Notes under the pieces: generated by a model
Database searches by the model: none
Told to the model about the DNA's origin: nothing
The model's input: only the letters and a program-made list of their open reading frames with translations
Source: a virus
Virus record (IMG/VR): IMGVR_UViG_3300025162_000138
Location: 1 to 30,429 of that record
DNA length: 30,429 bases
Strand: one strand, 5' to 3'
Program-made: the position numbers and the translations under genes
Shown here: piece by piece, positions 1-30,429 of the stretch
Layout: every line of letters begins with the position of its first letter
Numbering within the stretch: position 1 is the first letter of the stretch

Positions 1-18
1 TATATCAAACTTTATCAT
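1..18 (-). CDS. Tape-measure protein, N-terminal fragment (cut by window edge)
   Basis: An ATG at 18-16 opens a frame reading MIKFDI to the left edge. It is preceded by a strong GTAGGAGG ribosome site at about 23-30. By gene order (after the tail tube and one small gene, and with tape-measure sequence at the opposite edge of the window) this should be the start of the tape-measure gene. If the molecule were circular and closed exactly here, the frame would not match the one open at 30429, so sequence is missing between the two edges. Confidence 0.5.
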
Positions 19-26
19 AGAGCCTC

Positions 27-350
27 CTACTTAATAATCCCTATGCCCTTTAAGGCTAAAAATATTGTTGCCAGAGTTACAGCTAAATCCATAATAGTTT
101 TAGAGAGGGATTTATTCCCTGCTTTTAGAGCCTTTACTACTGTTAGCTCCGTTGCAATAGCTTTAATATCACTCTCATTACATCTTAGCCGGGTTACTAT
201 ACAGGGTTGCCCATTATCTACATTTATTGTTCTATGTAGTAAATCTACTTTGCCTACAAGTAGAGCTTGCCCCATTTTTAGCTCTCCCTGATTCTTTACT
301 ACCTCTCGGAGCAATTCAAAATCATCCACTCTCTTTATCTTATCCTGCAT
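27..350 (-). CDS. Small single-pass membrane protein next to the tape-measure gene
   Basis: A 107-residue protein with an amphipathic, possibly coiled N-terminal half and one hydrophobic segment near the C-terminus (about residues 85-105, IMDLAVTLATIFLALKGIGI). Its start has AAAGGAGG about five bases upstream. It lies between the tail tube and the tape measure, where siphophages normally encode the frameshifting tail-assembly chaperones. I see no slippery overlap here and the protein does not look like a chaperone. The short helical domain followed by one membrane span recalls XhlA/holin-like proteins, so it may help lysis, but I cannot assign it. A terminator directly upstream suggests that it is expressed separately from the tail tube. 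Confidence 0.75.
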   Translation of the reverse strand: MQDKIKRVDDFELLREVVKNQGELKMGQALLVGKVDLLHRTINVDNGQPCIVTRLRCNESDIKAIATELTVVKALKAGNKSLSKTIMDLAVTLATIFLALKGIGIIK

Positions 351-371
351 ACTATCCTCCTTTTAAAAATA

Positions 372-405
372 ATCCTGCCTATCCTTTTTAAGAGACAGGC
401 AGGAT
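372..405 (-). terminator. Intrinsic terminator after the tail-tube gene
   Basis: A perfect 9-bp inverted repeat (ATCCTGCCT at 372-380 and AGGCAGGAT at 397-405) encloses a 16-nt loop. On the minus strand the stem is followed by TATTTTT, as expected for Rho-independent termination. It sits just downstream of the tail-tube stop codon and just before the ribosome site of the next gene, a usual place to limit read-through from highly expressed head and tail genes. Confidence 0.75.
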
Positions 406-431
406 ATTTCCTGCACAACCAGTCTTTATGT

Positions 432-1391
432 TTAGTAACCTACCTCTGAATTAACCAGAGTAATTAGCATTGACTTCCCGGAGGCTATATTGTAGTATGC
501 GTTAAATGCTACCGCACAACCTATAAGCCCATCAAGATTCCCGAAAGGGTAAGCCGTGTAGTGTATTTCTGGGATAAGAATATCTAATACATTATGCACC
601 CCAGATGAACCTATTTCTGCTCCGGTCATCGTAACCTGTAGGGAGGAGGCAGTATTAGCAAGGAACTTTGCTCTCTCTACCTCATCCTCCATATAGATAT
701 TAAAACCGCCGGAGATAAGGATTTTACCTATAGCTAAAATATCCTTAATATCTTGGCTCTGATTTAAAGTTCTCTGAGCAAAGCTCTGATTATCTATCGT
801 TAGGCTCCAGTCCTTTACAACTGTAGAGGGAGAACCTGCAAGCTTAATAGCACTCTGAAAAAACATAAAGGGAGTAGGAGATGCCCATGTAGGAGTTGTA
901 GGAGTAGGGTAGGAGTTTTCTGTCTGAAAGATAAAATCTATATCTCCCTTTACCTTCCCATCTACTGCCCCGTTTAGTGCTATAGTCTTTACACAGGAGA
1001 GGTTATAGGCCTTAGCACTTATCCCTCTCTGCACAGCTATCGTATAACTCGGTAGAGATATTGAGGAGGGGTCACGCTGAAATGCGTGGGAGTAAACTCC
1101 GGTTGTAGGGGTAGTTGTAGTAACCTTACCGAGTAGGGAGTTAAGAATCTCCCCTATATTATCACTCTGAATATCTATCCCGGAGAGCTTTCCTGAGCCA
1201 TCTTTTATCCCGGCCTGAGGGCCAAACCTTTCAAACATACCCCTTACATTTTCATCCTCAATAGGAGTTTCCTTATAGTCGGCCTCAGAATCTGGAGCCA
1301 CTGCTATATACTTTGTCGGAGGCAAGACAGCCGATCCCCTTGTGCCTTCTTTTGCCAGTCCTATCCATTTTTGTTCAATTGCGTATGACAT
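432..1391 (-). CDS. Major tail tube protein
   Basis: A 319-residue protein read as the major tail tube subunit, which polymerises into the tube for DNA passage. The N-terminus (IEQKWIGLAKEGTRGSAV) is typical of siphophage and Mu-like tube proteins: a short lead, then 'K-E-x-x-x-G' and a beta-rich body. The middle carries 'DKVKGDIDF'-type beta-sandwich strands and the C-terminus is rich in small residues. It follows the tail terminator gene (11-nt gap) and is followed by a terminator, which fits a strongly expressed structural gene. The ATG at 1391 has AAAGGAGG upstream. The assignment rests on order and general sequence character, not on a diagnostic catalytic motif. Confidence 0.75.
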   Translation of the reverse strand: MSYAIEQKWIGLAKEGTRGSAVLPPTKYIAVAPDSEADYKETPIEDENVRGMFERFGPQAGIKDGSGKLSGIDIQSDNIGEILNSLLGKVTTTTPTTGVYSHAFQRDPSSISLPSYTIAVQRGISAKAYNLSCVKTIALNGAVDGKVKGDIDFIFQTENSYPTPTTPTWASPTPFMFFQSAIKLAGSPSTVVKDWSLTIDNQSFAQRTLNQSQDIKDILAIGKILISGGFNIYMEDEVERAKFLANTASSLQVTMTGAEIGSSGVHNVLDILIPEIHYTAYPFGNLDGLIGCAVAFNAYYNIASGKSMLITLVNSEVGY

Positions 1392-1401
1392 AAATCCTCC
1401 T

Positions 1402-1860
1402 TTATCGCTGAGTATCTTGTGAAATGTATTCTATCTCCATTGCTATCTCTGCAAACCTATTCGGAAAGTAATCAAAATGATAATCGCACCGAGGGAACTC
1501 AAACTTTAAAGCGGTGCCTGTTAGAGTTTTATCTATGCTTAAAAGGTTCTTTATATCCGTTACTATATTCATAATTCCTTTATTACTCCCAGTTCCTATT
1601 ATCTGGCCGGATACTCCGTAATCTGCCATAAAGGGCATGATAGTTAATTCAAATACTCCCCGGATATTATAAGGAACTGAGTAACGAGTTTCCGGCTCTC
1701 TCGCAGGTTCTAAGATTATTACCGGGAAGGCCGGAATATCATCCCTGTTTTTCCAACCTTCATTTATAGCCTTAATATAACTAAGAGCCTTTGTAGGAGC
1801 TATAGCATCTGAAAGGATTTTATAAACCGCTTTATAGATATTTTCCGTATGATAACTCAT
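1402..1860 (-). CDS. Tail terminator / head-tail joining protein
   Basis: A 152-residue protein in the slot between the gpG-like morphogenesis protein and the tail tube, where siphophages encode the tail terminator that caps the tube and joins it to the head. The N-terminal helix (HTENIYKAVYKILSDAIAP) followed by a beta-rich body with 'FPVIILEPAREPETR' is the usual pattern for such proteins. Its start overlaps the end of the upstream gene (ATGA), so translation is probably coupled. I have no motif that proves the role; order is the main evidence. Confidence 0.6.
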   Translation of the reverse strand: MSYHTENIYKAVYKILSDAIAPTKALSYIKAINEGWKNRDDIPAFPVIILEPAREPETRYSVPYNIRGVFELTIMPFMADYGVSGQIIGTGSNKGIMNIVTDIKNLLSIDKTLTGTALKFEFPRCDYHFDYFPNRFAEIAMEIEYISQDTQR

Positions 1861-2372
1861 ATACTCCCCTCTGCGTGCTTTCTTGTCTTTAGCCAGTCTG
1901 AGGCTATTTTAACTATTCTCTCCTGATACTCCGGCCTAAGAGTTAAGAAAGGCCTCGCAGGAACTCTACCCTTACCAAACTGGTGAACCCGGCCTATAAC
2001 TGCCTCCTCTCCGTTTAATCCTACCACCGCAGTATTCTGTTCTACTTTCGGATAAATAGATGCCTTCATATACCCGGTATCCTGTAGAATCTTAGCATTA
2101 AAATCCGTTATAGGCCTCCCGGTAGTTTTCATTGCCCGGCCTATATTACCCTTTTTCCCTCTCCTCCGGGCCATTATAGTAAACGGAGAGAGAGCCTGCC
2201 ACTTGCCTTTCTCATTACCCTGCTCTGCAAAGTTTTTCATAACTGACTGATAAAGTATTATAGCCATTTTAGCTAAGGGTGTCCGGGTATCCTTAAGAGC
2301 CTCTAACTGGTCTTGAACTCTCTCCCGGAGAGCCTGAGCCTCTTTCTTATCTATCTCATAGGATATTCTCAC
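1857..2372 (-). CDS. Phage virion morphogenesis protein (Mu gpG / tail completion family)
   Basis: A 171-residue protein matching the 'phage virion morphogenesis' family that includes Mu gpG and P2 gpS-like tail-completion proteins. Visible family marks are the early helix (ALRERVQDQLEAL), 'FAEQGNEKGKWQALSPFTI', the basic 'ARRRGKK' segment, 'ILQDTGYMKASI', and the conserved 'GRVHQFGKGRVPARPFL' near residues 126-142. It acts in joining head and tail. It overlaps both neighbours by 4 nt, in one translationally coupled unit with the gp36-like gene before it and the terminator gene after it. Confidence 0.85.
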   Translation of the reverse strand: MRISYEIDKKEAQALRERVQDQLEALKDTRTPLAKMAIILYQSVMKNFAEQGNEKGKWQALSPFTIMARRRGKKGNIGRAMKTTGRPITDFNAKILQDTGYMKASIYPKVEQNTAVVGLNGEEAVIGRVHQFGKGRVPARPFLTLRPEYQERIVKIASDWLKTRKHAEGSI

Positions 2373-2884
2373 CGCTCACCTACCACCGATTCATCTGAGT
2401 TACTTTTATCTATATTCCAAGTTACAGGCTTGTCCATAGTTACTACCCTCTTAACCTCCGGGGTAGTAGTTAAAGCCTCATACCTCTTATCTGAATTAGT
2501 TTTCTGTATAATAGCTCCGTTAATATCTACCAACTGAGCTAAAGGCTTTTCCGGGTCAGTTAAGGCCTCTATCCGAGTATTAAAGGTATCAAGGAACTTC
2601 TGCCATACCTGCTCATTCCCTTCACTCGGAGCTATACCCTGAAAAATATCCCGGATAACCGCATACCTACAATAGAGGAGGCAGAGAGATTTAACTAAGG
2701 GAGCACCTAACATATCTCCTCTGGAATATCCGAGAGGAGCTAAGAGAACTTCAACCGTGTTCTCTGCCTCGGCTATATTTAGGCTTATAGCAGTAGTAGG
2801 GTAATTAGCCTCCGTTATCTTAGTAGCCAGAGGGAAATCTCCCTGCACCGTTGCTATACTTATGTAATTCCCATCTCCGGTCAT
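2369..2884 (-). CDS. gp36-like head-tail connector protein (DUF1320-like)
   Basis: A 171-residue protein at the position of Mu gp36, the adaptor that docks below the portal. It is largely helical, with 'SLCLLYCRYAVIRDIFQGIAP' and 'QVWQKFLDTFNTRIEALTDP', which resembles the conserved 'Y-x-x-A-x-x-W-x-x-x-L-x-x-L-x-x-G' core of DUF1320. The C-terminal 40 residues look disordered and charged. The stop overlaps the gpG-like start (ATGA). Assignment is by order plus general resemblance. Confidence 0.65.
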   Translation of the reverse strand: MTGDGNYISIATVQGDFPLATKITEANYPTTAISLNIAEAENTVEVLLAPLGYSRGDMLGAPLVKSLCLLYCRYAVIRDIFQGIAPSEGNEQVWQKFLDTFNTRIEALTDPEKPLAQLVDINGAIIQKTNSDKRYEALTTTPEVKRVVTMDKPVTWNIDKSNSDESVVGER

Positions 2885-2893
2885 TATTACTCC

Positions 2894-3199
2894 TTAATCT
2901 TTTGGATACTTTGCCTTGACTGCTTTGCATTTGTCAATATAAGCTTGTATCTGGGCTTGATCTCCCTTCACAATGCCATCGAGATAATCTGACATCGGAG
3001 GATATTCGAGCCTCCTTTTGGCTTGATAGGTTGAGTTGATAGATACTCTAAAGAGCCGATCCTGTTCCTTTAAGATCTCCTCGGCGGAAGGCATCGGGAT
3101 CTCCGGAGAGAGCCAAACGATGCTTTTGTAAGTCCTCCCGATGGTAAACCTTGCATCCGGCCGGAGGCTCTTTAGTGCTGTCTCAATATCGCTCGCCAT
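2894..3199 (-). CDS. Fibre-associated small protein with YPP-x-x-DYLDG motif
   Basis: A 101-residue protein. The C-terminal half (RRLEYPPMSDYLDGIVKGD then a helix ending KAVKAKYPK) matches a motif found in many small phage proteins encoded beside fibre or receptor-binding genes ('YPxxxDQLDAxxKGD...YxxxC...KxKYP'). That supports a role with the lectin-like protein encoded 9 nt upstream. Sequence use differs sharply from the rest of the phage: this gene holds four GATC sites, while most of the genome has none, and Ile is often ATC rather than ATA. I read this as part of a transferred cassette with the LamG half of the next gene. Confidence 0.7.
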   Translation of the reverse strand: MASDIETALKSLRPDARFTIGRTYKSIVWLSPEIPMPSAEEILKEQDRLFRVSINSTYQAKRRLEYPPMSDYLDGIVKGDQAQIQAYIDKCKAVKAKYPKD

Positions 3200-3208
3200 A
3201 ATCTTCTC

Positions 3209-4171
3209 CTACACCACTATATAAGGCATGGAGGGAGGAGTGAAGTCGGTTATCGCATCTCCCAGCCCATTAAGTATCCGGAGCTCATCCATCTCTCCAT
3301 TGCAGTCCAGATTACCTCCGCCCGGATTCCATGATCCGATCCAGAAGTCCTTTTCCGGATTATAGATAGATCCATCCAGAGCTGTGCCTCCGGGATTCAA
3401 GCAGATCCCATTGACAAAGAGATATACAAGCCCGGAAACACAGGAGATCTTTATATAGTAAAAAACTCCAGTATCAAAAGAGAAGGATGCCGAGATGATA
3501 TTAACACTCGATCCATTATTATATCTAAATTGCAGTTGTGTTCCATCTTGAGTATAAACTACCCAGCCTTGTGAGGATTCATCCCCGGTAGATAGAAGAT
3601 GATGGTATGCTCCTCCGAGGGAGTGAAACTTAAACCTAAAATCTATCGTAAAATCCCCAGTAAAAACAAAATCAGAGGAGTATGGCAATGTTAAATAATA
3701 CCCAAGGGAGGAGTCAAAGTCCGCCGATCCTCCTCCAAAAACATAACTCTCATGATCTATCACTACTCCATTATTTGTCGCGACATGAGCACTCAAGGAG
3801 GAGTCGGAAAAGCCGGAGTCAAAGTGCATAAGGAGTTTAGTATAAGCAGAGGGAGTTGGAGTAAAATTAGTTATAATAATTGTTAATTGCTCCGAGTCAG
3901 TTCCAAAGATATTAGAGGCACTTATAGTTGCCTCTGTCGTTCCTGTGCTTGTCGGAGTGCCGGAGATTATTCCAGTTGCCGGGTCAAGGGATAAATAACT
4001 CGGTAATGATACTGCTCCGTAAGAAGTCGGATTATTAGTTGCTATAATCTGGTATGATATAAAAGTTCCTGCTCCTCCTCCGGTAGTTAAAGAGCTTGTT
4101 ATAACCGGAGGAGTGCCGGGAGTATAGGCTTTAACTTTTGGCTCTATCTTTCCTGTAATTATATTCCTCAT
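3209..4171 (-). CDS. Ig-like plus LamG/concanavalin-like virion surface protein
   Basis: A 320-residue protein. Residues about 15-100 resemble a putative-Ig (He_PIG/cadherin-like) repeat: 'PSYLSLDPATGIISGTPTSTG'. Residues about 110-305 look like a LamG/concanavalin A-like lectin jelly roll: 'LLMHFDSGFSDSS', 'FTGDFTIDFRFKF', 'YYIKISCVSGLVYLFVNG', 'FWIGSW' and 'DELRILNG'. Such proteins bind glycans. Here the gene lies between the major capsid and connector genes, so it may decorate the head or connector, although lectin fibres usually sit with the tail tip. The C-terminal LamG half (about 2959-3757 with the next gene) is rich in GATC while the Ig half is not, so the join may lie inside this gene. 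Confidence 0.75.
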   Translation of the reverse strand: MRNIITGKIEPKVKAYTPGTPPVITSSLTTGGGAGTFISYQIIATNNPTSYGAVSLPSYLSLDPATGIISGTPTSTGTTEATISASNIFGTDSEQLTIIITNFTPTPSAYTKLLMHFDSGFSDSSLSAHVATNNGVVIDHESYVFGGGSADFDSSLGYYLTLPYSSDFVFTGDFTIDFRFKFHSLGGAYHHLLSTGDESSQGWVVYTQDGTQLQFRYNNGSSVNIISASFSFDTGVFYYIKISCVSGLVYLFVNGICLNPGGTALDGSIYNPEKDFWIGSWNPGGGNLDCNGEMDELRILNGLGDAITDFTPPSMPYIVV

Positions 4172-4180
4172 AAATACTCC

Positions 4181-4597
4181 TTATTGATTCTCCGGGGTTA
4201 TTCTATTTATAAAACCATTTACGGAGATTATACTACCTGCAGTAGCATAAGCGGATACTACTACTCCGTTATTAGCCATAAATCCCGGAACTATAAGGCA
4301 TAGGCCTTCTCCGTGGGGTATTTTAGCCTGTATCTTATCCGCCGGGTTAGAAGTTCCACCAAATAGAATCGTAAGGCTTACATCATTATTTAAATCCGTA
4401 TTTACCGCATAAATCCATACCTCATCCATCTGGAGTATCCCGGCCACTGCGGTATGGATCGGAGTAGGAGAGTTAGAAGTAGTAGCAGTTATTAAAATAT
4501 TCTTTCCGTTAGTAGAACCGGAGAGCAACCCACGATTAGGGTGCTCTTTAAGTTGAGCATCTATATCGGCTAAGGATTCTATAGAACCGGGTAACAT
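4181..4597 (-). CDS. Hypothetical virion protein after the major capsid gene
   Basis: A 138-residue protein of unknown function. A short helical N-terminus (SIESLADIDAQLKEHPN) is followed by a beta-rich body with many small residues and Asn ('KNILITATTSNSPTPIHTAVAG', 'VWIYAVNTDLNNDVSLTILFGG', 'ISVNGFINRI'). This is what one sees in head decoration or fibre-anchoring proteins. It lies between the major capsid gene and the lectin-like gene, so it might anchor the lectin protein to the capsid, which is inference. It contains one of only three GATC sites outside the foreign island. The ATG at 4597 has AAGGAGG upstream. Confidence 0.65.
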   Translation of the reverse strand: MLPGSIESLADIDAQLKEHPNRGLLSGSTNGKNILITATTSNSPTPIHTAVAGILQMDEVWIYAVNTDLNNDVSLTILFGGTSNPADKIQAKIPHGEGLCLIVPGFMANNGVVVSAYATAGSIISVNGFINRITPENQ

Positions 4598-4626
4598 ATC
4601 AGGCCTCCTTACTTCTTAGGGGTAGA

Positions 4627-4658
4627 GGAGGGGTAATCAAACCCCTCCCCTCCCTCCC
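4627..4658 (-). other. Hairpin and G-quadruplex motif after the major capsid gene
   Basis: On the coding strand, directly after the capsid stop codon, four G-runs separated by single A bases occur (GGGAGGGAGGGGAGGGG, 4658-4642). The second half of this tract also pairs with downstream bases in an 8-bp stem (GGAGGGGT / ACCCCTCC, 4648-4641 and 4634-4627) with a 6-nt loop. No U-tract follows, so this is not a standard terminator. It could protect the 3' end of capsid mRNA or slow polymerase before the next gene. Confidence 0.55.
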
Positions 4659-4664
4659 TATTCC

Positions 4665-5594
4665 TTAAGAATTAGTTACTGCTGAAATCAGAGAGCCTGC
4701 ATCGGGAGCCACTACATAGAACTGGTATTTGTCCGAAACCCTGACAAAATCCGATTCTACTGCCTCCTCTCTCCACTTCTTAACTTGCCTGTAACCCTGT
4801 TTCCTAAAGCAGAGGCCATAGGTCAGCTGCTTAATGCCAGGATTCGGAGCTACATAAAGCAGGGAGCAGTAGTTACCCCAGAGGTTAGCTACTGAATCCG
4901 TCTGCCCTTCCGCATTGTTAAGGTAGATACCGCCAAGCACTATATAATTCTCTACCTCAAATGCAGCCTTTATCTGGTCAGGCATCAGCGTGCCTCCTCT
5001 CGTATATTTAAAGAGGTCAAGGAGCTGTGCGTGGCTCCGGAGAATCCTATGCGTATTCTCACTGACTATCATGGTATTAGGTTTCCGGCCTATACCCTTC
5101 CTGATAAGCTCTTTCGCATAGTCTATATCATAAATAGGTGAACTTCCGGTAGAGGCATCCCACGCAGTAGTAGGAGTAAAGTTATTCCCGGAGGCATAGT
5201 TGCTTGCCTGCTTAAGGGTCTGAACTACATCATACTCCAACCTAAGGAGGAGGGCATTAGTAACCATCTCCACCGTGTCCGATTCATACTTAATCGGCTC
5301 ATCTGCGTTATCCCTTACCTGGTCAATTATCTGGTCTTCAAGTGCGTGCTCTACAAGGGCATAAGTAGTAGAGGTAGCAATTGTCCATTCAAATCTTTTA
5401 GCTCTCGTTCCCGGAGCACGGGTATCATCGTAGGTTCTCCAGTCCTGCCTTCCGTAACGGAAGAAAGTATCTGAATCCTTTTTCACGGTGATAACCGGAA
5501 AAATCTTATCGGCCACTAAGTCTGCGTTCTTATACTGAACGGAGACATTAGAGAGAGCCGAATCTATGTGAACTGATTTTGTATCTGGAGTCAT
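4665..5594 (-). CDS. Major capsid protein (HK97-fold)
   Basis: A 309-residue protein read as the HK97-fold major capsid subunit. Family-like marks are the N-terminal 'ADLVADKIFPVITVKKDSDTFF', the 'RAPGTRAKRFEW' loop, the long helix 'EMVTNALLLRLEYDVVQTL', 'KPNTMIVSENTHRILRSH' in the P-domain, and the C-terminal 'KKWREEAVESDFVRVSDKYQF'. Length and order (after protease-scaffold and cement genes) fit. RBS AGAGGTGAG precedes the ATG at 5594. The stop is followed by a G-rich tract and hairpin. Confidence 0.9.
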   Translation of the reverse strand: MTPDTKSVHIDSALSNVSVQYKNADLVADKIFPVITVKKDSDTFFRYGRQDWRTYDDTRAPGTRAKRFEWTIATSTTYALVEHALEDQIIDQVRDNADEPIKYESDTVEMVTNALLLRLEYDVVQTLKQASNYASGNNFTPTTAWDASTGSSPIYDIDYAKELIRKGIGRKPNTMIVSENTHRILRSHAQLLDLFKYTRGGTLMPDQIKAAFEVENYIVLGGIYLNNAEGQTDSVANLWGNYCSLLYVAPNPGIKQLTYGLCFRKQGYRQVKKWREEAVESDFVRVSDKYQFYVVAPDAGSLISAVTNS

Positions 5595-5615
5595 TTTAAC
5601 TCACCTCTCTTTTTT

Positions 5616-5993
5616 TTAGTATTTTAATTTCTCGATAAACATCTCAAAGACATCATTTGTCGCTGCAGTTTCCAGAGCTATACCTATTGAATCTACTCCG
5701 GTAGTAGCAGTAACAGTTACCAGAACTCCGTTAGCTCCCGGCATAAGTTTATTGCCCGGAACTATCGCACACCCGGCTACCGCTTTAGTTGTCCGGTCAA
5801 TAGCAACTGCTACCGGAGCACCTGAAGGGCCAACCAAGGCCAGAATCCCTATTGCGTGCTCACCTACCCCGGCAATTGCTATATTGCCGTTGGAGAGGAG
5901 CTTAACCGCTTTATAAAGGTTAGAGGAGGCTGACAAATCAGCTCCGGCTATAAACCTTATAGGATTAACCTGCGTGTCTTGTGACATAGTCAT
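5616..5993 (-). CDS. Capsid cement/decoration protein (DUF2190-like)
   Basis: A 125-residue beta-rich protein rich in Ala, Gly and Val. It fits the DUF2190 capsid-cement family that stabilises expanded heads, being encoded directly before (and transcribed ahead of) the major capsid gene. Visible marks are 'FIAGADLSASSNLYKAVKL', 'IGILALVGPSGAPVAVAIDRTTKAVAG' and 'PGNKLMPGANGVLVTV', the usual 'G..A..G..v' turns. RBS AGAGGTGAATGAC precedes it, and a second in-frame ATG occurs at residue 3. Only 21 nt separate it from the capsid gene. Confidence 0.8.
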   Translation of the reverse strand: MTMSQDTQVNPIRFIAGADLSASSNLYKAVKLLSNGNIAIAGVGEHAIGILALVGPSGAPVAVAIDRTTKAVAGCAIVPGNKLMPGANGVLVTVTATTGVDSIGIALETAATNDVFEMFIEKLKY

Positions 5994-6019
5994 TCACCTC
6001 TTTATGTTTTAATTTACTT

Positions 6020-7996
6020 CTACTGCCTTAAGAGCTTAGAGGCCTTAACGAGAGCATCGCTATAAGCGATATTATCCCTTTTCTGAATCTTACTCGCCAT
6101 AAGCGATAATTCAGAATTAGTTACTCCGTGTTCCGGCACTCCTTCCTCTTTAAACTTAGATACATCTCCGGCAAGTTCCGCATCCGTTATCTCAACCGCT
6201 TTAGCACTCTCGGCCATCTTTTTCTCCGAGGTAAGCTCTGAAAAGATAACTCCCTTATGTTTAGTTATCTCCTCTAAGAAGGTATAAAATAACTCCTTAA
6301 GAGATACCTGAGAATCGTCAAACTTAACCAGCTGGCTCTCCTCTAACCCCTCAGAGAAGGCCTTTACTATCCCATCAAACTTAGGGAGAAGTATCCCTCT
6401 GTTCTTATCAGAGAGAGTTTTAAGCCTCATATCAAAACTATCTTTCCTAAGCTTTTTAACTTCCTCATTAAGCTCTGAGAACTTCTTATCAGAGAGTATC
6501 TGCTCCGGGGTCTTTTCCTCCGGCTTAACTTCTTTATCCGGTATAGCCTCTCCCTTTCCCCACTTATGAGCAAACATAGAGTAGCAGGTAGTAACCGCTT
6601 TGGCCTCATCATCCGCATAATCCTTTCCTATCTCGGCCAAGCAGGAACTCATCCACTCTGCTGTAGGCTTTGCGTTATCATCCATAGCCTTAGGAGGCTC
6701 TTGGCCTTCTCCATCCTTCTTAGCTTTCTTAGCTTTAAACTCGGAGTATTCTCCCTGAACTTCTTTCTTGCCGTGTTTTTTTAGAAGGGCATGCTCCTCC
6801 GGTGTCCAGTCTTTAGGGTCTTTCTTAGCTATACCCTTAACCTTTTCTTTCTCGGAATCATCTATTACCTCGGAGGCCTTAACTACCGGAGGAGTTTTAT
6901 GCTTAGCAGTAACTTTCTTAACTCTCTCTTTCATCTGGTCAACCGCTTTCTTTTGGTCAGGAGTAACCTTATCCTTAGTAGTTTTAAACATCTCATCACA
7001 GAGTTCATTCTCAAGCTCTACATCATACTCCGGGTTATCCGGGGTAGTAGGGGTAGGAGTAGCATCTGTGTTCTTTTGAATATCTACCACCTCGCACTTC
7101 TTAGAGGCCTCATTAAACTTCATTCCGGGAGGGCATACTTTCCGTATATCCTCCGGGTTAGTTCCGGGAGCAGTCTGGACATTTCCGGTAGGCTCACATA
7201 TTGAGCCATTCCACTTAAACCCCTCCGGGCAGGCCGGGGTATCATCAAGCTTTATAGATTTAAGCTGTATAACCTCGGCCAACTGCTTAGAATCTATAGA
7301 ATCAAGTTTATTATCCTCCATAAACTTTATAGCCTCGGTATAGCAGCAAGGCACTCTTGCCTTTATCTCCTCTTTTGTCCATTTCATTGTATCCTCCTTA
7401 AAATCAGTTTCGGAGAAAGTAACAAGTGCCATACTCCCTTCCGAGTAGAATATCTTATGTATATCTCCTAAGCCTTTAACTGCCGGGACATCTGCACCGA
7501 GTAAGGCAATAGCTCTTATAACCTTCCCTATATTCTCATTAGTTCCGGGATATTTAAACTCATCATAAAGCTCTATACTTACCTTGCTATACCTCTTACT
7601 CTTTATAAGGTCATTAACCATATCCGGGAGGTTAGTAAAATCGGCATAAAGGGTATCTCCTACCCGGTAAAAATTAGTTCCATACCCGGCAGAAGGGAGG
7701 CCATCATTCTTAAGGAGTTCCTGATTTTCATTGTGTCCGAGCTTGAGAGGAGGGGTATGTATATCTGAGCGGATTAGAGCATTTGTATTCTTAGCCATCT
7801 CATCAAGGTCTGCCTGAGTATATTCCTTACCCTTCCAGTTTCCTATCTTAAATACCGGAACTGCCCTGATAGTATCCGGGGTATCATCATTCTTTTTAAC
7901 TTTCTTAAGGCCTCCGGTAACATGGACAGAGGCAGGAGAGGGTGATATAAACTCTTTCTTTTTAGCTATCATCTTATCGTAATCAGCTTTATTCAC
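6020..7996 (-). CDS. Mu gpI-like prohead protease fused to a scaffold, with Cys-rich insert
   Basis: A 658-residue protein. Residues about 40-185 match the Mu gpI protease family. 'PPLKLGHNENQ' offers His88, 'YSKVSIELYDEF' offers Ser140, and 'IALLGADVPAVKG' follows, as in prohead serine proteases. Residues about 205-305 hold an unusual part with a CC pair (217-218) and two similar motifs, 'CPEGFKWNGSICEP' and 'CPPGMKFNEASKKCEV'. Residues about 310-490 are charged, with a second Cys motif (SSCLAEIG...TTCYSMFAHKWG). The last 170 residues are helical and scaffold-like. Self-cleavage would release a scaffold core. It starts with GTG at 7996 behind TAGGAGGAGAGA, just downstream of a promoter and structured leader. 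Confidence 0.88.
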   Translation of the reverse strand: MNKADYDKMIAKKKEFISPSPASVHVTGGLKKVKKNDDTPDTIRAVPVFKIGNWKGKEYTQADLDEMAKNTNALIRSDIHTPPLKLGHNENQELLKNDGLPSAGYGTNFYRVGDTLYADFTNLPDMVNDLIKSKRYSKVSIELYDEFKYPGTNENIGKVIRAIALLGADVPAVKGLGDIHKIFYSEGSMALVTFSETDFKEDTMKWTKEEIKARVPCCYTEAIKFMEDNKLDSIDSKQLAEVIQLKSIKLDDTPACPEGFKWNGSICEPTGNVQTAPGTNPEDIRKVCPPGMKFNEASKKCEVVDIQKNTDATPTPTTPDNPEYDVELENELCDEMFKTTKDKVTPDQKKAVDQMKERVKKVTAKHKTPPVVKASEVIDDSEKEKVKGIAKKDPKDWTPEEHALLKKHGKKEVQGEYSEFKAKKAKKDGEGQEPPKAMDDNAKPTAEWMSSCLAEIGKDYADDEAKAVTTCYSMFAHKWGKGEAIPDKEVKPEEKTPEQILSDKKFSELNEEVKKLRKDSFDMRLKTLSDKNRGILLPKFDGIVKAFSEGLEESQLVKFDDSQVSLKELFYTFLEEITKHKGVIFSELTSEKKMAESAKAVEITDAELAGDVSKFKEEGVPEHGVTNSELSLMASKIQKRDNIAYSDALVKASKLLRQ

Positions 7997-8014
7997 TCTC
8001 TCCTCCTAATAAAA

Positions 8015-8080
8015 AAGAGTATTAACCTTGTATCTATCCGGAGCTGCCCGGTCTGCCATAAGCAGAAGGTTAATACTCTT
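8015..8080 (-). ncRNA. Three-way-junction leader or small RNA ending in a U-tract
   Basis: A perfect 15-bp inverted repeat (8066-8080 with 8015-8029) encloses two further hairpins: CTGC/GCAG (8062-8065 with 8053-8056) with a 5-nt loop, and CCGG/CCGG (8048-8051 with 8038-8041) with a 6-nt loop. Together they form a compact three-way junction. On the minus strand the closing stem runs into TTTTTT. The promoter at 8088-8116 predicts a start at about 8081, so the RNA would begin with the stem itself. This could be a free RNA of about 70 nt, an attenuator, or a protective 5' leader for the protease and capsid operon whose ribosome site follows at once. Confidence 0.65.
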
Positions 8081-8087
8081 ACTGGGG

Positions 8088-8116
8088 ATTATACTAAATG
8101 TTTTTTAATTTGTCTA
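8088..8116 (-). promoter_or_regulatory. Sigma-70-type promoter for capsid genes / structured RNA
   Basis: On the minus strand TAGACA (8116-8111), a 17-bp spacer, and a perfect TATAAT (8093-8088). The -35 box overlaps the end of the glycosyltransferase gene (stop at 8114). Start is expected at about 8081, the first bases of the three-way-junction element. It shares its -35 box with the promoters at 25623-25651 and 15277-15305. Confidence 0.75.
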
Positions 8117-10201
8117 TAGCTTAAATCTTTTCTTAATATCCGCATAGGTTTTTCTCTCCTCATCTAATACTCCCTTAGCATATAGATTCTCTAAGTTAAC
8201 AGTAGTTGAGGTAAAGTGAACTATAAAATTACTTACTACCTTAACTATCTCCTTATGTTTCCTTAATACCGCCATATCATAAATCCAGTTATCTCCGCAG
8301 AATATCTTAAGCTCCTCCGGTATAGGCTCCCAGTTCTCTTTCCGGCCAAAGATAAACCAACCGCCTGAAACATCCCGGAGAGAGACATGAACCGCAAGAA
8401 CCTCCTCCGATTCTGAACCCTTTTTAAAGTAATCCTCCGGGAGCTTATTCTCTGTTAAGTAGGTTACTACCCCTATCTCTGAGTGGCTTTCTAAGAGAGC
8501 TACGCACTCGGTTATTATCTCCGGCCTTACTAAAACATCATCATTAAGGAGGAGGTAGTAGGGAGTATCCGTAAGCTCTAAGCCAAAGTTCCAAGCCGGG
8601 TTAACATACCGATTAGCTCCGGTAAAGATATTAACCTTATCACTCCACTTCCGAGGGTGTTCTTTAAGCTTTCCGCTTTCCGTATTATCTAATATGTTAA
8701 TAGTTTTTATACAGGAACTCTTACTAAGCTCCATAACCGCTTTCTCAAATAACTCCATATTACATTTAGCTAAGGTAGGGATAACCACTGTAACGGAATT
8801 AGAGGGAAGTAACTTACCTTTAGCTGTAGTAGTCTTTAGGTATTCTCTCTCCCCTAAGAACTTATCTACTCTCCCGGCAACCTCCGGCTTAGCCTCTCTA
8901 ATTGCATCTCGGAGCATTAGCAGGTGTTCTGCTGAGGCCTCCTTAAAGTAAATCTCTAACCCCTTATCCTCTTTACCAAAGTTAATATAAACATCGGCTA
9001 AGTGTAACCTATTATTTAGAGTATCCTCAAACTTAATAGCCATCTCTGCAAACCTTTCCGCAAGCTCCGGCCTATAGTCTATAGCATAGGTTCTTGCTAA
9101 GAGGTTTATTATAGTTGTATTCTTAGGAGATTCCGTAAGAGCTAATTTAAAGCAATCTATAGCTCTCTGATACTTCTTAGCCTCTAAGTAAATCTCTCCC
9201 TTAGCTATATAAGGCCTCCAAGATACTTGAGCTAAATCGTAGGTTACTAATTTATTTGCGTTCTTAGAGTTATCTATAGCCTTATTAAATAGCTCTAAAG
9301 CTATCTCTGAGTGGCCTTCATAATCATACCAGAGGCCGAGGTTATAATAATAGCCGGGGTTAATAGTTTCAATAGCCTTAAACTCCTCCATCCTCTCTTT
9401 CTTTCCGGCTCTCATACAGCTCACCAGTAGGCCTTCATAGATAGTAGGGGTATAAATCTTATGTATATTCTCCGAGTTCTCTTTTATAAAGGCTAAGAAC
9501 TTCTCATAATAGGCTATACTTTTTTCATACTCCCCTATTCCGTAATACTGAACTCCGAGATGATAAAAGAAGTAAGGCTCATCTGGGGTAAGCTTAATCT
9601 GTTTTTCTAAGAGCTTTATATTCCGGTTATCCGTTCCTTTCCGTGCCTTCTCCCTTCTTAAATACCCGGTATGGTGTATTACTAAGCCTCTATTACGGAG
9701 CTTAGGATACTTACCCGGAATACCCTTAACCATATCCTCTCCGGGATTATTTATATTCTCATGGACAATAAAGTGGTATTTAATTTCCGGGTCATTAGGG
9801 AATAAGCGGTAGTTACTTGATATAGCAGGTTCAGGTAGGCCTTCCATTTGAGAGGCTATAGTAACTAAGTATAAAGCTCTCTCCTCCTTATCTAAAATCT
9901 TTTTAATAGTTTCATTACAGGATTCTGTTAGAGTTTCATCACAATCTAATTGAAAGATATAATCACCTGTAGCATATTTTAAGGCCTCATTCCGAGCTGC
10001 AGAGAAGTCTATATTATCCTCAGTAAAGGGAAAGGAGTAAACCTTATCGGTATATCTTTTAGCAATCTCTATTGTATTATCCGTGCTCCCGGTATCTATT
10101 ACTACTATCTCGTAAGGGTATGCTCCTATACTTCCGAGGCAGGCCGGGAGGTTCTTAGATTCATTCTTAGCAATAATACAAAAGGTTACTGATTTTCTCA
10201 T
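8114..10201 (-). CDS. GT2 glycosyltransferase - TPR - GT2-like fusion
   Basis: A 695-residue protein with two glycosyltransferase-like ends and a TPR middle. Residues about 4-230 are GT-A family 2: 'VTFCIIAKNESKNLPACLGSI', 'EIVVIDTGSTDNT', 'FSAARNEAL', and acidic 'QLDCDETL' for metal/nucleotide-sugar binding. Residues about 205-430 hold TPR-like helices ('FYHLGVQYYGIGEYEKSIAYYEKFL', 'EALELFNKAI', 'YQRAIDCFKLAL'). From about 465 a second GT2-like domain follows: 'VTVVIPTLAKCN', 'NRYVNPAWNFGLE', 'YYLLLNDDVLV'. It sits between portal and protease genes, so its target may be a head protein. There is no signal peptide or membrane anchor, so it should act in the cytoplasm. It may also act on host surface glycans. 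Confidence 0.88.
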   Translation of the reverse strand: MRKSVTFCIIAKNESKNLPACLGSIGAYPYEIVVIDTGSTDNTIEIAKRYTDKVYSFPFTEDNIDFSAARNEALKYATGDYIFQLDCDETLTESCNETIKKILDKEERALYLVTIASQMEGLPEPAISSNYRLFPNDPEIKYHFIVHENINNPGEDMVKGIPGKYPKLRNRGLVIHHTGYLRREKARKGTDNRNIKLLEKQIKLTPDEPYFFYHLGVQYYGIGEYEKSIAYYEKFLAFIKENSENIHKIYTPTIYEGLLVSCMRAGKKERMEEFKAIETINPGYYYNLGLWYDYEGHSEIALELFNKAIDNSKNANKLVTYDLAQVSWRPYIAKGEIYLEAKKYQRAIDCFKLALTESPKNTTIINLLARTYAIDYRPELAERFAEMAIKFEDTLNNRLHLADVYINFGKEDKGLEIYFKEASAEHLLMLRDAIREAKPEVAGRVDKFLGEREYLKTTTAKGKLLPSNSVTVVIPTLAKCNMELFEKAVMELSKSSCIKTINILDNTESGKLKEHPRKWSDKVNIFTGANRYVNPAWNFGLELTDTPYYLLLNDDVLVRPEIITECVALLESHSEIGVVTYLTENKLPEDYFKKGSESEEVLAVHVSLRDVSGGWFIFGRKENWEPIPEELKIFCGDNWIYDMAVLRKHKEIVKVVSNFIVHFTSTTVNLENLYAKGVLDEERKTYADIKKRFKL

Positions 10202-10224
10202 CTTTCTCTCCTTTAAGGTAGGCT

Positions 10225-12543
10225 TTACTTCTCTCCGGGTTTATTAAATCCTTTATCCGGGGTTATATTCTTAGGAGGTAACTCCGATTCAGTCCAAGTA
10301 TCATCGGAGGTAATCGGAACCACCATACATCTGCAGTTATAGCCATTAGGAGGCATCCACATTTTCCATATAGGGTTATTAACGGAGTAAGTCTTTCCAT
10401 CCATCCAAGCATGATTAGGCCTTACCCGATCATCAAGTATAGCCGAGTATTGATAAGCTACTACATAATCATCCAGTGCCGGGTCTTCAAAAAAAGCTTT
10501 CCGGCCTTGATTAAGGGCATCCATATAATTAGTCCTTACTATCGTTTCAATTCTCCCTCCTACTACATCCTCAGCTATAGAGGCATCATTTGCTTCAAGG
10601 TTTATGTAAACCTCCATATTTGAATCTATCTCACTTATAGTATCCTTTAAGGTGGCTCCGGTCTTTATCGCATTTAAGAGTATATCCTTAATTTTACTCT
10701 CGATAGCTGACTTCTCAAACCCGGCAAGCCTATAGATTTTCTGCCTAAAATATTCTATAGCCTCTACCGGAGTTACATCCCTTAAATCTACTGAGGCAAA
10801 TATCTTAACCTCACTAAAGTTCCTATAATCCCGGAACTTAAGAGCTTTCTTTCTCCCGGTAGTTTCCTTCCGGCCATCCCTCATACCTTTCTTAAAGGCA
10901 TCTGTAAGAACCTTCTCAAACTCCTGCTTAATATCTCCTACATACTTAAGCTGTAGGGTATTTATAGCCTTTATATTCTTATCCTGTAGAATCTTTTTCC
11001 GGCCTATATCGTCAATAAGCTCCTTAACTCCATCCTGAATAATCTTAGCTATTTTAAAGGAGGAGCTTAAAGTATCCTCTCTCTGTATCTGTCTAATCTC
11101 CGCAAAATCTACAAATACCTCATAGGGAGTAAACTCTCTCCGCTGAACTCCGGTAAAGAGAGTATCAGAGAACTCTGAGTAATCCTCCTCAATATTATCT
11201 ACCGGAGTAGGAGTAGGTGTAGGCTCTGGGGTAGGGGTATTATAGGTAGTTTCCGGGGTTATAAGTTTATCGGCCTTATAGGGTAGGTGCATCCACTCCC
11301 TCAAGAACTTTTCATCCTCCGGTATCGGTTTAATAGTTCCGTTAGTTACTCCAAGATAGTAGAGGTTAATAATTTTCTCTCTATCCTCCTGAATAAGAGG
11401 TTTAAATCTAAACTCCGGGTATTCCGTAACATTCCTATAATTATAATCTACAAGCCTCTTAATAATTTGAGGGTTAATAGCCTTCTCTGCTATATCTATC
11501 CCTAATTGCTCCTCAAACATCATGAGCACATCCATGTGAACCTGTCCGAGTGAATAGCTCCCTACCTTCCCGGCCTCTGCAGAGAGGCTCTGGCCGAGTA
11601 TTACCTTTCTAATCTGAGTATTGAACCAGTCAAGCCCAGCGGTGTAGGGGTCTTTCCCTCCCTGACTCTGAGCCTCTTTAAGCTCAAACTCTATCGTATT
11701 AGGTATAACCATTCCGGTTTCAATTCTTATCTGCCTAATCATATTTAGAATACTATTTTTAGCTTTATCGTCTATATTCGGAGGAACTTTAACTACCGGG
11801 AAAGGGTGCCCATACTTCTCTGTATAAATACCCCAGGCTCTTACAAATACCTGCTTAAGATACCAGTAATCATAGAGGGTAATTATTCGGCTCTTACCAA
11901 ACACATTCTCATATTGTTTCTGCCAAGTATAAACTACAAACTTGCTTATATCGTATTCTCCGCCATACTCCATAGAACTTCTATTTATAATCTGGAGAGG
12001 ATTATCAAAGTCATCAGTAAAGACATTAAAGTATTTCGGGTTACGAGCCTTAAGAGCCTTTAGGTTAATCTTTCCGGCCCACTTCCCATCTGGGATAATA
12101 TCCCATACTAATTCGGATAAGCTCCAACCCATAGCAACCGCATCTAACATTTCATTCAGGTCATCATCAAAAGAACCGGAGATATAATCAAAGTTATATT
12201 CTACAAACTCCCTAATCTCCTTAGCTCTATCGGATTCATCTGAGGCTATAATCTCCCACCCGGAGGAGAGCCGGATAGTTTTAAAGGTGTTAATAGCTCC
12301 GGCAATTTCCGGGTCATCCATCATCCTTTGTAGTATGCTAAAGTCTTTTCTCTTTAGGAGGTCATCCGGGGTATAAGGAACTAATTTTAACCGCTTATAA
12401 ATAGCAGAATCATCTATACCAAACTCTGCGGATAATATCGGGGTATCTATCTTAGTTTTTTCTGATGTCTGTCGCTGAAATATCTTGCCGAGAAAAGAGA
12501 AGTTAGTATGTTTCGGGGTTTTTAAATCCGGGGTATCAGGCAT
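10225..12543 (-). CDS. Portal protein (Mu gp29-like) fused to gpF-like minor head protein
   Basis: A 772-residue fusion. Residues about 30-430 match the Mu gp29/DUF935 portal: 'ILQRMMDDPEIAGAINTFKT', 'MGWSLSELVWDI', 'KYGHPFPVVKVPPN', 'VILGQSLSAEAGKVGSYSLG' and 'FRFKPLIQEDREK'. A Pro/Thr linker (TPTPEPTPTPTP, about 445-456) joins it to a gpF-like domain (Phage_Mu_F) ending 'AILDDRVRPNHAWMDGKTY' and 'WMPPNGYNCRCMVVPI', the classic C-terminal motif. Portal and gpF are separate genes in Mu, but fusions occur in other phages. The last residues, KGFNKPGEK, repeat a stretch in the terminase. The ATG at 12543 has AGGAGGAACTA upstream. Confidence 0.93.
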   Translation of the reverse strand: MPDTPDLKTPKHTNFSFLGKIFQRQTSEKTKIDTPILSAEFGIDDSAIYKRLKLVPYTPDDLLKRKDFSILQRMMDDPEIAGAINTFKTIRLSSGWEIIASDESDRAKEIREFVEYNFDYISGSFDDDLNEMLDAVAMGWSLSELVWDIIPDGKWAGKINLKALKARNPKYFNVFTDDFDNPLQIINRSSMEYGGEYDISKFVVYTWQKQYENVFGKSRIITLYDYWYLKQVFVRAWGIYTEKYGHPFPVVKVPPNIDDKAKNSILNMIRQIRIETGMVIPNTIEFELKEAQSQGGKDPYTAGLDWFNTQIRKVILGQSLSAEAGKVGSYSLGQVHMDVLMMFEEQLGIDIAEKAINPQIIKRLVDYNYRNVTEYPEFRFKPLIQEDREKIINLYYLGVTNGTIKPIPEDEKFLREWMHLPYKADKLITPETTYNTPTPEPTPTPTPVDNIEEDYSEFSDTLFTGVQRREFTPYEVFVDFAEIRQIQREDTLSSSFKIAKIIQDGVKELIDDIGRKKILQDKNIKAINTLQLKYVGDIKQEFEKVLTDAFKKGMRDGRKETTGRKKALKFRDYRNFSEVKIFASVDLRDVTPVEAIEYFRQKIYRLAGFEKSAIESKIKDILLNAIKTGATLKDTISEIDSNMEVYINLEANDASIAEDVVGGRIETIVRTNYMDALNQGRKAFFEDPALDDYVVAYQYSAILDDRVRPNHAWMDGKTYSVNNPIWKMWMPPNGYNCRCMVVPITSDDTWTESELPPKNITPDKGFNKPGEK

Positions 12544-12550
12544 TAGTTCC

Positions 12551-12569
12551 TCCTATTTAAAAAGGAGTA
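12551..12569 (-). promoter_or_regulatory. Small hairpin covering the portal ribosome site
   Basis: On the mRNA strand, CTCCT (12567-12563) can pair with AGGAG (12554-12550) across an 8-nt A/T-rich loop. The right arm is the Shine-Dalgarno sequence of the portal gene. A hairpin here could lower or time portal translation. With only five strong pairs it may be marginal, and any pyrimidine-rich tract near a ribosome site can produce this by chance. Confidence 0.3.
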
Positions 12570-12594
12570 TATACTAAGAATCTAATTTTGTAAA
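12566..12594 (-). promoter_or_regulatory. Promoter for the portal gene
   Basis: On the minus strand TTTACA (12594-12589), a 17-bp spacer, and TATACT (12571-12566). The -35 box lies inside the 3' end of the preceding glycosyltransferase gene (stop 12582), the same arrangement as at 8088-8116. The -10 box is part of the 10-bp palindrome AGTATATACT. Transcription would start at about 12559, a short leader before the portal ATG at 12543. Confidence 0.6.
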
Positions 12595-13382
12595 GAGGTT
12601 ATATTCTGGGTAATAGAGATAAAGTTATTTAACATCTCCTCTGCTGACTTCCCTCCGTAATGCTGTAGGTATTTCTCCCGGTATTCCGGTATCTCCTCTC
12701 TGGCGGTAGGCCTCACTTCCGTGCCTATAGAGATACCCTTAAGGCTTAGGCTATCAAGCTTATAGGGAGAGTTATTAGGGATATAAACAACCGGGGTATT
12801 ACAGAATAAGGCCTCAGAGATAAGAGAAGTTAAACCATCATAGGTATAAAAGGCCTTACTCCTCTTAAGAAGGGTAGCAACCTCCTCCCTACTCTCCGGG
12901 TAGTTATATGTAATCTCTATAGCCGGGAGAGTATCCGCAAACTTATCCCTAAACCCTTTCCCTACCCAAAGGGTGTTTATATCCCTCTCCGGGAGATTTA
13001 AGCGGTTAAAGAGGTTATGCTCTATAAGGTCAAAGCATAGGAGCTTATCTGCTCCCGGAAACCCGGAACTCCAGTAGAACTTAGTAGGGATATTACTCCC
13101 TCTATCCGGGCCAAGATTCCATAGAACTGGCCTTAAGGCCTTAAGCTCATTAAAAGGGATTATATCAGGATAAACTACTATAGCTCCCTTAGCTATCATC
13201 TCTCTCATTCCCGGTATATCGGAGGCTAAGGAGGGAGCATTAAAGGTATGCGGTAATCCTATAGGAGAAAACATATAAGCCTCTCGGCCTCTTTCCCGGA
13301 GCTTATTACAGAGCATAAATAAAGCTTTAACTCCGGCATTACAATTCCTATAGGCCGGAGATACAATTATATAGGGTATCAT
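12582..13382 (-). CDS. GT-B type glycosyltransferase (family 4/1-like)
   Basis: A 266-residue protein with a GT-B pattern but shorter than typical GT4 enzymes (about 350-400). The N-terminal part, 'IIVSPAYRNCNAGVKALFMLCNKLRERGREAYMF', is a Rossmann strand plus glycine/helix as in many acceptor domains. The C-terminal 'SKAFYTYDGLTSLISEALFCNTPVVYIPNN' matches the GT-B donor site, including the conserved Glu (SEAL) that contacts nucleotide sugar. It lies 9 nt after the terminase and 38 nt before the portal, so it is part of the packaging/head operon. With the GT2 fusion it suggests glycosylation of a virion part or a host target. The substrate cannot be read from sequence. Confidence 0.82.
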   Translation of the reverse strand: MIPYIIVSPAYRNCNAGVKALFMLCNKLRERGREAYMFSPIGLPHTFNAPSLASDIPGMREMIAKGAIVVYPDIIPFNELKALRPVLWNLGPDRGSNIPTKFYWSSGFPGADKLLCFDLIEHNLFNRLNLPERDINTLWVGKGFRDKFADTLPAIEITYNYPESREEVATLLKRSKAFYTYDGLTSLISEALFCNTPVVYIPNNSPYKLDSLSLKGISIGTEVRPTAREEIPEYREKYLQHYGGKSAEEMLNNFISITQNITSLQN

Positions 13383-13391
13383 AGCTCTCCT

Positions 13392-14861
13392 TTAATCCGG
13401 TAGGTTATAAAGTTCCTCTCTTACCCTCGGCAACTCTCTGGCGGTTTCAACCTTTCCTGCTCCGGTAAACCATAGGCTATTACTATCTACCTCTCCCGGC
13501 TTATTAAATCCCTTAGAGAAGGTTACAGCTAAGGCCTCAGCGGTATTAGGAGAATCTATACCCTCTAACTTAAGCTCCTGCTTACTTTTCATCTGAACCT
13601 TCCCGGAGCTATTAAACTTCCATTTATTATCGGCTATCTCATCAAAATCCGGGTTATCCTCTAAAGCTCCTCCGGCTTCTAACCAGTCTTTAAGGTTCAT
13701 ATACATCTCGGCCTTTACATTAAGGAACTTTGAGTAATATTCTCTCTTTCCGTTTATAACCTTAAACTCCTGCGTAGGCCTATCTCCTGCTCCTACCCGG
13801 TTTATATATACCCCTAATTCCTCTAACCTATCACTTACTCCCTCTCCTATCCCTAATGTATCTATAAAGACATCCTGCTGGGGTATTCCCTCCTCCTTCA
13901 TAATCCTCTGAGTTTTTTCTACATTCACCATAAGATTCTTTATATTATCCTTATCCTTAACATAAGCATAGTTATCCGTTCTTATAACATATACACTCTC
14001 ATCTCCTCCGTGGCCGGGGTCAATTCCTAAGAGCTTTCTCCCGGTAGGCCTTACCCTCTTACTCCGAGCCTGCTCTATTAAGTCTAAGGAGGCTAAAGGC
14101 CTCCAACCTAAATTATCAATATCATTCCCGGTAGGGAACTTACACTCATAGAGGATAGAGTAAAAGGCCTCCTTACTCATCTCAGCAAGATACTCCTTAC
14201 TAAACCTCCCCTCCTTAAGAGCCATCTTATCATCTATAAATATCTTATCCTTAGAGGATTTAAAGGCCTTATAAAAATGATTCCGGTTAATCGGGTTTCC
14301 TGTCTCAAGCATAAAGTTATCCTGAGAGCCTCCGAGCATCCTCTTAACCATAGCATAAACCTCATCGGAAAGTAAGGGAGATTCATCTAAGATAATATTA
14401 GGAGAACCGAAAGAGAGGAGGGCATCCATCATAGCCTTCCGGTTCTTAGTCTGAGCCGAGAGTATAAATACCTCCCCTCCGTTCTTATAGGTTATTCTAT
14501 CCTTTGACTTCTCCTGCTTAAGTCTTTCTAAGGATATGTTCCCGGCAATCTCTGAAAAGAATAGAGGATTATCAAATAGGTGCTGTAATACATAATTCAT
14601 TATTACCCGGCTCTTTTTATCGGTGGCTCCGATTATACACCACTTCTCGTGCTTAACAGTGCTCCGGGCAACTACTCCGCAGGCACAGGCCTCCGATTTA
14701 CCATACTGAGTAGGAGTTACTACATAGAGCCTCTGAGGAGTTTTACAGCAAATAGAGTTAAAGATTTTCTTTTGGCCTTCATAGAAGTGGAAGGGAGAGC
14801 CATCCTCCCTCTTAAAGAGCTTACTTAAGGCTAAGGAGGCCGAGTGCATAGTCTCAGGCAT
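13392..14861 (-). CDS. terL: Terminase large subunit (Mu gp28-like)
   Basis: A 489-residue packaging motor and nuclease. The ATPase part shows a Walker A-like 'TPTQYGKS' (residues 49-56), the Walker B strand 'NIILDESPLL', and coupling motif 'LETGNP'. The nuclease part shows acidic residues in 'LLGIDPGHGGDESVYVI', 'VFIDTLGIGEGVSDRL' and 'IDSPNTAEALAVTF', the RNase H-like set. This fits the Mu gp28 family, in agreement with the other head genes. It overlaps the small subunit end by 8 nt. Residues 450-457 (KGFNKPGE) recur at the portal C-terminus. Confidence 0.93.
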   Translation of the reverse strand: MPETMHSASLALSKLFKREDGSPFHFYEGQKKIFNSICCKTPQRLYVVTPTQYGKSEACACGVVARSTVKHEKWCIIGATDKKSRVIMNYVLQHLFDNPLFFSEIAGNISLERLKQEKSKDRITYKNGGEVFILSAQTKNRKAMMDALLSFGSPNIILDESPLLSDEVYAMVKRMLGGSQDNFMLETGNPINRNHFYKAFKSSKDKIFIDDKMALKEGRFSKEYLAEMSKEAFYSILYECKFPTGNDIDNLGWRPLASLDLIEQARSKRVRPTGRKLLGIDPGHGGDESVYVIRTDNYAYVKDKDNIKNLMVNVEKTQRIMKEEGIPQQDVFIDTLGIGEGVSDRLEELGVYINRVGAGDRPTQEFKVINGKREYYSKFLNVKAEMYMNLKDWLEAGGALEDNPDFDEIADNKWKFNSSGKVQMKSKQELKLEGIDSPNTAEALAVTFSKGFNKPGEVDSNSLWFTGAGKVETARELPRVREELYNLPD

Positions 14862-15270
14862 TCTTACTCCGTGCCTCTTTCTGCATATCGTCTAAGGCCT
14901 CGGCTAATACTTTCTTTCCCTCCTCTATCTCTTTAGAGAAGGTAAGAACTTGGTGATTAACGGATTTAAACCTATCGGGAGCTTTATTACAGAGGAGAAA
15001 GATTAACATAGTAGGATTCCCACCTCTTGCGGTTCTTACTGCTGCATCCTCTAAGCTCTGAATAAGAGTCTGCTCTGACTTCTTAACTGCCTCTTTAAAA
15101 ACCTTATCCTCTTTAAGCCACTTATAGTAGGTAGTATAACTCTCTACTCCTGCAGCATCTAAAGCCTCACCTATCGTAGTGCCATTACTAAGGCTCTTAA
15201 TAATAGCCTCTTTCTGCTTAGGCTGATTTTCCTTTTTGTAAGTCTTTTTAACCTTTTTCTCTTTTTTCAT
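14854..15270 (-). CDS. Terminase small subunit (DNA-binding)
   Basis: A 138-residue protein with a very basic N-terminus (KKEKKVKKTYKKENQPKQK), then a helix-turn-helix ('AIIKSLSNGTTIGEALDAAGV', 'SYTTYYKWLKEDKVFKEAV') and helices 'QSLEDAAVRTARGGNPTMLIFLLCNKAPDRF', typical of phage small terminases and Sf6/phBC6A51-like families. It binds DNA at the packaging site and recruits the large subunit, whose gene overlaps its 3' end. The ATG lacks a well-placed ribosome site (GGAGG is about 20 nt upstream), and the predicted promoter would start transcription near the ATG, so a leaderless message is possible. Confidence 0.85.
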   Translation of the reverse strand: MKKEKKVKKTYKKENQPKQKEAIIKSLSNGTTIGEALDAAGVESYTTYYKWLKEDKVFKEAVKKSEQTLIQSLEDAAVRTARGGNPTMLIFLLCNKAPDRFKSVNHQVLTFSKEIEEGKKVLAEALDDMQKEARSKNA

Positions 15271-15276
15271 AAAAAT

Positions 15277-15305
15277 ATATTAACCTAATTTTCCTCCGTT
15301 GTCTA
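15277..15305 (-). promoter_or_regulatory. Candidate promoter before the terminase genes
   Basis: On the minus strand TAGACA (15305-15300), a 17-bp spacer, and TAATAT (15282-15277, 4 of 6 matches to TATAAT). The -35 and spacing equal those of the 25.6- and 8.1-kb promoters. Transcription would begin at or next to the terminase small subunit ATG (15270). The whole gap 15271-15402 otherwise holds only micro-ORFs. Confidence 0.5.
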
Positions 15306-15309
15306 TAGG

Positions 15310-15366
15310 CTAATACTCAAAACCAAATAAAGCTCCGGTAAAGTAATCCTTATAGAGCTTTAACAT
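15310..15366 (-). CDS. Possible 18-residue micro-ORF
   Basis: An ATG at 15366 with GGAGAAGG just upstream opens MLKLYKDYFTGALFGFEY, ending at TAG. The ribosome site is good and the frame fits neatly between the methyltransferase end and the terminase promoter, but a peptide this short cannot be judged by composition. A second, overlapping frame (15350-15406, MILKVIKQGSGEGYVKAL) starts in an ATGA overlap with the methyltransferase stop. At most one is likely to be real. Confidence 0.3.
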   Translation of the reverse strand: MLKLYKDYFTGALFGFEY

Positions 15367-15402
15367 ATCCTTCTCCACTCCCCTGCTTAATAACTTTTAG
15401 TA

Positions 15403-16530
15403 TCATCTCTCCCTCCCCGGTAAATCCTTTAGAATCGTAGAATAAATATGCTCAGCAATAGCCTTCATCATTAACGGAGGAACTGCCCGGCCTATCCTTT
15501 CCCATTGCTGTTCAAATGTTCCTATTAACTTAAAATCATCCGGGAAGGAGCTTACCCTTCTTAACTCCTTTATTGTAAGCTTTCTATTCTCTGTAGGGTG
15601 TATAGTATTACAGGCTATTCCGGGAGCACCGTGACTCTGCTGTATAGTGCTTACTGGCTTATCCCACTCTAACCGGGAAAGGCTAAAGTAACTCCCCTTA
15701 GGGTTATACTTACTACCGCATTCTCCCTCTTTCATTTGAATAATATACTTGTATATCTCATACTTTTCTTTAATCCGAGCCTCCTCAAGCTCTTTAGGGT
15801 CATTCTCTAATCCCTCTACTCCCTCCCTTAAGGTTATATAGCTTGATACTTTCCTCTCCGGGAAAGTAGGCCTCTTACCTATATCTTTCCTTACTCCGAG
15901 TATTATAAGCCTCCTCCGAGTCTGAGGCACTCCAAACTTAGCCGAGTTAAGAACGGAGTAGGCAACATTATATCCGCAATCTATAAACTCATCTATTATA
16001 GTTCTTGGCCTATCCGCAAATAAGTTATCCTGAGTAGAGCCTAAGATACTATTAGCTCCTCCTAAAGTAAGGCCTTCTACATTCTCACAAATAAAACATC
16101 TCGGCTGTATCTCCTTAAGTAACCGGGTAAACTCAAAGAATAAATCATCTGTTCTCTGTTTAGTATCTGAATACTTCCTAACCTTTCCCCATCCCTCCTC
16201 TCTACTCCCGGCCATAGAGAAAGAGCAACACGGAGGAGAGCCATCAAGTATATCAAGCTCTCCCTTCTTTATCCCGGTTAATTCAAATATCTCCCCTGCG
16301 GTTACTTTCCTAATATCCTTAGCTATAACCGGAGTAGTAGGATAATTAGCCTTATAGGTTTCAACTGCTTTCTCTATAAACTCGTTAACAGCTAATATCT
16401 TTCCTCCGGCTAATCTATACCCGGTAGAACTCCCTCCGCATCCGGCAAAGGTAGATACTACTGTAAATAGAGCCTTAGCCTCTCCTGCGTATACATCGGC
16501 CATAGTAGGGAAAATATCATTATACTTCAT
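15403..16530 (-). CDS. C5-cytosine DNA methyltransferase with Arg in motif X; putative DNA carboxymethyltransferase
   Basis: A 375-residue enzyme of the C5-cytosine DNA methyltransferase family. Motif I is 'FAGCGGSSTGYRLAGG' (28-43), motif IV 'GSPPCCSFS' with catalytic Cys101, motif VI 'ENVEGL' (Glu149), motif VIII 'QTRRR' (203-207), and motif IX lies around 'PVSTIQQSHGAPG' and 'LTIKELRRVSSFPDDF'. The target-recognition region would be about 210-290. Motif X normally reads GN-A/S-V; here it is 'ERIGRAVPPLMMKAIAEHI', so the conserved Asn is Arg348, encoded CGG (15487-15489), which differs from Asn codons at several bases. The start overlaps the CmoA-like stop (ATGA). No restriction enzyme is nearby. 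I infer a carboxy-SAM-using enzyme; an ordinary orphan methyltransferase is the alternative. Confidence 0.95.
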   Translation of the reverse strand: MKYNDIFPTMADVYAGEAKALFTVVSTFAGCGGSSTGYRLAGGKILAVNEFIEKAVETYKANYPTTPVIAKDIRKVTAGEIFELTGIKKGELDILDGSPPCCSFSMAGSREEGWGKVRKYSDTKQRTDDLFFEFTRLLKEIQPRCFICENVEGLTLGGANSILGSTQDNLFADRPRTIIDEFIDCGYNVAYSVLNSAKFGVPQTRRRLIILGVRKDIGKRPTFPERKVSSYITLREGVEGLENDPKELEEARIKEKYEIYKYIIQMKEGECGSKYNPKGSYFSLSRLEWDKPVSTIQQSHGAPGIACNTIHPTENRKLTIKELRRVSSFPDDFKLIGTFEQQWERIGRAVPPLMMKAIAEHIYSTILKDLPGRER

Positions 16531-17177
16531 TTACCCTCCTTAATAACTATTATCCCTACAAAGTTATAACTCCTCCAAAATAGTTCCGGCTTACCTATCG
16601 GAGCAAGGAGAGCCATTAACTCCTCAACTGTCCTTAGCTTAAGGGATTCTCTTAGCTCCCTCTCCTTAGTAAGTATCTCCGAGTCCGTAAAGCTTTTCTC
16701 TTTATACTCATAATATTTAGAGGTAATAATATCCTGTAGCATAGCAGAGGAGCTATAAACTTTCTCGCAGAGTATAAAAGCTCCTCCCTGATTTAAGCCT
16801 CGGTTAATCCTCTCTATTATCTCCTCTGCACTCCTCCGGGGTAAAAATTGAAGGGTAAAGATACTTGTTATAAAGGAGGCACCCTGATAGTTAGTATAGC
16901 CTGTAAGGTCTGCATTAATAAATGATAAGTTACCCTCCGAGGCCGGGAGTAAGGTAGAGTTGTCTATCCCATAAAACTTAGCTTTAGGGGTTAGTATCTC
17001 CTTTAAGAATCTCCCACTTGAGCACCCTATATCAATTACATTTGTTCCCTCATCTATAAAATACTTAGCATACTGCTTAACCTCCTCTATCAACCAGCTA
17101 TAATTCGGAATTGATAGATTTATATGCTTATCAAAACTCCCTTCCTCCGTAAACTTATTAAAATCAAATTTGCTCAT
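16527..17177 (-). CDS. CmoA-like protein; putative carboxy-S-adenosylmethionine synthase
   Basis: A 216-residue class I SAM-dependent protein resembling E. coli CmoA (247 aa) over its length: 'SIPNYSWLIEE' (CmoA SVPGYSNI), 'VIDIGCSSGRF' (motif I, 47-57), 'GIDNS' (70-74), 'SIFTLQFLPRR' (CmoA NFTLQFLEPS), 'INRGLNQGGAFILCEK' (CmoA YQGLNPGGALVLSEK), and 'LFWRSYNFVGIIVIK' at the end. CmoA makes carboxy-SAM from SAM and prephenate. Arg173 falls at CmoA Arg199 (carboxylate contact) in an ungapped alignment; a one-residue shift would place Glu172 there, so this needs structural modelling. No cmoB neighbour is present. It overlaps the DNA methyltransferase by 4 nt, which suggests joint function. A simple methyltransferase is the alternative. 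Confidence 0.82.
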   Translation of the reverse strand: MSKFDFNKFTEEGSFDKHINLSIPNYSWLIEEVKQYAKYFIDEGTNVIDIGCSSGRFLKEILTPKAKFYGIDNSTLLPASEGNLSFINADLTGYTNYQGASFITSIFTLQFLPRRSAEEIIERINRGLNQGGAFILCEKVYSSSAMLQDIITSKYYEYKEKSFTDSEILTKERELRESLKLRTVEELMALLAPIGKPELFWRSYNFVGIIVIKEGK

Positions 17178-17201
17178 CTGTTCCTCCTTCCCTTTCGGGA
17201 T

Positions 17202-17366
17202 TTACTTACTCTCTGTATTTAATCTCTTAGCCACCTCTATTGCTATTACTTCTCCTCCCTCTAAATCTAAACCTATTAAAATATCCCGGAACTCCCTCCC
17301 CTCTATCATAAGCTTTACCCACCATACTCCCCAGAAGTCTTTTGAAGTTGTAGCTATTATTCTCAT
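17202..17366 (-). CDS. Hypothetical 54-residue protein
   Basis: A small acidic protein starting MRIIATTSKDFWGVWWVKL with later strand-like segments 'FRDILIGLDLEGGEVIAIEVAKRL'. I prefer the ATG at 17366 over one seven codons upstream because GGAGGG lies about six bases before it and it overlaps the upstream stop as ATGA. It is unrecognised. It ends 24 nt before the CmoA-like gene, so it is in the same transcript as the DNA-modification pair. Confidence 0.65.
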   Translation of the reverse strand: MRIIATTSKDFWGVWWVKLMIEGREFRDILIGLDLEGGEVIAIEVAKRLNTESK

Positions 17367-17671
17367 ATCTCCCTCCTCATAGGGCATTTACCGCATAGCT
17401 CCGGGAGGAGTATAGCCTTACAATCTCCTCTCCTCTCATAGTTCTCCTCTACCTGCCTCTTAAGCTCCATAGTTCTCTCCCGAAGTTCCTTTTTAATATC
17501 CGAGTTCTCGTGCTCTGCCGGAGTTAACATAGCAAAGAGAGCCGGGCAGCATTTAAGTATCCCTACCCTTCCCCATATATGGTGTATCTGCCTTCCGTAA
17601 TTTACCGGGAGTATATGCAGGTATTCCTTCCAAAAATCATAAGCATTATTTATTCGGTTCTGCCACTTCAC
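17363..17671 (-). CDS. Small protein with HNH-like His/Cys pattern
   Basis: A 102-residue protein with 'YGRQIHHIWGRVG', then 'CCPALFAMLTPAEHEN', reminiscent of a degenerate HNH/zinc-binding fold ('HHI-G-R ... N/L-L-x-x-x-H'). The C-terminal part is 'CKAILLPELCGKCPMRREI' with three more cysteines. Many phages carry such small nucleic-acid-binding or nuclease proteins in their middle region. I cannot assign an activity: the usual HNH Asn is not clear. Overlaps both neighbours. Confidence 0.6.
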   Translation of the reverse strand: MKWQNRINNAYDFWKEYLHILPVNYGRQIHHIWGRVGILKCCPALFAMLTPAEHENSDIKKELRERTMELKRQVEENYERRGDCKAILLPELCGKCPMRREI

Positions 17672-17822
17672 CCTTATCCTCCTTTATCTCGGCAACTCCG
17701 TTAACAAATATTACTAATTGCTCTGCTCCGCAGTTCCGGCAAATATAGGTTCTGGCTCTCTTATCCTTAGTTCTAAATCCGGCCTTCTTTCCGCATTTGA
17801 TACAAGTTAAGTTATTCGGCAT
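17646..17822 (-). CDS. Small zinc-ribbon protein
   Basis: A 58-residue protein with two Cys pairs, 'LTCIKCGKK' (C7, C10) and 'YICRNCGAEQ' (C28, C31), 17 residues apart: a zinc ribbon. The C-terminus is acidic ('AEIKEDKGEVAEPNK'). RBS AAGGAGG is seven bases before the ATG. It overlaps the next gene by 26 nt. Likely a nucleic-acid or protein-binding accessory factor; no specific role can be read. Confidence 0.75.
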   Translation of the reverse strand: MPNNLTCIKCGKKAGFRTKDKRARTYICRNCGAEQLVIFVNGVAEIKEDKGEVAEPNK

Positions 17823-17824
17823 CG

Positions 17825-18088
17825 TTAATCCTCCTTAAACTTTTCCGCATCTGACTCTGCCTCTGCGTAAAGGTCTTTAAGATTCCTCTTACCTAAACTA
17901 TCTACATCTATCTCCCCTATCTCGTGCTTTCCCTTCTCTATCATTAAAGATAAGCTCTTAATTCCACTCCCGGCCACCCTATCCTCCGGGTCATCATAGG
18001 CATAGAATACATAGGACAAGGTATATTTAGCTCCAAACTTTACATAACTTACTGAGGTTCTTTCCTCGTAATCGTAACCACCGCTCAT
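17825..18088 (-). CDS. Hypothetical 87-residue protein
   Basis: Unrecognised. Tyr-rich N-terminus (MSGGYDYEERTSVSYVKFGAKYTLSYVFYAYDD, read in part) followed by 'SLSLMIEKGKHEIGEI' and a charged helical tail 'KDLYAEAESDAEKFKED'. RBS AAGGAGGAAAA precedes the ATG, and the start overlaps the upstream stop by 4 nt (ATGA). It belongs to a run of small coupled genes between the helicase loader and the DNA-modification pair. Confidence 0.65.
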   Translation of the reverse strand: MSGGYDYEERTSVSYVKFGAKYTLSYVFYAYDDPEDRVAGSGIKSLSLMIEKGKHEIGEIDVDSLGKRNLKDLYAEAESDAEKFKED

Positions 18089-18309
18089 TTTTCCTCCTTA
18101 ATCTCCGAGGCCTGGGGTAACCTCCAAAGGTGCTCCGGGTCTGATATAAACTGCAGGGCCATACATCCGTTTACTGGCTGCTGCTGTCCTTTATCTAATA
18201 TACTCTGTTTCATTAAAACATTAAACATTAGGGTATTCCTTACTAACCAACCGCCATATACCGGATACCTCTCTAACCTTGCCTCCTCACTCACTACTTC
18301 CCATTTCAT
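18085..18309 (-). CDS. Hypothetical 74-residue protein
   Basis: Unrecognised small protein, MKWEVVSEEARLERYPVYGG at the start and 'FISDPEHLWRLPQASEIKEEK' at the end. Start overlaps the preceding stop (ATGA) and its own stop overlaps the next start (ATGA), so it is translated as part of a coupled chain. RBS GGAGGGTAATAAG. Confidence 0.6.
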   Translation of the reverse strand: MKWEVVSEEARLERYPVYGGWLVRNTLMFNVLMKQSILDKGQQQPVNGCMALQFISDPEHLWRLPQASEIKEEK

Positions 18310-18485
18310 CTTATTACCCTCCTCTTTAGAATCTTAGGTATATAGTATCCGCACCTCCGGCCTTTACCCGGATTTAAAAATATCTTTCTTACATCACAAA
18401 GGAGGTCTATAGTTAAGTTACTCTCCTTTCCGAGCTTACACTTCTTACAGCATACCTTTTTTATTATCCCTGTCTCGTTACTCAT
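18306..18485 (-). CDS. Small Cys-rich basic protein
   Basis: A 59-residue protein: MSNETGIIKKVCCKKCKLGK, then 'LLCDVRKIFLNPGKGRRCGYYIPKIL'. Five cysteines (12, 13, 16, 30, 45) and many Lys/Arg suggest a zinc-bound nucleic-acid-binding fold. ATGA overlap with the next gene; ribosome site AGGAGGCCAGG upstream. The function is unknown. Confidence 0.6.
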   Translation of the reverse strand: MSNETGIIKKVCCKKCKLGKESNLTIDLLCDVRKIFLNPGKGRRCGYYIPKILKRRVIR

Positions 18486-18813
18486 CCTGGCCTCCTATTA
18501 CTTCTCTCTCTCCGGGTAACTCATTTAGCTCCGGGATATTCTCCGGGTTAAATCTCTTTTTACTCCTCCGAGCCGGAGAGATTATAGGCTCTAAGTCATC
18601 TATAGGAATTATCCTTAAGGTTACAGAACCGCACCGCTGTATAGGGTAAGTAAGAGCCTTCTCCCGGCTTATAGTATATTTACCCGGATATAACCGCTTT
18701 CCCTCCTTAGTTTTATAATCTATCTCTATTCTTATATCCTTACATAACTTATACTCGGCTATACCTATACTCCTTGTTTTCCATATCGGTGCGTGAATCT
18801 TAACTGTTCTCAT
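18478..18813 (-). CDS. Hypothetical 111-residue protein
   Basis: Unrecognised basic protein. The N-terminal half is beta-rich ('TVKIHAPIWKTRSIGIAEYKL', 'KDIRIEIDYKTKEGKRLYPGKYTISREKAL'), with 'LRIIPIDDLEPII' and a charged C-terminus ('ARRSKKRFNPENIPELNEL'). RBS AAAGGAGGGAAAAA lies before the ATG at 18813, which overlaps the preceding stop as ATGA. Confidence 0.65.
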   Translation of the reverse strand: MRTVKIHAPIWKTRSIGIAEYKLCKDIRIEIDYKTKEGKRLYPGKYTISREKALTYPIQRCGSVTLRIIPIDDLEPIISPARRSKKRFNPENIPELNELPGEREVIGGQDE

Positions 18814-18968
18814 TTTTTCCCTCCTTTTTTCTCCCCTCTCTCTATCTCCCGGCCTAATTCTACTAACCTCATAGCTAAATCCTCTACTATAAACCTTGAT
18901 ACAAAACTCTCCTTTTCAAACTTTACTAACATATTATCTACCCTTTCCCTTATCTGCTCTTTAGTCAT
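18810..18968 (-). CDS. Small helical charged protein
   Basis: A 52-residue protein, MTKEQIRERVDNMLVKFEKE then 'SFVSRFIVEDLAMRLVELGREIERGEKK', predicted as two amphipathic helices. RBS GGGGAGGGG is a few bases before the ATG. It ends in an ATGA overlap with the 111-residue gene. No family recognised. Confidence 0.6.
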   Translation of the reverse strand: MTKEQIRERVDNMLVKFEKESFVSRFIVEDLAMRLVELGREIERGEKKGGKK

Positions 18969-18970
18969 TT

Positions 18971-19003
18971 ACCCCTCCCCTATTCCTTCGCTATCTCTGA
19001 TTT
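18971..19003 (-). repeat. Imperfect direct repeat, copy A
   Basis: A 16-nt identical core (CCCCTCCCCTATTCCT at 18972-18987) continues with 3 mismatches for a total of about 32 nt matching 19330-19362. It covers the end of an upstream frame, the stop, and the ribosome site of the following gene. Confidence 0.7.
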
Positions 19004-19042
19004 AATTGCCAACAATACCATATTGGGATTATCTTTTCTCAT
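18980..19042 (-). pseudogene. 20-residue ORF, probable remnant of the 135-residue gene family
   Basis: MRKDNPNMVLLAIKSEIAKE with no good ribosome site. Its last residues (LLAIKSEIAKE) resemble the end of the 135-residue protein at 19338 (ALSELKSAIAEE), and the DNA after both stops is nearly identical. I read it as the 3' scrap of a duplicated gene. A short translated peptide is the alternative. Confidence 0.45.
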
Positions 19043-19223
19043 ACAACTTACACTCCCCAAGACTATTGCTATCCAAACCCCATCTGTTTTCCGCCTTATA
19101 ACGTTCCCATACCCCATTATAAGGATTAAGTTTCTCTGTCTGAAATTGCAAACTACAAGCATCACCCCTTTTATCTATGTGTAGACAATCCTTACAATAT
19201 ACCTTTTCTTTTACTTTCTTCAC
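19029..19223 (-). CDS. Small Cys-rich (zinc-finger-like) protein
   Basis: A 64-residue protein with 'VYCKDCLHIDKRGDACSLQF' and a last Cys in 'LGECKLYEKR': four Cys (C10, C13, C23, C58), similar to many small phage 'CKDCxxxx...C' proteins. The start codon is GTG at 19223, overlapping the previous stop as GTGA. It lacks CCGG motifs, like its neighbours at 19-19.8 kb, hinting at a different origin from the rest of the phage. Confidence 0.65.
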   Translation of the reverse strand: MKKVKEKVYCKDCLHIDKRGDACSLQFQTEKLNPYNGVWERYKAENRWGLDSNSLGECKLYEKR

Positions 19224-19327
19224 TTGCCACCTCCCTTAATATAATTCTTAATCCCTTGTTTCAAGGCCATCAACTCTATGGCATCATCCAACACATTATT
19301 ATGTTTCTCTACTATATTTAGTTCCAT
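19220..19327 (-). CDS. Small 35-residue ORF
   Basis: MELNIVEKHNNVLDDAIELM continuing to KNYIKGGGK, one amphipathic helix. RBS GGGGAGGGG directly precedes the ATG, and its stop overlaps the next GTG start. Real translation is plausible because of this spacing. The function is unknown. Confidence 0.5.
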   Translation of the reverse strand: MELNIVEKHNNVLDDAIELMALKQGIKNYIKGGGK

Positions 19328-19329
19328 TT

Positions 19330-19362
19330 CCCCTCCCCTATTCCTCTGCTATCGCTGATTTG
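19330..19362 (-). repeat. Imperfect direct repeat, copy B
   Basis: Second copy of the repeat at 18971-19003: the same 16-nt core at 19330-19345, then 3 mismatches over the next 16. It covers the 3' end of the 135-residue gene and the ribosome site of the 35-residue ORF. Confidence 0.7.
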
Positions 19363-19745
19363 AGTTCGGATAATGCCGCCATAAAATCTGGAGCATGAGG
19401 TATGCCAATCATTTTAGCAGTATACTCCTTTTCCATCTGTGCAATTATCCCCTCTATCCTCTCCCTTTCCTCTTTCTTTGCATCTGCGATTGCCTTCTTA
19501 ATATCATCCGTAGTAAAACACAACTTGTAATCTCCATTCGTTATGTCTGTTTGTGCTTTTGCGTATCCCCTCCGCTCCCCTTCGGCAAGGGCAAGGGCTT
19601 CACGTGTCATTGCATATTCGCGGATTATTGCACGATATTGTTCGCTATTCATAGTCCCTGCGTTGTAAAGTTCAGTATGCTCTTGCTCGTCTATCTTTTC
19701 CTTTGCCTTCTCATACTCCGTCTTGTCGCTCACCTTGTCGCTCAT
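19338..19745 (-). CDS. Hypothetical helical protein, 135 residues
   Basis: A charged, mostly helical protein: MSDKVSDKTEYEKAKEKIDE, 'MNSEQYRAIIREYAMTREALALAEGERRGYAKAQTD', 'DDIKKAIADAKKEERERIEGIIAQMEKEY', ending 'LSELKSAIAEE'. Possibly a coiled-coil accessory factor; not recognised. RBS AAGGAGGCAACCAA precedes the ATG. Base use differs from its surroundings: no CCGG in the gene, a CGCG and more varied codons, which suggests recent arrival. Confidence 0.65.
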   Translation of the reverse strand: MSDKVSDKTEYEKAKEKIDEQEHTELYNAGTMNSEQYRAIIREYAMTREALALAEGERRGYAKAQTDITNGDYKLCFTTDDIKKAIADAKKEERERIEGIIAQMEKEYTAKMIGIPHAPDFMAALSELKSAIAEE

Positions 19746-19792
19746 TTGGTTGCCTCCTTCTTCTTTTTCTTGGCTATTATTTCCAAAAGGGC

Positions 19793-20437
19793 TTAACTAT
19801 CTAACAGCTCCGGTAATTTTATCTCCAGTATCCTTGCTCTCTCCTCTATCCTTCTCTGTATAGCTCCTCCATAAATCTCCCCTATCTCCGGGAGAGAGTA
19901 ATTAGAGGAGATTATAAATTGTAGCTTATATCTATACATATCGTTATAGAAGGCAAAAAACTTCTCCTGTTCCCACCTCTTAAGCTCTATCTTTCCCATA
20001 TCATCTATTATTATAGTTTTATAGTTTCCTAAGTTCCTTACCTCCTCCTGAGCCTCCTTCTCATTAGTAATCAACTTATTTAAAAGCTGTAACTCTGTAA
20101 ATACTAACATCTCTCCACTCCTCCGGGTTTTAAGGAGGTTTAAGTATATCCCTGCAAGTAAATGCGTTTTACCGAGGCCTACTGCTCCGGTAATAAAAAA
20201 GGAATCGTTTATACTCCCGGTTATTATCTCCTTAGCCTTTATCATTGAGCTGTTCCGGCCTTCATAGTTCTCTAAGGTTTTACCCCGGAAGTAAGAGCCA
20301 AACTGCACCTCTACCATAGCATCATAGTAGCAATCACAGAGCTTTATATAAGAGTATCCTCTATCCTCAAAGCTTATATAAAAGGAATCGTTACACTTAT
20401 CACACTTATACATTTTCGGGTTTTTTTCTTGAGACAT
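19793..20437 (-). CDS. DnaC-like helicase loader ATPase
   Basis: A 214-residue AAA+ protein with an N-terminal zinc-binding part ('KCDKCNDSFY' and 'LCDCYYDA') followed by Walker A 'TGAVGLGKTH' (83-92), Walker B 'TIIIDDMG' (141-148), sensor 'ISSNYS', and an arginine-finger stretch 'AIQRRIEERARILEI'. This is the DnaC/DnaI family that loads the replicative helicase, and the replication initiator is encoded directly upstream, as in many Gram-positive-type phages. I use the ATG at 20437, with GGAGG at about 7 nt, rather than a TTG eight codons upstream. It overlaps the initiator gene by 32 nt. Confidence 0.9.
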   Translation of the reverse strand: MSQEKNPKMYKCDKCNDSFYISFEDRGYSYIKLCDCYYDAMVEVQFGSYFRGKTLENYEGRNSSMIKAKEIITGSINDSFFITGAVGLGKTHLLAGIYLNLLKTRRSGEMLVFTELQLLNKLITNEKEAQEEVRNLGNYKTIIIDDMGKIELKRWEQEKFFAFYNDMYRYKLQFIISSNYSLPEIGEIYGGAIQRRIEERARILEIKLPELLDS

Positions 20438-21197
20438 AACCAAGCCTCCTCTCCCTGTCAACTAAGCTCCCGGCCTTTCCTCCGGTCTGTAGCTTATTTA
20501 TCTGGGAATAGAAAACCCCTATTGTATAACCTGCCTTATCTAAAAAATCATCCTTACTGGCTATAAACTTATCTACCATAGCCTTTAACTCGGTAATAGT
20601 AAACTGAGCTAATAGTTTTTTAATTAACTCGGTATCCTTAGCTCCCTTATAAAAATACTTCTTTTTATCTTTATTCCATTTAGCCTCTAAGTAACTCTTA
20701 CAGAAGTAGTCAGAGAACTCCCTTATATTAGGTTTAGGATTAGGATTAGGATTAGGATTAGGATTAGGATTAGGCCTATCTTGGCTTAAACTGGCTTTAT
20801 CTGGCTTAATCTGGCTCTCTACTCCCTCTAAGCTTAGCTCCTCCTGAAAGGGAGGTATAGGGGTTTTCCTGCGGTGCCGGGTAGGCTTACCATCTGAGGT
20901 ATAGCTTAAAAGGTGATTAACTCCGTTTAGTAGTAGATACTCCCGGCCCATATCCTGCCATATCTTTATTAGCTCATTCTCCACTAACTCACTTCTCCAG
21001 TTCTTTACATCTCCTACTCTTACCTTGTCCATACACATACAATAAGCCTTACCATAGAGAATCTCAATATTACCCTCGGAGCAGCCATAGTCATCTACGA
21101 GTAAGAGTATTCTCTTATATAAATCTTGTGCAGGGATAGTGCAGCGGTTAAGATTCGGAGAGGTTAAGGTAGTTTCCTTTAATATCCGGTTAGGCAT
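20406..21197 (-). CDS. Replisome organiser / replication initiator
   Basis: A 263-residue protein. Residues 1-110 look like a winged-helix initiator domain ('NRILKETTLTSPNLNRCTIP', 'QDLYKRILLLVDDYGCSEG', 'WRSELVENELIKIWQ', 'GREYLLLNGVNHLL'). A Pro-Asn repeat (142-157) is the linker, and a helical C-terminus ('FCKSYLEAKWNKDKKKYF', 'FTITELKAMVDKFIASKDDF', 'AGYTIGVFYSQINKL') should contact the loader or helicase. It precedes the DnaC-like gene, the standard pairing. RBS AAGGAGATATA. A promoter and structured leader lie just upstream. Confidence 0.85.
   Translation of the reverse strand: MPNRILKETTLTSPNLNRCTIPAQDLYKRILLLVDDYGCSEGNIEILYGKAYCMCMDKVRVGDVKNWRSELVENELIKIWQDMGREYLLLNGVNHLLSYTSDGKPTRHRRKTPIPPFQEELSLEGVESQIKPDKASLSQDRPNPNPNPNPNPNPKPNIREFSDYFCKSYLEAKWNKDKKKYFYKGAKDTELIKKLLAQFTITELKAMVDKFIASKDDFLDKAGYTIGVFYSQINKLQTGGKAGSLVDRERRLGYVSRKKPENV
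20734..20774. repeat. TTAGGA hexamer tandem repeat inside the initiator gene
   Basis: Six perfect TTAGGA units plus a five-base partial unit. On the coding strand each hexamer is CCTAAT and encodes Pro-Asn, giving an in-frame, extensible linker. It resembles telomere repeats only by chance. Length changes by slippage would keep the frame. Confidence 0.95.
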
Positions 21198-21312
21198 TAT
21201 ATCTCCTTAGGGGTAAAATAGTTCCCGGAGTGGAGACAGGTAGAGAGCCAAAGGGAGGATTTACCTGAACTGCTTTCGCAATTGCTCCGGGAACTTTTTT
21301 AATTAGTTTCAT
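21190..21312 (-). CDS. Possible 40-residue leader peptide
   Basis: An ATG at 21312, soon after the predicted transcription start and with GGAGATAAAAGAG upstream, opens MKLIKKVPGAIAKAVQVNPP and continues to RRYNA, ending 8 nt inside the initiator gene. The frame is fully occupied by an inverted-repeat structure, so the signal could be RNA, peptide or both. If translated, ribosomes would melt the structure and couple to the initiator start. Confidence 0.4.
   Translation of the reverse strand: MKLIKKVPGAIAKAVQVNPPFGSLPVSTPGTILPLRRYNA
21220..21295 (-). promoter_or_regulatory. Structured leader upstream of the replication initiator
   Basis: A perfect 11-bp inverted repeat (AGTTCCCGGAG, 21220-21230, and CTCCGGGAACT, 21285-21295) encloses two more hairpins: TGC-GAAA-GCA (21280-21271, coding strand, a GNRA tetraloop) and CAGGTA/TACCTG (21237-21242 with 21262-21267). 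The result is a three-way junction 20 nt before the initiator ribosome site. On the plus strand the stem runs into six Ts, so it could also terminate opposing transcripts. I do not recognise a known riboswitch. An origin-related structure is another option. Confidence 0.6.
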
Positions 21313-21334
21313 AATCTCTTTTATCTCCAGTTAT

Positions 21335-21363
21335 AGTATACATAAAACCCTCCCATCTGTCCA
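21335..21363 (-). promoter_or_regulatory. Promoter for the replication genes
   Basis: On the minus strand TGGACA (21363-21358), a 17-bp spacer, and TATACT (21340-21335). It starts directly at the stop of the coiled-coil gene (21364). Expected start is about 21328, before the leader ORF and structured element. Confidence 0.65.
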
Positions 21364-22032
21364 CTACTTTTTAGAGGCTTTAACTCCCTTATAGGAGTAA
21401 ATCCTTATTCCCGGTATATGTAAGCTCCCTCTTGTAGCTCTTGCTACCTTTCCGAGAGTTACCTCATCAGGTATCATATACTCCCTCGGTATTAAATCCT
21501 TATTTACTATCTCAAAGGCCCAGTTCTCTGCCATTGATATTCCCTCTACTTTAGGAATATTCGGAGCCACCTGAGGAGCAATAGCTCTGGTAGATTCTGC
21601 TGCAGCCAAGAGTTCCGCTTTCTTATCCTCATTCTTAGTTTTATTAGCCTTAGCCTCTAACTTCTTAGCCTCGGCCTCCTGTATCTTTTTTAGCTCCTCC
21701 TCTTTCTTTCTCCTCTCGGCCTCCTGCTTTTCCTGAAAGGTTAGTATAGCATCCTTTATCTTTACCTCTAACCCTTCCAGTATCTGTTTAGGCCTCTTAA
21801 AGAGAGCTATAACTGACTTTTTAGCCTGCTCCATAGGCCGGGTTATCTCTTTCTCCCGGTCATCAAGCAGGGCATACTTCCCCTTAATCTTTTGAAGTAT
21901 CTCTCCTGATTTAGTGTAATCCTCCGGAGTTACTATCATAAACCCGGAATACTCCCCTGAGAGCTTTACCATCTCAGTTTCAAGCTCCTTAGCCTCTTTC
22001 TCTATCTTTACTATACTTGTATTATCTGCCAT
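21364..22032 (-). CDS. Coiled-coil protein of the recombination cassette
   Basis: A 222-residue protein with long charged helices: 'IEKEAKELETEMVKLSGEY', 'AILTFQEKQEAERRKKEEEL', 'KLEAKANKTKNEDKKAELLAAA'. The C-terminal conserved block is 'NWAFEIVNKDLIPREYMIPDE', then 'HIPGIRIYSYKG', seen in phage proteins encoded with RecT and exonuclease. Its exact role is not known to me; it might support recombination or nuclease regulation (Gam-like function is a guess). It overlaps the SH3-like gene by 11 nt. RBS GGAGGAGGACAA. Confidence 0.75.
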   Translation of the reverse strand: MADNTSIVKIEKEAKELETEMVKLSGEYSGFMIVTPEDYTKSGEILQKIKGKYALLDDREKEITRPMEQAKKSVIALFKRPKQILEGLEVKIKDAILTFQEKQEAERRKKEEELKKIQEAEAKKLEAKANKTKNEDKKAELLAAAESTRAIAPQVAPNIPKVEGISMAENWAFEIVNKDLIPREYMIPDEVTLGKVARATRGSLHIPGIRIYSYKGVKASKK

Positions 22033-22282
22033 TTGTCCTCCTCCTTTCTATCTTTTCTAAGTATCTCTCCGGGAAAGTGTAGCAGTATCCCTCCTTATCT
22101 CCAGGGAGGCCAAAACTTACTACAAAATACTCCGGAATATTACGAGTTCCGCATATTATCTTTCCCTCTCTTTTCTTTAGAACTGGCCTTGCTCCATTTA
22201 CTATCCCTATACCATAGAGAGAGTTTAGAGTTATCTCTTTCCTTAGACTTACCCTCTGCCCTACTCTAAAGGCTTTTTTCAT
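22022..22282 (-). CDS. Hypothetical 86-residue beta-rich protein
   Basis: MKKAFRVGQRVSLRKEITLN, then 'VLKKREGKIICGTR', 'YFVVSFGLPGDKEGYCYTFPERYLEKI'. 'VGQRVSL...REGKI...VSFG' resembles an SH3-like/KOW beta-barrel found in small phage proteins. I use the ATG at 22282 because AAAGG lies nine bases before it; an ATG three codons upstream abuts AAAGG directly. It overlaps neither the exonuclease stop nor its ribosome region. Location suggests a recombination accessory. Confidence 0.6.
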   Translation of the reverse strand: MKKAFRVGQRVSLRKEITLNSLYGIGIVNGARPVLKKREGKIICGTRNIPEYFVVSFGLPGDKEGYCYTFPERYLEKIERRRTNGR

Positions 22283-22284
22283 AC

Positions 22285-22962
22285 TCACCATCCTTTAAGT
22301 AAATTATTTTTCTTTTTCCAGTTAAATATTTGTATAGCCGATATAGCCACTGATTTAGTTCCGGCATCGGAATACTCCTTAACCTCATACCCATCTGGGC
22401 CTAATAGCACTACTAACTTTATATGCCCTCCTCCAGAGGCTATATCATAAAGCTCTAACTGAATTGCTGAACTTGCCTGAATCTTATGCGTAGTTTTTAC
22501 ATCTATTATCACCTTCCGGGTTTTTCTTATCTTACCCCGGCAATCTAAAGTTCCGGCAAAGTTCCACTGCTCCGAGTAAACTAACTCCTCCCCGGCCTCC
22601 CCGATAAATCCGTAATCCCTTACAAACTGCCTCCAAGAGTTTAGGTAAGGGAGGAGGTTAACATCAAGAGTTTCCTTTTTAAGGTTATCCGAGTTAAAAA
22701 GGTAAACCGCTTTATGCACCGCAGTGCCAAACCTCCGAGCTTTATCTATATACTCAACTATATGGCCTCTTGATACTCCGGGTATGCCATACTTCTCCGC
22801 ATCCTCTAAGCCATCCTCAATAGCCGAGAGAAGGGCATCCCCCGACTTATCCGGGATATAGGAGCAACCAGCTGATTGTATTATCTCTGATACTCCCGGA
22901 ACTCGCATAGCTCCGTTCCAGTATCTATGCTCATTATCTATGATAATGTTATTTTTGGCCAT
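22285..22962 (-). CDS. PD-(D/E)XK exonuclease (RecB/Cas4-like) partner of RecT
   Basis: A 225-residue protein with the RecB-type nuclease motifs: 'RFGTAVHKAVYLF' (helical His motif), 'FAGTLDCRGKIRKTRKVIIDVKTT' read in part as GTLD ... IDVKT (Asp and D-x-K catalytic residues), and 'SSAIQLELYD' (QxxxY motif IV). Such nucleases make single-strand ends for the annealase encoded directly upstream; the genes overlap by 14 nt. The N-terminal 'VPGVSEIIQSAG' is the usual opening of phage members of this family. Confidence 0.88.
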   Translation of the reverse strand: MAKNNIIIDNEHRYWNGAMRVPGVSEIIQSAGCSYIPDKSGDALLSAIEDGLEDAEKYGIPGVSRGHIVEYIDKARRFGTAVHKAVYLFNSDNLKKETLDVNLLPYLNSWRQFVRDYGFIGEAGEELVYSEQWNFAGTLDCRGKIRKTRKVIIDVKTTHKIQASSAIQLELYDIASGGGHIKLVVLLGPDGYEVKEYSDAGTKSVAISAIQIFNWKKKNNLLKGW

Positions 22963-23872
22963 TCTTTTTCTCCTGAGCTATAAGCTCCTGAAGGTGTTTA
23001 ATAATCTCGGAGGCCTGCTTAGAGGTTAAATCATTAAATAAGGTTACTCCGTAATCTTTCAGAATCTTATCCGTTGCTGAGCCATCCTTCCAGTGCTGGA
23101 CAAGATTAGAGATAAAGCTCAGCTGTTTATCTGAGGCTAACTTCTCTCCCTTATCATTAACTTTAGCCGGGGTAGTAGAGGCAGGAGGAGGATTAGATTG
23201 CCCGGTAGGAGCTGAAGGAGCAGGTATTTTTTCCTCTGTAGCTGAGGGTATAGCATTAAACTGCTCTACATCACTCATAGCCTCCGGCTCCGTTACTTCC
23301 GGCTTACCTCCGGGGAATACAGGAGCAGTATCTATTACCTCTACATTAACCTCCTCCGGGGCATAGGGCATTCCTCCTATCTCATCAGGGAAGGCCAACC
23401 TGAACCCCTGGCATATAGCAACCTTTTTAAGCATAGTTCTCGGCTTTGATTTCCAGAAGGTATTAAGCTCCTCCCCTACTACTTTCCCATCCTTCCAGAG
23501 TTTCTTTACCTGCTTATACTCTCCAAAATATACCTCGTGATAGAGAGGGTGCTCCCAGTCTTTCCGGTAAATCTTAACCCAGGCCTTCATTTCATCTCCA
23601 GTTCCTTCCGTTCCGCATTCAAATCCGTTCCAGTGCTTAGTTCTTTCTGCCCTCTTAAGATAAACCTCATAGCCAACTACTATAGAGGCAGGTTTATCAT
23701 CGGCATACTTTACTAAGTGAATCTCCCTTTTAAAAGGGTTAAGCCCATAGCTCTTACATATCTGAAGAAATAAGCCTACCTCCTTCTCTGTAGCTTTCTC
23801 ACTAATATACTTCTTAACTATCTCCGGGGTTAATGCTGTCTCCTGCTCTTTTGCTATCATCTCTCCGTTCAT
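22949..23872 (-). CDS. recT: RecT-family single-strand annealing protein
   Basis: A 307-residue annealase. Marks of the RecT/Bet family: 'VGLFLQICKSYGLNPFKREIHLVKY', 'VVGYEVYLKRAERT', 'KAWVKIYRKDWEHPLYHEVYF', 'FWKSKPRTMLKKVAICQGFRLAFPDE'. A Pro/Ala linker (about 205-245) leads to a small C-terminal helical domain ('ASDKQLSFISNLVQHW' to the end), which occurs as an add-on in some phage annealases. It anneals strands made by the adjacent exonuclease, for recombination and probably concatemer formation. Start overlaps the preceding small gene by ATGA. Confidence 0.92.
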   Translation of the reverse strand: MNGEMIAKEQETALTPEIVKKYISEKATEKEVGLFLQICKSYGLNPFKREIHLVKYADDKPASIVVGYEVYLKRAERTKHWNGFECGTEGTGDEMKAWVKIYRKDWEHPLYHEVYFGEYKQVKKLWKDGKVVGEELNTFWKSKPRTMLKKVAICQGFRLAFPDEIGGMPYAPEEVNVEVIDTAPVFPGGKPEVTEPEAMSDVEQFNAIPSATEEKIPAPSAPTGQSNPPPASTTPAKVNDKGEKLASDKQLSFISNLVQHWKDGSATDKILKDYGVTLFNDLTSKQASEIIKHLQELIAQEKKNGQK

Positions 23873-24024
23873 ATTCTCTCCTTTGAATCTTTATTTAAGC
23901 CAAGCTCCGTTCTTAATACCCCTATCTGCATTACATTAACCTTAACTAAATCTAAAGCCAAAATAGTATCATCTATTAAGGCCTCCAGCTGATTTAGTTT
24001 TTCTTTCCTCTTATTCTCCGGCAT
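23869..24024 (-). CDS. Small 51-residue helical protein
   Basis: MPENKRKEKLNQLEALIDDT followed by 'ILALDLVKVNVMQIGVLRTELGLNKDSKERI'; likely one long helix or helical hairpin. It is coupled on both sides: TAATG overlap with the ribbon-helix-helix gene before it and ATGA overlap with recT after it. The function is unknown; it may bind RecT or the regulator. Confidence 0.65.
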   Translation of the reverse strand: MPENKRKEKLNQLEALIDDTILALDLVKVNVMQIGVLRTELGLNKDSKERI

Positions 24025-24206
24025 TATCCCTCCCTCGTAATATAGTAATGTGCGGTTAAGTAATCTCTTACTGCCTCCGAGATTATAGAACTCTTAGAGG
24101 TATTACTTCTCTTAGCTATATTCTCTAAGTATTCCTCCCACTTTCCCGGAATAAACCCTGTTACCGCAACCAGCTTTTCACTTTCTTTCTTTTTTGGCCT
24201 TGCCAT
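24024..24206 (-). CDS. Ribbon-helix-helix (CopG/Arc-like) DNA-binding protein
   Basis: A 60-residue protein, ARPKKKESEKLVAVTGFIPG as the basic tail and beta strand, followed by 'WEEYLENIAKRSNTSKSSIISEAVRDYLTAHY', the two helices of the ribbon-helix-helix fold with the typical 'S-x-S-x-x-I-x-E-A-V-R-x-Y-L'. It should bind DNA as a dimer and is the only clear transcription regulator in the window; early promoters are the natural targets. RBS AAAGGAGGAGTAA. Confidence 0.85.
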   Translation of the reverse strand: MARPKKKESEKLVAVTGFIPGKWEEYLENIAKRSNTSKSSIISEAVRDYLTAHYYITREG

Positions 24207-24294
24207 TTACTCCTCCTTTGAGTGCCCAGTCACCATTTGTTACGATAGTTTCCACTCCGTTTATCCTCTTATAAAGATAAACTAACTTTTTCAA
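24178..24294 (-). CDS. Possible 38-residue protein with TTG start
   Basis: A TTG at 24294, seven to nine bases after AGGAGGAGG, opens (M)KKLVYLYKRINGVETIVTNG and ends KKERK, overlapping the ribbon-helix-helix gene by 29 nt. The composition looks protein-like. It fills the only space between that gene and the DUF932-like gene. Confidence 0.45.
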   Translation of the reverse strand: MKKLVYLYKRINGVETIVTNGDWALKGGVNGKAKKERK

Positions 24295-24322
24295 TTATCT
24301 TACCTCCTCCTTTTAAAGAATA

Positions 24323-24342
24323 GGCCGGGGTTTAACCCGGCC
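24323..24342 (-). terminator. GC-rich hairpin after the DUF932-like gene
   Basis: A perfect 7-bp stem (GGCCGGG / CCCGGCC) with a 6-nt loop lies just after the stop at 24350. On the minus strand it is followed by TATTCTTT, a weak U-tract. It may be a partial terminator that lowers expression of downstream genes, or an mRNA-stabilising hairpin. Confidence 0.5.
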
Positions 24343-24349
24343 TCCCGGC

Positions 24350-25216
24350 CTAATTCTTAAGCTTTAACATCTCCTCTGATAGTGTCCAGAGGGATTTATT
24401 GAGCCTTATATCCTCATTTATCCCTTTTATAGCTCTTAAGCTCCTTAAGCCTCTCCGGTTATTAGCTAATACCTTCTGGCCTTTAATCATATTCTCCTGA
24501 ACTATGTTAAAGGTCGTCCAGAGATTATTAGAACCTTTAGCATCAAAGCTCCTCCGGGGTGTTAGCAGGTGCCTCGGATTAAAGCTTATAGGTTCTACTA
24601 CCCTCTCATTACCCTCTGAATCTACCTCTACCCTCTTTTCCGGGTTCTCCTCATACTTAAGAAGGTAAGCGGATTTAGCAAAGGCCACCTGCTCCTCCGA
24701 ACTAAGTTCTACTCCCTTCATAGCATCTACCAACTGCATAACTGCCGGAGCTTTCTCGGCTATAGATAGAGAGGCCTTAAGAACTTCTCTGGGGTCATTA
24801 CCGAAATGCTTAACCCTCATAGAGTAAGCCTCACTCCCTACTATAGCTCCGTTAAGACATACGAGCCGGAATATCCCGGAGCTTATCTGGTAGGAGCATT
24901 TACCATCATTAGAGTTAACCAGAACTATCTCAAAAAACTCCCGGCCTATCTCTACTCGGCCTCCGGCTAAATCGGCTATATCCTTCTGGTGCCGGAATCT
25001 TATCAGGTGCTTTTGGTATCCTTTCCTCTCCGGGTTAAGAACCCTCTGCTCCTGTGCTCTTACCGGGAGCCAGGCCTCTTTCTCCATTAGGTTTATTACC
25101 TCGGAGGTGGAGTAAGGCTGATACCTCTCTGATAATCCGGCCTGCCCGGTTACTGCAAATATACTCGGTGCTCTTTCTTGAATCTCCTCCCTTGATAGTG
25201 CTGCCATATCTCTCAT
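24350..25216 (-). CDS. DUF932-like (phage/plasmid-like) protein
   Basis: A 288-residue protein with marks of the DUF932 family of phage, plasmid and anti-defence-region proteins: 'YQPYSTSEVINLMEKEAWLPVRAQEQRV', 'YQKHLIRFRH', 'RVEIGREFFEIVLVNSNDGKCSYQISSGIFRLVCLNG' (read in parts) and 'WTTFNIVQENMIKGQ'. The role is unknown; early placement near recombination genes is common. The ATG at 25216 overlaps the stop of a membrane micro-ORF; an alternative start two codons later (MAALS) is possible. Confidence 0.85.
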   Translation of the reverse strand: MRDMAALSREEIQERAPSIFAVTGQAGLSERYQPYSTSEVINLMEKEAWLPVRAQEQRVLNPERKGYQKHLIRFRHQKDIADLAGGRVEIGREFFEIVLVNSNDGKCSYQISSGIFRLVCLNGAIVGSEAYSMRVKHFGNDPREVLKASLSIAEKAPAVMQLVDAMKGVELSSEEQVAFAKSAYLLKYEENPEKRVEVDSEGNERVVEPISFNPRHLLTPRRSFDAKGSNNLWTTFNIVQENMIKGQKVLANNRRGLRSLRAIKGINEDIRLNKSLWTLSEEMLKLKN

Positions 25217-25299
25217 CTTTCCTCCTTTAGAGCAGATAGAATTAGAAAAACTAAGGGGAGTATAAAAGCTAAATCTATTATTACCCTCCCAAGTAGCAA
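25213..25299 (-). CDS. Possible 28-residue membrane peptide (TTG start)
   Basis: From TTG at 25299, with GGAGG about eight bases upstream, the frame reads (M)LLGRVIIDLAFILPLVFLI and ends SALKEER: one clear hydrophobic span with a charged tail. It ends in an ATGA overlap with the DUF932-like gene. Small single-span phage peptides may be lysis or superinfection factors, but this is inference. Confidence 0.45.
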   Translation of the reverse strand: MLLGRVIIDLAFILPLVFLILSALKEER

Positions 25300-25301
25300 T
25301 A

Positions 25302-25388
25302 TTACTTTCCTCCTTTTTTTACTTTCGCTCCTTCTCTCACTATTCCCAGCTTCAACTCCGTTAGTTTCTCGCTCATTTTTATGGTCAT
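25302..25388 (-). CDS. Possible 28-residue basic peptide
   Basis: An ATG at 25388 preceded by GGGAG at seven bases opens MTIKMSEKLTELKLGIVREG and ends KVKKGGK. Strong ribosome site and tight packing favour translation, but it is too short to judge further. Confidence 0.4.
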   Translation of the reverse strand: MTIKMSEKLTELKLGIVREGAKVKKGGK

Positions 25389-25400
25389 TTTTTTTCTCCC

Positions 25401-25568
25401 TTACCAGCTAAAATACCCGGACTCGTTTAGCGTTCCTTTATCGCTTACAAGATACCATACCTCCTTCCCGGTAGATAATACATACACCCTTACCGCAACC
25501 TGCTTATACCCCATACACTCCCTTGCCTCTTTCTCCGCCTCTTTTTTTGTTTCAAAGTATCTCACCAT
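25401..25568 (-). CDS. Small 55-residue protein, first gene of the early operon
   Basis: MVRYFETKKEAEKEARECMG, then 'YKQVAVRVYVLSTGKEVWYLVSDKGTL', a helix followed by beta strands. This is a common layout for small phage proteins ('ry-x-t-x-x-e-A...'). RBS AAGGAGAG lies a few bases before the ATG. It is the first frame after the strong promoter at 25623-25651, so it should be made early. The function is unknown. Confidence 0.65.
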   Translation of the reverse strand: MVRYFETKKEAEKEARECMGYKQVAVRVYVLSTGKEVWYLVSDKGTLNESGYFSW

Positions 25569-25846
25569 TTTCTCTCCTTTTGTTGGCCGGTAGTTTCTGG
25601 CTCTCTTTCTCTCTCCATTATTAGTATAACATAACTCCGTTCATTTGTCTATATTAAAAATCAATATAAATCTCTTTTTATTATTTTTATAGCAAATAGC
25701 CTTATTCTATATAGCTTAAATAAATCTTTAGGCCTATTCCTGCTTAGGCTCAGTTTTAAGAGGGGTATAAATAGAGAGGTATTAGGTATAGGGTAGGGGT
25801 GTTATCTCTTTAGTATACCTGCGTGGTAGGGCAAATCCGGGAGGTA
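25569..25846 (-). promoter_or_regulatory. Non-coding regulatory gap between tail and early operons
   Basis: No convincing gene in these 278 bases. It holds the promoter at 25623-25651, a very A/T-rich stretch (about 25651-25735), a weak hairpin GCCTA/TAGGC at about 25731-25749 that could end tail transcripts, and two copies of GAGGTATTAG, about 65 nt apart. It divides late tail genes from early genes and could also hold operator sites for the ribbon-helix-helix protein. An origin is possible but I see no iteron array. Confidence 0.6.
25623..25651 (-). promoter_or_regulatory. Early promoter with extended -10
   Basis: On the minus strand TAGACA (25651-25646), a 17-bp spacer, and TATACT (25628-25623) preceded by TGT, an extended -10. 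An A/T-rich tract lies upstream of the -35, like an UP element. It would drive the micro-ORFs, DUF932-like, RHH, RecT and exonuclease genes. Confidence 0.8.
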
Positions 25847-27157
25847 TTAGAGCTTGGAACTCCCCCAGAATCCGACATCCTTTAACTTAGATACTCCTAT
25901 AAAAGCATCTTCAAACATATCTACTCTCCAATAGAGGTTAGAGAGGAGAATATCCTTACAGGCATCATGAACTCTTGCCTGCCCGGTTAGTATATCTATA
26001 TCCTTAGTTGCAACCTCACAAATTATAGCATCTATCCCGGCAGTTACTAACTTCTCTCCCTCGGCTTTAACATCTATCATAAAATAATTTATCTTATCGT
26101 GCTCCTTATAGCTTATCTCTATCCCGGCAGTAGCTCCTACTAAAGTTCTAAACTCTTTCTCGATTCCTTTTTTCTCCTCTAAGGGATAAGGCAGGATAGA
26201 ACTCCGTGCACAGAGGCCATAATATTCCGGGGTTCTCTCCATCTCTACTCCCTCCCCGGAGGCTATTCTCTTTAACATAGCTCCTATAGGTTCACTGATT
26301 AACTGATAGAGTGCCCACTCCTGACTATAGCCAAATCTTGGAGTAAACTCTAAGGCCCAGAACTTCCCGGCCTTATCTACTATCCCGGAAATATCACAAG
26401 CTCCGGTATATCCCTGCTCCTTAAAAATATTAAATAGTTTTTTCCAAGTCTGTTCTATAGTAGGATTATCAAAGTTATCATCAAACCAAGTCACAGAACT
26501 CATACAACCTGTATTACTCCCGGTATTCCCGGCTCCAAATCTTTTTGTCTCTATCGTATGCGAGGGAGCTAATATAGGAACTCCGTTACTAAAATATACC
26601 TCACAACCTACCTCTGCTATCCCATCCTCTACATATCTCTGTAGGATAAACTCCTGCTCCGGCTGTTTACGGATAAACTCTATCAGGTTATCTATAGTTT
26701 TTCCCTCATAGGTATCCTCCGAGGCAGAATCCTCTTTACTCGGTTTATAGTAGTAATGGCCATCGTGGTCAAGTAAGAAGGCTATTGCCTCCTTATTACT
26801 CTTAAAAGCATAAGTATCCGGGATATTAACCCCGGCATCTTTTAGAAGTTGCATACCAAATGCCCGGTTATGTTCTAACTTAAATCCAAACTCCGTGCCG
26901 TGTAAGATATTCTTACAACCTCTCTTTCTTAAGCGGTCTGCGGTTTCATATCCCTCTTTGGTATTACTTCCAAATATAATAGTATCCTCCGGGGTTATAG
27001 CCTTCTCCCACTCCTCCGGCTCTTTCTTATCTATTAACCCCTCATATAATCCCTTATAGGTAGGAGAGCAGAGGGTAACACATACCTCCTCACCTTCTGA
27101 TAGTAAGATACTTCCGAGGGGTAACTCATCTCCAAATACGGAATAAAGATAAAACAT
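25847..27157 (-). CDS. PurD-like ATP-grasp carboxylate-amine ligase
   Basis: A 436-residue ATP-grasp protein closest in look to PurD (glycinamide ribonucleotide synthetase). The ATP-binding lysine is in 'YYYKPSKEDSAS' (K138). A PurD-like loop is 'FGAGNTGSNTGCMSS' (208-221), and the metal-binding motif is 'ALEFTPRFGYSQE' (269-280; PurD has EFNxRFGDPE). It begins with an unusual N-terminus ('FYLYSVFGDELPLGSILLSEG'). ATP-grasp enzymes activate a carboxylate as acyl-phosphate and join it to an amine. The gene follows a tail fibre gene by 2 nt, not purine genes, so a role in modifying virion, DNA or small molecules is more likely than purine synthesis. The substrate is unknown. Confidence 0.85.
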   Translation of the reverse strand: MFYLYSVFGDELPLGSILLSEGEEVCVTLCSPTYKGLYEGLIDKKEPEEWEKAITPEDTIIFGSNTKEGYETADRLRKRGCKNILHGTEFGFKLEHNRAFGMQLLKDAGVNIPDTYAFKSNKEAIAFLLDHDGHYYYKPSKEDSASEDTYEGKTIDNLIEFIRKQPEQEFILQRYVEDGIAEVGCEVYFSNGVPILAPSHTIETKRFGAGNTGSNTGCMSSVTWFDDNFDNPTIEQTWKKLFNIFKEQGYTGACDISGIVDKAGKFWALEFTPRFGYSQEWALYQLISEPIGAMLKRIASGEGVEMERTPEYYGLCARSSILPYPLEEKKGIEKEFRTLVGATAGIEISYKEHDKINYFMIDVKAEGEKLVTAGIDAIICEVATKDIDILTGQARVHDACKDILLSNLYWRVDMFEDAFIGVSKLKDVGFWGSSKL

Positions 27158-27159
27158 AA

Positions 27160-27678
27160 TTAAACCTCCACTGCAAACATTTCAAAGGGCATCCACTCCC
27201 CTAAAGTTCCGGCATAATTCTGTGCCGTTCCTCCATCTACCCTTACCTGAAAAACAAAGGTATGAGCACCAACGGAGAGGCCTGTAAAGAGAGCTAAGCC
27301 GGACACCATAAAGGTCTGAGAGGAAACACTAAACCCGGAACCAAACAAGCGTGTTTCAGTTCCTCCATCCCGGTTAATCCTAAAATATACATTCTGTTGG
27401 CTTAAGGTTCTCCACCCACTTCTTATAGATACTATTATATTACCTGAATTAGTATTAAGAGATACCGAGGCACCTCCTCTATTCGCATAACTGGTAGAGG
27501 TAAAAGAGTTATCATCATTAAGGTTTACTCTGCTTATCCCGGTAGTTATTGCGTTCCTAAGTATAGAGGGAGCACCTGTTAACCCCTGAGCTAAGGCAGT
27601 AAGATTAGCCTGTAAGAGATTCATTTTTGCCGAGGCTAACACCTCATTAAAACTAAAGCTTAAGTTATTCCAACCCAT
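27160..27678 (-). CDS. Tail fibre / tip protein
   Basis: A 172-residue protein. The N-terminus, 'FSFNEVLASAKMNLLQANLTALAQGLTGAP', matches a short attachment motif common in tail fibre-type proteins ('LTAAKMNQLQDNFxAL...GAP'). The rest is a beta-sandwich ('GNIIVSIRSGWRTLSQQNVYFRINRDGG', 'SVGAHTFVFQVRVDGGTAQN', read in parts) similar to C1q- or fibre-head-like folds. It likely forms part of the receptor-binding tip. It lies between the hub protein and the ATP-grasp gene. Confidence 0.75.
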   Translation of the reverse strand: MGWNNLSFSFNEVLASAKMNLLQANLTALAQGLTGAPSILRNAITTGISRVNLNDDNSFTSTSYANRGGASVSLNTNSGNIIVSIRSGWRTLSQQNVYFRINRDGGTETRLFGSGFSVSSQTFMVSGLALFTGLSVGAHTFVFQVRVDGGTAQNYAGTLGEWMPFEMFAVEV

Positions 27679-27686
27679 ATAGCCTC

Positions 27687-29372
27687 CTATAGTAATAAGT
27701 TTTTCTCTAATTGTCCGAGAGTAGAATCATCAAGCTCTAAGTAATTAGTAAACCCTGCAGCTATTATCTTTCCGGTTATAGTTGCCTCTAATTTATCTAA
27801 ATCTAAATTAACCTGTTCTATCCTTACCGCCTGCCCTATTAACCCTAAAAGAGTATCTGTTAAGGTTATACCATCATAAACCTGAAATGTAAACCCGGAG
27901 AGAAAGGTAGTAACCTGAATCCGCTGAGCCGGGTAAACGGTATCAACTAAGAGCCTCTGAGCTAAGTTAAGAGCTGAGGCCGAGGTATAGTGCCATATAG
28001 TAGTATCCTGCACTATATTAGTTACTACCCCATAAATAGCCTGACTCCCTGAGTCATCAGCAGTTTCACTTCCAGCCCAGCTTGAGGTAGAAGTATCATA
28101 GCCATAATATACCTGTTGCCTATTGAATAAATCCGTTGAATCTATATCAAGTATAGCTATATCTTTCTTATTAGCTCCTACTAAAGAATATACCGGAACT
28201 ATCCCGGTATTACCCCACCAAGTTACCCGGATTTTACCATCACTCTCACAATATACCGCTGAATTAGTTGTCTTGATATAACTCTGTAGAATAGTTACTA
28301 TATCCTGCCCGGTAAACTCCGCACTTAAAGCCATAGATATTCCGGTGCAGTAGGCCTTCCACGCAAGCCAAGCGGTATAATCTATATCCTTATTTGCGGT
28401 AGAGGTAGTAGAATCAAGGCCTCCATAGGTAGTTAAAATATCCCAGAGTAAATCTGCCGGGTTTATATTTGTAAAATCTACCGGAGAACCTTCCGCACCT
28501 ATTACCTTAGTAGCTAAATAATAAAACTTATCCTTAAGGCCTATATCTACAGCATTACTATTAAACCGAGTTGTAAGTAATTTATTCTTAGAGAGTGCTA
28601 AGAACTCTACCGGAGGAGGAAAGGCCGGGTCAATAAAACTTAACCTTAGCTCTATATCCTGAGTAAAGTATCTACCGGGATTAAATATAACATCCTTCCA
28701 CCTTCCATCTGTATTATCTACCCCTATAGTAATATCTCCTGAGGTTACTTGGTCACCCCTCTTTTGTATCTGGCCATAAGATTTTACTATTGAGGAGAGG
28801 TCAGCGGTAACAAATACCGGGTAAATATCCGCAGTATCAGTTCCGCTTGAACTAAATCCTATACTTATACTGGCTCCCGGATTCCCCGGAGCAGTAGGAG
28901 TCATTACCGGAGAGCCATCAAAGTAAATCTCCCCGGAGTTACCCTGCATAACTATCTTATAGGTATGAACCGCTGAGGAGGGGTCAATAGCATAAACCTG
29001 AGAGGTTACAGGGTTTACTATAGCTCCCGGAGAACCGCCGGGATAAGTTCCATATATCTGTATATCTTGAGAGTAAGTATCATCTCCGAGGTGAATAGTA
29101 AGTATCCCTCCGGCTGTAACTTGAGCCTTAACCTCTAAGATAGTTTCAGCTCCGTTATTAGCCGGATTAGGAATACCCATACTATAGTTATCTAATAGAG
29201 TAAGCTTTCCTCCGGCAACCGAGGCCGGGCCACTTACTCCCCATTTAGGAGCAGAGGCCTCCGGGAGATTCTCAGCGGTATAAATAGGGTAGTTTTTAAA
29301 GATAAAGCTTAAGGCCGGAGTAGAGGCCTGAGCATCTAATTTATTCCTAAAGTCAGGTGATACTGGTATCAT
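27687..29372 (-). CDS. Tail hub / baseplate protein with lectin-like insert
   Basis: A 561-residue protein. The N-terminus 'VSPDFRNKLDAQASTPALSF' is typical of tail-tip proteins. Residues about 40-195 look like a concanavalin-type jelly roll ('SGPASVAGGKLTLLDN', 'TILEVKAQVTAGGILTIHLG', 'HTYKIVMQGNSGEIYFDGSPV'), probably glycan-binding. From about 200 on it follows a hub pattern: 'GDITIGVDNTDGRWKD', 'DLLWDILTTYGGLDS', 'VTILQSYIKTTNSAVYCESDGKIRV', 'DLFNRQQVYYGYD' and 'QAVRIEQVNLDLDKLEATITGK'. It likely makes the base of the tail tip and binds host sugar. Confidence 0.78.
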   Translation of the reverse strand: MIPVSPDFRNKLDAQASTPALSFIFKNYPIYTAENLPEASAPKWGVSGPASVAGGKLTLLDNYSMGIPNPANNGAETILEVKAQVTAGGILTIHLGDDTYSQDIQIYGTYPGGSPGAIVNPVTSQVYAIDPSSAVHTYKIVMQGNSGEIYFDGSPVMTPTAPGNPGASISIGFSSSGTDTADIYPVFVTADLSSIVKSYGQIQKRGDQVTSGDITIGVDNTDGRWKDVIFNPGRYFTQDIELRLSFIDPAFPPPVEFLALSKNKLLTTRFNSNAVDIGLKDKFYYLATKVIGAEGSPVDFTNINPADLLWDILTTYGGLDSTTSTANKDIDYTAWLAWKAYCTGISMALSAEFTGQDIVTILQSYIKTTNSAVYCESDGKIRVTWWGNTGIVPVYSLVGANKKDIAILDIDSTDLFNRQQVYYGYDTSTSSWAGSETADDSGSQAIYGVVTNIVQDTTIWHYTSASALNLAQRLLVDTVYPAQRIQVTTFLSGFTFQVYDGITLTDTLLGLIGQAVRIEQVNLDLDKLEATITGKIIAAGFTNYLELDDSTLGQLEKNLLL

Positions 29373-29373
29373 T

Positions 29374-29748
29374 TTAAACCTCTTGGAGAATTAAGTTGCC
29401 ATCATAAACTGTTTCCCATGTATACTCACTCATAGAGGAGAGAGGCCGGGAGGGGTTAGTAATCATAACTATAAAACTTGTATAAGGAGTATTCGGCATA
29501 TCCGGGAAAAAAGTAAGAAGGGTTAAGCTCTCCCTCCATAAGTTTATCTGGTCTGCGGTTACTTTATCTATAAGCTTAAGAGGTATCTCCCACTTTCTTT
29601 TTAGATACTTCTTATAAACATATAAGTTACCTGCCTCTGCCCGGTTAATTAAAAGCTCCAACTCATCAGGCTTATTATATCCCTGAACCGGAGAAAAGTT
29701 AAGAGTAGTTATACTATCTGTAAGTTTAAAAACTTCTACATAGCTCAT
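29374..29748 (-). CDS. Tail protein (distal tail region)
   Basis: A 124-residue protein in the slot directly after the tape measure, where distal-tail or minor tail proteins are encoded. 'YVEVFKLTDSITTLNFSPVQGYN', 'YKKYLKRKWEIPLKLI', 'ADQINLWRESLTLLTFFPDMPNTPYTSFIVMI' fit a beta-sandwich tail component. It overlaps the tape measure by ATGA and the hub by spacing of one base. No finer assignment is possible. Confidence 0.65.
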   Translation of the reverse strand: MSYVEVFKLTDSITTLNFSPVQGYNKPDELELLINRAEAGNLYVYKKYLKRKWEIPLKLIDKVTADQINLWRESLTLLTFFPDMPNTPYTSFIVMITNPSRPLSSMSEYTWETVYDGNLILQEV

Positions 29749-30429
29749 ATATTATTCACCTTTGAAACGGAAGTCATTTTACCTTCTTTAGAGAGTTGAC
29801 TAAAAGCCTGTAGCATTTTCTTTTCAACTACCTCCTTAATCAGCTTAGGGTCTGCCTTTAGCCAGTCCTGAAAGGAGGTTACTCCGGGAAATTGAATCTG
29901 AATATTTGAGATAGTAACCCCTCCCCCACCTCCTCCGAGTAGGCTCTTTCCCTGAGGAGAGTTTAAGGGTATTATAGCCTCCCTCCCTCTCTCTCCAAAT
30001 ACTACCGGAGTTGCACCATTAGATATACCTCCCTCTGCCATCATAGGAACGGAGGATATTTTAGCTACATTAGCTAAGCCGGATACTATAGCTGTTCCCA
30101 TAGCTATAAAAGAAAAGGGAGGAGGATAAGTTGCTAAGGCCTTATTAGCTGCAGCATAAGTGTCCATAGTTGCCTGAGCTATTGCAGCGGTCTTTCCTAC
30201 CGCTGAGGCCTCTCCAAAGGCCGAGGTTAAAGAACCCATAAACCCGGAGAGTATCCCTATTTGAGCTTCAAACTCTTTCTGCCATACTGCAGTTATATTA
30301 GTTGCTAATTTATTCTCTCTGGCTAAACGGATTTGATTATACTCCTGCTGAGTTAGTTCCTTATTAGCTAACTGATTTTTATAATTCTCTAAGTCTGAGT
30401 TATAAGTTTCATTAAGTAAATCTATCTCC
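29745..30429 (-). CDS. Tape-measure protein, C-terminal part (cut by window edge)
   Basis: The frame is open without a stop from 29745 to the right edge (about 228 codons). The first part read (from 30428) is helical and charged ('NQLANKELTQQEYNQIRLAR'), followed by 'WQKEFEAQIGILSGFMGSLTSAF'. Then come Ala/Gly-rich segments ('AIAQATMDTYAAANKALATYPPPFSF', read in parts) and the motif 'MAEGGISNGATPVVFGERGREAIIPL', a hallmark of tape-measure C-termini. An internal Met at 30239 is not the true start. The N-terminus is probably the fragment at 1-18. Confidence 0.9.
   Translation of the reverse strand, partial: EIDLLNETYNSDLENYKNQLANKELTQQEYNQIRLARENKLATNITAVWQKEFEAQIGILSGFMGSLTSAFGEASAVGKTAAIAQATMDTYAAANKALATYPPPFSFIAMGTAIVSGLANVAKISSVPMMAEGGISNGATPVVFGERGREAIIPLNSPQGKSLLGGGGGGVTISNIQIQFPGVTSFQDWLKADPKLIKEVVEKKMLQAFSQLSKEGKMTSVSKVNNI

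Follow-up and report, generated by a model that had tools for sequence, protein, structure and literature searches.

The window analyzed here, i.e., the whole stretch of DNA with its 30,429 bases, is an IMG/VR virus record and carries essentially all of its genes on the minus strand. In the order of transcription, genes for a DUF932 protein, RecT, an exonuclease-like protein, p22022 and p21364 are followed by a gap of 166 nt, the replication initiator and a DnaC-like helicase loader (Table 1). Truly non-coding gaps are few in this genome, and this one harbors the leader element described below. The identity of the initiator is consistent with its weak PHROG matches and with the DnaC-like loader predicted downstream, and its C-terminal domain is common to distant phages. 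Origin iterons of phages usually lie inside the initiator gene. For the six-base repeats found there we infer this function, and they are regarded as probable candidates for the origin iterons. Elsewhere in the genome, five short frames of 51–59 codons (17646–17822, 18306–18485, 18810–18968, 23869–24024 and 25401–25568) display Shine-Dalgarno-like sequences and mostly good coding scores, and likely represent small genes; the product of 17646–17822 would be a zinc-ribbon-like CXXC protein.

Table 1. Features of the initiator leader, its surroundings and comparable loci (window coordinates unless a locus is named).
Feature	Position	Strand	Remarks
DnaC-like helicase loader	19793–20461	-	downstream of the initiator
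Replication initiator	20406–21197	-	weakly matching DnaD-like and replication-initiation PHROGs (E about 1e-3)
Six-base repeats (TAATCC)n	20733–20776	-	within the initiator gene, coding for an NPNPNP linker (NPNPNPNPNPNPKPN); sequence read directly
40-codon ATG frame	21190–21312	-	TAA 8 nt inside the initiator ORF
Initiator Shine-Dalgarno AAGGAG	21203–21208	-	
S2 3' arm CTCCGGGAACT, then ATTTTA U-run	21214–21230	-	terminator-like, imperfect
S1 3' arm TGTCTCCA	21231–21238	-	directly 5' of the S2 3' arm, spacing 0
Inner hairpin 2, CAGGTA...TACCTG, loop AAATCCTCCC	21237–21267	-	
Inner hairpin 1, AATTGC-GAAA-GCAGTT	21268–21283	-	
S2 5' arm (TAAAAA)AGTTCCCGGAG	21285–21301	-	
14-codon frame MYTITGDKRDYETN	21299–21343	-	strong Shine-Dalgarno GGGAGG; ends at the foot of S2
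S1 5' arm TGGAGATA	21322–21329	-	predicted 5' end of the transcript
Predicted sigma-70-type promoter TGGACA-N17-TATACT	21335–21363	-	-35 21363–21358, -10 21340–21335; 10/12 matches
Promoter TAGACA-17-TATAAT, branched stem with two hairpins, U6	8015–8116	-	before p6020
Pseudoknot leaders of the same geometry	L192: 2061; L200: 2196; L206: 2247		intervening small gene encodes an HNH protein or is unknown

The promoter had already been noticed in a first-pass annotation of this DNA and is present as described. Sites with at least 10 of 12 matches occur ten times on the minus strand of the window versus twice on the plus strand. Transcription is predicted to start at about 21328 ± 2, which is 1 nt off the start of the S1 helix. 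Further promoters of this type are found at 12594 before the portal gene and at 25651 before the early genes (TTTACA-17-TATACT and TAGACA-17-TATACT, respectively).

The closing stem of the leader, S2, comprises 11 perfect pairs (21295–21285/21230–21220) and extends with flanking A/U pairs to 17 nt at 94%, i.e., with one mismatch. It encloses two inner hairpins, one of them capped by GAAA, again in agreement with the earlier description. The 3' arm of S2 ends about 22–23 nt before the start codon of the initiator, a distance within the 3–45 nt set for the leader class discussed below. The U-run which follows (TATTTTA, 5 T of 8) is weaker than that of most class members having one and was not listed by the terminator scan. 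Terminators with 50-nt loops are unusual. A perfect inverted repeat of at least 11 bp occurs somewhere in 30 kb in about 59% of the shuffles; therefore, the stem alone proves little. The leader element as a whole has a z of -5.7, with none of 500 shuffles being as stable, and of 2023 windows of 90 nt along the minus strand, those of the leader take ranks 2 and 5 by structure. The most structured 90-nt stretch of the window lies within the coding region of p27687 (29095–29184, minus strand, z = -5.75).

The first-pass annotation described the fold as a three-way junction. The stem with its two hairpins is indeed present, but the architecture goes beyond a junction and is that of an H-type pseudoknot whose second stem resembles a terminator. 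The S1 pairing partner at the predicted transcript start was absent from that description, as was the 14-codon frame. Here, TGGAGATA pairs with TGTCTCCA in 8 pairs including one G-U, and the leader is modeled as an H-type pseudoknot; ATTTT and the Shine-Dalgarno sequence come next. S1 alone reaches p = 0.0065 in a position-restricted shuffle, and the joint pseudoknot score p = 0.002 with S1 kept inside the transcript. A second possible pairing, which beats S1 in an unrestricted search, connects GGGAGGGTTT (21354–21345) with the loop AAATCCTCCC of hairpin 2. Since GGGAGGGTTT lies upstream of the predicted start, this pairing would be possible only in transcripts reading through from the RecT operon. 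The Shine-Dalgarno sequence of the 14-codon frame, a frame which itself is present only on read-through transcripts, would be covered by this pairing as well.

Close relatives of the initiator are absent from all collections searched, and covariation is readable in distant phages only. No DNA-level relative of the region was found among 50,697 phage records, tblastn with the initiator gave no match and tblastn with the upstream protein p21364 gave one weak match of 72 residues only. Scans with p21364 and RecT as well as a scan of the genome collection with the initiator revealed no relatives, and the terminase scan returned solely a near-identical contig, which ends short of the leader. The exact stem pattern matched three times in viral contigs; these matches are unrelated, at about chance expectation, and were discarded. 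Three distant relatives of the initiator have only the C-terminal domain in common with it, and their profile led to the loci L014–L016. In L016, TTGACA-17-TATACT and a branched stem lie before the initiator, with UUUUUAUUUU leading up to the start codon. L014 and L016 are alike in their flanking genes and in the C-terminal domain of the initiator, whereas the N-terminal domain is different and the leader unit is present in L016 only, which represents a natural module swap. Since L014 carries the other N-terminal module without a leader, this suggests that the leader travels with the N-terminal module of the initiator.

A scan with the initiator of L016 yielded 42 loci. Twelve of these were aligned, which gave a further 160 rows from genome and viral contigs. 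Many of the related initiators are preceded by a leader of high stability (z as low as -9.4), in the first set almost only where a gap exists. The layout, which was recognized first by eye and then by a defined test, consists of the promoter, S1, the 5' arm of S2, S1' within the S2 loop, S2' just before the start codon and a U-run. A leader was counted as positive if it had the lowest possible p in the joint test, and the underlying p values are based on dinucleotide shuffles and simple stem energies. Among the search returns, i.e., the best 80 of 457 viral relatives and the best 80 of 106, the pseudoknot layout was found before 31 of 98 replication-protein-O-type initiators with a gap of at least 90 nt or of unknown length. 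Of 375 control gaps taken from these loci, 13 displayed it (Fisher p = 5e-14). Initiators with a short gap displayed it in one of 68 cases, and two thirds of the initiators with a gap are without such a pseudoknot. For the viral contigs, 27 of 60 initiators with such a gap carry the layout (Fisher p = 5e-17).

As the joint p can drop owing to a strong S2 alone, S2 was also chosen by its own energy and S1 tested against a shuffled 5' segment. Here, 18 of 43 initiator leaders showed an S1 with p ≤ 0.05, where about 2 are expected, and 15 of the 18 were at the minimum; the controls gave 5 of 42, three at the minimum. The best controls are partly true leaders, separated from the initiator by one small gene (L192, L200 and L206), and for L192 the predicted transcript start is again at S1. 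Promoters with at least 10 of 12 matches that start within 3 nt of S1 were found five times versus 0.28 expected, the window being one of them, and those with at least 9 of 12 matches eight times versus 1.5. Behind S2, the mean number of T in 8 positions is 4.8 versus 2.4 expected, at least 5 T being present in 19 of 33 leaders, and the median distance between the S2 end and the start codon is 19 nt.

The leaders of different phages have no sequence in common. An S1 arm pairs on average over 8.4 bp with its own partner, versus 2.7 bp with the partners of other phages. Compensatory changes are visible in both pairs of loci that allow an alignment: one in S1 and three in S2 for L041/L053, and three in S1 with none broken for L031/L033, for which S2 was left out due to an unreliable alignment. 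Taken from these sequence comparisons, the pseudoknot-leader architecture appears well supported across the class. These four loci also contain an extra hairpin with a U-run (e.g., CCGAC...GTCGG TTTTTT), located between S1 and S2 or using the 5' arm of S2, which is possibly a second terminator or a competing fold.

In the window, S2 lies before the start codon, S1 and S1' are placed as in the class and the predicted promoter start falls at S1. The membership of the window itself is supported modestly, by its S1 test. The N-terminal domain of its initiator differs from that of the class; if the window is a member, the leader thus occurs beyond a single initiator family. Named phages with related initiators (Caldibacillus CBP1, Virgibacillus Mimir87, Halomonas YPHTV-1, Psychrobacillus Spoks, Jimmer2 and others) and phages with window-type N-termini revealed no clear pseudoknot leader, and most of them have no gap. 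A literature search within open papers found no description of such leaders, which may be explained by the lack of a clear pseudoknot leader in the cultured phages with related initiators.

A second branched element within this phage had been proposed as well and is real. It contains a perfect 15-bp stem (8080–8066/8029–8015) with two hairpins; its promoter at 8116 overlaps the stop codon of p8114, the predicted start lies exactly at the stem, and U6 is followed by the ribosome-binding site and the GTG of p6020. A search for S1 in 8015–8080 gave a weak match only, and the low joint p stems from the 15-bp stem. This element therefore appears related to the initiator leader only in its layout. 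Next to it, between the portal and head genes of the structural operon, 8114–10201 encodes a family-2 glycosyltransferase with TPR repeats.

Several known systems resemble the leader in part. For the P4 CI RNA with seqA-seqC and for IsrK of Gifsy-1, termination near the promoter yields a short RNA and read-through the mRNA (PMC4825925). Like these, the leader is a structured untranslated RNA heading a phage replication or regulatory operon. P4, however, uses three complementary blocks and RNA processing, whereas for the leader of the window a single pseudoknot in cis is predicted, its S2 resembling a terminator. No covariance-model match to isrK or any other Rfam family was obtained for this leader or for 28 related loci, and at gathering and relaxed thresholds (to E = 5) no match beyond chance appeared. 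The terminator-like stem just upstream of the initiator ribosome-binding site and the 5' part of the leader, which offers an alternative or additional pairing, are reminiscent of pIP501 and pT181. Attenuation of rep genes of this type needs a countertranscript from the opposite strand. Across the leader, the only candidate for an antisense promoter is a 9/12 site on the plus strand (21191–21219), and in contrast to pIP501/pT181 the 3' arm of S1 lies beside and not within an S2 arm. The pseudoknot of ColIb-P9/IncB repZ acts as an activator of translation, which is coupled there to a leader peptide, and the antisense RNAI counteracts it. The leader of the window differs from it by an uORF that is not conserved and by its terminator-like S2. 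Common to both would be a pseudoknot located in the initiator leader, for which repZ is given by reference 57 of PMC10286972. Finally, the put sites of HK022 also represent a branched RNA directly after a phage promoter. The put RNAs consist of two adjacent hairpins with conserved sequence and have neither a pseudoknot nor a terminal U-run. P4 CI/IsrK, pIP501-type attenuation and ColIb-P9 repZ are regarded as functional neighbors and not as demonstrated homologs.

Transcription attenuation is the best fit to the promoter, to a transcript that begins in a helix and ends like a terminator, and to a position directly ahead of the ribosome-binding site. In this reading, in which we place about even confidence, the feature is a promoter-driven pseudoknot terminator acting on the replication initiator. 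Transcription of the promoter-driven initiator transcript would start at the 5' arm of S1, and the 5' arm of S2, the inner hairpins, the 3' arm of S1 and the 3' arm of S2 would follow in the RNA and fold into the H-type pseudoknot. Some polymerases would stop at the U-run of S2 and free a compact RNA of about 110–115 nt with both ends in helices, while the remaining ones would read through and allow the initiator to be made. The S1 pairing would set how often S2 forms in time, and the short RNA may feed back, privately for each phage, on the leader it derives from. For the class of leaders, the sequence statistics demonstrate the placement of the promoter, the S1/S2 geometry, the U-run and the divergence of sequence with pairing kept; we infer beyond them that S2 would terminate in vivo, that S1 would affect this termination and that the short RNA may be active. 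The lack of conserved letters speaks against binding of a ligand and fits to a private pairing code as in replicon incompatibility and P4 immunity. Only as a tentative and rather doubtful extension, the leaders may form a previously undescribed class of sequence-hypervariable phage RNAs, in which the RNA freed by the pseudoknot terminator would be a private replication brake or confer superinfection immunity, the arms diversifying while the architecture stays.

Other readings have to be weighed against attenuation. We consider it unlikely that the unit is mainly a gene for a small RNA which acts in trans, e.g., in phage-private immunity or copy control on the leader of a sister genome, as the P4 CI RNA does. 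A unit complete in itself, in which helices close both RNA ends, would suit such a role, as would the arms unrelated between phages (8.4 versus 2.7 bp), which are expected of a specificity determinant, and its place at the replication initiator. P4 CI RNA and IsrK provide a precedent (PMC4825925). However, S1 and S1' would already be paired in cis in the freed RNA, two short matches are all that was found as a separate complementary target for the window, and an antisense promoter is not convincingly indicated. An action at the mRNA level, protecting the 5' end from decay or holding the ribosome-binding site with transcription unaffected, is quite unlikely. It would agree with the 5' end in a helix, with the median of 19 nt between S2 and the start codon and with the second branched element, which starts right at its own stem. 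Nevertheless, the Shine-Dalgarno sequence, where present, is usually free beyond the U-run, and stability alone leaves the enrichment of U-runs unexplained. Slightly less probable still is a chance match for S1, with S2 being no more than an intercistronic terminator or a hairpin internal to the operon. Hairpins with U-runs do occur in other gaps of the genome (351–431, 8015–8080 and 24313–24360) and S1 of the window has just 8 bp, but its restricted p of 0.0065, its placement at the predicted start, the class-wide enrichment of S1 with S2 fixed and the coincidence with promoters argue against chance.

The first-pass annotation had offered two further explanations, a leader peptide that couples translation or a cis-acting RNA that senses something before replication. 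The 40-codon frame is present, overlaps the initiator by 8 nt as reported, and its coding score lies between those of coding and off-frame windows, a weak signal. Its Shine-Dalgarno score, however, is -6.4 compared to -13.4 for the 14-codon frame, it contains no run of regulatory codons, and overlapping ATG uORFs are no more frequent in the class than chance predicts (6 of 33 structured leaders versus 4.6 expected from shuffles). The weak Shine-Dalgarno sequence, the middling coding score and this chance frequency mark the frame as incidental, and coupling by a leader peptide is very improbable. A covariance analysis in relatives had been proposed as a check; in the distant relatives found, the pairing architecture is kept and the frame is not, and the outcome named there as refuting, with the frame alone or neither of the two conserved, does not occur. 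Of the cis-acting RNA, the structured leader at the initiator and its layout before other phage initiators stand, while metabolite sensing is not supported, the leaders having no sequence in common. A riboswitch, e.g., for SAM or carboxy-SAM, would fit to a structured leader with a junction, but with no conserved sequence core across phages and no Rfam match beyond chance at E = 5 it is hardly to be expected.

Judged from its sequence features, the layout is probably an RNA brake on phage DNA replication that has not been described so far. Since only the pairing geometry is conserved and no letters are, ordinary family searches would not see this leader RNA. Here, a search rule is offered instead, i.e., a promoter start at S1, S1' beside S2', a U-run, a ribosome-binding site and the initiator. 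If the attenuation reading is true, many uncultivated phages would time the start of DNA copying through RNA, and the leader would represent a switch for phage replication and possibly for superinfection immunity.
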